A stretch of DNA of 52,304 nt from an uncultured bacterium (GTDB taxonomy: Bacteria > Patescibacteriota > Saccharimonadia > Saccharimonadales > Saccharimonadaceae). The notes beneath the pieces were generated by a model that saw nothing but the letters and a program-made list of their open reading frames with translations, was not told the origin of the DNA and ran no database searches. Below, piece by piece: positions 1-52,304 of this stretch. The stretch lies in the NCBI GenBank assembly GCA_903821365.1, contig CAIJKY010000017.1:1-52304 (forward strand). The letters run 5' to 3'. A program made the translations under genes and the position numbers. The first letter of the stretch is position 1; each line of letters opens with the position of its first letter.

Positions 1-95
1 ATATCTTTTGGCTTCTGAATTTCAACGCGAGGTTTTTGACCAATCTTGGCACCTTTTTCGTCGAGCAAATCTACAGGATAATCAGCGTGTTTCAT
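1..95 (-). CDS. Nudix-like protein, N-terminal part (cut by window edge)
   Basis: The minus strand from the ATG at 93-95 runs open to the window edge and encodes about 31 residues beginning MKHADYPVDLLDEKGAKIG. This aligns with the start of the next gene upstream, which begins MEHGTYPVDILNKDGLVIG, so the two are tandem paralogues. The family is inferred only through that paralogue, a Nudix/IDI-like protein. The catalytic part lies outside the window. About 48 bp separate the two genes, so cotranscription is plausible. Confidence 0.6.
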   Translation of the reverse strand, partial: MKHADYPVDLLDEKGAKIGQKPRVEIQKPKD

Positions 96-143
96 GTCGG
101 TTCGGTCTTTCTATCATTCTCTATTGTTAACTAATTCAAAAAA

Positions 144-668
144 CTAAACAGGAATTTTGTTTGCGTATTTTTGCCAAAGCGTTCGAAGCGGTGGTGATAC
201 GCGCTCGGGTTTGACCGCGAGGAGCGCTTCAAACTTAGCGCGGCTCATCGATTCGAGTTGGCCAACGTCGATAACGCTGAAAGAATCTGGTACCGGTCCT
301 TCTAAATAAAAAAGGCTGATGTAAGTACATCGGCCGTCTTTAAAGGATTCCATTGATTCACCAACACAGACTGGCTCGGCTTCATCGATAAATAATTCAC
401 GTGAAATGCCTCGCTTCGCCGCCGCTGCCGCTGTCTCGCCTGTTCGCCGGATGGTCGCCATCGTCACACCAAACTGACGCGTGTACAGATTTGGCAAGTC
501 TTCGCGCGGTGGGATGATACTGAGCAGCATTTGCTTATTCGGTGTAACCACCAGTACATAGACGGCATGATAAATATCAACTTCTTTATTGATTGTCCGT
601 CGTGCTTTTGCGCCAATAACAAGACCATCTTTATTAAGAATATCTACCGGGTACGTGCCATGTTCCAT
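144..668 (-). CDS. Nudix hydrolase-like protein (IDI-type)
   Basis: A 174-residue soluble protein. The N-terminal strand (YPVDIL-KDG-VIGAKARR) and the following YHAVYVLVV and FGVTMATIRRTGETAAAAAKRGISREL regions follow the layout of Nudix proteins related to isopentenyl-diphosphate isomerase. The Nudix box is imperfect: GETAAAAAKRGISREL is present, but the usual EE after REL is replaced by ID, so metal binding and hydrolysis are uncertain. It may hydrolyse a nucleoside diphosphate derivative or bind one without turnover. It lies directly upstream of a paralogue that continues past the window edge. The ATG at 666-668 is the natural start; no strong ribosome-binding site is seen. Confidence 0.55.
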   Translation of the reverse strand: MEHGTYPVDILNKDGLVIGAKARRTINKEVDIYHAVYVLVVTPNKQMLLSIIPPREDLPNLYTRQFGVTMATIRRTGETAAAAAKRGISRELFIDEAEPVCVGESMESFKDGRCTYISLFYLEGPVPDSFSVIDVGQLESMSRAKFEALLAVKPERVSPPLRTLWQKYANKIPV

Positions 669-747
669 ACATCTATCATATACTGACTTTGAGGGAATGC
701 AAATAGGTAATTAACATAGTAAAGTATCCATTAGCACTATAAGGCGA

Positions 748-776
748 TAGACGACTGCCAAGAGAGTGCGTATACT
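748..776 (+). promoter_or_regulatory. Putative sigma-70 promoter of tRNA-Ser(CGA)
   Basis: TAGACG (748-753) and TATACT (771-776) are separated by exactly 17 bp and lie 13 bp before the mature tRNA 5' end. The -10 is good and the -35 matches TTGACA at four of six positions. Confidence 0.5.
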
Positions 777-789
777 AGTTGCAAGACAA

Positions 790-881
<92 letters not shown>

Positions 882-895
882 AATATGAAATGTAG

Positions 896-1903
896 TTAAG
901 GCGTTACTTCACTTGTGACAGAAACGTCTTTTTTCGTGGTGTAATTCGTGTATTTTTCTTCAGTCACGATGCTAATTTTTTCATTCTTATCAACTTTAAA
1001 GATAATGCTGCCCTTGGCTTGTTTGCCCGGTTCGACATTCGTGCCTTTTAAGACGTCAGGCACTTCGTCTGCAGTTGCATATTCATATTGTTGCAAGCCG
1101 CCCGATGAATTCTTTAACGCAAAGTCATTACCTGACATGTAGCGGTCGCTACTCTTTGCGCGATTACCGAACACAACATTCACTTTAATGAGTTCTTTAC
1201 CGTCGGTCGCCTTGAGATATTTGCTGTTTGCAACAAAGTTGCGATCGACGCTGGTAATCATGTAGCTCAGTCCATCGCTCATATTAAGCTGTTGATTGAG
1301 CTTTGCTTTGACTGCTTGATCCTTGATGGTTGTTTGTGGATTGATAAGTGTCCCAAGATCAAGTGTCCCATCTTTACGGTCAACAACATCGGCGGTCGCG
1401 GCTGCCGTGCTGTCCGTCGCGCTTGCGCTGTTCGAGGTGCTTGAGGTGCCTTCTGCTGCATTCTTGCGTTTTTGGACATTCGCAATAAATGCCAGGATAA
1501 ATATAGCGGCAAAGGTCAGTACGACAAAAGCCACACCGGCAATGATAACTATTTTTATTGTCTTATTGTTTTTGTGCGCTTGTGCCGTAGGTGCGCCTGC
1601 GTAAAATGCTGTATTTGCCGCTGGAGCCCCATAATTTGGCGTTGCACCGTTGGCTGCAGGATAACCCGCAGTAGGAGGTTGAGCAGGCGCCTGCTGATTA
1701 GGAGCCCAAGGTCCAGCAGGATTGACCGGCTGAACTGCCTCCGGTTGCCAAGTAACTGGCTGCGGGCCGCTTGGAGCTTGGGGTTGCGGTGTGGTGCCAG
1801 TGACTGGTGCATAAGCTTGTTGCGCTGGTTGCGTTGTCGGTTGAGGCGGCCCAGCTGGTGTTTGAGGAGTTGGCGCCGGAGTATAAGGTTGTTGTGGATC
1901 CAT
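896..1903 (-). CDS. Proline/glutamine-rich membrane-anchored protein with DUF4352-like domain
   Basis: A 335-residue protein in three parts: a low-complexity Pro/Gln/Ala N-terminus (about 1-110), one hydrophobic helix (about 116-142, IKIVIIAGVAFVVLTFAAIF), and a Ser/Thr/Ala linker leading to a beta-rich C-terminal domain (about 180-330). The C-terminal part resembles the DUF4352 type of extracytoplasmic domain found in Gram-positive lipoproteins. The lack of an N-terminal signal and the internal single helix suggest a type II anchor with the C-terminal domain outside. A ribosome-binding-like AGGATAC lies upstream of the ATG at 1901-1903. The function is unknown; the domain call is by layout only. 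Confidence 0.55.
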   Translation of the reverse strand: MDPQQPYTPAPTPQTPAGPPQPTTQPAQQAYAPVTGTTPQPQAPSGPQPVTWQPEAVQPVNPAGPWAPNQQAPAQPPTAGYPAANGATPNYGAPAANTAFYAGAPTAQAHKNNKTIKIVIIAGVAFVVLTFAAIFILAFIANVQKRKNAAEGTSSTSNSASATDSTAAATADVVDRKDGTLDLGTLINPQTTIKDQAVKAKLNQQLNMSDGLSYMITSVDRNFVANSKYLKATDGKELIKVNVVFGNRAKSSDRYMSGNDFALKNSSGGLQQYEYATADEVPDVLKGTNVEPGKQAKGSIIFKVDKNEKISIVTEEKYTNYTTKKDVSVTSEVTP

Positions 1904-1995
1904 TTTTTGTATCCTATTTTTTGTTTTAGAGAACTTTAGCTATATAGTACCATAGACATCACAAAATAAGCGATAGAATAATACAACAATACCTT

Positions 1996-2460
1996 ATGAC
2001 AATTACTATTCTAACTATCGGCAAAAGCCACGACCCTGCGCTTAAAGCAGCAATCGAAGATTTTAGTGCCCGCCTTCAACGCCAAGCACCACTTAGATGG
2101 CGCTTTATCCCCTACTCTGGCCTGAGTGATGCTGCGCAGGCTCGCAAGACCGAGTCGGTTGCACTCATGGCGACCATAAAGCCCGAGGACACAGTCATTT
2201 TGCTTGACGAGCGTGGGCAGCAGTGGGACTCACCCACATTCGCACGTCACATCGAGCGCTGGACGGTTCAGACTCGAGGTGACATTGTGTTCGTTATCGG
2301 TGGCGCCTACGGTGTAGATCAGACGGTACATCAGCGTGCCCTAGCGGTTTGGTCATTATCACCACTTGTGTTCCCACACGCCATAGCACGGCTGATTGTT
2401 GTTGAGCAGCTGTACCGTGCCTACACCATTCTTAACAACATGCCATACCACCACGCCTAA
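1996..2460 (+). CDS. rlmH: 23S rRNA pseudouridine-1915 N3-methyltransferase RlmH
   Basis: A 154-residue SPOUT methyltransferase, the usual RlmH length. The SAM-binding trefoil-knot segment is seen in ILLDERGQQWDSPTFA, IVFVIGGAYGVD and the C-terminal FPHAIARLIVVEQLYRAYTILNNMPYHH, the RlmH signature. It methylates pseudouridine 1915 in helix 69 of the large-subunit rRNA after subunit joining. It converges with valS, whose stop lies only 11 bp away, with no obvious terminator hairpin between them. Confidence 0.93.
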   Translation: MTITILTIGKSHDPALKAAIEDFSARLQRQAPLRWRFIPYSGLSDAAQARKTESVALMATIKPEDTVILLDERGQQWDSPTFARHIERWTVQTRGDIVFVIGGAYGVDQTVHQRALAVWSLSPLVFPHAIARLIVVEQLYRAYTILNNMPYHHA

Positions 2461-2471
2461 GCAGTGACTAC

Positions 2472-5030
2472 CTAGAGGACGTTCAGCTCTTTTTCGAGTC
2501 GGCCGACAAGCGCTTGTTGTTCAGCTAATTGCTGCTTTGACTCTTCAACGACATGCGGTGGCGCTTGTGCGACGTACCCTTCGTTGCTAAGCCGTTTTAA
2601 CAGATTCGCTGCTCGATCGCGGGCAGCAGCAAGGCGTAGCTCAAGCTTTGATTGATGCTCATAGAGCGTCGTCTCGTCCATAGCCAGCCAAGCTTGGCGA
2701 CCAGGCACAGCAAGGCGCAGTCCCTTTGGCTCTTCGGTGCTCGTGACATCTTTGAGCCGACCAAGCCAGGCGATAAGCGGTCCGTTATTGGCAATCAACT
2801 CGTCATCACGGTACAGGAGCGTCTGTTTGCCGTTATTGATATCGCTACAAACCATACGCACTTCGGCAACCAATGCTTGTATTTGTTCAAAATCACGTGC
2901 TCGATCTTCGTCAAAATGCTCCGCTGTCGGCCATGGCTCGAGCATAAGCAGGCTTTTGTGCCAGCCAAGCTTCTGCCAAATTGTTTCGGTCACAAACGGT
3001 ACAAATGGATGGGCGATTTTCAATGAAGTCTCAAGCACCCAGGCAAGCATGTCAACGTTGGTCTGTTGCTTGCTAGCTTCAACGTACCAGTCGGCAACAT
3101 CGTCCCAGATAACATGGTATACGTATTCGGCCGCTTCGGCATACTGGTGCCGCTCAATCAAACGACCAACCTTATGGGCTGCTCGTGATAGCTCACGCAT
3201 CATCCAGTGGTCGGCGTTGGTCTCGGGTACTGGCGCGCCGTTCGTAAGCGGCTCATATGGTTCGCTCGTCTTAGATTCGACGTAGCGCGCAATATTCCAT
3301 AGTTTGTTACAAAAGTTTCGGGCGGCCATGACCTTGCTCATACCGAATGCTTGGTTTTGGCCAGCACTACGGGCACTGAGCAGGCCAAGCCGAAGTGCGT
3401 CTGAGCCATGTTCGCGCATAACGTCTTGAGGATTCATGACATTGCCACGGCTCTTGCTCATTTTTTTACCGTGCTCATCAAGCACCATGCCGTGCAAGTA
3501 TACTTCTTCAAAAGGAATCTCATCAGTAGCGTAAAGACTTAGCATAATCATTCGCCCAACCCAAGGACGCAGAATATCAAAGCCCGTTTCCATAAGGTTT
3601 GTTGGGAAGAAATTCTTCAAATCGCCGTTATGCGCGTCACGAGTCAAGATGTATGGCCACTGGCTAGAGCTAAACCATGTGTCAAACGTGTCTTCATCAC
3701 GCCGATACGTCTTGCCGTCAACAGTGATAACTGGTTGGTCGACCCGCTCATCAAATATCCAGTCATTGTCATCGGCCTCGTTTTGAAAAGCTGGAATTGG
3801 TATTCCCCATGGAATCTGGCGACTAATGTTCCAGTCTCGCAGTTGGCCCAAATAAGTTGCAAGTTCATCACTCTTACTATGTGGATAAAAGTTTATTTGT
3901 TTTGCCTCGAGTGTTGCGATAGCCCGCTTCGCGAGAGGAGCCACTCGAATAAACCATTGTTCTTTCAACAACGGCTCAATAACAGTGCCACATTTATAAC
4001 AAACACCGACGCTGTGGCTATATGGTTCAATCAAAACAATTTGATTTGCTTCTTGTAATGTATCAATAATCTTCTGCCGCGCATCAAGTACTGACTTACC
4101 TTTGAATGGCATAGGCACGTGCTCGTTCATCAGACCATTGCTATCAATAATTTCAATTGACTCCAGGCTATGGCGCTGACCAATCTCGTAATCGGTTGGG
4201 TCGTGTGCTGGTGTGACTTTTACTGCGCCCGTTCCCATTTCAATATCAATGGCATCGTCGCCAACAATTGGAATCTCACGGTGAATGATTGGGACAATCG
4301 CTTTCTTGCCGATCAAGTGTTTAAAGCGGACATCGTCCGGGTGGACGGCGATGGCCGTGTCACCAAGCAGTGTTTCTGGACGTGTTGTTGCGACAACCAC
4401 TTCCCCGCCGCCAACGATGTCGTAGCGAATGTGCCATAGACTTCCCTGCTCTATTTTGTGGTCAACCTCAATGTCGGCAAAACTTGTTTTGTGTTTTGTG
4501 CAGTAGTTAACGATACGTTTGCCGCGGTAGACAAGGTCATCGTCCCAGAGTTTTTTAAATGTTGCGTAGGCTGTGGTGATGACGGGTGCGTCGAGCGTAA
4601 AGACTAAATGATCCCAGTCACAGCTAGCGCCGAGTTCACGCAACTGAACTTCCATGTTACCTCTGTTTTTCTCAACAAAATCCCAGACTTGAGAGTAGAT
4701 TTCTTCACGTGAAAAATCGAAGCGGCTCTTCCCTTGCCTCTCGAGCTCTTTTTCGAATACAACCCAAGTTTCAAAGCCGGCATGATCTGCGCCAGGAATA
4801 TAGACTGTTGCATCGCCGATCATGCGGTGATAACGAACAGCAACATCTTCAATACCTATGGTTAAGGCGTGGCCAATGTGGAGGTTGCCATTAGCATTCG
4901 GCGGCGGCATAACAATACTGTAATGCTTGCCACTGCGCGAAGTTGATGGCCGAAAAGCGCCTGAAGTCTCCCACAAGGCGTAGATAGTTTGCTCGTACTG
5001 TTGCGACTCATAGGCGCTCGCTAACTTCAT
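2472..5030 (-). CDS. valS: Valyl-tRNA synthetase
   Basis: An 852-residue class I aminoacyl-tRNA synthetase that charges tRNA-Val. Visible features in order are the HIGH box in PPPNANGNLHIGHAL (near residue 50), the CP1 editing domain with TTRPETLLGDTAIAVHP, a YKCGT segment, the KMSKS loop in GKKMSKSRGNVMNPQD (near residue 520), an anticodon-binding helical domain, and a C-terminal coiled-coil arm ending RLEKELNVL. The length and the tRNA-binding coiled coil are normal for bacterial ValS. The transcript probably has a leader with GGGAAG ahead of the ATG, and a TATACT-like element lies about 40 bp upstream. Confidence 0.96.
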   Translation of the reverse strand: MKLASAYESQQYEQTIYALWETSGAFRPSTSRSGKHYSIVMPPPNANGNLHIGHALTIGIEDVAVRYHRMIGDATVYIPGADHAGFETWVVFEKELERQGKSRFDFSREEIYSQVWDFVEKNRGNMEVQLRELGASCDWDHLVFTLDAPVITTAYATFKKLWDDDLVYRGKRIVNYCTKHKTSFADIEVDHKIEQGSLWHIRYDIVGGGEVVVATTRPETLLGDTAIAVHPDDVRFKHLIGKKAIVPIIHREIPIVGDDAIDIEMGTGAVKVTPAHDPTDYEIGQRHSLESIEIIDSNGLMNEHVPMPFKGKSVLDARQKIIDTLQEANQIVLIEPYSHSVGVCYKCGTVIEPLLKEQWFIRVAPLAKRAIATLEAKQINFYPHSKSDELATYLGQLRDWNISRQIPWGIPIPAFQNEADDNDWIFDERVDQPVITVDGKTYRRDEDTFDTWFSSSQWPYILTRDAHNGDLKNFFPTNLMETGFDILRPWVGRMIMLSLYATDEIPFEEVYLHGMVLDEHGKKMSKSRGNVMNPQDVMREHGSDALRLGLLSARSAGQNQAFGMSKVMAARNFCNKLWNIARYVESKTSEPYEPLTNGAPVPETNADHWMMRELSRAAHKVGRLIERHQYAEAAEYVYHVIWDDVADWYVEASKQQTNVDMLAWVLETSLKIAHPFVPFVTETIWQKLGWHKSLLMLEPWPTAEHFDEDRARDFEQIQALVAEVRMVCSDINNGKQTLLYRDDELIANNGPLIAWLGRLKDVTSTEEPKGLRLAVPGRQAWLAMDETTLYEHQSKLELRLAAARDRAANLLKRLSNEGYVAQAPPHVVEESKQQLAEQQALVGRLEKELNVL

Positions 5031-5127
5031 AATGGTGTACTTCCCTGCTTTAGTTTCAAGATATATAGATATAGTATAGCGCAGGTTTTAAAGAGGTACC
5101 AGAGCGCTCACTGTCCCCTGCCCTTCG

Positions 5128-6234
5128 TTACATAGATAGACTTGGAGCGACTTCAAGCTGTAGTGGATCAACTTCGTTTTCACGTGAAATAGTTGTCGCG
5201 CCATTGATAGCTTTGGTGGCTCTATAGTAGCCAAGCGTTGCAATCATTGCCCCGTTGTCGGTACAGAGGCGGATATCCGGATATTCAATTTCGATAGGTA
5301 AGCGCTCTGCAAGTTGGCGCCGCAATTCTTGGTTGGCGGCTACTCCGCCAGCGATGACAACAGAGGTGGGGGAGTGGTCTTTGAACGCAGCCACTGTCTT
5401 ATCAACAAGCGTTTCAATGGCGGTACGCTGGAAACTCGCTGCCATGTTATTGCGGCTGACATCGTCTAAGCGCTCTGCAAGCTTGTAAGATGGAAAGTCG
5501 TATCCAACGCCAACATGATGCTGAATAGCCCTCAGAACGGCTGTCTTAAGGCCTGAGAAGCTAAAATCATAAGCACCTTGCATGCGAGCTTTCGGAAGTT
5601 TAAATGCTTTGTCGTCGCCAAGCAATGCTGCCTTAGCAATTGAAGGTCCACCGGGGTAGGGGAGGCCAATAATCTTGGCGACCTTATCAAAAGCTTCTCC
5701 AACAGCATCGTCTTGTGTTTGGCCAAGCAGGGTATATTCACCATGCGCAGTAAACAAAACGAGTTGTGAGTGGCCGCCGCTTACAATAAGCGCTAAAACA
5801 GGGAATTGCGGTGCATTTGCAGGGAAAGCGTAATTACTGACGCCTGATGATTCATCGCGTACACCACCGGTAAGAAAATTCGCGTAAACGTGTGCTTCGA
5901 CATGGTGAATAGGGTAGAGCGGCTTCTGTTTGATGATGCTAAGTATGCGCGCGCTCAGGGTGCCTACGAGCAAACTACCAATTAATCCAGGCGCGTAGGT
6001 GACGGCAATAGCATCGATATCATCCCAGGTGCATGCAGCACGGCGAAGTGCCTCTTCGATAACAGGGGTCATGACTTCGAGGTGTGAACGAGCAGCGATT
6101 TCTGGCACGACGCCTCCATATACTGCATGGATGTCGATTTGCGTATTAACTACGTTTGACAGCAAAAAACTGCCATTTTCGACAATAGCTACCGCTGTTT
6201 CATCACAACTTGTCTCAATCCCAAGTACTTTCAT
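5128..6234 (-). CDS. tsaD: tRNA N6-adenosine threonylcarbamoyltransferase TsaD
   Basis: A 368-residue ASKHA-fold protein that transfers threonylcarbamoyl to A37 of ANN-decoding tRNAs, normally together with TsaB and TsaE, which are not in this window. It starts MKVLGIETSCDETAVAIV, carries the metal-binding HHVEAHVYAN motif (near residue 113), SGGHSQLVL and the C-terminal VIAGGVAANQELR. The length is slightly above the usual 340. The start codon lies 7 nt after a perfect TACAAT on the minus strand (6242-6247), with no ribosome-binding site, so the mRNA is probably leaderless. It diverges from the MurE-like gene. Confidence 0.95.
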   Translation of the reverse strand: MKVLGIETSCDETAVAIVENGSFLLSNVVNTQIDIHAVYGGVVPEIAARSHLEVMTPVIEEALRRAACTWDDIDAIAVTYAPGLIGSLLVGTLSARILSIIKQKPLYPIHHVEAHVYANFLTGGVRDESSGVSNYAFPANAPQFPVLALIVSGGHSQLVLFTAHGEYTLLGQTQDDAVGEAFDKVAKIIGLPYPGGPSIAKAALLGDDKAFKLPKARMQGAYDFSFSGLKTAVLRAIQHHVGVGYDFPSYKLAERLDDVSRNNMAASFQRTAIETLVDKTVAAFKDHSPTSVVIAGGVAANQELRRQLAERLPIEIEYPDIRLCTDNGAMIATLGYYRATKAINGATTISRENEVDPLQLEVAPSLSM

Positions 6235-6292
6235 TGGCTACATTGTACAACGCGTAGGCGACAGCCGCTACCTCTTGTAGTAAAATGACGCT
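6235..6292. promoter_or_regulatory. Divergent leaderless promoters of tsaD and the MurE-like gene
   Basis: This 58-bp gap holds a minus-strand -10 TACAAT (plus strand ATTGTA, 6242-6247) 7 nt before the tsaD ATG, and a plus-strand -10 TAAAAT (6281-6286) 6 nt before the MurE-like ATG. A weak -35 GCGACA stands 17 bp before the latter. No Shine-Dalgarno sequence precedes either gene. Confidence 0.55.
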
Positions 6293-7579
6293 ATGAAGAA
6301 GGTCAAAAATGCTATCAAAAAAGTCTTGCCGGCGGAGGCTGAAAAAAAAGTAGCCAATGTGTTTCACTTTGGCGAGGCAGTTGCTGCGGCTGCACGCCAC
6401 AAGTTTCCGGCGAAAGACATGAAGGTTGTCATGGTGACAGGAACAAATGGCAAGACAACAACGGTGGCAATGCTTGCCAGTATCCTTAAGGCGGAGGGGC
6501 GAAAAGTCGGGGTTATTAGCACTGCGTTTTTTGAGATTAATGGTCAGCGGTTCGTTAACGATCAGAACTTTACTAACCTACACCCCTCGATCCTGCAGCG
6601 AAAACTTGCTGAAATGAAGAAGCATGGCGTCGAAGTGTTGGTGCTTGAGGTGACAAGCCATGCTTTGATGCAGCACCGCGTTTGGGGCATCCCATGCGAA
6701 GTTGCGGTCATGACAAATCTGACACAGGACCACCTCGACTACCACGGCACGATGGAAAAATATGCCGAAGCGAAAGCAAAATTATTCAAGCGAAAGCCAC
6801 GCTTTATCGTTCTTAATCATGATGATGAATGGTTTAATTTTTTTGATCAGTTTCCTCCTGGTGAACAGAGTATGTCATACGGCATTCACCCAGATGCCGA
6901 CACGCGCCTTACTGGTGCGCGAATGCACCGCCAAGGCAGCAAGGCTTCGGTTGAGATTGACCGTCAGGTTAAACTCGATCTCTTAGTTCATATGCCTGGC
7001 AAATTTAATGTTTATAATGCTATGGCTGCTGCGAGCGCGGCCTATGTCCTTCACGTGAAAACTGAAGCGATTGAGGCTGGAATCGATGCGGTCAAGGGTG
7101 TCCCTGGTCGACAAGAGAAGATTGAGGCAGGGCAGTCATTCGAGGTTCTGGTCGACTATGCGCACACACCTGATGCTTTTGAGCAGTTGTTGAGCTCTTT
7201 ACAACATTTAAGTAAAAAGCGGCTACTGCTTGTTTTTGGTGCGACTGGTGACCGTGATAAGGGCAAGCGCCCGATCATGGGTGAGGTCGCTGCGCGATAC
7301 GCCGACCGTATATATGTCACTGATGACGAAACGTACGGCGAAGACGCAGCTTCGATTCGGACAATGGTTATGGACGGCATTAAACGTGCTCAAGCGACAG
7401 AGAAGACAGAAGAGATCGCCGATCGTCGCGACGCAATCAGCGCGGCACTGGCTGAGGCAAAGCGCGGTGATACGGTAGTGGTGACGGGTATGGGTCACGA
7501 ACGATTCCGTATTACTAACGGTGAAAAAATCGCTTGGAACGATGGTGATGTGGTCCGCGAACTACTCGCGCGTGGATAA
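6293..7579 (+). CDS. MurE-like Mur ligase lacking the N-terminal UDP-binding domain
   Basis: A 428-residue ATP-dependent ligase. The P-loop GTNGKTTT (about 50-57), EVTSHAL, the NLTQDHLDYHG segment and the C-terminal domain with VDYAHTPDAFEQLL and FGATGDRDKGKRP are MurE hallmarks. Two things are odd. Only about 45 residues precede the P-loop, so the roughly 100-residue UDP-MurNAc-binding domain of true MurE is missing. At the substrate-specificity site the sequence is TDDETYGED (343-351) instead of DNPR (diaminopimelate) or DNPA (lysine). It probably adds an amino acid to a cell-wall precursor, but the substrate cannot be assigned. It probably starts leaderless, 6 nt after TAAAAT. It converges tail to tail with the FemX-like gene. 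Confidence 0.75.
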   Translation: MKKVKNAIKKVLPAEAEKKVANVFHFGEAVAAAARHKFPAKDMKVVMVTGTNGKTTTVAMLASILKAEGRKVGVISTAFFEINGQRFVNDQNFTNLHPSILQRKLAEMKKHGVEVLVLEVTSHALMQHRVWGIPCEVAVMTNLTQDHLDYHGTMEKYAEAKAKLFKRKPRFIVLNHDDEWFNFFDQFPPGEQSMSYGIHPDADTRLTGARMHRQGSKASVEIDRQVKLDLLVHMPGKFNVYNAMAAASAAYVLHVKTEAIEAGIDAVKGVPGRQEKIEAGQSFEVLVDYAHTPDAFEQLLSSLQHLSKKRLLLVFGATGDRDKGKRPIMGEVAARYADRIYVTDDETYGEDAASIRTMVMDGIKRAQATEKTEEIADRRDAISAALAEAKRGDTVVVTGMGHERFRITNGEKIAWNDGDVVRELLARG

Positions 7580-7582
7580 CGT

Positions 7583-8593
7583 CTACTTTGCTGATCGAAG
7601 CGTGTGCAGCTTTTTCTGTGCTTGCCGCCGAAGTGTCGAGGCCTGGCTGGCCGCTCGATAGGCACGATACCACTGAGTTTTGACGGGTATATCCCAGGTA
7701 CCGACATAGCTGACCGCAAAACCACCGAATGATTGCTTAAATCGTGTAAAACCGCTCCACGGGTGGTTTGGCTGGTCGGGTGGCGCAATGCCATACATGT
7801 CAAAGTAAGATTTACCTATTTTTTGAGCTTCTATAATGCCGTAAGCAACGACAAGAGTGCTTACTTGTAATTTATGAAATTCATAGTGAGCTGCGGCATG
7901 CGCGTATGAGCGCGTAGTGGCACTGTCGAAGGCAATAATGGTTGCCGCGGGCTTGCCGTCGACTTCTGCAACAAGCAAGCAGGCATTTTTGTTGGGCATA
8001 AGTGTTTTTGCCTGCAGGCTGAAATAGCTATCGCTGTGGGGGCGCATACCAGTGCGGGCGGCAACTTCATGAATTGCATCTAAGAATATTTGTATTTCTT
8101 CGGGGTTGTAGCTCGTGCGAAAGCTAAGCCCAAGAGCAGAATTATCGTGAAGCCAATAACGGCGCGTTGTTTTAGAAAAGTTCTTTAAAACATCAAGCTC
8201 ATCGCCGATGAGTGGAATGTGCCAGGTGTGCTCGGGCTGCATGCTGTGGGGCGCCCTAACGGCTTGTGCCGATGTTAGCTCACTTGTTAGTTGCGTGATG
8301 GCGTGAGCGCTGTCGGATGCCTGGCTGTAATCTGTGCCAGCAATCTGTGGCTCGATACGAACATAGTGGGCACCAACGGCTGCTGCTTGCTGTTTAAGTG
8401 CGGTAACGGCATCAGCAAGATCTGTGGGGCTGGCAAGGGTAGGGCCATAAGGGCAGTAGAGACGTGGAAACTTACCAGTTTCTAAGACGGCGAGCCAGTG
8501 CCAACGTTCGGTGCTGGCTTCGAATGTCTGATTGCCTTGTGCTTCTTGAAAACGCTTCCAGGCATCGGTCTGAAGAAAATGGGCAGGGTGCAT
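7583..8593 (-). CDS. FemA/FemB-family peptidoglycan aminoacyltransferase (FemX-like)
   Basis: A 336-residue protein with the two GNAT-like lobes of the FemABX family: HFLQTDAWKRFQEAQGN at the N-terminus, KTTRRYWLHDNSALGLSFR in the middle, and the C-terminal SYFDMYGIAPPDQPNHPWSGFTRFKQSFGG signature. The family uses aminoacyl-tRNA to build interpeptide bridges on lipid II at the inner face of the membrane. The start at 8593 (MHPAHFL) is preferred over an in-frame ATG eight codons earlier because a minus-strand -10 TATAGT (8604-8609) lies between them. It ends 4 bp from the MurE-like gene, so two peptidoglycan-peptide genes are side by side. Unlike classic FemA there is no coiled-coil insertion. 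Confidence 0.87.
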   Translation of the reverse strand: MHPAHFLQTDAWKRFQEAQGNQTFEASTERWHWLAVLETGKFPRLYCPYGPTLASPTDLADAVTALKQQAAAVGAHYVRIEPQIAGTDYSQASDSAHAITQLTSELTSAQAVRAPHSMQPEHTWHIPLIGDELDVLKNFSKTTRRYWLHDNSALGLSFRTSYNPEEIQIFLDAIHEVAARTGMRPHSDSYFSLQAKTLMPNKNACLLVAEVDGKPAATIIAFDSATTRSYAHAAAHYEFHKLQVSTLVVAYGIIEAQKIGKSYFDMYGIAPPDQPNHPWSGFTRFKQSFGGFAVSYVGTWDIPVKTQWYRAYRAASQASTLRRQAQKKLHTLRSAK

Positions 8594-8715
8594 AATGGTT
8601 CTTACTATACCATGCAACGCAGACTAGATGATGGTACTGTATAATGCCTGATATGGGGCGCGAGCAAATACGTCAGCGACAACGCGCTAACCCTTAAAAG
8701 GAGGAATAATTAGTT

Positions 8716-10062
8716 ATGAATGAAGCAATTTTTAAAGCCTACGATGTACGTGGCAAGGTCGGGAGCGAACTGAATGCTGAAAGCTGCCAACGCATCGGCC
8801 GAGCTTTTGCCGACTGGTTGCCACTCGATGGCCCTGTTGCTGTAGGGTATGACATGCGCCCAGATTCAAAAGAACTTGCTGAAGCTGTAGCTGAGGGCCT
8901 ACGCCTACAGGGGCGAGAAGTATGGTCAATTGGCCAAGTTGCAAGCGACATGCTCTACTTCGCTGTTGGCAGTCTTGAGGCGGCTGGCGGTGCAATGATC
9001 ACAGCGAGCCACAACCCAGGCGAGTATAACGGTATAAAGTTTTGTCGCGAGCAAGCGAAAGGTGTTGGTATCGAGACAGGCCTAGCTGAAATCCGCGACT
9101 TAGCAGTGAATAATGATTTTGCGCCATCGCTCGAAAAAGCGCCGATGCTTGAAAAGAATGTGATGGATGCTTGGGTGCAGCACGCACTCAATTTTGTGAA
9201 TGTTGCCGACTGGCCTGCGTATAAGATTGCGGCTGACGCTGGCAATGGCATGGCGGGCGCGGTGCTCCCTTACTTAGTAAAACACTTGCCTGAGCACGTC
9301 CAGGTGACGCCAATGTACTGGGAGCTCGATGGCACATTCCCAAACCACCTCGCCAACCCACTTGATCGCAGCACACTTGTTGCTTTGCAAGCCAAGATTA
9401 AGGATGAAGGTCTCGATTTTGGTCTAGCATTTGACGGCGACGGCGACAGGGCGGCACTACTCGACGAGAATGGCCAGCCAATGAGCGGTACAGTGATGAC
9501 GGCTATCTTGGCGCAGTACTTCTTAAAGAAGAATCCAGGTGCCACGGTACTCTATAATGCAATCTGTGGTCGTGTTGTTAAAGAAACAATTGCCGATGCT
9601 GGCGGCAACGGTGTACGCACTAAAGTGGGGCATAGCTTCATTAAGGGCGACATGCGAACACACGATGCGGTGTTTGCAGGTGAACATTCTGGTCACTATT
9701 ACTTCCGTGATAACTATTCTGCAGACTCAGGTCTTATTGCTGCTTTGGTGGCAATACAGGTTTTGGCTGAAAGCGGTAAAAAGTTGAGCGAGCTTATTGC
9801 AGAATTTGATGATGTCTACGTGTCGATTGAGGAAACAAACTTCGAAGTTACCGACAAAGAAGGAACTTTGGCACGCTTGCAAGCCGAGTTCCAAGATGGT
9901 ACTCAAGATGACCTTGATGGTCTGACGGTTAATTATGCAGACAGCTGGTTTAACGTCCGCCCAAGCAATACCGAGCCTTTGCTACGGCTCAACGCCGAAG
10001 CGAAAGATAAAGCGATGCTCGACGAGCTTGTTGCTAAAGTGACAGCAGTCATTAAAGGCTAA
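8716..10062 (+). CDS. Phosphomannomutase/phosphoglucomutase
   Basis: A 448-residue alpha-D-phosphohexomutase. The phosphoserine loop is TASHNPGEYNGIKF (near residue 97), the metal-binding loop is FDGDGDRAAL, the sugar-binding loop is GEHSGHYYF, and the phosphate-binding loop is RPSNTEPLLRL near the C-terminus. It interconverts hexose 1- and 6-phosphates and supplies sugar nucleotides for the cell surface. Mannose versus glucose preference cannot be told. A TATAAT at 8641 and a very strong AAAAGGAGG ribosome-binding site precede the ATG, so this gene has a real leader, unlike many neighbours. A perfect 12-bp hairpin follows at 10081. Confidence 0.92.
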   Translation: MNEAIFKAYDVRGKVGSELNAESCQRIGRAFADWLPLDGPVAVGYDMRPDSKELAEAVAEGLRLQGREVWSIGQVASDMLYFAVGSLEAAGGAMITASHNPGEYNGIKFCREQAKGVGIETGLAEIRDLAVNNDFAPSLEKAPMLEKNVMDAWVQHALNFVNVADWPAYKIAADAGNGMAGAVLPYLVKHLPEHVQVTPMYWELDGTFPNHLANPLDRSTLVALQAKIKDEGLDFGLAFDGDGDRAALLDENGQPMSGTVMTAILAQYFLKKNPGATVLYNAICGRVVKETIADAGGNGVRTKVGHSFIKGDMRTHDAVFAGEHSGHYYFRDNYSADSGLIAALVAIQVLAESGKKLSELIAEFDDVYVSIEETNFEVTDKEGTLARLQAEFQDGTQDDLDGLTVNYADSWFNVRPSNTEPLLRLNAEAKDKAMLDELVAKVTAVIKG

Positions 10063-10080
10063 GAGCTCCCATTAAACACT

Positions 10081-10117
10081 GTAAAAGTGGCCTGCGTATC
10101 TGTATGGCCACTTTTAC
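10081..10117. terminator. Hairpin downstream of the phosphohexomutase gene
   Basis: GTAAAAGTGGCC (10081-10092) and GGCCACTTTTAC (10106-10117) form a perfect 12-bp stem with a 13-nt loop. The distal arm carries four Ts inside the stem but no clear U-tract follows. It separates the mutase from the groES operon. Confidence 0.7.
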
Positions 10118-10138
10118 GCTGCGATTACTACAACCCTC

Positions 10139-10165
10139 CTGGCACTCGTAGCTAGAGAGTGCTAA
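10139..10165 (+). promoter_or_regulatory. CIRCE operator (HrcA binding site) of groES-groEL
   Basis: The right arm GAGTGCTAA (10157-10165) is a perfect CIRCE half-site. A 9-bp spacer (10148-10156) separates it from the left arm CTGGCACTC (10139-10147), which matches TTAGCACTC at seven of nine positions. The geometry is exactly that of CIRCE, so repression of groES-groEL by HrcA is expected. No hrcA gene is in the window. The left arm overlaps a possible -35 (TGGCAC, 10140-10145), 17 bp before a possible -10 TAATAT (10163-10168), so repressor binding would cover the promoter. Confidence 0.85.
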
Positions 10166-10233
10166 TATAGAACCATACCTTGCACTTTGTTGTTGCAAGG
10201 ACAACCATACTACTGTAAAGGAGGCTATATTTT

Positions 10234-10497
10234 ATGAGCGTACCATTAAAACCGCTTGCCGATAGGGTTGTTGCTGTTAAAGATGAGATAAAGAGCAAGA
10301 CCGCCACTGGCTTTTATTTGCCCGAAAGTGCAAAAGAAAAGTCGTCACTCGCAGTTGTGAAGGCGATCGGCCCGGATGTAAAGAATATTAAGGTTGGCGA
10401 GAAAATCGTTTACAAAGAATATAGTACAACCGAGCTCAAAATTGACGGCACAGAATATTTGATTGTCAAAGAAGAAGACGTCCTCGCGACAGTCTAG
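10234..10497 (+). CDS. groES: Co-chaperonin GroES
   Basis: An 87-residue Hsp10, slightly short for the family. It has the standard start PLADRVVAV, a mobile-loop region EIKSKTATGFYLPESAKEKSSLA, and the closing VGEKIVYKEYSTTELKIDG-EYLIVKEEDVLATV. It caps GroEL during protein folding in the cytosol. A strong AAAGGAGG ribosome-binding site lies upstream of the ATG, and a CIRCE operator lies about 70 bp upstream. The groEL start follows 25 bp after the stop, so the two form one heat-shock operon. Confidence 0.96.
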   Translation: MSVPLKPLADRVVAVKDEIKSKTATGFYLPESAKEKSSLAVVKAIGPDVKNIKVGEKIVYKEYSTTELKIDGTEYLIVKEEDVLATV

Positions 10498-10522
10498 TCA
10501 AAGCAAACGAAAGGAGCCCACC

Positions 10523-12169
10523 ATGGCAAAAAAAGTATTTTATGATGACGAAGCACGCCGCCGTGTCCTTGGCGGCGCCAAGGCGCTTTACGATGCAGTA
10601 AAGGTAACAATGGGGCCAAAAGGTCGCAACGTTATTATTAGTAAAAGTTACGGTAACCCAACGGTAACGCACGATGGAGTAACGGTCGCGAAAAGTGTTG
10701 ACCTCCCTGAAGAAGACGACGAAAATCTCGGATTCAAGGTTGGTGCCGAGCTGATCAAACAAGCAGCGAGCAAGATGAACGATGTCGCTGGCGACGGTAC
10801 GACAACAGTAACGGTGCTAACGTACAATATTTTAAACGAAGCGAACCGCTTAATTGCTGCTGGTCATAATCCAATGGAGCTCCGCAAAGGTGTTGAGGCT
10901 GCCGGTGCGGAAGTACTGACTGCACTCGAAAAGCTTGCTGAAGATATTGGAAGTAAAAAAGGCCGTGTCGCCGAAGTTGCCACAATTTCAGCGGGTGATG
11001 CTGCAATCGGTGAGTTAATCGCTGATGTTATTGCTAAGGTTGGCAAAGAAGGCGTCGTGACGGTTGAAGAGGGCCAGAGTCTTGGCATGGAAGCTGAAGT
11101 CGTTGAGGGCTTCACGATGGATCGTGGATTCATCAGCGCTTACATGGTCACTGATTCGAGTCGTATGGAAGCGGTCTACGACAAACCAGCCATCGTCATT
11201 ACTGACAAAAAAGTGACAAGCGTTCAAGATTTCTTGCCAGTGCTAGAAAAACTTGCACAAGCCGGTAAGAAAGATCTTGTCTTGATTGCCGAAGACGTCG
11301 AAGGCGAAGCACTTGGTACGCTCGTGCTCAACCGACTGAAGGGCGTATTCAACACCGTCGCAATTAAGGCTCCTGCCTTTGGTGACCGCCGCAAGGAGGT
11401 GTTACAAGATATTGCTATTTTAACCGGCGCAACGGTTATCAGTGACGACCAAGGCCTAACGTTTGAGAATGTTGACCTCAGCGTTGTTGGAACAGCGCGT
11501 AAGGTGATTGTCGGCAAAGACGAAACGACGATTATTGAAGGTGTTGGTAAGGTGAAGGACGTTGATGCTCGTATTCTTCAGATCAAAGCTCAGGCCGCTA
11601 ACGCGACGAGTGAGTACGACAAAGAACAGCTTGAAAAGCGCGCCGCAGCTCTCGACGGCAAGGTTGCGGTCATCAAAGTTGGTGGCGCTACCGAAACCGA
11701 AATTGAAGAGAAGAAATTCCGTGTTGATGATGCGGTCGCTGCGACAAAGGCTGCACTGGCCGAAGGTATTGTTGCAGGTGGTGGTGTAACACTAGTCAAT
11801 TTGTCACAAAAGCTCAAAGCAGATAACACGAGCTCCTACGAGGCTGGCCGTGGACTTGTTAAGAGTGCGCTCCAGGCTCCATTTGTACAGCTCATGGACA
11901 ATGCTGGCAAAAATTCGGCAGCACTACTAGCAAAACTCCTTGAATCAAAGGACGGCATGGGCGTCAACGTAAACGACCCAACTGATAAGCTTGTCGATAT
12001 GAAAGCAGGCGGTGTTGTTGACCCAGTGCGCGTAACAAAAGAGGCAGTACAAAATGCTGTATCAATTGCAGCTACGGCGATGACTATGGGTGCGCTTGTG
12101 GTTGAGATTCCCGAAAAAGAAGCTGCGCCTGCAGGCGGCATGCCTGGTGGTATGGGCGGCATGATGTAG
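10523..12169 (+). CDS. groEL: Chaperonin GroEL
   Basis: A 548-residue Hsp60, the family length. It begins [20 protein letters not shown], carries the ATP-binding GPKGRNVII and [12 protein letters not shown] segments, the apical-domain [14 protein letters not shown], and ends in the flexible Gly/Met tail [11 protein letters not shown]. It forms the double-ring folding chamber with GroES. The start is set at 10523 because AAAGGAG stands just ahead of it; the frame is open further upstream into the end of groES, but that extension has no homology. A symmetrical terminator follows at 12184. Confidence 0.97.
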
Positions 12170-12183
12170 GGCATATTCCCCAC

Positions 12184-12221
12184 AATATAAAAACCCGCTT
12201 TTTATAGCGGGTTTTTATATT
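12184..12221. terminator. Bidirectional rho-independent terminator after groEL
   Basis: A perfect 16-bp stem pairs 12184-12199 with 12206-12221 around a 6-nt loop, with a CCCGCT/AGCGGG core flanked by A- and T-runs. It serves groEL and the converging gene that ends at 12236. Confidence 0.9.
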
Positions 12222-12235
12222 AGATCGATAAAGTC

Positions 12236-12766
12236 TTACGCTGTCTGCGAAGCGAAGTAGTCAATTTCTTTAATCACATCAAGCAGCGCTTGCGCACGCT
12301 CGACATCATCAGGAATAGCTTTTGCAGCGATGTGTGCTGGGTTAAGCAGTGACTTGTCATCAGTCGAGCGGATAATCAACAGCATAGTGTCGAACTTTTC
12401 CTTTGGTGGCAAGTTCAGTTTATCAACGAGCGGACGCAGCTCTTCAAGAGCCTCTTTCTTGATAGTATCAAGTTCGCCGCCACCACGAATCTGGTTTGGC
12501 TCGGCTGCAACGTGTGCAGCAGGTTCGGTAGGTGGCGCGACTGGTGCTACGGGTGTGCTTGGGATAGCGATGGCTGGAGGCGCAATCACTGCGGCTGCAG
12601 GTGCCGCAGGGTTAGGAACTTCTTCGAAGTTCAAGACACCATCTTTATCGTGAGCTTCTGGGTCGCTTGTTGCAAGACTGTGGTTTTGTTGTTGCATGCC
12701 TTTTAATACGCTCGCTAATTCTTGATCGTCGCTAATCGCTTGATTTTGTGGTCCGTTGTTGTTCAT
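12236..12766 (-). CDS. Hypothetical protein with Ala/Pro-rich middle and helical C-terminal domain
   Basis: A 176-residue protein I do not recognise. The N-terminal 50 residues are polar and Gln/Asp-rich, residues about 52-95 are an Ala/Pro/Val linker, and the last 75 residues look like a small all-helical domain (LDTIKKEALEELRPLVDKLN, followed by DTMLLIIRSTDDKSLL and VERAQALLDVIKEIDYF). No signal peptide or membrane helix is visible, so it is probably cytosolic. The start at 12766 is chosen because AAGGGG stands about 5 nt upstream; an ATG 18 codons earlier has no such site. It may be lineage-specific. Confidence 0.6.
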   Translation of the reverse strand: MNNNGPQNQAISDDQELASVLKGMQQQNHSLATSDPEAHDKDGVLNFEEVPNPAAPAAAVIAPPAIAIPSTPVAPVAPPTEPAAHVAAEPNQIRGGGELDTIKKEALEELRPLVDKLNLPPKEKFDTMLLIIRSTDDKSLLNPAHIAAKAIPDDVERAQALLDVIKEIDYFASQTA

Positions 12767-12901
12767 TGCCGCCCCTTTACGAGTGAATATTCGTGAAATT
12801 ATTCGATGATTATTTCTCATTATAATGCATATAACGGTTATGGCAAAGTAAGTAGGGCAGTGTTGTCATAAGTAATCGGTACGAGCCGATTGGCGAGTCT
12901 G

Positions 12902-14134
12902 TTATTGCAGCTGTCGCAGCGCCACGATTGGGTCTTTGCGCGCCGCTCGAATCGCTGGGAATATGCCAAAGAGCACGCCAACAAACAATGACACGCTAAT
13001 TGCTGCACCAAAAATTCCCCATGTCACAATTGGCGTGAAGGGTAGGGCGAACAAGAAGGTTATGGCAAATGCCCCAAGCCCCGCAAGACCAACGCCAGCT
13101 AAACCACCCACGAGGCTCATAATAATTGCTTCGGTCAAAAATTGTCGTAGTATTTGCCCGTTTGTTGCGCCAACTGCTTTTCTAATGCCAATCTCTCTAG
13201 TGCGCTCGGTGACGGCGACGAGCATGATGTTCATAACGCCGATACCTCCAACAAGCAGCGAGATTGCCGCCACACCTGCGGTATATTTGGTGATCAAGTT
13301 AAATATGCCTTCAGTGACGCTCAGGGCCTCACGCGAGCTGATAACCGCGAAGTCGTCAGCTTTATGTTCCGCACGGAGACGCGCTGTAACGGCTCGTTTC
13401 ACGGCTTCAAGATCACTGCCGTCTTTTGCTCGAAAGTTGATGGTCTGAATCTGTGCAAGTCCCTGGTTCATGGCTTTCCCCGCGTCGAGGCTAACGTACG
13501 CTGCCATGTTGCTGTCAAACAGGCCGTTGAGTGCAAGTGGTGTATCGCTATGAGCCAAAACACCGATGACGGTGTAGGTCGCGCCACGGATAGTGACCTG
13601 TTGTCCTGTTGTTTGGTCACTATCAAGTAGTAGATTGGCTATGGTGTCACCGAGTACAACAGTATTGCGATTGATGTCAGGGTTAACAAACTCTCCAGTT
13701 TTGACTCGTTGCGATAACACTTGAGGGAGGGCGCTATTGGTCGCCACAATTTGCGTATCCTCAATGGTGTGCTTACCGCCCGATACACTGCCTCTGAGTC
13801 CCATAACTGGGGTAGCGGCTGCAACGCCAGGAGTTGTACTAACGACTTGAATATCATTTTCAGTCAGTGTACTGGCGTTAAAATTGGCCAAGATGTCATA
13901 TCCAGTGACATCGCCCTGCTGATCACGCGACAGTTTACCTGGGCGCACTGTCGCGACATCCCCGCCAGCAAGCGCTACTTGGCTTTTGATTGAATGCTTG
14001 GCACCCTCGCCGAGCGCTAGAACAAGCGTAACGGACGCAACGCCAATAATAATGCCAAAAATAGTCAAAAACGTTCGCACTCGTGTTGCTTTAAGGCTTG
14101 CTACGGCAATACGAATATCAGAAAGCCACATCAT
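12902..14134 (-). CDS. MacB/FtsX-type ABC transporter permease
   Basis: A 410-residue membrane protein of the MacB type. It has an N-terminal transmembrane helix (TFLTIFGIIIGVASVTLVLA), a periplasmic-type MacB core domain (about 45-270), then three C-terminal helices, the first containing AISLLVGGIGVMNIMLVAVTERTREIGIRKAVGA, the conserved MacB/LolC motif. It ends IFPAIRAARKDPIVALRQLQ, also typical. With the ATPase gene 2 bp upstream it forms a mechanotransmitting exporter, possibly for peptides or lipoproteins. No MacA-like adaptor is nearby, as in many Gram-positive versions. The substrate is unknown. Confidence 0.9.
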   Translation of the reverse strand: MMWLSDIRIAVASLKATRVRTFLTIFGIIIGVASVTLVLALGEGAKHSIKSQVALAGGDVATVRPGKLSRDQQGDVTGYDILANFNASTLTENDIQVVSTTPGVAAATPVMGLRGSVSGGKHTIEDTQIVATNSALPQVLSQRVKTGEFVNPDINRNTVVLGDTIANLLLDSDQTTGQQVTIRGATYTVIGVLAHSDTPLALNGLFDSNMAAYVSLDAGKAMNQGLAQIQTINFRAKDGSDLEAVKRAVTARLRAEHKADDFAVISSREALSVTEGIFNLITKYTAGVAAISLLVGGIGVMNIMLVAVTERTREIGIRKAVGATNGQILRQFLTEAIIMSLVGGLAGVGLAGLGAFAITFLFALPFTPIVTWGIFGAAISVSLFVGVLFGIFPAIRAARKDPIVALRQLQ

Positions 14135-14136
14135 GA

Positions 14137-14886
14137 TTACTTCTTTGCCTCTACCGCGCCACCGAGTGAACGCTTACTGTTACGGCGTCGTACTTTGCGC
14201 TCGCTACTATCACTGTCAATGCGACCGTCAAGCATGTGAATAACGCGATCAGCATACACCGTCAGCGTTGGGTTGTGCGTCACCATGATGATAGTGTTGC
14301 CACGTTTGTGTATTTCGCGCAGCTCGTGCATGATAATCTCGCTGGATTTTGTATCAAGATTGCCGGTCGGTTCATCGGCAAGAATAATCGATGGTCGATT
14401 AACGAGTGCTCGAGCGATCGCTACTCGCTGTAACTGTCCACCAGAAAGCTGGTAAGGCATGTAATATTCGCGTTCTTGCAGACCAAATGTTTTCAGTAAA
14501 CGACTCGCAGCATGGAGGCGTGCGAGTTTTGATTTACCGCCGTACATCAAGGGAAGGGAAACGTTATCAAGCACATTCATACGTCCGAGCAAGTTAAAAC
14601 TTTGAAAGACAAAGCCGATCTTCGTGCGACGGATCTTTGCGCGCTTGCGGCTGCTGACATTACCGACATTTTGGCCGCTCAGTAAATAGTCGCCGTGCGT
14701 TGAGGTGTCGAGTAGGCCAAGGATGTTCATGAGCGTAGTTTTGCCAGAACCACTTGGACCCATGACCGCCACAAACTCACCTTTGTTGATGCGAAGAGAA
14801 ATGTTGTCGAGAGCTATGGTGGTAGCATCTCCATAGCCAAACATTTTGCTGAGATTCGTGAGTTCTATAACTGGATGGCTGCGCAT
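14137..14886 (-). CDS. MacB/LolD-type ABC transporter ATP-binding protein
   Basis: A 249-residue ATPase with Walker [13 protein letters not shown]-loop [19 protein letters not shown], signature [15 protein letters not shown], Walker [13 protein letters not shown], and H-loop MVTHN. The arrangement is that of the MacB/LolD family, and a basic C-terminal tail ([14 protein letters not shown]) extends past the fold. It powers the permease encoded immediately downstream, with only 2 bp between the genes, so the two are translationally coupled. The ATG at 14884-14886 begins [14 protein letters not shown], the standard family start. Confidence 0.94.
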
Positions 14887-15106
14887 GCTTTGGTTTGTCT
14901 GAGAGCTTTCATGGTTACTGGCGTGAGAATAATCTAGTTTCTATTATAGAAATAAACACGGCCGATAGACAACAGGGAAAAGCCGTATTTAGTACAACTA
15001 CCTTGATAAAACGTCAAAAAAGCAACAAAAGATACTTTCTCGATCTCGCCACGCTGGCTGCGGTGTACTATACTTGGCACCAGTTGATGCAAATCGACGT
15101 TGGAAT

Positions 15107-15196
15107 GGAGAGATGGCCGAGTGGTTGAAGGCGCACGCTTGGAAAGCGTGTATGGGAGCAATCTTATCGCAGGTTCGAATCCTGTTCTCTCCGCCA
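15107..15196 (+). tRNA. tRNA-Ser(GGA), CCA encoded
   Basis: A class II tRNA. Acceptor GGAGAGA (15107-15113) pairs with TCTCTCC (15186-15192), then discriminator G and CCA (15194-15196). The anticodon arm CACGC-TTGGAAA-GCGTG gives anticodon GGA for UCC/UCU. The long variable arm and the T-arm GCAGGTTCGAATCCTGT are intact. A TATACT at 15069-15074 may be its -10. An AT-rich single-gene stretch begins right after it. Confidence 0.95.
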
Positions 15197-15302
15197 CGTT
15201 TACCAAATAAGAGTTAAAGAGTAAAATCAACTTATTAATCTTTATTTTTCTGACTATTTCAATGTAACCACGGCTGAGCTTAATGCTTATGGTGCTTTCG
15301 AC

Positions 15303-16700
15303 GTGAGCGTTGAATCTGATCTTCCACTTTTTATTGATCCATTTCTCCTTTTTCATAGCAAAAAGCCTGAGTACAAGAAGCTTCATTTAGGAATTATTAT
15401 GTATCTTACATTCCTGCGAGATCATGCTGCCGATGATCTTGACCCAGGCTTGATCAAAAGCTGGTATTACTTCAAAGAGGTTAAACAGAATTGGTTAGGT
15501 TTTACTGTTCTTGGGAACGGAGGCAGTGGGCTTGGTGAGGATTTTGCAGAGGCACTCCGAGCTTCGTTAGCAAAAATTTTAACAAATTTTGGACAAGAAA
15601 CAATCACACAAGGCAGTCATCTTGAAAAATTAACGCTCATTAAAAGTGGAGTTGGTCGCGACAGTATTAGTGATTTTACTGCAAATTTAATAAAGCACTA
15701 TCTGCTTGACTACACTCAAGCTTTCGCACTAAAGCATATAAATGCGGGGTTACGCAGCACTTTCTCAGTGCCGCGCGCGATATTTAACTACAAGACTGAG
15801 TCTTGGGAGACTCAAGCATACACGCTGCCAGCTAAAGACGGGGATTTTGTTCTTTTGACGCCATACGATATTTTGACATGTGACGATACTTGGATTAGCC
15901 ATAGTGATATGATCAAGAAGTTTATTCGCTTACCTGGTGCTGCTGCGGATGACGTGTTGAGAGCTCAAATTAATCGTTATTTTAAGAGCCTCTTGAGTGA
16001 TAAGCCAACAATAAAAGAGCGTACAAAAGCTGCGCAGGAAACTATAAATACATACCCGCAGCTTATCGATCAATATATACGCGAAAAAGAAGATAACGGA
16101 GAAATGGCTGAAGGCATTAGTCAAGAGAGACGTCGAGCAACAGAGATAGTTTTTGTTGATGACGTAAGAGCGATCGTGGCTGATCTAAAAAGAAAGACAA
16201 ATTTTTACGAGAAGCCAATTAGTAGCTACGAGGAAGCGTTAGATAAGGTACACGCTTTTAAAAAATACATTGAAAATCAAGACGGATACAGACTACTGCA
16301 TCATACTGAGGGTAAACCTTTTTCAAGTGAAAAAGATGTCCAGCTCTTTTTTGGCCTACTGTTGGTTGGAAGTAACTTTGATATTAATCGTGAGCCAAAC
16401 AACGGTCGTGGTCCCGTTGATTTCAAAGTTAGTGTAGGTGCTGCCAATAAGTCTCTTATAGAAATCAAATTAGCGTCCAGTACAAGCCTTAAAAGAAATC
16501 TTGAACATCAGGTGGCGATTTACGAAAAGGCAAATAACACACGGAATTCGGTTAAGATGATCGTTTGTTACACTAATGAGCAGCAACAAAATGTTGTTAG
16601 AATCCTTCGCGAGCTAAAACTTGAAAGTGAGCCTACGATAGTCGTTATTGATGCGCGAAACGATAATAAACCGTCAGCATCTAAAGCAGATAGTCATTAG
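15303..16700 (+). CDS. PD-(D/E)XK nuclease-domain protein of unknown function
   Basis: A 465-residue protein. Near the C-terminus the nuclease motif is clear: D373 in GPVDFKV, E387-x-K389 in LIEIKLA, and Q403-x3-Y407 in QVAIYEKA, which is the RecB-like QxxxY variant. The N-terminal three quarters carry LPLFIDPFLLF and a long helical region with no domain I can name. The chosen GTG at 15303 has no good ribosome-binding site. The frame stays open upstream to 15225 and encodes DYFNVTTAELNAYGAFDVSV, which looks like genuine protein, but contains no ATG, GTG or TTG; an ATT at 15234 would be the nearest unusual start. The gene is AT-richer than its neighbours and sits alone between tRNA-Ser and pyrG, as acquired defence-type genes often do. 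Confidence 0.6.
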   Translation: MSVESDLPLFIDPFLLFHSKKPEYKKLHLGIIMYLTFLRDHAADDLDPGLIKSWYYFKEVKQNWLGFTVLGNGGSGLGEDFAEALRASLAKILTNFGQETITQGSHLEKLTLIKSGVGRDSISDFTANLIKHYLLDYTQAFALKHINAGLRSTFSVPRAIFNYKTESWETQAYTLPAKDGDFVLLTPYDILTCDDTWISHSDMIKKFIRLPGAAADDVLRAQINRYFKSLLSDKPTIKERTKAAQETINTYPQLIDQYIREKEDNGEMAEGISQERRRATEIVFVDDVRAIVADLKRKTNFYEKPISSYEEALDKVHAFKKYIENQDGYRLLHHTEGKPFSSEKDVQLFFGLLLVGSNFDINREPNNGRGPVDFKVSVGAANKSLIEIKLASSTSLKRNLEHQVAIYEKANNTRNSVKMIVCYTNEQQQNVVRILRELKLESEPTIVVIDARNDNKPSASKADSH

Positions 16701-16834
16701 CGTCAACAAAACTTTAATTTAAAAAATTGTTACTGAAGTACTAAGTAAAATTTTCAGTGTGCTCCTTGGCAGCCAATCTGCTTTACCGCGTTTTCAGTTC
16801 CTTTACTTTTAATTGCCTGATATAATCTAAAGGC

Positions 16835-18451
16835 ATGAAAGCACACCCAACCCGTTACCTATTTGTAACAGGGGGCGTACTCTCCGGAGTTGGCAAGGGC
16901 ATTACGGCGTCGTCTATCGGCGCCGTTTTAAAAGCCCGAGGACTGCGGGTGTCGATGCAGAAATGCGACCCCTATCTTAATGTTGATGCTGGAACTCTCA
17001 ACCCGGCAGAACACGGTGAATGTTTTGTCACTGGCGATGGCGCCGAGACCGATATGGATCTCGGACATTACGAGCGGTTTTTAGATGAAGACATGACCAA
17101 GAAGAGTATCACTTTGTCCGGTTTTGTACTGCGCAATTTAATTCAAGATGAGCGTAATGGCAAATTTTTAGGACAGACAGTGCAGCTAGTGCCACATTTC
17201 ACTAATGCTATCCAAAACGCCATTATTGCTGGTGGTGAAGGTTCTGATGTCCATATTGTTGAGATCGGTGGTACTGTTGGCGATATCGAGGGATTGGCTT
17301 TTCTTGAAGCAATCCGTGAGATGGCAGCACGGTTCGGTCGTGATTACTGCCAATTTGTGAATGTGGTGTATGTGCCGTATCTGGCGGCAAGCAAAGAATT
17401 TAAGACGAAGCCAGCCCAAAATGCCATTCGCGATCTCCGCCAATACGGCATTGTTCCTGATGTCATCGTCGCTCGTACGGAGCACCCGGTAACAAACGGC
17501 ATCATTGGTAAATTAAGTTTATTCGGTGGTGTGCCCGAAGAAGCGGTGATCATCTTGGAAAATGCCGATACGGTGTACCGTGTGCCGCTGACGCTTGAAG
17601 CGAAAGGTGTCGATGATATTTTATTGAAACGATATGGCATTACTGCACCAAAAGCTGACATGTCTGCTTGGCATAATGTTGTAAATGAAGCTACAAGTGA
17701 CTGTTCGAAGAAAGTAACGATTGGCATTGTTGCAAAATATTTAGATAACGAAGACACGTACATATCGGTCATAGAAGCACTTAAAGCCGCCGCATGGCAC
17801 GAGAAAGTGCAGTTGCACTACGTGTGGGTGAGTGCTGAAGATATTGAACACAAAGGGGTGTCCACTCTCGATCAATACGATGCATTATTGGTTCCTGGAG
17901 GTTTTGGAACACGAGGTACCGAAGGTAAAATTGCGGCTGCAAATTACGCGCTGGCAAACAATATGCCGTACCTTGGTCTTTGTCTCGGCATGCAGGTCGC
18001 TGTAATTGCTGCTGCGCGCCGTGGCGGTGAAACTGCAGCAACGAGTCAAGAATTTGACCCTAGCGCAGAACATACCGCTATCTACATCATGGCCGACCAA
18101 AAAGGCAAAGAGGCAACCGGTGGCACGATGCGCCTAGGAGATTATCCTTGTGATATCGCCAAGGGAAGTCTGGCATTAAAAACCTATAATACCGAGCACA
18201 TCATCGAACGTCACCGCCATCGCTATGAAGTAAATCGCAGCTACGAGTCAGCAATGAACAAGGGCGGTCTTGTAGTGAGCGGTGAGTCGCCAGACGCACG
18301 TTTAGTCGAGATTGTCGAAGCACCAAACCATCCTTATTTTATCGCGACCCAAGCGCATCCGGAGTTTCGTTCACGCCCAACGACACCGCACCCGCTGTTC
18401 GTCGGGTTGCTAAGAGCTGCCAAAAATAGCGAACGCCCCAATCTGTCGTAA
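16835..18451 (+). CDS. pyrG: CTP synthase
   Basis: A 538-residue enzyme that aminates UTP to CTP using glutamine. The synthetase domain starts RYLFVTGGVLSGVGKGITASS, with KCDPYLNVDAGTLNP and GGTVGDIEG. The class I glutaminase domain carries the nucleophile Cys in YLGLCLGMQ and a C-terminal HPEFRSRP His-Glu pair. The length is normal. A perfect TATAAT (16821-16826) lies 8 nt before the ATG; an AAGG overlaps that gap, so the transcript is leaderless or nearly so. argS follows 21 bp after the stop and has its own -10. Confidence 0.97.
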   Translation: MKAHPTRYLFVTGGVLSGVGKGITASSIGAVLKARGLRVSMQKCDPYLNVDAGTLNPAEHGECFVTGDGAETDMDLGHYERFLDEDMTKKSITLSGFVLRNLIQDERNGKFLGQTVQLVPHFTNAIQNAIIAGGEGSDVHIVEIGGTVGDIEGLAFLEAIREMAARFGRDYCQFVNVVYVPYLAASKEFKTKPAQNAIRDLRQYGIVPDVIVARTEHPVTNGIIGKLSLFGGVPEEAVIILENADTVYRVPLTLEAKGVDDILLKRYGITAPKADMSAWHNVVNEATSDCSKKVTIGIVAKYLDNEDTYISVIEALKAAAWHEKVQLHYVWVSAEDIEHKGVSTLDQYDALLVPGGFGTRGTEGKIAAANYALANNMPYLGLCLGMQVAVIAAARRGGETAATSQEFDPSAEHTAIYIMADQKGKEATGGTMRLGDYPCDIAKGSLALKTYNTEHIIERHRHRYEVNRSYESAMNKGGLVVSGESPDARLVEIVEAPNHPYFIATQAHPEFRSRPTTPHPLFVGLLRAAKNSERPNLS

Positions 18452-18472
18452 CCTCTGTTATAATTGTGAGCA

Positions 18473-20149
18473 ATGAACGATCAAATCACTGCTCATATTG
18501 CAACCGCCACGCATACATTATTTGCGGTACAGCCCACTGTTGAGTTGTCGCGCCCTGACGCTCGTTTCGGGGATGTTGCATCAAATGTCGCTATGCAACT
18601 AGCGTCGACTTTGCAACGCCCCCCGCGCGACATTGCCGAGCAGCTTGCCGAAGCGCTACGCCAGCAGCCACTTTTCGCAGAGGTAACGATTGCAGGGCCC
18701 GGGTTTATTAATATTCGCCTTGCCGACGGTTTTATTGCAGAGCAACTAGAACAGCCCGTAACGGTACCAAACATATACGCCGGCAAAAAAGTCGTCGCTG
18801 AATACTCCGATCCTAATCCGTTCAAAGCGCTCCATGCTGGCCACCTTTACACGACGCTCGTCGGTGATGTCATTGCACGTTTGCATGAGGTGGCGGGTGC
18901 GACAGTGCATCGTATTAACTTTGGCGGTGATGTCGGGCTGCATGTTGCAAGAGCAATGTGGGGGATTATGCAAACTATCGGTGGCGAGCAACCAGAGAAG
19001 CTGGCTGCAATCCCCGTTGACGAACGTGCAAATTGGATAAGCAATTGCTACGTCCTTGGCAATAATGCATACGGTAGCGACGAAACAAGCAAAGCTGAGA
19101 TTATTGCAATTAACAAGCGCGTCTACCAATTATTCACCGATAATGACCATGAATCAGCCTTCGCGCACATTTATTGGACCTGCCGCCAGTGGAGCTACGA
19201 CGGCTTTGAAGCGCTGTACACACGACTTGGTGTTCATCCTTTCGAACGATACTTGCCCGAAAGCGAGACAACGCCTATCGGTGTAGCAATCGCCGAACGC
19301 GCGCTTGCCGAAGGCGTGCTTGAGAAATCCGGTGATGCAGTCATCTACAAAGGCGAAGACCATGGCCTTCATACCCGTGTGTTCATTAACTCAGAAGGCA
19401 TTCCAACCTACGAGACAAAAGACCTGGGCCTTGCTGCAACAAAGTGGCGTGATTACAAATTTGATAAAAACATTATCATCACCGCTAATGACATTGTTGA
19501 GTACATGAAAGTAGTGATATCAGTGCTCGCGCATTTTTATCCAGAAGTCGCCGAGCGCACAGTTCACTTAACCCACGGACTTATTAAACTGCCTGGTGGT
19601 GTTAAAATGAGCAGTCGACTTGGCAACGCACTTATGGCGAATGATGTGCTCGAAGCCGCCTTCACCGCTGGACGTGCGCTTCGCTCATCGGCCGACACTG
19701 ATGAGCAGGTTATCATTGGCGCTATTAAGTATTCATTCTTGAAGCAAAAAATCGGTGCTGACATAGTCTACGATCCAGCCGATTCAGTTAGCCTCGAAGG
19801 TAACTCTGGCCCTTACTTGCAATACGCCCATGCTCGCGCAAAGAGTATCCTATCAAAAGTAACGACCACTAGTCAGCAGGCAACGACCTATGAACCCGCC
19901 GAGCGCTTGCTAGCGCTTAAGCTTACCGAGTACGAAACCACGCTTCAACATGCCGTCGCCGAAATGTTACCGCATTATATTTGTACCTATCTTTATGAAC
20001 TCACCCAGGCCTTTAACCGTTTCTACGAACAAAGCCGGGTGGTGGGTGATCCGCGCGAAGCTGAGCGCGGTGCCTTGGTCAAACGATACGCCGCGACGCT
20101 TCAGCACGGCCTTAACTTGCTTGGTATCATCGCCCCAGATGCTCTTTAG
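18473..20149 (+). CDS. argS: Arginyl-tRNA synthetase
   Basis: A 558-residue class I synthetase. The N-terminal Add-1 domain is followed by the HIGH-equivalent DPNPFKALHAGHLYT (near 105-118), the KMSKS-equivalent GVKMSSRLGN, the ArgS-typical GNSGPYLQYAHARAKSIL, and a DALR anticodon-binding domain ending VKRYAATLQHGLNLLGI. It charges tRNA-Arg in the cytosol. A TATAAT at 18459-18464 sits 8 nt before the ATG with no clear ribosome-binding site, so it may be expressed as a leaderless mRNA independent of pyrG. Confidence 0.96.
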   Translation: MNDQITAHIATATHTLFAVQPTVELSRPDARFGDVASNVAMQLASTLQRPPRDIAEQLAEALRQQPLFAEVTIAGPGFINIRLADGFIAEQLEQPVTVPNIYAGKKVVAEYSDPNPFKALHAGHLYTTLVGDVIARLHEVAGATVHRINFGGDVGLHVARAMWGIMQTIGGEQPEKLAAIPVDERANWISNCYVLGNNAYGSDETSKAEIIAINKRVYQLFTDNDHESAFAHIYWTCRQWSYDGFEALYTRLGVHPFERYLPESETTPIGVAIAERALAEGVLEKSGDAVIYKGEDHGLHTRVFINSEGIPTYETKDLGLAATKWRDYKFDKNIIITANDIVEYMKVVISVLAHFYPEVAERTVHLTHGLIKLPGGVKMSSRLGNALMANDVLEAAFTAGRALRSSADTDEQVIIGAIKYSFLKQKIGADIVYDPADSVSLEGNSGPYLQYAHARAKSILSKVTTTSQQATTYEPAERLLALKLTEYETTLQHAVAEMLPHYICTYLYELTQAFNRFYEQSRVVGDPREAERGALVKRYAATLQHGLNLLGIIAPDAL

Positions 20150-20183
20150 GAGTATACTAGCAGATAAATAAGGAGAAATAGCT

Positions 20184-20534
20184 ATGCCAGAGAAAGCAAA
20201 AGCTTACACAAATGGATTTTTGACGTTCGTTCGCGAGCAAGGTGTTGTCGGACTCGCCGTTGGTTTGGTGCTCGGTAGTGCCGTTACGGTATTAGTAAAA
20301 TCACTCATCGACAATGTGGTAATGCCGCCACTCGGCTTTATCCTCGGCTCATCAGACGGGCTTAAAGGCCTAAGCGTTAACATGGGCCGCACAATGGGTG
20401 GCAAGGACGCCATCTTGCACTACGGTGTTTTCCTCAATGACTTCATTAACTTTATTGTAATTGCCTTAGTCGTGTACACGGTTGTGCATGTCTTAGGGTT
20501 TGACAAGAAGCTTGATAAAGAGAAGGCGAAATAA
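20184..20534 (+). CDS. mscL: Large-conductance mechanosensitive channel MscL
   Basis: A 116-residue membrane protein with the MscL layout: an amphipathic N-terminus (FLTFVREQGVVGLAVGLVLGSAVTVLVKSLIDNVVMPPLG, TM1), a periplasmic loop, and TM2 (YGVFLNDFINFIVIALVVYTVV) followed by a charged cytoplasmic helix. It forms a pentameric pore that opens under hypo-osmotic shock. The family is usually 120-150 residues, so the loop and tail are short. An AAGGAG ribosome-binding site precedes the ATG and a TATACT lies at about 20153, so it can be transcribed apart from argS. msrB follows after 3 bp. Confidence 0.93.
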   Translation: MPEKAKAYTNGFLTFVREQGVVGLAVGLVLGSAVTVLVKSLIDNVVMPPLGFILGSSDGLKGLSVNMGRTMGGKDAILHYGVFLNDFINFIVIALVVYTVVHVLGFDKKLDKEKAK

Positions 20535-20537
20535 ATT

Positions 20538-20951
20538 ATGCCAAACGCTACAAAAGTACAAAAGACTGATGACGAGTGGCGCGCCGAGCTAACACCCGAA
20601 CAGTATAAAGTGCTCCGTGAAAAGGGTACAGAGCCAGCCTTTACCGGTGAATACGTAGATAACCATGCAGACGGCAGTTATACATGTGCTGCATGCGGCG
20701 CTCAACTGTTTGACTCGAATACAAAGTTCGAGAGTGGTTCGGGCTGGCCAAGCTATTACGATGCAATCCCAGGTTCAGTTGAACTTCATGTAGATAATAG
20801 TCACGGCATGCAGCGCACCGAGGTTACCTGTGCAAACTGTGGTGGTCACCTTGGCCATCTGTTCGAGGGTGAAGATTACGGTAACCCTACAGATAAGCGC
20901 TACTGTATCAATTCATTAAGTCTCGCCTTCACACCCCAAGACAAACAATAA
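20538..20951 (+). CDS. msrB: Peptide-methionine (R)-S-oxide reductase MsrB
   Basis: A 137-residue enzyme that repairs methionine-R-sulfoxide. Two zinc CxxC pairs (CAACG and CANCG), the substrate-binding [21 protein letters not shown], and the catalytic Cys in [11 protein letters not shown] are all present. The length is normal and no export signal is seen, so it is cytosolic. It starts 3 bp after mscL and is probably translationally coupled to it, a stress-linked pair. A strong terminator follows. Confidence 0.95.
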
Positions 20952-20964
20952 ACCCAGCCTATTT

Positions 20965-20994
20965 AAAATAAGTCGCACCATGCGGCTTATTTTT
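20965..20994 (+). terminator. Rho-independent terminator after mscL-msrB
   Basis: AAAATAAGTCGCA (20965-20977) and TGCGGCTTATTTT (20981-20993) form a 13-bp stem with one G-U pair and a 3-nt loop, ending in a T-run. Confidence 0.9.
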
Positions 20995-20995
20995 A

Positions 20996-21024
20996 TTGCA
21001 TAAACCATCGTTTTATGCTAATGT
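20996..21024 (+). promoter_or_regulatory. Extended -10 sigma-70 promoter
   Basis: TTGCAT (20996-21001), exactly 17 bp, then TAATGT (21019-21024) preceded by an extended TGC. The 15-base segment TTATGCTAATGTTTA recurs at the GGDEF gene promoter (39791-39805), again with a 17-bp spacer. Confidence 0.75.
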
Positions 21025-21059
21025 TTACTTATCAAACCATTAAAAACAAAAAATACAAA

Positions 21060-22007
21060 ATGCCTGCTCACCAAACATTAGCCCCACCCGAACGACGAGC
21101 TTCAACCGCCGAGGCTCCTCAAACAATGGGCGAGCGTGTCTGGCAAGGCGTCGGCGCGACAATCCAAGAGCGGTTGGGCGAGGCTCGCCAGGCGCTTGTA
21201 GATATTGGCCACGACGCTGATGTGGCGAACGTTGTTGACCTTGCCTCACTTATTCACCGCGAGCAATTTGACGAGGCTGACACTGAAGCCTGGACTACTT
21301 CTGAGCTGACGGCACATAACATCGCGCAGGTGTTGCTCGATATGCCAGCGGCAGCACGTGCCCAAGCGGAGCTTGATGGCGATGAATACACGCCAGAACA
21401 TAAACACAAGCAAGACTTAATGATTGTATGTCAATTCAACCAAGACATTGGTGCCGCTTTGACACACATGCCGCATTCGATGCAAAGTGATTTCCCCGAT
21501 ACAGTACACCAACAGGCGACCAAGGGGTTAAAAAACCACTACGGCTTAGAGGTGCTCCCAGAGACTGCCCTAAAACATATATTCGCAGGCGTAAGACGCG
21601 AAGTAGCATTCATGAGAAGCACGCTTGATAATGATATAGAGTGTACACCCGCCACTATCGAACAAGATCTGAAAGGTGCCGATGTCGTTGTTACTGATGA
21701 AGTTGGTCAATTTGGTATTGATCTGAAAACTCACAACTCTTTTGAAAAGAAAATTACGCAAATGCTTGATCGTAAGAAGTTGACGCCAGAAGAAGCTACT
21801 GCCGCGCGCACACAAGGCTATATCGATATGCCTATAAGAGAAGAGGACGCACTCCCAACTATTATGGCTAACGCCGACGCCATTGGACGCATTAAAGGCT
21901 ATGATTACGAGCAGCCCGAAGCAGTCATACAGTTTATTGAACAACTCAGTCAGCATCGCAAAGACAAAATATTGCAAAAAATAGGTAAAAGTGCTATAAT
22001 TAGTTAG
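21060..22007 (+). CDS. Hypothetical protein with a possible degenerate PD-(D/E)XK core
   Basis: A soluble protein of 315 residues, function unknown. It has a Pro/Ala-rich polar N-terminus, several predicted helices, then a beta-type segment LKGADVVVTDEVGQFGIDLKTH (about 202-223). There a Gly-Ala-Asp is followed after about 15 residues by a hydrophobic strand ending D-L-K, resembling the D...(D/E)xK catalytic pair of PD-(D/E)XK nucleases. This is a weak motif match. The start at 21060 is used because an in-frame ATG at 21015 lies inside the promoter (-10 at 21019-21024). Its 3' end contains the promoter of the next gene. Confidence 0.55.
   Translation: MPAHQTLAPPERRASTAEAPQTMGERVWQGVGATIQERLGEARQALVDIGHDADVANVVDLASLIHREQFDEADTEAWTTSELTAHNIAQVLLDMPAAARAQAELDGDEYTPEHKHKQDLMIVCQFNQDIGAALTHMPHSMQSDFPDTVHQQATKGLKNHYGLEVLPETALKHIFAGVRREVAFMRSTLDNDIECTPATIEQDLKGADVVVTDEVGQFGIDLKTHNSFEKKITQMLDRKKLTPEEATAARTQGYIDMPIREEDALPTIMANADAIGRIKGYDYEQPEAVIQFIEQLSQHRKDKILQKIGKSAIIS
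21972..22000 (+). promoter_or_regulatory. Consensus extended -10 promoter of the small zinc-finger gene
   Basis: TTGCAA (21972-21977), a 17-bp spacer ending TGC, and a perfect TATAAT (21995-22000). It lies inside the last codons of the upstream gene. Confidence 0.85.
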
Positions 22008-22035
22008 TCCATATCAGTCCCACAGGGGAGAGACT

Positions 22036-22242
22036 ATGTCGCGAGAAAATGCTTCGGGCAGTTCGGACTTCGCTCACAGCGAAGATTTCTGTAACTATTT
22101 CCGCGCACCTCTCGTTGAGGGGCGCGCGTCATCGAACGACCTCGAAGGCATGCTCTTGCACGCCAAAATTTGCCAGAGTTGTAGCACTTTCGTGCTGCGC
22201 CACTTTGGCCTGACCAAGGACACCGGGGCGACGAACGAGTAA
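22036..22242 (+). CDS. Small ZAS-like (zinc anti-sigma) domain protein
   Basis: A 68-residue protein. Residues C19, H42, C46 and C49 form C-x22-H-x3-C-x2-C, matching the zinc-binding anti-sigma (ZAS/zf-HC2) pattern seen in RsrA and relatives; the segment LLHAKICQSCSTFVLRHFG is very like the end of that fold. No membrane helix or sensor domain follows, so it would be a minimal cytosolic version. No ECF sigma gene is adjacent. The ribosome-binding site GGGGAG is strong and can pair with TCCC just upstream. The coding sequence is GC-richer than its neighbours, and the stop codon lies in the loop of a stable hairpin. It is the first of six similar GC-rich single-gene units here. Confidence 0.65.
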   Translation: MSRENASGSSDFAHSEDFCNYFRAPLVEGRASSNDLEGMLLHAKICQSCSTFVLRHFGLTKDTGATNE

Positions 22243-22258
22243 TATCGTCCGTCGCCCC
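22225..22258 (+). terminator. GC-rich 3' hairpin spanning the stop codon, no U-tract
   Basis: GGGGCGACG (22225-22233) pairs with CGTCGCCCC (22250-22258); after one mismatch, ACGA pairs with TCGT, leaving a 6-nt loop that holds the TAA. AAGCACTACC follows instead of a T-run. Confidence 0.6.
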
Positions 22259-22290
22259 AAGCACTACCACAGTTTGCTATACTACTATTT

Positions 22291-22821
22291 ATGACAAAAC
22301 ACGCCACATTACTCTGGGTGGACCTAGAAATGACCGGCCTCGAGCCTTCTCGTGACCGCATCTTAGAGGTCGCTGCGATTGCGACTGACTGGAACTTTAC
22401 TGAATATGGCACGTACGAAGCGATTATTCACCAACCAGATAGCGTGCTCGATACCATGGAAGAATTTAGCCATAACCAACATGGTTCAACGGGTTTGACT
22501 GAGGCCTGTCGTGTCAGCACAATCAGTGAGACTGATGCCGAAACTGCGCTGCTGAAATTCTTAGACGAGCACTTTAAAAAGGGCACTCGCGTCATTCTCT
22601 CTGGGAATTCAATTCATCAGGACCGCCGTTTTACGCGTAAGTACTGGCCGCTCTTCGACGCTCGTCTGCATTATCGGATGCTTGATGTTAGCGCTTGGAA
22701 GATCGTCTTCGAAGGTAAGTATCGCCAGCATTTTACAAAACCTGAAAAGCATCGCGCACTTGATGATATTCGTGGCTCAATCGAAGAAATGCAACACTAT
22801 ATGAGTAAGGTAAAGTCATGA
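22291..22821 (+). CDS. orn: Oligoribonuclease
   Basis: A 176-residue DEDDh 3'-5' exonuclease that degrades 2-5 nt RNAs, including pGpG and nanoRNA. Exo I is LLWVDLEMTGLEPSRDRILEVA, Exo II lies in ILSGNSIHQDRRF, and Exo III is KHRALDDIRGSIEEMQHY with the catalytic His. The length is standard. TATACT (22278-22283, with TGC before it) sits 7 nt ahead of the ATG, so the message is probably leaderless. Its TGA overlaps the ATG of the YjbR-like gene by 4 bp. Confidence 0.95.
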   Translation: MTKHATLLWVDLEMTGLEPSRDRILEVAAIATDWNFTEYGTYEAIIHQPDSVLDTMEEFSHNQHGSTGLTEACRVSTISETDAETALLKFLDEHFKKGTRVILSGNSIHQDRRFTRKYWPLFDARLHYRMLDVSAWKIVFEGKYRQHFTKPEKHRALDDIRGSIEEMQHYMSKVKS

Positions 22822-23201
22822 GCGATACCCCAATTGAAGTTCACGCACCTAAGCGTGGCAAAACGCCGCACGCTCTGTATGAAGAATTTATTTTAAGCTT
22901 GCCGCACGCTTGGCTCGATTATCCATTTGGCGAAGATACTGCAGTATATAAGTATGGTCATGATGCCGAAGGCAAGGGGAAACTATTTGCGCTTATTGCA
23001 GAACATTCCGACCCGCTTCGTGTCAGCATGAAATGCGACCCACAACTGGCAAAGATCTTGCGCGACAAGTATGAGACTGTTTTGCCCGGGTATCACCTGA
23101 ACAAAAAACACTGGAACACAATTATTTGTACTGGTCAGCTCGAAGAAGCGGAGATTAAAGATCTTATTCGCCACTCATACGAGCTTGTTGCGGCTGTCTA
23201 A
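22818..23201 (+). CDS. MmcQ/YjbR family DNA-binding-like protein
   Basis: A 127-residue protein with the YjbR (DUF419) signature: LPHAWLDYPFGEDTAVYKYG, GKLFALIAE, PLRVSMKCDPQLAKILRDKY, VLPGYHLNKKHWNTIIC and a final helical LIRHSYELV. The fold resembles a CyaY-like double-wing domain; the biochemical role is not established. It overlaps orn by ATGA, indicating translational coupling. Its stop overlaps by 4 bp the stop of the convergent membrane protein gene. Confidence 0.85.
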   Translation: MSDTPIEVHAPKRGKTPHALYEEFILSLPHAWLDYPFGEDTAVYKYGHDAEGKGKLFALIAEHSDPLRVSMKCDPQLAKILRDKYETVLPGYHLNKKHWNTIICTGQLEEAEIKDLIRHSYELVAAV

Positions 23202-23776
23202 TTATCTTGAGACGATTCGTCTTGCTGGGCAAGTTTTACAAAGCCATCATGTGACACTTTGATTTGGCCAGCGATATCACTAAACATTTGTTTGCCTTTG
23301 GTGCCTGTTTTGCCAGATAGGGCGGTTGCTTCGCGGTACATGCCGGCGAGCTCAAGCGTGACAAGATCACGGAAAGTTTTTTCATAGGTGTTGCTTAGAC
23401 GCGATTCGGCGATGCTCGTTTCAATTTTGGCGATGCTGTCTGCGTCTTTTGCGGCGATTGTGGCGTCTGGCTCGGCGCTTCCGTAAGTATCAGTGATATA
23501 CGCGCTGACAGTTGAAGAACCGCCAGACAATATAACGATCAAGTTTGTTGTCTGGTTCTCAAGATCTGGTGAGCTAAGCTTTGGCGCTTGTTTACTCACG
23601 AGTGACGAGAGTTTGTCGAGATGGCTTTGAAACGCCGCAACACGACTTGGTGTCGTGTCTTTTGAGCTTTCAATCAACAAGGGGAGTCCAACGAACAACC
23701 CAAGCAATATAACGCCGCCAATGATTAAACCCATTTTGTACTGTTTTGCTTTTGCGATAAGAGATTCTGGTGACAT
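23198..23776 (-). CDS. Membrane-anchored hypothetical protein
   Basis: A 192-residue protein beginning MSPESLIAKAKQYKMGLIIG, with one N-terminal transmembrane helix (about residues 15-35, GLIIGGVILLGLFVGLPLLI) and a mostly helical Ser/Thr/Ala-rich exterior domain. The orientation suggests a signal anchor with the C-terminus outside. I do not recognise the family. The start at 23776 is chosen because a minus-strand TATACT (23783-23788) lies 6 nt upstream, inside a longer open frame, which points to a leaderless mRNA. Confidence 0.6.
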   Translation of the reverse strand: MSPESLIAKAKQYKMGLIIGGVILLGLFVGLPLLIESSKDTTPSRVAAFQSHLDKLSSLVSKQAPKLSSPDLENQTTNLIVILSGGSSTVSAYITDTYGSAEPDATIAAKDADSIAKIETSIAESRLSNTYEKTFRDLVTLELAGMYREATALSGKTGTKGKQMFSDIAGQIKVSHDGFVKLAQQDESSQDN

Positions 23777-23861
23777 GAAATTAGTATACCATTTTCGTTG
23801 CAAGCATAAACGTCTCTAAGGGTACATCTGTTATTTTTGCAATCTAGTCTATAATTATGGT

Positions 23862-25640
23862 ATGGATGCCAAAGAAGAAGTACGTGCTCGTCTCAATATC
23901 GTCGATGTTATCGGCGAATATGTACGTTTGCAACGTGCTGGCCGCAGTTATCGTGGTCTTAGTCCGTTTACGACCGAGAAAACACCGAGTTTTTTTGTCA
24001 GTCCTGACAAGCAAATATGGCACTGCTTTAGCACGAATAAGGGCGGCGATATTTTTACTTTTGTTATGGAGGTAGAGGGGCTCGATTTTAAAGAGTCGCT
24101 CGCAATGTTGGCTCGCAAGGCTGGCGTTGAGCTGAGTGATTACCAAAAAGGTGATGGCATGGCGGCTAAACGCCGTGAGCGAATGTATGGCTTGATTAGC
24201 CTTGCCAGCCGTTATTTTCAGCAGGCGATGATTCAGAGTAAAACTGCCCAGCAATATATTTTTCAACAACGGCAGCTTAACAAACAAGCGGTACAAGAGT
24301 TTGCGATTGGATACGCGCCCGACAGCCAAACCGGCCTGACAAAGCTACTGCTTGAGCGTGGCTATTCGGCCGACGAATTGATAGATGCCGGGCTGAGTGC
24401 TCGCCGTCGTTCTGGGCTCGGTGATTTATTTCGTGCACGTATGATGGTGCCATTGAGAGACCCTCAGGGACGCACGCTTGGGTTTACGGGCCGCTTGATT
24501 GATAACGACGTCAAAGCGCCAAAATACCTCAACACGCCTGCGACCATACTTTACGACAAGAGCCGTCATGTATTTGGCTTAGAGCTTGCTAAGGAGGCGA
24601 TTCGTCAGCACGACTACGCAGTAGTTGTCGAGGGTAACCTCGATGTTGTCACGAGTCATCAAGTTGGCGTTAAGCAAGTGGTTGCGACGGCGGGCACGGC
24701 GCTGACTGAGTATCATTTAACGACGATTGCGCGCTTTACGCCGCATATTCGTCTCTGTTTTGATGGTGATAAAGCTGGTGTTGCGGCAACCGAGCGAGCA
24801 ATTCCAATTGCCTATAAAACTGGAGTCAACCTGAGCGTGGTGGTGTTGCCTGGATCTGCCAAGGACCCCGATGAACTTATTCGCCAAAGCGTTGATGCCT
24901 GGCAGCAGGCGATTGCAACTGCACGTGATGCTGTCGAGTGGGTGATCGATGAATATTGTACGCGGAGTGATCCGAAGAGTGCAGAAGGCAAGGCAACAAT
25001 TTCGTCGCAGGCGCTGACGCTTATCCGCCAGGTCGAAGACCCAGTGCAAGTGCAGCACTACATTGATTATTTGGCAAAGCGGCTATCGATACCGAGTGCT
25101 CCACTCATGACAAAGCTCGCCACCACCAAGCCCGGCCAGAACGATGGGACGTATGTAGAGCAACGTGGCACGCCAGATATTACGCACCCAACGCGAACAA
25201 TAACTGCTGTAAAACCAGTCGCCCGTGACAATAATGGTAATGAAGATGTGTTTTTGGCATTGAATGCGGCATATCCCGATACCCGACGAAGCTTGGAACT
25301 CGTGAAAAAAGAAAGTTTTCACAGCGAGCAACGTCAACAGCTGTTTACAGTACTTACGCAGCTTGGCGACAAGCCATTCACCCCCGAAATGTTGCAGGAA
25401 AATGAAACCTATGGCAAAATAGTATTGTTTAAGGCGGAACAACGCTACAGTGGCTCCAGTTGGAATACCGACAGTCTTTATGACGAAGCAGTAACCCTGG
25501 CCAGCCTGATGATGAACCAGACAACCAAAAGTAAACTCAAAACTATTAGCGAAGCCATGCAGCAAGCCTACGAGATAGGTGATGAAAGCCGCTTGGCCGA
25601 ACTAACGCGCGAATATCAGATGTTAATGAGAGCAAAGTGA
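23862..25640 (+). CDS. dnaG: DNA primase DnaG
   Basis: A 592-residue primase. An N-terminal zinc-binding-type domain (RLNIVDVIGEYVRLQRAGRSYRGLSPFTTEKTPSF and KQIWHCFSTNKGGDIFTFV) precedes the catalytic core with GFTGRLI, KYLNTPAT, the TOPRIM motif VVVEGNLDVVTSHQ and the metal-binding LCFDGDKAGVAATERA. A C-terminal helical domain would contact DnaB. In the zinc motif the first Cys/His pair reads YRGLSP rather than the usual YxGLCPFH, and CFST keeps only one Cys, so zinc binding is doubtful. TATAAT (23850-23855) sits 6 nt before the ATG, so it is probably leaderless. It heads the dnaG-rpoD run. Confidence 0.95.
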   Translation: MDAKEEVRARLNIVDVIGEYVRLQRAGRSYRGLSPFTTEKTPSFFVSPDKQIWHCFSTNKGGDIFTFVMEVEGLDFKESLAMLARKAGVELSDYQKGDGMAAKRRERMYGLISLASRYFQQAMIQSKTAQQYIFQQRQLNKQAVQEFAIGYAPDSQTGLTKLLLERGYSADELIDAGLSARRRSGLGDLFRARMMVPLRDPQGRTLGFTGRLIDNDVKAPKYLNTPATILYDKSRHVFGLELAKEAIRQHDYAVVVEGNLDVVTSHQVGVKQVVATAGTALTEYHLTTIARFTPHIRLCFDGDKAGVAATERAIPIAYKTGVNLSVVVLPGSAKDPDELIRQSVDAWQQAIATARDAVEWVIDEYCTRSDPKSAEGKATISSQALTLIRQVEDPVQVQHYIDYLAKRLSIPSAPLMTKLATTKPGQNDGTYVEQRGTPDITHPTRTITAVKPVARDNNGNEDVFLALNAAYPDTRRSLELVKKESFHSEQRQQLFTVLTQLGDKPFTPEMLQENETYGKIVLFKAEQRYSGSSWNTDSLYDEAVTLASLMMNQTTKSKLKTISEAMQQAYEIGDESRLAELTREYQMLMRAK

Positions 25641-25655
25641 AAATGAGGTGTATTT

Positions 25656-26744
25656 ATGGCGGCAAAGCGTTCATCAAACTCTAAAACTAACAGTGATACG
25701 GCCGAAGATGCTGTGACAAAAAAACCAATTGTTGATGTTGATGGTGTACCTCAGGTGCAACAACTTCCGGCCGAAGACGCTGCCCAGGTTGACGATTTTG
25801 TGGCTGACATTGGCGACGACACATTCGAGCCAGTCGATGACGAAATCGCTGAGGTAGAGGAAGAGGAGTGGAATGAAGAAGACGCGGTTGTTTCAACCAG
25901 CTATCTTGATGACATTTCCGACGACTCTGTTCGTCTATATCTTCGTGAAATTGGTAAAATTCCACTACTGACTCCAGCCGAAGAGCTCGAGCTTGCATAC
26001 AAGGTTAAAGAAGGCGAAAAAGACGCTAAAGATAAGATGGCCGAGGCTAATATGCGCTTGGTTGTTTCGATTGCGAAACGTTACTCGGGCCGTGGGCTTG
26101 ATTTCCTTGATCTCATTCAAGAGGGTAACACTGGCTTGCTCCGTGCTGTCGAAAAGTTCGACCCCGACAAGGGCTTTAAGTTTAGTACGTACGCCACATG
26201 GTGGATTCGCCAGGCCATCACGCGTGCGATCGCTGACCAAGCGCGCGTTATCCGTATCCCTGTGCACATGGTTGAGACCATCAACAAGCTACTCCGTACT
26301 CAGCGTCGTTTGACCCAAGAGCTTAACCGTGAGCCAACCAACGAAGAAATTGCTGCAGCAATGGAAATCGAAGTTGATAAAGTTGAATACGTTATGAAGA
26401 TCAAGCAAGACATTAGCAGTCTTGATGCCACGGTCGGTAGCGATGACGATGATTCGGTGCTCGGTGACTTTATCGAAGATGAAGATGCTGCGAGTCCAGT
26501 TGATTCTGCGACCACGCAGTTGCTCAAAGAGCAGGTGCAAAGCATTCTCGGTGCATTGACCGAGCGCGAACAAAAAATTCTCAAGATGCGTTTTGGTCTC
26601 GAAGATGGCAAGAGTCACACGCTTGAAGAAGTTGGTCAAGAATTCTCAGTCACGCGTGAGCGTATCCGCCAGATCGAGGCAAAAGCCTTGGCGAAGTTGC
26701 GTAAGCATAAAGATGCTCGCAAATTGTATGAATATTTGAAATAG
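25656..26744 (+). CDS. rpoD: RNA polymerase primary sigma factor RpoD
   Basis: A 362-residue sigma-70. After an acidic low-complexity N-terminus (about 1-90) come region 1.2 ([21 protein letters not shown]), region 2 ([45 protein letters not shown]), region 3, and region 4.2 ([20 protein letters not shown]). There is no large non-conserved insert. It recognises TTGACA/TATAAT promoters, consistent with the many such sites seen in this window. It follows dnaG by 15 bp with a GAGGTG ribosome-binding site, the classical macromolecular-synthesis order. Confidence 0.97.
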
Positions 26745-26752
26745 GATAACGA

Positions 26753-27406
26753 ATGACATCTCAACAGCAACGCCTTATCGCCCAGCAAGACTACATTGAT
26801 AGTTTTAAGGGACTCACGATTTACGGTGTTGCTGGCACGAACGGCAGCGGCAAAGATTCTTTGATGGACTTTTTTGCTAATCGAGGATTTCTAGTCTATA
26901 ACACAAGCGACAACTTGCGACGCATAGCAAGCGCTGTACTTAACTCTACTGCTCGAGGTGGGAATGATTCTCCACTAGGGCGAGTTGGCAATGCTCAACG
27001 AACGGCATATCCCGGCGGCACCGTCGACCTTGGCTTGCTTGATTGGTGGATTCAGGCAGGGCAATTACCAGATGACCTTAAGCCGAGAGGTTTAGTTATT
27101 GGCAGTATTCGTGGCACAGGCGAGGCTAAACGGCTTAAAGAGTTCGGCGGAAAATTAATCGTACTTGATGCCGATATTAAAATTCGTTACCAGAGACTTG
27201 CCAGTCGACGCCGTGTCGATGATGTTGGCTTGACGTTTGAAGAATTCAAAAAGCACGAAAATGGTGATATGGCGGTAGGCCAGACTGATCCTACTAAATT
27301 TGGCATGGCTGCTGTAATTGAGCAGGCTGATATCCGCATCGATAATACCGGCGATGATCTAGCTCACTTTCATACGCATATTATCAATACGCTAGGTCTC
27401 ACGTAG
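26753..27406 (+). CDS. P-loop nucleotide kinase-like protein (dephospho-CoA/NMP kinase fold)
   Basis: A 217-residue cytosolic protein. The Walker A is GTNGSGKDSL (about 26-35), as in AAA-type kinases of the dephospho-CoA and (deoxy)nucleotide kinase superfamily. VLDADIKIRYQRLASRR (about 140-156) matches the second strand plus LID arginines of these enzymes, and IEQADIRIDNTGD near the end is the usual C-terminal strand. The exact substrate is unclear; CoaE activity is possible but a CoaE-type DIP motif is not seen. It begins 8 bp after rpoD and is followed within 17 bp by polA, so it is cotranscribed with replication genes. Confidence 0.7.
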   Translation: MTSQQQRLIAQQDYIDSFKGLTIYGVAGTNGSGKDSLMDFFANRGFLVYNTSDNLRRIASAVLNSTARGGNDSPLGRVGNAQRTAYPGGTVDLGLLDWWIQAGQLPDDLKPRGLVIGSIRGTGEAKRLKEFGGKLIVLDADIKIRYQRLASRRRVDDVGLTFEEFKKHENGDMAVGQTDPTKFGMAAVIEQADIRIDNTGDDLAHFHTHIINTLGLT

Positions 27407-27423
27407 CCTGATACAATAGACTC

Positions 27424-29994
27424 ATGTCACAAGCCTACCCCAAACGCCTCGTCGTTATCGACGGAAAGTCAGTCTTTTATCGCGGCTATTATGCCATGCC
27501 TAGTCTTGCAACCAAGGACGGTACGCCAACTGGCGGTGTCTATGGTTTTGCGGTTATGGCACTTGAAATTGTCAAAAAGTTGAAACCCGATTATGTGTGC
27601 GTCGCTTGGGACAAGCCAAAGACAAATATTCGGTTACGGCGCGAAATGTACCCCGAGTACAAAGGCAACCGCAAGCCAGCACCGCCCGATTTTTATGAAC
27701 AAGTGCCAATCTTGCATGAGCTACTCGAGACGCTGGGGTGGCCACTTTATGAACAAGATGATTACGAAGCCGATGACATCATGGGTGCATTTGCTATGCA
27801 GGCAGGCAAAGAGCATGTTGAGAGTTTTCTCGTTACCAGCGACTTAGATATGCTGCAGCTGGTAAATGAGCACACGCATATTTATACGCTCAAAAAAGGC
27901 TTTAGTAATGTCGAGCTTTTTGATGTTGAGCATTTTGAAGAACAACACAAAGTAAGGGCAGATCAGTGGATAGACGTAAAAGCGTTGAAGGGTGACGCCA
28001 GTGACAATATTCCAGGGGTCGCAAGTGTCGGCCCTAAAACGGCGATAGATCTTATTCAGCGCTATGAAACGCTCGATGGGGTATACGAACATGTTGATGA
28101 ACTAAGGCCAAAGCTGAAAGCAACACTGCTTGAGCACAAAGAAATGGCTTATCTTAGCAAACGTCTAGTGACGCTCATGGTCGATATGCCGATCAAAATC
28201 GATCTCGAAAAATGTGCAGTTCGAGAAGGGCTCAATCCTGAATTTGTCGCTATTCTGCGACGCCTTGAATTTAAGGCGTTATTGCGTCAAGTTGAGTCGC
28301 AGTTATCGCCGGAGGTAGTTGCCGCCGCAGAAACAACGGAGACACCGATTGAAAAATCAACAGAAGTGGCCTTTGCGCCCGCAGACTACCTATCCGGTCA
28401 GCCACGGTTGTTGTATTTGGCCGACGACAGTATGCTTGTCAGCGCAAAGCCGGGGAGCTATTCGGTCATTCCGCTCGACAAGCTGCGTGATGCAACGATC
28501 ACTATCCTCCAAGATGGCCCAATTATTGGCCACGATACAACGAAATTATTCAAAGCCTTTTTGGCACGTGGAGCGGCATGGCCAGGGGCAGTCGAGCACG
28601 ACACAAGAATTGGCGCTTTTTTGCTCGATTCACTAAGCCGTGCGCGTGAGCTCGAAGACCTCGCCGGCCAAGCGGTTGATTTGAGCGATGGCGCGGCCAT
28701 TACTTCGGTGATTTGGACTGCATACCGTGAACAGGCTGATCAGTTTACGGCCGCGCCAACATTGAAGAAGCTGGCGCATGAAATCGAATTTCCGACCATT
28801 CCGCTGCTGGCAACGATTGAGCATCGCGGTATTTTACTCGACAGCAAAGAGCTTGGCGACATGAGCGAGCGTTTTGGTGCACGTATCAAAGAATTCGAAC
28901 AAAAAATTTATGAACTTGCTGGACAAGAATTCACTATCGGCTCACCGTTGCAGCTCGCAGTGATACTGTTCGAAAAAATGGGTTTGCCAACACAGGGTAT
29001 TAAAAAGGGTAAAACTGGCTATTCTACTGGTGCGAGCGAATTGGATAAAATTCGAGGTCTTCATCCGATTGTCGATCTTATTACGACGTGGCGTGAGTAC
29101 ACTAAACTCAAAAGTACCTACATTGACGCGTTACCTAAGCTTGTTGATGAGCAAGGAAAACTTCATACGACATTCGCGCTCGATGTCGCCGCAACTGGTC
29201 GACTAAGCTCGCATGATCCGAACCTACAGAACATTCCAACTCGTACCGAACTAGGGCAGGCAATCCGCCATGCGTTTGTACCGGCTCCGGGTAATGTGTT
29301 CGTAAGCGCTGACTACAGCCAGTTCGAACTTCGGCTTGTGGCAGTACTTGCCGGGGACAAGCAAATGATCGAAGACTTCAACAATGACATTGATATTCAC
29401 ACAGCGACTGCAGCGCAAGTGTATGGCGTGCCTCTTGAGGAGGTGACGAAAGACATGCGACGCCATGCTAAAACGGTCAACTTCGGCGTTCTGTACGGCA
29501 TGAGCCCGCACGGCTTGAGCGCTGCAACCGGCATGACGCGCGACGAGGCAAAAACCTTCATTGATGCCTATTTCACTCTTCGCCAGCCAGTGCGAGCTTA
29601 TATTGATGCGACGCTCAATGAGGCGTTACAGCGTGGCTACGTTGAAACAATTTTCGGTCGCCGCCGTCCTACACCAGATCTCAAGTCGAGCAACTTTGTG
29701 GTGCGAGAGGCGGCAAAGCGAGCAGCTGCCAATATGCCGATTCAAGGTACCGAAGCCGATTTAATGAAAATGGCCATGTTGAGTGTCGAGCACGAGCTTG
29801 AAGTGGCGGGTAGCGGTGGTGTGTCACTGGGGCTGCAGGTGTTGCAGGTGCACGACTCGATTCTTGTTGAAACCGCTGCGGCCAATGCCGAGCAAGTGGC
29901 GACAATTTTAAAAACAACCATGGAAGGCATTTACGAGCTACCAGTAAAGCTTAAAGTTGATGTTTCGACAGGCAACGATTGGGGAGCGTTATAG
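27424..29994 (+). CDS. polA: DNA polymerase I (5' nuclease plus polymerase, proofreading domain degenerate)
   Basis: An 856-residue family A polymerase. The N-terminal 5'-3' exonuclease is clear (VVIDGKSVFYRGYYAM, DYEADDIMG, SDLDMLQLV, KGDASDNIPGV). The polymerase domain shows ATGRLSSHDPNLQNIPTR, motif A VSADYSQFELRLVAVLAGD, motif B RRHAKTVNFGVLYGMS and motif C LQVHDSILVE. Between them (about 310-420) the 3'-5' exonuclease fold is recognisable (IIGHDTTKLFKAF, DTRIGAFLLD), but the exo I DxE carboxylates are absent, as in Taq and Bst enzymes. TACAAT (27412-27417) stands 6 nt before the ATG, so it is probably leaderless. Confidence 0.96.
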   Translation: MSQAYPKRLVVIDGKSVFYRGYYAMPSLATKDGTPTGGVYGFAVMALEIVKKLKPDYVCVAWDKPKTNIRLRREMYPEYKGNRKPAPPDFYEQVPILHELLETLGWPLYEQDDYEADDIMGAFAMQAGKEHVESFLVTSDLDMLQLVNEHTHIYTLKKGFSNVELFDVEHFEEQHKVRADQWIDVKALKGDASDNIPGVASVGPKTAIDLIQRYETLDGVYEHVDELRPKLKATLLEHKEMAYLSKRLVTLMVDMPIKIDLEKCAVREGLNPEFVAILRRLEFKALLRQVESQLSPEVVAAAETTETPIEKSTEVAFAPADYLSGQPRLLYLADDSMLVSAKPGSYSVIPLDKLRDATITILQDGPIIGHDTTKLFKAFLARGAAWPGAVEHDTRIGAFLLDSLSRARELEDLAGQAVDLSDGAAITSVIWTAYREQADQFTAAPTLKKLAHEIEFPTIPLLATIEHRGILLDSKELGDMSERFGARIKEFEQKIYELAGQEFTIGSPLQLAVILFEKMGLPTQGIKKGKTGYSTGASELDKIRGLHPIVDLITTWREYTKLKSTYIDALPKLVDEQGKLHTTFALDVAATGRLSSHDPNLQNIPTRTELGQAIRHAFVPAPGNVFVSADYSQFELRLVAVLAGDKQMIEDFNNDIDIHTATAAQVYGVPLEEVTKDMRRHAKTVNFGVLYGMSPHGLSAATGMTRDEAKTFIDAYFTLRQPVRAYIDATLNEALQRGYVETIFGRRRPTPDLKSSNFVVREAAKRAAANMPIQGTEADLMKMAMLSVEHELEVAGSGGVSLGLQVLQVHDSILVETAAANAEQVATILKTTMEGIYELPVKLKVDVSTGNDWGAL

Positions 29995-29997
29995 CTC

Positions 29998-30402
29998 GTG
30001 GCGCGCAAAGCGATTATTTTCGATCTGTATGGTGTTATTAGACCAACTTTGTCCGGTTCGAACGACCACCAATTACTGCAGTACACTGCAGAGCTGCGAT
30101 CGTCTTATAAAATTGGTTTGTTAAGTAACATCGGTACCGATACTTTGGCGGCCTACCTAAAAGATAAACAGTTCGCCGACTGTTTTGATGTGACTATTGC
30201 GTCCGGTAGTACCGGGTTTACAAAGCCACACCCCGAGGCATACCTACTTGCTGCGCACCAACTTGGCGTTGAACCAGCCGATTGCCTTATGGTCGATGAT
30301 AGTGCTGATTGCTGCGAAGGTGCGCGCGAGGTAGGCATGCAGGCGCATCTTTACACAACCTTGGCCGAACTTAAGAAAAGTTTGCGGGAACAATATGCCT
30401 GA
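29998..30402 (+). CDS. Small HAD-superfamily hydrolase
   Basis: A 134-residue protein with HAD motif I FDLYGV (nucleophile Asp kept, the second Asp replaced by Tyr), motif II LLSNIG, motif III Lys in FTKPHPEAY, and motif IV MVDDSADCCEGAREVGM. It has almost no cap domain, since motif II comes about 30 residues after motif I. Loss of the second Asp, the general acid/base in phosphatases, resembles the haloacid-dehalogenase and epoxide-hydrolase branches, so the reaction is uncertain. It starts with GTG 3 bp after polA and overlaps mutM by 8 bp, hence translational coupling. Confidence 0.75.
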   Translation: MARKAIIFDLYGVIRPTLSGSNDHQLLQYTAELRSSYKIGLLSNIGTDTLAAYLKDKQFADCFDVTIASGSTGFTKPHPEAYLLAAHQLGVEPADCLMVDDSADCCEGAREVGMQAHLYTTLAELKKSLREQYA

Positions 30403-31276
30403 GCTCCCTGAAGTCGAAACGGTACGGCGGGGTCTTGAGCGGCTTATTATCAATAAGATTGTCAAAGCCGAGCAGCACGACTGGCCAAAGGGTTTTCCTA
30501 ACGCCGAAAATGATGTCGCCGTATTTTTGAAAGGCGCTACCATTACCGACGTGCGTCGTCGAGCTAAGGTTCTGATGATTGATCTCTCGACCGACTACAG
30601 CCTTGTGGTGCACCTAAAAATGACTGGCCAGTTAGTATATGTGAACCCCAAGGATCATGAACGTTTTGGCGCAGGCCACCCGAATGACAGTTTAATAAAT
30701 CAACTACCAGATAAAAGCACTCGCGTAACGCTAAGCTTTACTGATGGCAGTGCGCTCTATTTCAACGACCAGCGCAAATTTGGTTGGATGCGCCTTATGC
30801 CGACAATCGAGATACCGAACATCGATTTTATGCAAAAGGTTGGTCCCGAACCCTTAAGTGATGAATTTACGCCTCAGGAATTTATTCAGCGCATCGGGCG
30901 TCGCAAAAATAGTGTTATCAAAGCGGCACTACTTGATCAGACGGTGCTTGCAGGTATCGGCAATATTTATGCCGACGAATCGTTATGGGGCGCCAAAATT
31001 CACCCATCGACGTTAGTTAAGAACGTGAGCGATACGAAACTCGCGACCTTGTTTCACGAAATCCAGTACGTGCTCGCACTCTCGATAGAGAAGGGTGGTT
31101 CAACCGACCGCAATTATGTTAATGCCGAAGGAAAACGCGGCAGTTATATTGATTTTGCCCGTGTTTTCCGACGCGAGGGCCAGCCATGTCCACGATGTGG
31201 AACGATCATTATTAAGACTCGAGTTGCTGGCAGGGGCACACATATTTGTGAAAAATGCCAGAAAGTTGTAGAATAG
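30395..31276 (+). CDS. mutM: Formamidopyrimidine-DNA glycosylase MutM
   Basis: A 293-residue bifunctional glycosylase/AP lyase that removes 8-oxoguanine. It begins PELPEVETVRRGLE with catalytic Pro and Glu exposed after Met removal, has HLKMTGQL, the FNDQRKFGWMRL loop, the H2TH region LDQTVLAGIGNIYADESLW, and a C-terminal zinc finger CPRCG...CEKC (about 268-288) with the conserved RVAGRGTHIC. The length is normal. It is the last gene in the dnaG-rpoD-kinase-polA-HAD-mutM run, overlapping the HAD gene by 8 bp, linking replication and base repair. Confidence 0.96.
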   Translation: MPELPEVETVRRGLERLIINKIVKAEQHDWPKGFPNAENDVAVFLKGATITDVRRRAKVLMIDLSTDYSLVVHLKMTGQLVYVNPKDHERFGAGHPNDSLINQLPDKSTRVTLSFTDGSALYFNDQRKFGWMRLMPTIEIPNIDFMQKVGPEPLSDEFTPQEFIQRIGRRKNSVIKAALLDQTVLAGIGNIYADESLWGAKIHPSTLVKNVSDTKLATLFHEIQYVLALSIEKGGSTDRNYVNAEGKRGSYIDFARVFRREGQPCPRCGTIIIKTRVAGRGTHICEKCQKVVE

Positions 31277-31311
31277 CATGAATCTAACCAGCTAAAGCAC
31301 GGGAGCCAGAT

Positions 31312-32049
31312 ATGCCAGAACGCACAACCCTAGACACCTATGAACGATTTCGTCGTGTGTCAAAGCGTGCGGCTGCGCTGCTGGCGACACTTGCAATTAG
31401 CTCTTGCAGTTTAGTAGGGGCGAGTGACGGCGATCCTACGATAACGCACGCCCAATCAGCAGATTCGTTAGTCGATTGTCCACTTGATGGTGACGGCAAA
31501 CCAACGGTTATTTCGCGCGGGGAAGGATTGATCGGAGTTCAGGCTACGGCTATTGACCCGAAAACGGGCGACACATATATCCGTCCTTTTCTTGTGCCTG
31601 GGCAAGAAGGGCGCATCTTCTTTGCCAACACTATCGATCCGAGCGACGTTCAGGGGCTCCGTATGATCCTTAGCGAAGCGCCGCAATTAATGAATGATTT
31701 AGAGTGGACGCCCGATACGGCATTGCTGCCTGACGACTGCAAACTATCGGGCGAGGGCGTTCAGCCATCGGGCACTATGGACGCACCAGCAGCTCAATCT
31801 ATCGGCAAAAGCGCAGTGCAGCTCGTCACTCGCTATGCGATGCATGGAGGCACTGGGCGCCTTATGTTGCCCGAGCTACTTCCCGATGGTATGCCATTTT
31901 CTTCAACGCAAATAGCGTCACCGATTATAGGTGATAAAGAGATACAAGCGACGCCCCAGGCTAAAGGCCTCTATCTCATCAGATCGCCACAACCAATTGC
32001 TCAAAGTTTGCCTGGCAGTGATTCGCTTCCCGATGCCGTTCGAGCCTAG
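31312..32049 (+). CDS. Putative lipoprotein of unknown function
   Basis: A 245-residue protein. A charged N-terminal segment (MPERTTLDTYERFRRVSKR) precedes a hydrophobic stretch AAALLATLAISSC, with a lipobox ISS-C32, so cleavage and lipidation at Cys32 are likely. The mature part is beta-prone and contains two more Cys (CPLDGDGKP and DDCKLSG) that could form a disulfide outside the cell. No known domain is seen. The n-region is long for a lipoprotein. A GGGAG ribosome-binding site precedes the ATG. It stands alone between mutM and holA. Confidence 0.6.
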   Translation: MPERTTLDTYERFRRVSKRAAALLATLAISSCSLVGASDGDPTITHAQSADSLVDCPLDGDGKPTVISRGEGLIGVQATAIDPKTGDTYIRPFLVPGQEGRIFFANTIDPSDVQGLRMILSEAPQLMNDLEWTPDTALLPDDCKLSGEGVQPSGTMDAPAAQSIGKSAVQLVTRYAMHGGTGRLMLPELLPDGMPFSSTQIASPIIGDKEIQATPQAKGLYLIRSPQPIAQSLPGSDSLPDAVRA

Positions 32050-32106
32050 AACTGTAACAGTTACACCAACTCGGCGCTAGCGGCTATCGTCTTGTATACT
32101 AACAGG

Positions 32107-33033
32107 GTGATACACCTACTTTACGGCCCGAACGGCTATGCCGTGCAGCACGCCATGGAAGCGATTATCGCTCGCGCCACCAAACAGTATGGTCCGCATG
32201 GGATCGAACGTTATGACGGTGAAGCGACTGAAGTGGCCCAACTGACTGACATTCTCCAGGGTGCCAGCTTATTCGCGAGCGAAAAACTCGCCGTATTTCG
32301 TGACGCCTCTCGCAATAAAGCACTTTGGGAGGCGCTACCAGAACGCCTCTTGCATCTCCCTGGTGGTATTGACCTGTGTTTTATTGAAAACGCTCCAGAT
32401 AAGCGCACAAAGACATACAAAGCACTATTAAAGCTTGCCGAGGCGAAAGAGTATCCTGAATTAAGCGAGATAGATGCTGCGGAATGGCTTTTACTCAAGG
32501 CAAGGCAGGCTAATATTGTACTGCCTGGCAAAGTAGCCCAAAAAATAACGCGTATCGCCGGTGTCGATCAGTGGCGTTTATCGAATGAGCTGAGTAAACT
32601 AAGCGCATACACCAATGGCGCCCCTATTACTGAAGCTGCTGTTGACGAGCTTGTTGAACCAACATCAGAGGCAAACGTTTTTGCTTTACTCGACGCCGTG
32701 CTTGGCCGTCAGACTGAACAACTTGAGCGACATATTCGCGTTGCTCGCAGTACCGAAGACCCGTACAAGCTGATCGGCTTGTTATCATCGCAAATTTTGC
32801 AGCTGGCAGCCTTGGTGTATGCCGAAGGCAAAACACCCGAAACAATAGCCAAAGACTTTAAAGTCCACCCATACCCGCTCAAAAAGATGCAGCCGCTGGC
32901 GCGCCGCACGACGACCTCTGAGATGCAAATGATTGCGACAACAGTTGCCGAGCTTGATATGGCAACGAAATCGGTTGCGCTCGACCCATGGCTACTCCTC
33001 GAACATGCGCTCATAAAAATAGCCAATCGTTAA
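32107..33033 (+). CDS. holA: DNA polymerase III delta subunit HolA
   Basis: A 308-residue clamp-loader subunit. It has the family start VIHLLYGPNGYAVQHAMEAI, the hydrophobic strand KLAVFRDAS, IDLCFIENAPDKRTKTYKALLK, a middle segment DQWRLSNELSKLSAYT (the conserved NEL.KL motif), and a C-terminal helical domain with SQILQLAALVYAEGKTPETIAKDFKVHPYPLKKM. It opens the sliding clamp for loading. The GTG at 32107 is used as start because TATACT (32095-32100) lies 6 nt upstream, which implies leaderless translation. Confidence 0.9.
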   Translation: MIHLLYGPNGYAVQHAMEAIIARATKQYGPHGIERYDGEATEVAQLTDILQGASLFASEKLAVFRDASRNKALWEALPERLLHLPGGIDLCFIENAPDKRTKTYKALLKLAEAKEYPELSEIDAAEWLLLKARQANIVLPGKVAQKITRIAGVDQWRLSNELSKLSAYTNGAPITEAAVDELVEPTSEANVFALLDAVLGRQTEQLERHIRVARSTEDPYKLIGLLSSQILQLAALVYAEGKTPETIAKDFKVHPYPLKKMQPLARRTTTSEMQMIATTVAELDMATKSVALDPWLLLEHALIKIANR

Positions 33034-33044
33034 AATTGGCTATT
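33018..33044. terminator. Hairpin between convergent holA and rpsT
   Basis: AATAGCCAAT (33018-33027) and ATTGGCTATT (33035-33044) make a perfect 10-bp stem with a 7-nt loop overlapping the holA stop. There is no long T-run, so termination may be partial. Confidence 0.55.
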
Positions 33045-33066
33045 AAGCTTACGAAGAGTAATCGAA

Positions 33067-33474
33067 TTACTTCTTAGCAGGAGCTTTTTTTGCGGCAGGT
33101 TTAGCAGCGGCTTTTGGCTTTGCTGTGGTTTTTGCAGCAGGCTTGGCGGCTGGTTTAGCAGCAGCTTTCTTTGGTGCGGCTTTTGCTTTAGTTGCAGGCT
33201 TAGCAGCTGGTGCTGATTTGCCGTCGAGTGTGACGCCAGCAGCTTTTGCGTTTTTAGCAAGGTTAGCCTTGCGACGTGCTGCAGTGTTTTTCTTGATAAG
33301 ACCTTTTTTAACTGCGGTGTCAAGCTCTGACTGCGCAGCTGAAAGGGCGGTAGCACTAGGGGTGGCTACGAGTGTTTTAACAGCAGTCTTAATGTCGCGC
33401 TTAAGGCTAACATTGCGTGCGCGGCGGCGGGCTGTCTGGCGCATGCGCTTTATTGCTGATTTGATAATTGGCAT
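33067..33474 (-). CDS. rpsT: Ribosomal protein bS20 with a long Lys/Ala/Pro-rich C-terminal tail
   Basis: A 135-residue protein. Residues 1-84 are a normal bS20: MPIIKSAIKRMRQTARRRARN, the central helix pair, and GLIKKNTAARRKANLAKNAKA. Typical bS20 ends near 88 residues. Here about 45 further residues are almost only Ala, Lys, Pro and Thr, like histone H1 tails. bS20 binds 16S rRNA helices 9 and 44 at the base of the 30S body; the tail may add RNA contacts. An AAGGA ribosome-binding site precedes the ATG. Confidence 0.93.
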   Translation of the reverse strand: MPIIKSAIKRMRQTARRRARNVSLKRDIKTAVKTLVATPSATALSAAQSELDTAVKKGLIKKNTAARRKANLAKNAKAAGVTLDGKSAPAAKPATKAKAAPKKAAAKPAAKPAAKTTAKPKAAAKPAAKKAPAKK

Positions 33475-33564
33475 AGAGTCGTTTTTTCCTTCTCACACTT
33501 AAATTAAAGCTGATGTAACTTCAAGAGGTTACTATACCTGATAAGAGCTTCTCTGTAAAGTGTT

Positions 33565-33603
33565 GAGCGACACTCGCAGGCTCGTTGCCCACGAGTGTCG
33601 CTC
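33565..33603 (-). terminator. GC-rich 12-bp hairpin 3' of the alpha-CTD-like gene
   Basis: GAGCGACACTCG (33565-33576) and CGAGTGTCGCTC (33592-33603) form a perfect 12-bp stem with a 15-nt loop, about 20 bp past the stop codon of the minus-strand gene. No U-tract follows on that strand. Confidence 0.65.
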
Positions 33604-33622
33604 GCATGGCGGCTGAAGTGCT

Positions 33623-34150
33623 TCAGCTGTGCACCGGAGGAGATGAATCGGGGAGCAGACTGGGGGCGATCTTGCCGGTCTCGTCGACGCCCCCACGTGC
33701 CAATAGTGCACACCAGATCGCCAACCAGTCATCAGTGTCGATGCCCTCAACCTCCGGGCGTTCGTCACTCGTCACCAGTAGCAGGTCGACAACACTGCCG
33801 ACCGTGGTGTACTCGCCACGGATCAGCCGGTTGAGGATCCGAACGCCGAGCCTATCGACTCCAGTGTTGTCGAGTACCTGAACGCTGGTTCCGCGGGTCA
33901 GCGTCATAAGCGCCTTGTGTCGTCGCTCCTGCTGTAGAGCTCGTTCTTTTGCCACCGCTGCGGCACGGTCTGCCTCGACTTGTTCCAAGATACCGGGCAT
34001 TGCCTGGCGCAGCGCCTCCATCGCGGCCGAGTTGCCGATGAAGCGTCGCAGTAGCGCACCAGTGTCGTGCCTGCGTCCCAGCAGACCCGACATGAACCGA
34101 TGTGCTTCGTTGTAGGTGAGTGTCGGCACTAAGCGATTCCTTCTCGTCAT
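33623..34150 (-). CDS. Orphan protein with an RNA polymerase alpha-CTD-like HhH domain
   Basis: A 175-residue protein. Residues about 97-153 (VDRLGVRILNRLIRGEYTTV and onward through GIDTDDWLAIWCALLARGGV) follow the alpha-subunit C-terminal domain: a conserved LG-R-LNRL-R helix, the TVG turn, and the second helix-hairpin-helix. The N-terminal 85 residues are helical and Arg-rich with a probable coiled coil (EQVEADRAAAVAKERALQQE). There is no polymerase alpha N-terminal domain, so it could contact promoter UP elements, activators or RNA on its own. The gene is GC-rich. GGAGG stands before the ATG at 34150; a TTG one codon earlier is less likely. Confidence 0.6.
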   Translation of the reverse strand: MTRRNRLVPTLTYNEAHRFMSGLLGRRHDTGALLRRFIGNSAAMEALRQAMPGILEQVEADRAAAVAKERALQQERRHKALMTLTRGTSVQVLDNTGVDRLGVRILNRLIRGEYTTVGSVVDLLLVTSDERPEVEGIDTDDWLAIWCALLARGGVDETGKIAPSLLPDSSPPVHS

Positions 34151-34178
34151 CAAACCTCCACGGTCGATCGAACCAAGC

Positions 34179-34193
34179 CCCGTTAAACACGGG
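34179..34193 (-). promoter_or_regulatory. Leader hairpin at the predicted 5' end of the alpha-CTD-like mRNA
   Basis: CCCGT and ACGGG form a 5-bp stem with a 5-nt loop. It begins about 8 nt after the -10 box, so it would lie at the very 5' end of the transcript. Confidence 0.4.
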
Positions 34194-34200
34194 TTAGCAT

Positions 34201-34229
34201 ACTATACAATTAAACCATCACAGAAACAA
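34201..34229 (-). promoter_or_regulatory. Promoter of the alpha-CTD-like gene
   Basis: On the minus strand TTGTTT (34224-34229) and TATAGT (34201-34206) are 17 bp apart. Confidence 0.7.
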
Positions 34230-34241
34230 CATTCAGACTAT

Positions 34242-34270
34242 TTGCACACCCATTATCCTTATGCTACAAT
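34242..34270 (+). promoter_or_regulatory. Promoter of the DHH-like proline-rich protein gene
   Basis: TTGCAC (34242-34247), a 17-bp spacer ending TGC, and TACAAT (34265-34270). It lies back to back with the minus-strand promoter at 34201-34229. Confidence 0.7.
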
Positions 34271-34315
34271 GCAAAAAATACCTTTAAACAAACAGCGGAA
34301 AAAGAGAGACGACTC

Positions 34316-36835
34316 ATGGACGGCGGTCAACAATCGAAGCAACAAATAATCGATAGGCTAAAGAGTACCACTAACATTTTGATTACGGTGAGTACCAATC
34401 CGTCAGTCGACGAGTTGTCGGCTGCGTTATCACTCACGTTATTGCTCAACAAGATGAAAAAGCAGGCCACAGCTGTATTTAGTGGCGCCATTCCACCCGC
34501 GATTCAGTTCCTTGAGCCAGAAAAGACCTTCGAAGGAACGGTGGATAGTCTGCGAGATTTCATCGTTGCTCTTGATAAGCAAAAAGCCGGCCGTATCAAA
34601 TACAAAGTCGATGGCAACATGGTGCGCATTTTTATTACGCCGTACCGTACCGTTATCACGCAAAAAGATCTTGAGTTTAGCCAGGGGGATTTTAACGTCG
34701 AAACTATCGTCGCGCTCGGTGTGGAACGCCGCGAAGAAATCGATAAAGCTATCACTGCCCATGGGCGTATCCTGCATGATGCAACAGTGGTCACGATTAG
34801 CGCTAAGAACGAAAGCAACAATCTTGGGTCTATCGACTGGCAAGAAGGGAAGGTTTCAAGTCTTTGTGAAATGCTCATGAGCATGACCGATGATCTTGGC
34901 CCTGATTTACTCGACGCTCAGATTGCAACTGCTTTGCTGACTGGTATCGTCTCAGCAACTGGACGTTTCAGTAACCAAAAAACCTCACCACGCGCAATGA
35001 CAATGGCTGCCCAACTTATGGCCGCCGGTGCGAACCAACAGCTTATTGCAACAAAACTTCAAGACCGCCTCAAGCCACTTGCCACTCCACCGAATGTAAA
35101 ACCGGTAGATGCTACACAGGATGACGCAAGCGAAGACGGCACTGTGGTGTTGAACCCACGTGCCGAAGCGCCATCAAAGGCGAAAGACACGACGAGTAAC
35201 GGTAAGAATACCCCAAAAACTGAGAGCAAAGCAGCGGCACAGCCAAGCACTAATAACGAGCCCGCTACGGATAATGATGAGCCCGAAGTAACGCCAGCTC
35301 TTACGCCTCAGAAAAAGAAAGCCGTTGGCGAGATAGAGATCAGTCACCAAGACGAGCCAACCAAGCCCGCTCAGCCAGCTACTCAAGCGCCAAAAACACA
35401 GGCGGTGCCAACTGAATCATCACAAACTCCTGTCGGCACACTGCCAGACGCATTCAAGGCCGTTGCCGCAGCGCCAAAAGCACCTGTAGCTCCCGTTGAA
35501 AGCACCGAAGACTATGCCTTAAGTCCAGATCAGTACGCCGAGCGTCGCCAGAAGGCCGCGATTGCTGAAGCTGAAGAAGAATTAGCATCTGCATTACCGC
35601 AAGCAGCTCCAAGTTCTCAAATGCCAAGCTTTGAAGATCTGCAATCTGAAATCAAAGCCATGGAACAAGCGCAAGACGCGCCAGAACCAGCGCCAGTTGT
35701 CGAGGTGCCAGAACCAGCGCCAATGCCCGCTCCGCAACAAGCCGAGCCGGTCAGTGTACCATCAATGCCACCACCGCCAGCACAGCCGCAGTTTAGCCCG
35801 CTGCCCACGCCTATCGCTCCAGCCGAGCCCAAGCAAAGCCCAAAAGCTGACGCCGGTGCTCCAGCACTGTCACCGGCTGAACCTCGAGAATCCGCTAGCC
35901 AGCCATCTTGGATGGAGCGCGAAATCACCGAGCCGACCCTCGGTGGCTCACTGAGCGCCACAACTCAGCAAGCTGCAGAGGATAAGCTAGCCGAAGAAGG
36001 GGACGCCGAACGTCGCAACCACACAATTTTGAATCACCGAGGCGATGGTGGCCACAATAGCCGCCCGGTATCGCCAATTACGTTGCCCGAGCCAAATCCG
36101 GTTGCCCCATCAGAGCTAGCGCTCTTTTCGCCATTGCCAGCAGCGACCGCACCCGCAGCGCCTACGGCTGACATTGCACCAGCACCTCAGCCAGCCGCTG
36201 AACCAGTGCAATTCACTCAAATGCCTCCAGCGCCAGATCCAAGCACTATGCTGCCAACTGTTCCAGGCATGGCAGAGTCTTTTACGCAGCCTCAAGCTTT
36301 TGACGCGCCACAACCACAACCACAGTTTCAGCCAGTCGAGATGCCTGCTGTAACGCCAATGAGTACATTCGACCCGCTCACAAGCCCTGTATCGAACCAA
36401 AATCCAAATCCTAACCCTCTCGATGCCGGCAACCTCGACGCTGCCCGACAAGCTGTTGAAGCTGCGCTGTCATCGCCAAGCCTCGCGACAAGCTATGAAG
36501 CGACGCCGCTACCACCAGCGCCCGAAGTGCCAAGTCTTGCACCACTTGATGCTGCGCTCAACACGACCGCTGCACCGATGTACGATGTAAACGGGCCAGC
36601 AATGCCGCCAATTCCTAACGCGCCTGCTGCAATGCCACCGCTACCACCGTCATTTAGCTCACCGCTGCCTATAGCGCCTGATCAATCAACGCAGCCACTT
36701 CCAGTTGCCGATCCATACGGTCCACTTGATATGTCGACAACTCCAACAAATCCAGTCACGCCGTATGCAGTGCCACCGGTGCAAACACCTCAAGCACCAC
36801 CAAGTCCAGGCCAGTACCGCATCCCTGGTCAGTAA
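34316..36835 (+). CDS. Degenerate DHH-family protein with about 590-residue proline-rich tail
   Basis: An 839-residue protein. Residues 1-245 resemble the DHH/nanoRNase fold: ILITVSTNPSVDELSAALSL corresponds to the usual H-x-NPDGDA-GSAL motif, but the His and metal-binding Asp residues are lost, and LLTGIVSATGRFSNQKTSPRAMTMAAQLMAAGA matches the later family helix. Residues about 250-839 are low-complexity Pro/Ala/Gln/Glu-rich sequence without cysteines or membrane helices. The enzyme core is probably inactive and may act as a binding platform. An AAAGAGAG-type site lies before the ATG. Repeats of PAP and PPAP type make the tail likely to be disordered. Confidence 0.65.
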   Translation: MDGGQQSKQQIIDRLKSTTNILITVSTNPSVDELSAALSLTLLLNKMKKQATAVFSGAIPPAIQFLEPEKTFEGTVDSLRDFIVALDKQKAGRIKYKVDGNMVRIFITPYRTVITQKDLEFSQGDFNVETIVALGVERREEIDKAITAHGRILHDATVVTISAKNESNNLGSIDWQEGKVSSLCEMLMSMTDDLGPDLLDAQIATALLTGIVSATGRFSNQKTSPRAMTMAAQLMAAGANQQLIATKLQDRLKPLATPPNVKPVDATQDDASEDGTVVLNPRAEAPSKAKDTTSNGKNTPKTESKAAAQPSTNNEPATDNDEPEVTPALTPQKKKAVGEIEISHQDEPTKPAQPATQAPKTQAVPTESSQTPVGTLPDAFKAVAAAPKAPVAPVESTEDYALSPDQYAERRQKAAIAEAEEELASALPQAAPSSQMPSFEDLQSEIKAMEQAQDAPEPAPVVEVPEPAPMPAPQQAEPVSVPSMPPPPAQPQFSPLPTPIAPAEPKQSPKADAGAPALSPAEPRESASQPSWMEREITEPTLGGSLSATTQQAAEDKLAEEGDAERRNHTILNHRGDGGHNSRPVSPITLPEPNPVAPSELALFSPLPAATAPAAPTADIAPAPQPAAEPVQFTQMPPAPDPSTMLPTVPGMAESFTQPQAFDAPQPQPQFQPVEMPAVTPMSTFDPLTSPVSNQNPNPNPLDAGNLDAARQAVEAALSSPSLATSYEATPLPPAPEVPSLAPLDAALNTTAAPMYDVNGPAMPPIPNAPAAMPPLPPSFSSPLPIAPDQSTQPLPVADPYGPLDMSTTPTNPVTPYAVPPVQTPQAPPSPGQYRIPGQ

Positions 36836-36855
36836 GAGAACTTCTCTATACTCGC

Positions 36856-37557
36856 TTACGCCTTGACGACATGAAAGTTGTCAGATGCCAGCGCGTCTTC
36901 GCCCATGCCAATAATTTGCTCGGCATCATTGCTTTGAGAGGCGTGAATTCTCATAATGGCAAACTTTTGCGGGAGTAGGTCGCGCACATCAACACGCCGA
37001 TTTAAATACGCATCAGGTCGCCCGACAGGCGTGTAAAAAGTAGTCCACTCGCCATCAGCAGGCGCTTGAGCTTCGGATAAACAGTAGTAAGCAATCTCAC
37101 CAACAACGGTATTTGGGGGCGGTTGATGTTTGTAGCAGTAAAAAAGCTTTGTTGCGAGATAACTTGCAGCGATGTGATCAAGATGACCAGTAATACCATT
37201 TTGATCCATCGTCATAAAACGTAGGTGCACTGGTTCTTCTGCCGCTGCGCAAACGGCATCGATCAGTGCTGCAACCTGCTTGCCAAGCGTTTCGTACATG
37301 CCATGGCACAGACCGCCATCTTGATAGTGAAGCGGATACACGCCTGTAGCGCCAATTAATGCGCATGCCTGGCGCCACTCATGCAAACGCACCGCACCAA
37401 GGTCGTCGCATCCAAGCGTGTTAACGCCCGCTTGGCCATCAGTCAAGCAGACGAGGTGCAGCTCTGTACCACTGGCAACTTCTTTCAAAAGTGTTGCCGA
37501 TGGGCCAAAGGCTTCATCATCAGGGTGGGCAAATATTCCAAATAATACGTGCTTCAT
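36856..37557 (-). CDS. PIG-L family N-acetylglucosaminyl deacetylase-like protein
   Basis: A 233-residue protein. The zinc motif AHPDDEAFGPSATL is intact, HLVCLTDGQAGVN follows, and the distal His is in ITGHLDHIAASYLA. Family members deacetylate GlcNAc-type sugars, including GlcNAc-inositol in mycothiol synthesis and cell-wall or glycan precursors; the substrate here is not known. The minus-strand -10 TATAAT (37566-37571) stands 8 nt before the ATG at 37557, so it is probably leaderless, and the same bases form the -10 of divergent truB. Confidence 0.85.
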   Translation of the reverse strand: MKHVLFGIFAHPDDEAFGPSATLLKEVASGTELHLVCLTDGQAGVNTLGCDDLGAVRLHEWRQACALIGATGVYPLHYQDGGLCHGMYETLGKQVAALIDAVCAAAEEPVHLRFMTMDQNGITGHLDHIAASYLATKLFYCYKHQPPPNTVVGEIAYYCLSEAQAPADGEWTTFYTPVGRPDAYLNRRVDVRDLLPQKFAIMRIHASQSNDAEQIIGMGEDALASDNFHVVKA

Positions 37558-37565
37558 CACTATCT

Positions 37566-37573
37566 ATTATACT
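37566..37573. promoter_or_regulatory. Overlapping divergent -10 boxes for the PIG-L gene and truB
   Basis: The octamer ATTATACT reads TATAAT toward the PIG-L gene (8 nt before its ATG) and TATACT (37568-37573) toward truB (10 nt before its ATG). The whole gap is 26 bp. Confidence 0.6.
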
Positions 37574-37583
37574 ATTAAGCAAT

Positions 37584-38306
37584 ATGGACACCATGACCCC
37601 AGCCAAATCGATCGCCGAGACATTGCCAGACGGTGTTGTTCTCATCGACAAACCAGCGCATATGACGAGCTTTGGTGTGGTGGCGCGCCTTCGTCGTGCA
37701 CTTGGTGATATTGCTGCCGAAGCGATCGACCCACGTCCGGCTAAGCGTCCAAAAATAAAGGTTGGCCACACTGGCACTCTTGATCCGTTTGCCACTGGCC
37801 TGATGATACTCGTTGTCGGCAAGCAGTGTCGTAACGCTCAGCTTTATTCAAAGCTCGACAAAGTCTATGAAGCGACAATCCGCTTGGGCGAGGTAAGTAC
37901 CACTGGTGATCCAGAGGGGGAGATTACAAAAATGTCACCCATGTCTTCGCCGACTGTAGCGCAGGTACAAGCCGTGCTCAAACGTTTCACTGGCGCCATA
38001 GAACAAACTCCACCGGCGTTTTCGGCCATAAAAATCAATGGCCAGCGAGCCTACAAACTAGCGCGTCAAGGTGAAGCTGTTGAGATGCCATCACGCACTA
38101 TAACCGTGCACAGTCTTGAATTACTCAGTTATAATTTCCCAGAGCTGCAAGTACGTGCTCATGTTTCAAGCGGCACCTATATCCGTACGCTTGCCGAAGA
38201 TATCGGCCAAGCGCTTGGTACCGGTGCATATTGCTCGCAGCTACGTCGAACGCGCGTTGCCCAGTACGATGTTGCAAACGCACTAGTGCTCCCAGCCGAT
38301 CAATAG
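37584..38306 (+). CDS. truB: tRNA pseudouridine-55 synthase TruB
   Basis: A 240-residue enzyme, shorter than E. coli TruB and lacking a full C-terminal PUA domain. Motifs are GVVLIDKPAHMTSFGVV, the catalytic Asp in KVGHTGTLDPFATGLMIL, YEATIRLGEVSTTGDPEG, PPAFSAIKINGQRAYKLAR and SSGTYIRTLAEDIGQALG. It makes pseudouridine 55 in the T-loop of tRNAs. The start at 37584 (MDTMTP) is chosen from the promoter position; ATG at 37593 is a close alternative. rpsO follows in the same direction, a common pairing. Confidence 0.95.
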   Translation: MDTMTPAKSIAETLPDGVVLIDKPAHMTSFGVVARLRRALGDIAAEAIDPRPAKRPKIKVGHTGTLDPFATGLMILVVGKQCRNAQLYSKLDKVYEATIRLGEVSTTGDPEGEITKMSPMSSPTVAQVQAVLKRFTGAIEQTPPAFSAIKINGQRAYKLARQGEAVEMPSRTITVHSLELLSYNFPELQVRAHVSSGTYIRTLAEDIGQALGTGAYCSQLRRTRVAQYDVANALVLPADQ

Positions 38307-38345
38307 TTGTAATTACTCCGCATATCTGGTAGAGTAAATCACGAT

Positions 38346-38612
38346 ATGATTACAACTGAAGCCAAAGCCAAGGTTATCACTGATAGCCAAACTCACAAGA
38401 CCGATGTCGGCTCGCCACAAGTACAGGTAGCTGTCCTTACAGCCCGCATCAAAGAGGTCACCGAGCACCTTAAAGCCAACAAGCACGACTTCATGGGTCG
38501 CCGCGGTCTGTTGCAAATGGTTGGTCGTCGCAAGAAATTGCTTCGCTACCTCGAAAGCAACGACTTCGAAGCTTACAAAGCGCTTGTTGCAAAACTAGGT
38601 CTCCGTAAATAG
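38346..38612 (+). CDS. rpsO: Ribosomal protein uS15
   Basis: An 88-residue protein, the family length. It carries SQTHKTDVGSPQVQVAVLTARIKEVTEHLK, HDFMGRRGLLQMVGRRKKLLRYLE and LVAKLGLRK, all uS15 signatures. It binds the 16S central domain early in 30S assembly. A weak -10 TAGAGT lies 10 nt before the ATG and no Shine-Dalgarno sequence is seen. In many bacteria rpsO precedes pnp, but here pnp is about 2.1 kb away. A strong bidirectional terminator follows. Confidence 0.97.
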   Translation: MITTEAKAKVITDSQTHKTDVGSPQVQVAVLTARIKEVTEHLKANKHDFMGRRGLLQMVGRRKKLLRYLESNDFEAYKALVAKLGLRK

Positions 38613-38631
38613 TTCTCGACGCGAGAATAAC

Positions 38632-38663
38632 AAAAAACACCTGCATAATCACAGGTGTTTTTT
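38632..38663. terminator. Bidirectional rho-independent terminator between rpsO and the Nudix gene
   Basis: AAAAAACACCTG (38632-38643) and CAGGTGTTTTTT (38652-38663) form a perfect 12-bp stem with an 8-nt loop and T-runs on both strands. Confidence 0.92.
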
Positions 38664-38680
38664 AATGTATACATTAATTA

Positions 38681-39166
38681 TTATTCATTAAAATTATCAA
38701 CAATCAGAGGCGGTAGTGCACCGCTAATATAATCGTCAATACTCACATTACTCAAAAAAGCCGGCAAGACGTGGTGTGTCGCCGGTGCCACAAATGCCAC
38801 TCGCGATACTTCAATAGTTCCATGACTAGTGGCACCGAGGTTAATCGTTTCGTAATCCTCGTGGTTTTTAATATGAAAGAAGAATTCCAGTCCTTCATTC
38901 ACCTCGTCGCCCCATTTGTCGGCAAACTGTTGCACAAACAGTAAATTGCCGATCTGCGGTTCTATACCGGTCTCTTCGATCATTTCGCGCCGTAATCCAT
39001 CCGTCAGCGATTCGCCAACCTCAAGTCCACCACCGGGTGTACACCAAAAATCTTCGGCCGTTCCTTTGGAGTTCTTGAGCACCTGACAGAGTAGTTCGCC
39101 GTGACGATAAATAATCCCCCGTACACAAACCCGTCGTTTCTTCTGGCTGACAATATCTCGTAGCAT
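38681..39166 (-). CDS. Nudix hydrolase
   Basis: A 161-residue protein with a complete Nudix box, GGGLEVGESLTDGLRREMIEETGI, so it should bind Mg and cleave a nucleoside diphosphate linked to another moiety. It starts MLRDIVSQKKRRVCVRGIIY, and the C-terminal half carries FFFHIKNHEDYETI. The exact substrate (for example oxidised nucleotides, ADP-ribose) cannot be told. Its minus-strand -10 TACAAT (39174-39179) stands 7 nt before the ATG, so the message is probably leaderless. It diverges from an ITPase gene across only 17 bp, so two nucleotide-sanitation genes share one promoter region. Confidence 0.88.
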   Translation of the reverse strand: MLRDIVSQKKRRVCVRGIIYRHGELLCQVLKNSKGTAEDFWCTPGGGLEVGESLTDGLRREMIEETGIEPQIGNLLFVQQFADKWGDEVNEGLEFFFHIKNHEDYETINLGATSHGTIEVSRVAFVAPATHHVLPAFLSNVSIDDYISGALPPLIVDNFNE

Positions 39167-39183
39167 CTGCTATATTGTAGCAA
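39167..39183. promoter_or_regulatory. 17-bp divergent gap with overlapping -10 boxes
   Basis: TATATT (39171-39176) is 7 nt before the plus-strand ATG, with CTGACA 18 bp further upstream (39147-39152) inside the Nudix gene. On the minus strand TACAAT (39174-39179) is 7 nt before the Nudix ATG. The two -10 boxes share three base pairs. Confidence 0.6.
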
Positions 39184-39756
39184 ATGACTACCGACATTAC
39201 CTTCATGACAGGCAATCAAAACAAAGCTGATTATCTTGCTAAGCTACTTGGCCAAGACATCGCTCACTTCAAGCTTGATCTGACCGAGATCCAATCAACT
39301 AATATGCACGACATCGTTGAGCACAAAGTCCGCCAAGCCTACGACGTAATGCACAAGCCTGTCCTTGTTGAAGATGTTTACCTCACATTCACCGCTCTCG
39401 GTGACTTGCCAGGCCCATTTATAAAATTCTTTTTAGAAAATAGTGCAGGTGAGCGCCCTGATGGTCTCGAGAATCTCTGCCGTATGCTCGATGGCTTCAC
39501 CGACCGCAGCGCTATCGGCGGCTGCACATTTGGCTACTATGACGGCCAGCGACTGCAGTTCTTTGACGGTCTAATCCGTGGCACCATCGCTGAGCATCCC
39601 GCAGGCGAGCGAGGCTTTGGCTGGGATAAAATCTTCTGCCCAGAAGGCTATGATGGTCGCACTCGCGCTCAACTTACCGAGATCGAATACGACGAGCTGT
39701 ACCAGGTGATCCGACCATTTGCGGCGCTCCGTGCTTTCTTCGATACTGCAAAATAA
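39184..39756 (+). CDS. Non-canonical purine NTP pyrophosphatase (ITPase/HAM1 family)
   Basis: A 190-residue enzyme that hydrolyses ITP, dITP and XTP to monophosphates to keep them out of nucleic acids. It begins DITFMTGNQNKADYLAKLLG, with PVLVEDVYLTFTALGDLPGPFIKFFLE and a C-terminal FGWDKIFCPEGYDGRTRAQL. The LGDLPGPFIKFFLE segment is closer to the archaeal/eukaryotic ITPA form than to E. coli RdgB. The gene appears leaderless and diverges from a Nudix hydrolase gene of related purpose. Confidence 0.9.
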   Translation: MTTDITFMTGNQNKADYLAKLLGQDIAHFKLDLTEIQSTNMHDIVEHKVRQAYDVMHKPVLVEDVYLTFTALGDLPGPFIKFFLENSAGERPDGLENLCRMLDGFTDRSAIGGCTFGYYDGQRLQFFDGLIRGTIAEHPAGERGFGWDKIFCPEGYDGRTRAQLTEIEYDELYQVIRPFAALRAFFDTAK

Positions 39757-39772
39757 CTACCAGCCACCATTA

Positions 39773-39801
39773 TTGACATAATACAAATATTATGCTAATG
39801 T
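39773..39801 (+). promoter_or_regulatory. Extended -10 sigma-70 promoter of the GGDEF gene
   Basis: A perfect TTGACA (39773-39778), 17-bp spacer ending TATGC, and TAATGT (39796-39801). TTATGCTAATGTTTA is identical to the promoter at 21011-21025 in the 15 bases around the -10. Confidence 0.82.
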
Positions 39802-39807
39802 TTAAAC

Positions 39808-40584
39808 ATGTCTAATGGCGAAAAACAAACACAAAATCAATCCGAATTAGCAGAAGAGTATCAGCATGAGTTGACCGGTTTGCCAAACCGACGTTGGCTC
39901 GACGAACAACTGCCCAATCTTATAGAAAAGCACAAAGGCAAGGTAGCCATCCTTGCTATTGATGCCGACGGTATCAAAGCCATCAATGATACAAAAGAAA
40001 TCATCGATGGCGAAGAAGTAGGTGGGCACGAAGAAGGTGATAAGTACCTGAAAAATCTTGCCGAGATAATCGATGCGACTATTCGCACCCATCATAACGA
40101 TCAGTTTCCAGATCGCCCACTTGATATCGTGGCGATTGTTGAAGACGCTGAGGAGCCAAAATCTGCACAGGTGCCTGAAGGCACGGCGGTGCATATATCA
40201 GGTGATGAGCTTGTCGTTGTCCTTCCTGGTGTAGATGCTAAGGGCGCACATATTGTTGCCAATCGTTTGCAAGATACGCTTGATGAGTACGGCGTTCCAA
40301 TTTCTGTAGGATTAGCGGCACACCTTGACGGGGAAACTCCTGAAGAGTTTCGCAATCGTGCTGACGCCGATATGTATACTAATAAACTAAATCGTAAGCT
40401 AGAAGCAAACGATGCCGAGCAGCTTGCGGTTATGCAAGAGCTCTATGCGATTGCTGTAAAACATAACGTAAACCTACGTGATCTTCCATTGGTCGGGCTC
40501 TATCTGCAGTCTGGCCACGGCCTTCAACATCTTGAAGCTCAGCTCGGTGCTGCTGACCCTTCAGTGGACACCCGCAAGTACTAA
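39808..40584 (+). CDS. Stand-alone GGDEF-family protein with SGDEL active-site motif
   Basis: A 258-residue soluble protein. HELTGLPNRRWLDEQL (about 22-37) is the diguanylate cyclase start, followed by VAILAIDADGIKAIND (metal-binding Asp), GDKYLKNLAEII, and VHISGDELVVVLPG, in which the GGDEF signature reads SGDEL (131-135). VPISVGLAAHLDGETPEEFRNRADADMYTNK is the usual end of the fold. A linker of about 25 residues before SGDEL is longer than normal. No sensor, PAS or membrane segment precedes it and there is no RxxD inhibitory site just upstream of the motif. Activity (c-di-GMP or another cyclic dinucleotide) is uncertain. The ATG follows the -10 by 6 nt, so it may be leaderless. Confidence 0.8.
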   Translation: MSNGEKQTQNQSELAEEYQHELTGLPNRRWLDEQLPNLIEKHKGKVAILAIDADGIKAINDTKEIIDGEEVGGHEEGDKYLKNLAEIIDATIRTHHNDQFPDRPLDIVAIVEDAEEPKSAQVPEGTAVHISGDELVVVLPGVDAKGAHIVANRLQDTLDEYGVPISVGLAAHLDGETPEEFRNRADADMYTNKLNRKLEANDAEQLAVMQELYAIAVKHNVNLRDLPLVGLYLQSGHGLQHLEAQLGAADPSVDTRKY

Positions 40585-40609
40585 GCGCTATAATACCCTC
40601 TAAGCGCTA
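40565..40609 (+). promoter_or_regulatory. pnp promoter with flanking direct repeat
   Basis: TGGACA (40565-40570), 18-bp spacer, and a perfect TATAAT (40589-40594). The 10-mer CTAAGCGCTA, containing palindromic AGCGCT, occurs at 40581-40590 and again at 40600-40609, 19 bp apart on either side of the -10, and could be an operator. Confidence 0.6.
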
Positions 40610-40708
40610 GAGCAAGTTTTGTTTTAGGTAGTGGATATAAGTATTTTCATGCAGCATGCGTTACGATACGCGTGCACGCCTGGAGGTGCTCCACCCGTTA
40701 CTTAAACG

Positions 40709-40741
40709 GCTCTCCTAGCGTCCATAACCAAACAGGAGAGC
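40709..40741 (+). promoter_or_regulatory. Shine-Dalgarno-sequestering hairpin in the pnp leader
   Basis: GCTCTCCT (40709-40716) pairs perfectly with AGGAGAGC (40734-40741). The latter contains the ribosome-binding site just before the ATG at 40745. A smaller CCGTT/AACGG hairpin lies directly upstream in the roughly 145-nt leader. This fits post-transcriptional control of PNPase. Confidence 0.65.
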
Positions 40742-40744
40742 ACC

Positions 40745-42862
40745 ATGCCCACAATCAACCCCAACGGCCGCGACATCATCTCAGTCACAACTGAGCTCGC
40801 AGGCCGCCCATTAACCCTTGAAGTCAACCGCGTTGGCTTTCGTACGACCGCCAGCGTCCCCGTAACTTACGGTGAAACCGTTGTGCTTGGCACGGCTATG
40901 GTTGGCAAAAAACCAATCAGCGGTATGGATTATTTTCCGCTCAGTATCGACTACGAAGAAAAGTTTTATGCAGCCGGTAAGATTAGCGGCAGCCGTTTCA
41001 TCAAGCGAGAAGGCCGCCCAAGTGATGAAGCGATTCTGATTGGCCGTTTGATTGACCGACCGATTCGACCTCTGTTTCCTAAAGGCTACCGACAAGAAGT
41101 GCAAACTGTTGCCAGTGTTCTATCTATGGACCCAACCTTCCGCCCGGATATGGTTGCGATGATTGCCGCCAGCGCCGCACTAAGTCTGACCGGAGCGCCG
41201 TTTGACGGACCAGTCGCCGGGCTACGCGTCGCCCGAGTAAATGGTGAGTTCAAAGCCTTTGCGAACCCTGAAGAGCGAGAGGCGAGCGATCTTGATTTGG
41301 TCGTTGCCGGCATCGACAGCGGTATCACTATGGTGGAAGCTGGTGCCAATGAAGTCAGTGAAGACGACATTGCCGACGCACTTGCTTGGGCGCATGCCGC
41401 GCTGCAACCTGCAATCGCTCTGCAAAAAGAGCTTGTCGCCAAAGTTGCACCAAAAGTCCAAGAATACGAACTTGTTTTACCCGACAAAGAGATCCAAGCC
41501 GAAGTTGACGAGTGGATGGACGGCCGTATCGGCGAAGCACTTCAAAAGCCGTATCCTGAGCGTAATGAGCTTGTTGGCGTTCTGCGCGACGCCTTTCACG
41601 CTGATATGATTGAGAAACACGGCGAAGACGCCTACCTTGACCTCCGTGGCGAATACGACGAAGCTTTTACGATGGCACTACACAAAGACGTGCGTCGCGG
41701 TATTGTCGACAGCGGCACTCGCCCTGACGGCCGCAAGCTTGATGAAATTCGTCAGCTCAGCAGCGAAGTCGGTATTTTGCCACGTACGCATGGTTCGAGT
41801 TTGTTTACACGTGGCGTGACGCAGGGTATGAACATCGTTACGCTTGCCTCAATGAGCTACGCCCAGATTGTTGACACTATGGAAGTGAATGATGGCGAAC
41901 GCCGCTACATGCACCATTACAACGCCCCGGGTTACACAGTTGGCGAAGTTAAACGTCTTGGCGGTGCTGGTCGCCGTGAAATCGGTCATGGCTATCTTGC
42001 CGAGCGTGCCGTACTACCAATGCTACCAACTGTTGAAGAATTTCCTTACACAATTCGTAGCGTTACCGAAATTATGAGCCAGAACGGTTCAACCAGCATG
42101 GCAGCTACTTGTAGTAGCGTGTTAGCACTGATGGACGCCGGTGTACCGTTAAAGCGCCCAGTCTCTGGTATTGCTATGGGTCTTATGATGGATGGCGAAA
42201 CACCGTACGTGCTCAGCGACATCGCTGACGCCGAAGACTTTGCAGGCGACATGGACTTTAAGGTGACGGGTACCGAAAAGGGTATCACTGCTATTCAGAT
42301 GGACATGAAAGTGCATGGCTTGCCGGTAGAAATCTTGCGCCAAGCGCTGCAAAAGTCAAAGCCAGGCCGCGCGCATATTCTCAAGCACATGCTCGAAACA
42401 CTTGCTGAGCCACGTACTCAGCTCAGCCCATACGCACCTCGTATTGAAAAAATTATGATCAAGCCAGAGAAGATCCGCGAAGTTATTGGTAAGGGCGGGG
42501 AAATGATCAATCGTATTATTGCCGAGACTGGTGCCGAGATTGATATTAATGATGATGGTCTCGTAACCGTTGCTGCCGTTGATGCTCACAGTATTGCCGC
42601 AGCGCTTCAGATGATCGAAAACATCGTTGCCGAGCCTGAAGTTGGCAAAGTCTATGACGGTATCGTCGTGAAGCTGATGGAATTTGGTGCCTTCGTTAAC
42701 ATTATGCCGGGCAAAGATGGCCTCGTGCATATCTCACAAATGGCCGACAAGCGCGTTGAGAAGGTGACAGACATCGTTTCTGAGGGTGATAAGGTTCGTG
42801 TTAAGCTCACCGCTATCGACGACCAGGGGCGCCTTAACTTAAGCATGAAAGATGCTGTTTAA
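40745..42862 (+). CDS. pnp: Polyribonucleotide nucleotidyltransferase (PNPase)
   Basis: A 705-residue phosphorolytic 3'-5' exoribonuclease. The first RNase PH domain has KREGRPSDEAILIGRLIDRPIRPLFP, an all-helical linker follows, the second PH domain has GILPRTHGSSLFTRGVTQ and SQNGSTSMAATCSSVLALMDAG, and a KH domain (VIGKGGEMINRIIAETGAEIDI) precedes an S1 domain (VYDGIVVKLMEFGAFVNIMPGKDGLVHISQM). All catalytic landmarks are present. Its ribosome-binding site is buried in a leader hairpin and its promoter lies in the end of the GGDEF gene. Confidence 0.97.
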   Translation: MPTINPNGRDIISVTTELAGRPLTLEVNRVGFRTTASVPVTYGETVVLGTAMVGKKPISGMDYFPLSIDYEEKFYAAGKISGSRFIKREGRPSDEAILIGRLIDRPIRPLFPKGYRQEVQTVASVLSMDPTFRPDMVAMIAASAALSLTGAPFDGPVAGLRVARVNGEFKAFANPEEREASDLDLVVAGIDSGITMVEAGANEVSEDDIADALAWAHAALQPAIALQKELVAKVAPKVQEYELVLPDKEIQAEVDEWMDGRIGEALQKPYPERNELVGVLRDAFHADMIEKHGEDAYLDLRGEYDEAFTMALHKDVRRGIVDSGTRPDGRKLDEIRQLSSEVGILPRTHGSSLFTRGVTQGMNIVTLASMSYAQIVDTMEVNDGERRYMHHYNAPGYTVGEVKRLGGAGRREIGHGYLAERAVLPMLPTVEEFPYTIRSVTEIMSQNGSTSMAATCSSVLALMDAGVPLKRPVSGIAMGLMMDGETPYVLSDIADAEDFAGDMDFKVTGTEKGITAIQMDMKVHGLPVEILRQALQKSKPGRAHILKHMLETLAEPRTQLSPYAPRIEKIMIKPEKIREVIGKGGEMINRIIAETGAEIDINDDGLVTVAAVDAHSIAAALQMIENIVAEPEVGKVYDGIVVKLMEFGAFVNIMPGKDGLVHISQMADKRVEKVTDIVSEGDKVRVKLTAIDDQGRLNLSMKDAV

Positions 42863-42883
42863 AACACACACTATTTTCTGAAA

Positions 42884-42917
42884 CTCTATTGACAATAGAG
42901 TGGTAAGATGATATACT
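42884..42917 (+). promoter_or_regulatory. Consensus promoter with a palindrome over the -35 box
   Basis: TTGACA (42889-42894), 17 bp, TATACT (42912-42917). CTCTATT (42884-42890), GAC, AATAGAG (42894-42900) form a perfect 7-3-7 inverted repeat centred on the -35, a likely operator for control of the NlpC/P60 gene. Confidence 0.75.
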
Positions 42918-42924
42918 CACGAAG

Positions 42925-43123
42925 TTCTTGACTCTGGAGCGTTCGCCGATCACATCGTATCGATCGCGTCACTACCAGAGCCTCTGCGGCCAAGCTGCTG
43001 CAAAGGACATGAGCTTGACGACGGTACCAGGCGATCCCTGACTACTGCTCGGCTCAAGCACTAGCGTCAACTCTCGTCCTGAGTCCAATGTAGTGACTCG
43101 GGACACAACTGTGGAGGAATACC
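42925..43123 (+). promoter_or_regulatory. About 200-nt structured GC-rich leader of the NlpC/P60 gene
   Basis: Starting at the predicted transcription start, CTCTGG (42932-42937) pairs with CCAGAG (42975-42980), and GTCCTGAGTC (43076-43085) pairs with GACTCGGGAC (43095-43104) in a 10-bp stem with one G-U, ending 8 nt before GGAGGA (43113-43118). It does not match the c-di-AMP (ydaO) or other riboswitch consensus I can recall. Confidence 0.45.
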
Positions 43124-43891
43124 GTGCCTTCTGGCAAACGTGTCATCGCCATCCTGGCGCTGGCTGTAGTCGGAGTACTCGGGGTATCCACCGCTGTGGT
43201 CACTGGCAACACTCTGCCGGTGCTCAGCATCCCCTCGGCCAGCACATCGCTGGCGTTGCCCGCGCCCTCGGCGCAGGCTCCCGTCATGGCTCTCGACATC
43301 AGCCATAGTGCGCAGGTCGCAAAGGCTCCCGCAGCCTTCGCGGCGCCTGCGCTCACGGCGGTGCCGAAGTCGGTCGCACTGATCCAGGCTCAGGCCACCT
43401 CGTCCATCGCTACGGCACAGGCTCAGGCCGCTGCTGCAGCGAAGGCCGCGGCTACTGCCAAGGCTCAGGCGGCATCTGCTGCTGCGGCGGCGCGCCCCAA
43501 GGCGCCCACCGTGGCTCCGGTTCGTGTTGTCTCGAGCAGCCAGGCTGCTCGACGTATGAACGCGATGAACATCGCGCTCGGCAAGCTCGGCTCCCCGTAC
43601 CGATGGGGCGCCAGCGGACCGTACGCGTTCGACTGCAGCGGTCTCATGAAGTGGGCCTTCGCCCAGGCAGGCATCCAGCTCCCCCGCACCAGCCGTGACC
43701 AGAGCACGGTCGGGATGCCCGTCGCCAAGGCCAACCTGCAGCCCGGAGACCTCGTCTTCTTCTACTCGCCCGTGAGTCACGTCGCCATGTACATCGGCGG
43801 CGGCAAGGTCGTTCAGGCGAGCACGTCCAGTCAGCCAGTGAAGATCAGCCCTCTCGCCGGCATGCCGTTCCACAACGCCCGACGCGTCTGA
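43124..43891 (+). CDS. Secreted NlpC/P60 peptidoglycan endopeptidase
   Basis: A 255-residue protein with a GTG start behind GGAGGA. A signal peptide (KRVIAILALAVVGVLGVSTAVV) is followed by about 110 Ala/Gln/Lys-rich residues, a probable coiled coil, then an NlpC/P60 domain (about 145-250). YRWGASGPYAFDCSGLMKWAF holds the catalytic Cys171, SHVAMYIGGG holds His219, and VVQAST places Gln at the third triad position. These enzymes cleave stem-peptide bonds, here either for self-remodelling or toward a host wall. The codons are strongly GC-ending, unlike flanking pnp and rnj. The gene has its own promoter, a long leader and a 19-bp 3' hairpin. Confidence 0.9.
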   Translation: MPSGKRVIAILALAVVGVLGVSTAVVTGNTLPVLSIPSASTSLALPAPSAQAPVMALDISHSAQVAKAPAAFAAPALTAVPKSVALIQAQATSSIATAQAQAAAAAKAAATAKAQAASAAAAARPKAPTVAPVRVVSSSQAARRMNAMNIALGKLGSPYRWGASGPYAFDCSGLMKWAFAQAGIQLPRTSRDQSTVGMPVAKANLQPGDLVFFYSPVSHVAMYIGGGKVVQASTSSQPVKISPLAGMPFHNARRV

Positions 43892-43954
43892 CCGCACAAC
43901 CAGCATGATCCGCATGACGCGACCAACCCTGAAGGGAAGTGAGAGTACACGCTA

Positions 43955-43999
43955 GTGCTGGCCAGGCACCTCGTTCAATCGAGGTGCCTGGCCGAGCAC
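43955..43999 (+). terminator. Very stable GC-rich hairpin 3' of the NlpC/P60 gene
   Basis: A 14-bp perfect stem (43960-43973 with 43980-43993, loop TTCAAT) is extended after one bulged G by GTGCT (43955-43959) with AGCAC (43995-43999), 19 bp in all. No U-tract follows. The rest of 43892-44216 holds a promoter at 44081 and about 100 bp of leader-like sequence. Confidence 0.7.
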
Positions 44000-44080
44000 C
44001 CCATGATTACATACAAGTAGAGTGCATACGCAGTCTCCTTATAAAAAATCGTGAACGTCACAGCGGCATTCGCCTATATT

Positions 44081-44109
44081 TTGCCCGCAAGGCCTTCTTG
44101 TGCTATAAT
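44081..44109 (+). promoter_or_regulatory. Extended -10 promoter upstream of the uracil-DNA glycosylase gene
   Basis: TTGCCC (44081-44086), a 17-bp spacer ending TGC, and a perfect TATAAT (44104-44109). CATATCAGTC begins 11 bp after the -10, the same offset as at 22010. The transcript would carry a leader of about 100 nt or encode a small RNA. Confidence 0.75.
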
Positions 44110-44216
44110 ACTACCAACTCATATCAGTCTCTAGCGCATTAAGCGGTAAGTATTGCAAAACTATAAGCACTAAATAAAGCGAGGCCAGCTAGCTTTCTAG
44201 CAGCGTATACACCAAC

Positions 44217-44816
44217 GTGACAACATCCAACCAAAGCAAAACAGAAAAATTAGCTGCCATTCGTGCAGCGATTATAGATCAGCAGATCACCCCAGAGCTG
44301 GCTGCTACGGCGACCAATCTTGTCATGGGCGATGGCAACCCCGACGCCGATATCGTCTTTATCGGCGAAGCGCCTGGTAAAAATGAAGATCAACAAGGGC
44401 TACCATTTGTCGGTGCCGCTGGCAAGTTCTTGAATGAAATGCTGGCAAGTGTTAATCTTAATCGCCAGGACGTCTACATTACTAACATCGTCAAATATCG
44501 TCCGCCAAACAATCGCGACCCTTTGCCGGAAGAGAAGAAAGCCTTTTGGCCGTTTCTCATCCGACAATTGGACGTGATTAATCCCGCCATTGTTATTACG
44601 CTTGGTCGCCACAGTATGGAATATTTTCTGCCAGGCAAGAAGATCAGCGATATACATGGCCAGCCAAAACGCATCCAATTCGGAGAACGCAAGCTTGTTA
44701 TCGTGCCACTGTTTCATCCAGCGGCGGCTTTGTATAACGGCGGCTTGCGCCAAACACTGGTTGACGATTTCGCTAGCCTGCCACGAATCGTGGAACTCAC
44801 CAAACAATCTGAATAA
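44217..44816 (+). CDS. Uracil-DNA glycosylase family 4-like protein lacking Fe-S cysteines
   Basis: A 199-residue protein of the family 4/5 uracil-DNA glycosylase type. Motif 1 is FIGEAPGKNEDQQGLPFVGAAGKFLNEML, then VYITNIVKYRPPNNRDPLPEE and VITLGRHSMEYFLP, and motif 2 is VPLFHPAAALYN. Family 4 enzymes hold a [4Fe-4S] cluster through four Cys, usually C-x2-C near the N-terminus, C in NVVKCRPP, and one about 16 residues later. This protein has no cysteine at all; the corresponding positions include Tyr (VKYRPP) and Phe (KKAFWPF). The start is GTG, 5 nt after TATACA (44206-44211). rnj follows after 40 bp. Confidence 0.88.
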   Translation: MTTSNQSKTEKLAAIRAAIIDQQITPELAATATNLVMGDGNPDADIVFIGEAPGKNEDQQGLPFVGAAGKFLNEMLASVNLNRQDVYITNIVKYRPPNNRDPLPEEKKAFWPFLIRQLDVINPAIVITLGRHSMEYFLPGKKISDIHGQPKRIQFGERKLVIVPLFHPAAALYNGGLRQTLVDDFASLPRIVELTKQSE

Positions 44817-44856
44817 TAATTTTTTAATACTTTAAAAGAGAGAATTTAACAAAACT

Positions 44857-47073
44857 ATGGGACAACGAAGATTAGCAAAACCCCAGTCTGACGACGTCAA
44901 CAAACGTCCAGGCAATAACCAACGCAACAATCAACAACAGAATACAATTTTAGCGCGCACTCAGACCCGTCGTGGTGAAGTACAGCGCGCCGCACGTCGT
45001 GTCAGCGAAAACGTTAACATGACTGCCAGCCAGCACGTTATCACTGTGCCAGTCAACAAATCACCATACAACGGTTACGGCGGTAAGCAGTTCGTGCTCA
45101 ATAACGAGACAAAGCGCCGCATGCAACAAGCTGACGGTCACGGCTTGCCAAGCCTCAAGGTCATCCCAATTGGTGGTCTTGGTGAAATGGGCATCGGCAA
45201 AAACATGATGGCCATCGAGTACGACAATGACATCATTGTTATCGACATGGGATTTTTATTCCCAGGTGCCGATTATCCAGGCATTAACTACATCGTGCCA
45301 GATATTACTTATCTCGAAGAGCGTAAGCACAAAATTCGCGGCATCGTCTTTACGCACGGCCACCTTGACCACATCGGTGCATTCCGTCATTTGATCCATC
45401 GCATCCCAGCGCCAGTCTATGCCAGCAAGTTTACGCTTGGCATGCTTGAGCGCACCATGGAAGAAGCCACAAGTGGCTACAAACCTGAAATGCACGAAAT
45501 GAACCCCGACACGCACGAGCGCATTCAGCTTGGTGATTCATTCGGCATCGAGCTTGTTCGTGTTAACCACTCAATCCCTGACGCAACAGCAGTCGTCATC
45601 CGCACGCCACTCGGTAACCTTATCGACACTGGTGACTGGCGCTTTGAAGAAACGCCTGTTGATGGCAAAAAGTTCGACCTCGAACGCCTAACTGAAATTG
45701 CTACCAAAGAGGGCATTTTGCTCTTAATGAATGAAAGTACCAACTGTGAGAGCGAAGGCACGCATCATCACGGCGAGTTTGAGATCAAGCAGAGCTTTGA
45801 AGAGATCATGGATCGCCATGTTAACAATCGTTTGATTATCTCGAGCTTCTCTAGCCAGATTCACCGTATTCAGATGATTCTCGAAGCCGCCGCAGCGCAT
45901 GGACGTAAGGTATCATTTGCCGGTTACAGCATGATTCAAAACCTTGAAGTCGCTCTTCGCTCAAACGTTATCAAGATTCCAAAAGATACTATTGTCAAAA
46001 TGGAAGACCTTGCTAAATACCCAGACGGTAAAGTGACTATTGTTTGTACTGGTAGCCAGGGCGAGTTTAACGCCGTACTGAACCGCATGGCCAGTGGTTC
46101 GCACAAGCACATCAAGATCAAAGCAACCGACATTATCGTATTGAGCTCCAACCCGATTCCTGGTAACGAAAAGTACGTTGTCCGTACCGTTGACGGTTTA
46201 ATGCGTGAAGGCTCGGATGTCTTCCAAAACGGCAAGGCGCACCTTGACGATGTTGGCCCGCTTCACCTTAGTGGTCACGGCTACTACGACGACCACGTCA
46301 AACTTATTACAGCGCTGAACCCTAAGTTCTACCTCCCGATCCATGGTGAGTTCCATATGCTTGTGCATAACGCCGAGCTCGCTGAGAAAGAATGTGGTAT
46401 TGTCCGCGACAACATCTTTGTCTGTGACGCCGGTGATGTCGTCGAATTTAAGCACGATGGCACCGCTGCCAAGATTGGCCGCATCCCAGTTGGTGGCATT
46501 ATGTATGACGACTCTGGCGACGAAGTCAGCGAAGTTGTGCTTAAAGACCGTATTCACATGGCCAGCGAGGGTATGTTTGTCGTTGTATTAACACTCCACC
46601 GACAAAGCGGCCGTTTGCTTACAAGCCCTGACATCATTAGCCGTGGGTTCATTTATCTGCGCGACTCAGAAGAGTTAATGGGATTGATCCGCCAATATCT
46701 TAAGCAAAAAGTTGCTCGCGCCTTTGGCCCCGGCCGCAAGATCGATCTCGACCTTGTGAAGAAAGAGCTCAAGGACGATATTAGTCATATTCTTTATGAT
46801 CAAACTCGCCGTACGCCAATCGTAATCCCCGTTATTAATGAGGTTAACGCTGGCGGTGGCAATGGCGGTAACGGCGGTCAAAACAACGGCCAAGGCCAAA
46901 GCCAGCAAGCAGGGAATGGCCAGCCGCACCGCAATAATAACCGTGGCCCTCAACGCCCAAGCCCGGTTGCGAGTGATGCCGTTGTTCCCAGCGATCCACT
47001 GATACAGCTTCCCAACAAGCCAGTTGTGCCACCACCCGAGATTAAGCCTGCCGAACGCGAAGTTGGCGCTTAG
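44857..47073 (+). CDS. rnj: Ribonuclease J
   Basis: A 738-residue metallo-beta-lactamase/beta-CASP RNase that has 5'-3' exo- and endonuclease activity in mRNA turnover and rRNA maturation. A basic, Asn/Gln-rich N-terminal extension (about 1-95) precedes the core LKVIPIGGLGEMGIGKNM, the zinc motif FTHGHLDHIGAF, GTHHHGEFEIKQSFEEI, and beta-CASP signatures FSSQIHRIQMILEAA and HLSGHGYYDDHVKL. The C-terminal tail is Gly/Asn/Gln/Pro-rich and probably disordered. Both extensions make it longer than the usual 555 residues. With PNPase and oligoribonuclease it forms much of the local RNA-decay set. A strong terminator follows. Confidence 0.96.
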   Translation: MGQRRLAKPQSDDVNKRPGNNQRNNQQQNTILARTQTRRGEVQRAARRVSENVNMTASQHVITVPVNKSPYNGYGGKQFVLNNETKRRMQQADGHGLPSLKVIPIGGLGEMGIGKNMMAIEYDNDIIVIDMGFLFPGADYPGINYIVPDITYLEERKHKIRGIVFTHGHLDHIGAFRHLIHRIPAPVYASKFTLGMLERTMEEATSGYKPEMHEMNPDTHERIQLGDSFGIELVRVNHSIPDATAVVIRTPLGNLIDTGDWRFEETPVDGKKFDLERLTEIATKEGILLLMNESTNCESEGTHHHGEFEIKQSFEEIMDRHVNNRLIISSFSSQIHRIQMILEAAAAHGRKVSFAGYSMIQNLEVALRSNVIKIPKDTIVKMEDLAKYPDGKVTIVCTGSQGEFNAVLNRMASGSHKHIKIKATDIIVLSSNPIPGNEKYVVRTVDGLMREGSDVFQNGKAHLDDVGPLHLSGHGYYDDHVKLITALNPKFYLPIHGEFHMLVHNAELAEKECGIVRDNIFVCDAGDVVEFKHDGTAAKIGRIPVGGIMYDDSGDEVSEVVLKDRIHMASEGMFVVVLTLHRQSGRLLTSPDIISRGFIYLRDSEELMGLIRQYLKQKVARAFGPGRKIDLDLVKKELKDDISHILYDQTRRTPIVIPVINEVNAGGGNGGNGGQNNGQGQSQQAGNGQPHRNNNRGPQRPSPVASDAVVPSDPLIQLPNKPVVPPPEIKPAEREVGA

Positions 47074-47094
47074 CCTTACGGTACTCTCATTATT

Positions 47095-47124
47095 AAAAAC
47101 TCCAGCCTCCACGCTGGAGTTTTT
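47095..47124. terminator. Rho-independent terminator after rnj
   Basis: AAAAACTCCAGC (47095-47106) and GCTGGAGTTTTT (47113-47124) form a perfect 12-bp stem with a 6-nt loop and a T-run. Confidence 0.92.
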
Positions 47125-47149
47125 ACTATCAAGAAACGTTACCATAAAA

Positions 47150-47178
47150 TTGACAAATATTGACTTGTGTAGTATAAT
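47150..47178 (+). promoter_or_regulatory. Perfect consensus promoter of the GC-rich membrane protein gene
   Basis: TTGACA (47150-47155), 17 bp, TATAAT (47173-47178). A short AGCT/AGCT hairpin (47184-47196) would sit at the 5' end of the transcript. Confidence 0.88.
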
Positions 47179-47226
47179 ATATTAGCTCATCAAGCTCCTG
47201 TCCATCGTCCGAGGAGGAACCGCAAG

Positions 47227-47847
47227 GTGAAGAACATCAAGAACTCGATCCTCACGCTTGAGGCATTCGAGGTGCTGGTGACGTACACGGCAAGAAGGGC
47301 ATTCGGCCTGTTCTTGCTGGTGGCGATTAGCACTGGCGCCTTGATCGGGCTCAACCTGGCCCTTCATAGTCTAGGAAGCCTCGCTCTGGCCGTCCCGCTG
47401 CTGCTTCGGCTGGCGGTGTACATCATCTGCACGGTCGCACCGGCACTGATGCTGTACGCGGTCGCGCTCGTCATCATCGAGCTGCGACCGCTGGCGCCTC
47501 GGCGTCGGCTGTTGTACGGCCGGCGTGCTCGCATGCTCATATTATACGGGCGCGAGCTCGTAGTGGTTCTGGCATCGGCGCTGGGAAGTATCAGTGCCGT
47601 GCTTGCCACGGAGTGGCTTGTGGCCACCATGAACACACCGTTCGTCGGCGCGAGCATCGCGGCCAGCCAGCTCGGTAACAACCTGTTCATCTGCGGGGCG
47701 TCGCTGATCTGCGGCGTCGCACTGATGATGTTCAGACTCTCGCTGTCACGCGAGACTCCGAAGGCCACGTCGCCGCAGGTGTACGCACCTGTGCGCAGGA
47801 TCCACGTCATTCGACCCACTCTCAGGAGGGGCCACTCACCACGATGA
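47227..47847 (+). CDS. Multi-pass membrane protein of unknown function
   Basis: A 206-residue protein with about five hydrophobic helices: FGLFLLVAISTGALIGLNLAL, LALAVPLLLRLAVYIICTV, APALMLYAVALVIIELRP, VVVLASALGSISAVLATEWL and LFICGASLICGVALMMFRL, with a basic loop RRRLLYGRRARM and a polar C-terminus. I do not recognise a family. It starts with GTG behind GAGGAGG. The codons are strongly GC-ending, in sharp contrast to rnj and ftsK on either side. It has its own perfect promoter and a long 3' hairpin, so it forms an isolated transcription unit. Confidence 0.65.
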   Translation: MKNIKNSILTLEAFEVLVTYTARRAFGLFLLVAISTGALIGLNLALHSLGSLALAVPLLLRLAVYIICTVAPALMLYAVALVIIELRPLAPRRRLLYGRRARMLILYGRELVVVLASALGSISAVLATEWLVATMNTPFVGASIAASQLGNNLFICGASLICGVALMMFRLSLSRETPKATSPQVYAPVRRIHVIRPTLRRGHSPR

Positions 47848-47852
47848 GCGAC

Positions 47853-47923
47853 AGCCGGGCATTGGCTCGGACGCGTGTCGACGCCGTTATGGCGCCAACT
47901 CCGTCCGACGCCAGTGTCCGGCT
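47853..47923 (+). terminator. 21-bp GC-rich hairpin 3' of the membrane protein gene
   Basis: 47853-47873 pairs with 47902-47923 along 21 bp with one bulged C and two G-U pairs; the loop holds a further CGCC/GGCG stem. No U-tract follows, so it may act as a 3' stabiliser or an actinobacterial-type terminator. Confidence 0.65.
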
Positions 47924-47960
47924 ATTGCCGTTCAGGGAGTTATGACTAAGCGTAACCACC

Positions 47961-47989
47961 TTGCATTTTATTGTAATTATTGCTATAAT
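47961..47989 (+). promoter_or_regulatory. ftsK upstream promoter
   Basis: TTGCAT (47961-47966), a 17-bp spacer ending TGC, TATAAT (47984-47989). A second TATAAT (48036-48041) lies 10 nt before the ftsK ATG and could give a near-leaderless transcript. Confidence 0.75.
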
Positions 47990-48051
47990 ATGACTATACT
48001 CCAGTAGTATCCTGTATATTACAGACAGAAGGGTCTATAATCATTACCGAT

Positions 48052-50295
48052 ATGGCAAAAAGAAAGACACGTAAAAAAGCATCAGTCAAAAATACTCCGA
48101 AACACGTTTTGCCACGTGGTTTTTGGGGGCAAGCAATTGCCGTATTATTACTTGTTTTCGCCGCGCTACTTGTTGTCGCCGCGTTTGGCGCCGGGGGGCC
48201 AGCTCTTGCAGCCATTCTTTTAATCAGTCGTAATATCATTGGTACGATTGCCTATGCGCTCCCAATCTTACTTGTTTATCTTGCAATTGAACTGTTTCGA
48301 GAAGACGAAAACCGTTTATCGCCAATTCTTGTTATCGCCTCGCTATTGTGTGTGACATTCATAGCTGGCTTTGTCCAGCTATTCGCGCTCCAGCCAGGTA
48401 ACTTTGCCGAATCTCAAGCAAGTGCCGCCCAGGGTATTACTGGCGGAGCGATTGGATATGCTATCGCGAGCCTGGCGCTCCGTTTCTTCGACACGACTGC
48501 GGCTGCCTTTTTACTTGCAGCACTGGCGCTTATCGCTTTCTTGTTCGTTATCAAGGCGACACCAAAAGCCATTTTTGAATGGCTTAAACAACTATTAACT
48601 CGTGATCTCGGCCAAGAAGAGAATAACCGTGCCGTTGCCGCCCGCGCTGCTCAGAGCGAGCCAGTCGCCGTAAAGCCAAGCAAGACACCAATTGGCGAAC
48701 TTAAGCTCAACCAAGGCGTGCCGACACTTGATTCTGCCGATCATGAAGAAAAGAAACAGTCCGGCCTTTCAAGCCTTCGTAACAGTGTCAAAATGGACAA
48801 AGCCGCCGAAGAGCAAGCCGCCCTGACGACCATGAGTGACCCCGACTGGAAAGCGCCAAGCACTGACTTATTGGAGAAAAAACAATCACCGGCCGATGCG
48901 GGAGATGTTAAATCAAACGCTCAAATCATCCAAGACACTTTGGCCGAGTTTAATATTAACGTCGAGATGGAGGGCGCCAACATTGGTCCGAAAGTAACGC
49001 AGTATACCCTCAAACCGCCGGCCGGCGTTAAATTGACTCGTATCACTCAGCTCGAAACTAATATTTCGCTTAATTTAGCCGCCCAAGCTATTCGCATCGA
49101 AGCGCCAATTCCTGGTCAGCGAGCAGTCGGTATTGAAGTGCCAAACCTCAAAGCAGCTGACGTGCGCTTGTTCGGTATTCTCAATTCAAAGCATTGGAGC
49201 CAGTCTGCTGCGCCGCTAGCATTTGCCGTTGGTAAGGATATTGCAGGCGAAGCAGTGGTGGGTGAGCTCAATAAAATGCCCCACCTTTTAATCGCTGGTC
49301 AAACTGGCTCTGGTAAGTCGGTCATGATCAACACGCTATTAACGAGTCTGCTTTATCGCAATAGTCCGGCCGACATGAAGTTAATTTTGGTTGACCCGAA
49401 GCAGGTTGAAATGGCACCGTACGAAGACATTCCGCATTTGTTAACGCCAGTTATTACCGCCCCAGAAAAGTGTATTAGTGCACTAAAATGGGCGGTTAAC
49501 GAAATGGAACGCCGCTACACGCTACTTGCCGAAGAAAAGGTGCGCGACATCAAGAGCTACAACGATCGCCAGCGCGCGAACGGTGAAAGTATGCCATACA
49601 TCGTTATTGTTATCGACGAGTTGGCCGACCTGATGATGCTTGCCGCTCGCGACGTTGAAGCCTTGATTGTGCGCTTGGCGCAAAAAGCTCGTGCCGTCGG
49701 TATTCACTTGGTGCTTGCGACGCAGCGCCCTTCAGTTGATGTTATTACTGGCCTCATTAAAGCCAACGTACCTGCCCGTATTGCCTTTACGGTGGCGAGC
49801 CAAATCGATAGCCGTACTATTCTTGACCAGATGGGTGCCGAGAAATTGCTTGGCCAAGGTGACATGCTGATGTTAACCCCCAGCATGAGCAAACCACGTC
49901 GTATCCAAGGTGCTTGGGTGACCGACGATGAAGTCATGAAAGTTACTGATCATCTCCGCATGCAACGCGCACCTGAATACGACGATGAAGTGGTCGCGCA
50001 GCAAGTGCAAATTGGTAAGGGCAGCAATGTGGTTGACTTTGATGGCGCTGGTGGCGGCAATAGCGACGACGACATGTATAAAGATGCTGTCCGCGTCGTG
50101 GTTGAGGCGGGTAAGGCAAGTACAAGCTTGTTGCAACGCCGTCTGCGCATCGGCTACTCACGTGCTGCTCGTATTATCGAAGAGATGGAAGAACAAGGTG
50201 TTATTGGGCCTGCAGATGGCTCACGACCGCGCGAGGTACTGATGCGTCCTGGCCAAGAAGCTACGCTTATTGATGACGTCCGCGCAGACGCATAG
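48052..50295 (+). CDS. ftsK: DNA translocase FtsK/SpoIIIE
   Basis: A 747-residue membrane-anchored translocase that pumps chromosome DNA through the division septum. A basic N-terminus is followed by about four transmembrane helices (first AIAVLLLVFAALLVVAAFGAG), a linker, the alpha domain (about 300-385), and the beta motor with Walker A LIAGQTGSGKSVMINTLL and Walker B IVIVIDELADLMML. The C-terminal gamma winged helix (VVVEAGKASTSLLQRRLRIGYSRAARIIEEMEEQGVI) would read KOPS-type polar sequences. It is shorter than E. coli FtsK through a small linker. Confidence 0.96.
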   Translation: MAKRKTRKKASVKNTPKHVLPRGFWGQAIAVLLLVFAALLVVAAFGAGGPALAAILLISRNIIGTIAYALPILLVYLAIELFREDENRLSPILVIASLLCVTFIAGFVQLFALQPGNFAESQASAAQGITGGAIGYAIASLALRFFDTTAAAFLLAALALIAFLFVIKATPKAIFEWLKQLLTRDLGQEENNRAVAARAAQSEPVAVKPSKTPIGELKLNQGVPTLDSADHEEKKQSGLSSLRNSVKMDKAAEEQAALTTMSDPDWKAPSTDLLEKKQSPADAGDVKSNAQIIQDTLAEFNINVEMEGANIGPKVTQYTLKPPAGVKLTRITQLETNISLNLAAQAIRIEAPIPGQRAVGIEVPNLKAADVRLFGILNSKHWSQSAAPLAFAVGKDIAGEAVVGELNKMPHLLIAGQTGSGKSVMINTLLTSLLYRNSPADMKLILVDPKQVEMAPYEDIPHLLTPVITAPEKCISALKWAVNEMERRYTLLAEEKVRDIKSYNDRQRANGESMPYIVIVIDELADLMMLAARDVEALIVRLAQKARAVGIHLVLATQRPSVDVITGLIKANVPARIAFTVASQIDSRTILDQMGAEKLLGQGDMLMLTPSMSKPRRIQGAWVTDDEVMKVTDHLRMQRAPEYDDEVVAQQVQIGKGSNVVDFDGAGGGNSDDDMYKDAVRVVVEAGKASTSLLQRRLRIGYSRAARIIEEMEEQGVIGPADGSRPREVLMRPGQEATLIDDVRADA

Positions 50296-50309
50296 CCACG
50301 AACTATTAA

Positions 50310-50338
50310 TTGCTTTTTAATGATATTTATGCTATAGT
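50310..50338 (+). promoter_or_regulatory. Extended -10 promoter of the first two-cysteine protein gene
   Basis: TTGCTT (50310-50315), a 17-bp spacer ending TGC, TATAGT (50333-50338). A 7-bp hairpin ACGCAAG/CTTGCGT (50348-50354 with 50371-50377) lies at the predicted 5' end. Confidence 0.72.
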
Positions 50339-50403
50339 AGTGTAGTGACGCAAGTGTGCTTTTGAAGACGCTTGCGTGGATCTACATATACAGGAGGCGG
50401 AGC

Positions 50404-50931
50404 ATGGGCTTCGTACGAGGTAACAAGCCGCAGGGTGTCGCCCTGTTGCTGGCTGTGATCGTCATGGTGGCCGCCGCGATTGGGTTTAACGCCCAGCCGA
50501 GGTGGTTCACTGAGACTGCAGTTCCGGTGGCGGGATTCGCTGCAGAGGGCCTAAATGGGCTCCGCTGTGGTGACGGCCTCATCGAGACCAAGCTACGGCC
50601 TGGAGATTCGGTGGTAACGGCCGCTGGCTCGAGCTTCACGTTCAACAAGACCGCAGACGGCTCGGTGTCTATCCAGGTCGTCATGTCCGAGAAGGAGACC
50701 TTTCAGGGCATGATCTTTGTGCCGCGCTGGCAGCGCATTGGCGCTCAGCCCAGTGTGGCGTGGGTCGACCGCGATCCGGCGGCCAGCAGCTTCTCGACCA
50801 AGCGAAAAGCTGCGGAGTTCGCCATGTTCTTCCAGGAGGGCATCGACAGCCACGACTGGTCTTCCAGCACGCTGGACGTTGCGCAGGTCAGTGCACTCGA
50901 GGTGTGCACGTCCGGTGCAGCCAACACATGA
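50404..50931 (+). CDS. Secreted/anchored two-cysteine protein (first of a tandem pair)
   Basis: A 175-residue protein. After a basic start (MGFVRGNKPQ) comes a hydrophobic segment VALLLAVIVMVAAAIGF (about 12-28), either a signal peptide or an anchor. The outer domain is bracketed by Cys55 (LRCGDG) and Cys168 (LEVCTSG), likely a disulfide. I recognise no known family. It shares the layout, a weak sequence pattern and a related 3' hairpin with the next gene, so the two look like diverged paralogues. The ATG at 50404 follows GGAGGCGGAG; an upstream ATG at 50356 lies in the leader hairpin and is not used. The codons are GC-rich compared with ftsK. Confidence 0.65.
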   Translation: MGFVRGNKPQGVALLLAVIVMVAAAIGFNAQPRWFTETAVPVAGFAAEGLNGLRCGDGLIETKLRPGDSVVTAAGSSFTFNKTADGSVSIQVVMSEKETFQGMIFVPRWQRIGAQPSVAWVDRDPAASSFSTKRKAAEFAMFFQEGIDSHDWSSSTLDVAQVSALEVCTSGAANT

Positions 50932-50938
50932 TCCACGC

Positions 50939-50982
50939 GTCACACATGCCGAACTCGCCTCCGTGGCGGGTTCGGCAGTGAC
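50939..50982 (+). terminator. GC-rich hairpin 3' of the first two-cysteine gene
   Basis: TGCCGAACTCGCC (50947-50959) pairs with GGCGGGTTCGGCA (50965-50977), 13 bp with one wobble. GTCAC (50939-50943) and GTGAC (50978-50982) extend it past a 3-nt bulge. CCAAGCGGCTTAA follows, with no U-tract. Confidence 0.65.
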
Positions 50983-51017
50983 CCAAGCGGCTTAATCATT
51001 CAAAACGATTGAGAATC

Positions 51018-51046
51018 TTGTGTTTATATAATAAGTATGCTATAAT
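51018..51046 (+). promoter_or_regulatory. Extended -10 promoter of the second two-cysteine protein gene
   Basis: TTGTGT (51018-51023), a 17-bp spacer ending TGC, perfect TATAAT (51041-51046). The hairpin TTGGCG/CGTCAA (51054-51070) begins 8 nt after the -10. Confidence 0.78.
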
Positions 51047-51106
51047 ATAGGTATTGGCGTTGTACGTCAAGATCCTACTCGCTCCCCATGAACCTTAGGA
51101 GGTCTC

Positions 51107-51658
51107 ATGCGTACCAATGGTTATTGGCGTCACTGTGCGCTGGCCATCGCTGTTGCAGTTGTCACGAGCCTCGGCTTGCTCACTGCACTCAGTGGTGTTA
51201 CGCGCACCGCGCCGACCTCGGTGCCCATCGTGGTCGGCGTCACTTCGGCACCGATCGCCGCCTCGCAGCTGGCGTCCGACGCATTCTCCCCCTACAAGCC
51301 GAACAAGCATGTGGGATTGGAGTGCGCTGGCAATTCTACCAGCGCTTTTGTCGATGGTCCATCTGTGTACATCGCCAACAGTACGTCCCTGCAAGCTGAG
51401 GTGAACTTCAACAGGCTGGGGCAACCCAGCTCGCTGAACCTCGAGGTGCAGGCGGGCTTCAACGAGTCGGTCACGGGCTTGCTCATCATGGGACGCAACG
51501 GAAACAGCTATCACAGCTATCCGTTGCGCCAGTTCGTCGCCGAGAGTAATCGGTGGAGTACCGTGATCGACATCGCCGGCGCCTCCGACAAGCTAGCAGA
51601 AGGGTTGATGCACTACCGTCCGTGGATGGTGCTCGCCTGCACGGCACCCGCCGCGTAG
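51107..51658 (+). CDS. Secreted/anchored two-cysteine protein (second of a tandem pair)
   Basis: A 183-residue protein with hydrophobic N-terminal segment CALAIAVAVVTSLGLLTALSG (about 10-30), a Ser/Thr/Pro-rich stretch, and an outer domain between Cys73 (LECAGN) and Cys178 (LACTAP). Cys10 lies at the start of the membrane segment. The spacing of the outer Cys pair (105 residues) and the LxC...CT pattern parallel the preceding gene (113 residues). The beta-rich domain is of unknown function. TAGGAGG precedes the ATG. It sits between ftsK and rpsF as its own GC-rich transcription unit. Confidence 0.65.
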   Translation: MRTNGYWRHCALAIAVAVVTSLGLLTALSGVTRTAPTSVPIVVGVTSAPIAASQLASDAFSPYKPNKHVGLECAGNSTSAFVDGPSVYIANSTSLQAEVNFNRLGQPSSLNLEVQAGFNESVTGLLIMGRNGNSYHSYPLRQFVAESNRWSTVIDIAGASDKLAEGLMHYRPWMVLACTAPAA

Positions 51659-51671
51659 GCTCGCGTACAAC

Positions 51672-51710
51672 GTCACTCGCCGAACCCCACGCAAGAGGTT
51701 CGGCGGTGAT
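51672..51710 (+). terminator. GC-rich hairpin 3' of the second two-cysteine gene
   Basis: 51672-51686 pairs with 51697-51710 (core CGCCGAACC/GGTTCGGCG) with one bulged T and a 10-nt loop. It resembles the hairpin at 50939-50982 in its core and in the following CCAGCCGCTTAA. Confidence 0.65.
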
Positions 51711-51798
51711 ACCAGCCGCTTAAATACACGTTGAGCTGCTCGTATCATTCCTCCCTCAAAACGCTGGTGCTAACAGATTAAATAATTGTTAACACCTC

Positions 51799-51828
51799 TT
51801 GAATATATACCAGATAATGTTGTATAAT
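51799..51828 (+). promoter_or_regulatory. rpsF operon promoter
   Basis: TTGAAT (51799-51804), 18-bp spacer, perfect TATAAT (51823-51828), about 105 bp before the rpsF ATG. Confidence 0.7.
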
Positions 51829-51843
51829 AATAAGCGTTACATA

Positions 51844-51914
51844 ACCTGCGTTCAGGTGGCACCTTTGACGCTTACAGCATCAGGTATCCAAAGAACGCTG
51901 CGCCGTGCAGGCGT
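51844..51914 (+). promoter_or_regulatory. Structured rpsF leader, possible S6:S18 autoregulatory RNA
   Basis: Hairpin ACCTG-CGTT-CAGGT (51844-51857), a CTTTG/CAAAG pairing (51863-51867 with 51889-51893), and ACGCTGC/GCA-g-GCGT (51895-51901 with 51907-51914) whose loop is GCCGT. The CCG-containing hairpin just before the ribosome-binding site recalls the S6:S18 leader motif, but I cannot confirm the fold. Confidence 0.35.
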
Positions 51915-51932
51915 ATCCATAGGAGGAAAAGA

Positions 51933-52277
51933 ATGCGCGAATACGAACTAACTGTTCTCATTCATCCAGATCTAGAGATTGATCTAGAAAAACCACTCTC
52001 AAAAGTCCGTGATATCATCACGACAAACGGCGGTGAAATCACCACCGAAGAAAACCAAGGTAAAAAGAAGCTTGCCTATCGCATTCGTAACGAAGACTTT
52101 GCGGTCTACGTCTACTTCGAACTCAACTTGCCAGCTACTGGTGTGCAAAAAGTTGACGCAACGCTTAACATTACCGACGAAGTGCTTCGCCATCTTCTCG
52201 TCAGCAAAGACCTCAAGCGTCCCGATGAAGAAGAAAAAGAAGCCGAAGAGTCAGCTGAAAACGCTGACAAAGAATAA
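51933..52277 (+). CDS. rpsF: Ribosomal protein bS6
   Basis: A 114-residue ferredoxin-fold protein starting MREYELTVLIHPDLEID, with ITTNGGEITTEENQGKKKLAYRIRNEDFAVYVYFELNL and IRN-type conserved residues, then VDATLNITDEVLRHLLV. The C-terminal 20 residues are Glu/Lys-rich, as in E. coli bS6 before glutamylation. It pairs with bS18 on the 30S platform. AGGAGG lies 6 nt before the ATG. In most bacteria ssb and rpsR follow; they would begin beyond the window edge. Confidence 0.96.
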   Translation: MREYELTVLIHPDLEIDLEKPLSKVRDIITTNGGEITTEENQGKKKLAYRIRNEDFAVYVYFELNLPATGVQKVDATLNITDEVLRHLLVSKDLKRPDEEEKEAEESAENADKE

Positions 52278-52304
52278 TACACACGCAGTCAACTAACCAA
52301 TAGG

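What the first reader, a model, noticed from the sequence alone, without database searches (positions are those of the whole stretch)
50310..51710. Tandem paralogous secreted two-cysteine proteins between ftsK and rpsF
Two adjacent genes encode 175- and 183-residue proteins with an N-terminal membrane/signal segment and one Cys pair (LRC...VCTSG, 113 apart; LEC...ACTAP, 105 apart). Even their 3' hairpins match in core (GCCGAAC...GTTCGGC flanked by GTCAC...GTGA) and in trailing sequence (CC-AGC-GCTTAA). This indicates an old duplication of a whole cassette. Surface-exposed disulfide proteins of unknown fold in an epibiont are good candidates for host interaction.
Basis: partly seen in the sequence, partly recalled or inferred. 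Interest (0 to 1): 0.7.

Follow-up and report, generated by a model that had tools for sequence, protein, structure and literature searches.

The report
Hypervariable secreted-protein gene cassettes in Saccharibacteria
Between two housekeeping genes of a tiny parasitic-type bacterium sit two one-gene units for exported, disulfide-type proteins, and they belong to a genome-wide set of fast-changing, G+C-rich one-gene units whose messages end in a strong hairpin and often have ends that can pair with each other.

Summary
Genes A (50404-50931) and B (51107-51658) are separate one-gene units, each with an extended -10-like box, SD, exported protein, one Cys pair and a matching 3' hairpin. A-B paralogy cannot be shown from protein sequence alone (p about 0.01-0.08). 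The matching hairpins and tails are far above chance. A sister species has, in the same ftsK-rpsF slot, two tandem secreted two-Cys proteins; one is a clear homologue of A with both cysteines conserved.

The larger finding is that A and B are two of about 57 single-ORF, GC3-rich (0.66-0.95; genome 0.48) cassettes scattered through this Saccharibacteria genome. Cassettes carry composition-corrected 3' hairpins (median z about -4; core about -0.4). In 25 of 26 syntenic slots the sister genome also holds an insert, yet most contents are unrecognisable: 12 of 57 cassettes have any hit (median 32% identity), against 568 of 748 core genes (68%). In both genomes the leader of many cassettes is complementary to the first 30 nt after the stop (20 seen, 5 expected); core genes of these two genomes show no such excess.

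I read A and B as fast-evolving exported proteins on end-paired mRNAs. Host interaction is plausible but untested.

The parts
50310..50338 (+). promoter-like box of cassette A: TTGCTT-17 nt-TATAGT with extended -10 TG
   Evidence: read from sequence; matches the B promoter 73% over 30 nt; not reported by the strict scan
50345..50382 (+). leader of A: GTGAC (50345-50349) and GCGTGGATC (50374-50382), complementary to the stretch after the A stop; a local ACGCAAG/CTTGCGT hairpin competes
   Evidence: duplex -21.2 kcal/mol; class-level enrichment
50392..50397 (+). Shine-Dalgarno AGGAGG of A, 6 nt before ATG
50404..50931 (+). gene A, 175 aa, N-terminal hydrophobic segment, Cys55/Cys168; homologue A' in sister species G026
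50930..50943 (+). 3' arm of A (GATCCACGCGTCAC), overlapping the stop, complementary to the leader
50947..50977 (+). 3' hairpin of A, 13 bp; GTCAC/GTGA extend it and compete with the leader pairing; no U-tract
51018..51046 (+). promoter-like box of cassette B: TTGTGT-17 nt-TATAAT with extended -10 TG
   Evidence: read from sequence; not reported by the strict scan
51055..51066 (+). leader arm of B (TGGCGTTGTACG), complementary to 51664-51675 (one G-U)
   Evidence: (I21); about 10.5 expected pairs in the transcript ensemble
51097..51102 (+). Shine-Dalgarno AGGAGG of B
51107..51658 (+). gene B, 183 aa, N-terminal hydrophobic segment, Cys73/Cys178
51664..51675 (+). 3' arm of B (CGTACAACGTCA)
51678..51705 (+). 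3' hairpin of B, same core and same tail as A
47227..47847 (+). another cassette of the class: 206 aa, apparently multi-pass membrane protein by its sequence, GC3 0.78, in the rnj-ftsK slot
33623..34153 (-). another cassette of the class: 176 aa, GC3 0.68

Best explanation
A and B are two adjacent, self-contained one-gene cassettes (promoter-like box, leader, SD, ORF, 3' arm, GC-rich hairpin) in an accessory slot between ftsK and rpsF. Each makes a small exported protein: a signal segment, then a beta-rich domain probably closed by one disulfide joining its first and last strands. They probably arose by tandem cassette duplication before this genus split, then diverged so fast that only A still recognises its counterpart in the sister species. 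They belong to a genome-wide class of about 57 such cassettes that keep their slots but change content far faster than core genes, as expected for proteins facing a changing partner outside the cell (host actinobacterium, competitor or phage). On the RNA side, the leader can pair with the stretch just after the stop beside the 3' hairpin. I think this closes the message end to end, protecting it from exonucleases and damping translation until opened. Shown: anatomy, class, hairpins, conserved slots, fast divergence, enriched leader/3' complementarity. Inferred: export of A and B themselves, the disulfide, RNA pairing in vivo, and any role toward a partner cell.
For: Same slot in the sister species (neighbours 86-91% identical) holds two tandem secreted two-Cys proteins; A vs A' local alignment z 11.5, 0 of 2000 shuffles, both Cys conserved. 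Class: GC3 0.66-0.95 against 0.48; hairpin z -4.05/-4.09 in two genomes against -0.36/-0.47 for core. Slots: 25 of 26 also occupied in G026, against 32 of 119 ordinary intergenic pairs (p 2e-11). Content: 12/57 hits at median 32% against 568/748 at 68%. Leader x 0..+30 after stop is the clearly enriched cell of 20 window pairs (20 vs 5.2, p 3e-5), seen separately in each genome and absent in their core genes; transcript ensembles agree (p 0.008 and 0.005; core 0.086). VKOR and DsbA-type proteins present.
Against: B has no detectable homologue, not even B' (p 0.97 local). A and B themselves lack a perfect signal-peptidase site, so they may stay membrane-anchored. Leader/3' complementarity is strong in only about 15-20% of cassettes and is not evident by eye in A' or B'. 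The windows were chosen after seeing G000 examples; only G026 is independent, and the many-locus set was too small to confirm (3 vs 0.7, p 0.13, while its core-like control showed a mild excess, 33 vs 22). The class also contains ordinary acquired enzymes (desaturase, P450, C-C bond lyase, TerD), so part of it may simply be horizontal transfer. Structures are low-confidence.
Confidence: 0.55

Rival explanations
1. The cassettes are simply recent single-gene acquisitions from high-G+C bacteria (host actinobacteria or high-G+C Saccharibacteria) landing in tolerant intergenic spots; each brings its own terminator hairpin, and the pair A/B is an imported tandem.
For: GC3 far above the genome; several cassettes are enzymes of wide distribution; most have no homologue in the sister genome; cassette third-position composition resembles the core of the 58% G+C sister genome.
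Against: The A-A' relationship and the two-Cys tandem are in the same slot in the sister species; 25/26 slots are shared; promoters look native AT-rich; import does not predict leader/3' complementarity.
Confidence: 0.25
2. The leader and 3' arms are terminal inverted repeats of a mobile element, and A and B are cargo genes moved as DNA.
For: Arms flank the ORF tightly and cassettes occur in tandem and dispersed.
Against: Arm sequences differ from cassette to cassette, whereas a transposase would need shared ends; the enrichment is strongest inside the transcribed leader and little or none upstream of the promoter (p 0.2-0.6 at -190..-130, lowest p 0.013 at -130..-70).
Confidence: 0.07
3. A and B are unrelated secreted genes that only share regulatory ends: one ORF was replaced inside a duplicated cassette shell.
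For: 3' ends match strongly while proteins do not reach significance.
Against: Same order of GLxC, beta strands and C-terminal Cys in both, and a second two-Cys tandem in the sister species.
Confidence: 0.25

Closest known systems
icaR mRNA of Staphylococcus aureus (5'-3' UTR pairing; PMC3868564)
   Same: The 3' UTR is complementary to the 5' leader of the same message
   Different: icaR is one regulator gene with a long 3' UTR pairing its SD region through UCCCCUG; here arms differ per gene, usually lie right after the stop beside a strong hairpin, and occur across a class of cassettes
Integron gene cassettes
   Same: One ORF followed by a hairpin; frequent tandem copies
   Different: Own promoters, scattered sites, no shared attC core sequence; integrase not searched
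Accessory-gene hotspots at conserved gene junctions
   Same: The ftsK-rpsF junction is empty or tight in many Saccharibacteria and filled with different genes in others
   Different: Here dozens of slots hold mostly single-gene units with a common architecture

Membership tests
Intrinsic (Rho-independent) terminator | GC-rich hairpin followed at once by a run of T | tested here: not met
   Hairpins at 50947-50977 and 51678-51705 lack a T-run and are not found by the scan; a few other cassettes do have T-runs
Integron gene cassette | attC with RYYYAAC / GTTRRRY boxes, shared among cassettes | tested here: not met
   A/B core GCCGAAC/GTTCGGC breaks the box at one position and occurs at only two places in the genome; other cassettes have different hairpins
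Integron gene cassette | IntI integrase nearby | not tested
   no integrase search was run
Transposon with terminal inverted repeats | end sequences shared between copies | tested here: not met
   arms differ between cassettes
icaR-type 5'-3' UTR pairing | leader complementary to the own 3' UTR beyond chance | tested here: met
   class level, two genomes; A and B duplexes about -21 kcal/mol
icaR-type 5'-3' UTR pairing | pairing changes translation or decay in the cell | not testable with these tools
   needs RNA probing and reporters
Any named protein family (Pfam, NCBIfam, PHROGs, PDB) | profile match above cut-off | tested here: not met
Known RNA family (Rfam) | covariance-model match | tested here: not met
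   only one sub-threshold hit, E 0.2, 14.7 bits against a gathering score of 95.9

The most novel reading that the evidence does not exclude
Saccharibacteria of this lineage keep dozens of fixed chromosomal slots filled with autonomous one-gene units whose mRNAs are closed by pairing of their own two ends next to a 3' hairpin. The architecture is selected while the encoded, often exported, proteins turn over rapidly, in effect an effector or surface-protein repertoire with a common RNA chassis.
Probability: 0.3. Interest if true: 0.82.

Novelty: new variant of a known kind. Interest (0 to 1): 0.62.

Why it matters
Patescibacteria have tiny genomes full of genes nobody can name. Here part of that unknown fraction turns out to be one recognisable class with measurable features (composition, slot, hairpin, end complementarity) that can be scanned for in any genome. 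If the class encodes the exported proteins that meet the host, it gives a short candidate list for how these epibionts choose and exploit hosts. The end-paired mRNAs would extend bacterial 5'-3' UTR pairing from single examples to a class.

Tried and rejected
A-B blastp, profile comparison and shuffled alignments did not prove paralogy. Homologue searches in the own genome, about 295 family genomes, GTDB contigs, viral contigs, plasmids and phages found nothing convincing; the automated family search even missed A', which was found by reading the syntenic slot. Single- or two-sequence AlphaFold models were poor and the PDB fold search gave no E below 0.049. RNA duplex energy with bulges was too noisy to separate matched from mismatched ends; contiguous runs and full-transcript ensembles were cleaner. 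5' region similarity of A and B is not distinctive.

Full report
What is there. The window is one whole contig (52,304 bp) of a 1.03 Mb, 17-contig genome. Gene A is 50404-50931 and gene B 51107-51658. Each has a TG-extended -10 box with a weak -35 at 17 nt, an AGGAGG, a start 4-6 nt later, and a hairpin within about 20 nt after the stop.

Is the pair a duplication? Protein comparison does not decide it: blastp is insignificant, mature-domain alignments give p 0.08 (local) and 0.011 (global), hhalign E 0.029 at 1.7% probability. The nucleotide ends are more telling. The hairpin core exists only at these two places in the genome, and of 1485 pairs of cassette 3' ends A-B ranks fifth, with three of the four higher pairs being tandem neighbours elsewhere. 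Tandem cassettes are therefore a habit of this genome (C10:21350/21882/22364; C13:6095/7355; C2:43/636, whose proteins are recognisably paralogous at E 3e-5). Both AlphaFold models are weak (pLDDT 55 and 44), but in both the first Cys lies in the first strand or strands of the mature part and the last Cys in the last strand.

The sister species. G026, same genus, has core proteins 86-91% identical around this locus. Its ftsK-rpsF slot holds a 436-aa right-handed beta-helix protein and then two tandem small proteins with clean signal peptides and the same two-Cys layout (A' Cys42/137; B' Cys33/135, with Cys15 in the signal segment), each with its own hairpin. A and A' share LRC-DG, PGD, MS-E, G-I-VP and VC-T; local z is 11.5, with no shuffle of 2000 reaching the score. 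B and B' show no similarity. So the two-gene arrangement is probably older than the species split and evolves very fast. In A/A' nucleotide identity by codon position is 0.42/0.53/0.40. Neither A nor A' was found convincingly elsewhere in about 290 family genomes.

The class. GC3 of ORFs of 250 aa or more averages 0.48 (sd 0.07), yet 57 ORFs of 110 aa or more have GC3 0.66-0.95. They are mostly single genes between core genes. Their 3' regions fold far better than shuffles of themselves (median z -4.05; core -0.36), and the same holds for small GC3-rich genes of G026 (-4.09; -0.47) (raw energies). Some are acquired enzymes (fatty acid desaturase, P450, C-C bond lyase, DUF3182, TerD); many are orphans, including exported or lipoprotein-like ones. 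Against G026 only 12 of 57 have a hit, median 32% identity, while 568 of 748 core genes do, median 68%. Yet the slots persist: of 26 slots that can be aligned, 25 hold at least 580 nt in G026 too, against 32 of 119 ordinary intergenic pairs of 60-350 nt (69 of 365 when tighter pairs are included). The ftsK-rpsF junction itself is tight in 31 of 72 named Saccharibacteria loci and otherwise filled with unrelated genes, often pilin-like or beta-rich exported ones.

Paired ends. By eye, several cassettes have a leader complementary to the stretch right after the stop. In A: GTGAC + GCGTGGATC pairs with GATCCACGCGTCAC, 14 bp, -21.2 kcal/mol. In B: TGGCGTTGTACG pairs with CGTACAACGTCA, -21.4 kcal/mol. 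The control is each leader against other cassettes' 3' regions. Runs scoring 8 or more occur 8 times against 1.7 expected in G000 and 13 against 2.9 in G026, p about 1e-4 each, with no excess in core genes of either. Scanning 20 window combinations, the clearly enriched one is leader (-66..-6) with 0..+30 after the stop (20 against 5.2, p 3e-5); a neighbouring window reaches p 0.013 and the hairpin window p 0.047. Partition functions of whole transcripts agree: own 3' ends give more pairs with the leader than swapped ones (p 0.008 in G000, 0.005 in G026; core 0.086). A set of named loci gave 3 against 0.7 in only 16 genes, with a mild excess in its core-like control, so this is not an independent confirmation. 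In both A and B the GTCAC of the 3' arm can alternatively extend the local hairpin by pairing with GTGA, so the two structures compete, which would suit a switch (inference).

Mechanism and its status. Shown: architecture, composition, hairpins, slot conservation, rapid divergence, end complementarity in a subset. Feasible: disulfides, since VKOR and two DsbA-like thioredoxins are encoded. Inferred: that the pairing forms in RNA and alters decay or translation, for which the closest precedent is icaR of S. aureus, where pairing of 3' UTR and SD region blocks translation and makes an RNase III substrate (PMC3868564); and that the exported proteins face a changing partner outside the cell. The literature searches run here found no description of such a class, but most subscription papers are not held.

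Limits. GC3 thresholds and ORF picks are mechanical, and start codons are uncertain, which blurs leader positions. The pairing windows were set after looking at G000 examples; G026 is the only independent set. Two genomes of one genus are a small phylogenetic sample.

Noticed in passing
window 47227-47847 and sister-genome locus L098 about 7100-12700 (minus strand): The rnj-ftsK slot holds one apparently multi-pass membrane protein here, but several small membrane-type ORFs plus two tandem neutral zinc metallopeptidases (PF04228) in G026, and a different 135-aa GC3 0.77 gene in G022.
   Followed up: partly
G000 C2:43-1085 (L011) and G026 C2:170727-171548: Another tandem pair of exported two-Cys proteins, with at least one member homologous between the two species; a second case of the same arrangement as A/B.
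   Followed up: partly
G000 C3:2077-2601 (L012) and window 33623-34150: Two dispersed cassettes on different contigs share a similar 3' region (score 37, above A-B).
   Followed up: no
G000 C11:54212-54721 (L084): 169-aa secreted Cys-containing protein with GC3 0.95 in a genome averaging 0.48; 43% identical hit in G026 at a different place.
   Followed up: no
G026 versus G000: Two species of one genus differ by ten points of G+C (58% and 48%), while their core proteins around this locus stay 86-91% identical.
   Followed up: no
L118:9424-9861 and L126:9062-9508: Homologous HTH-like GC3-rich genes with strong 3' hairpins in the ftsK-rpsF slot of two other Saccharibacteria.
   Followed up: no
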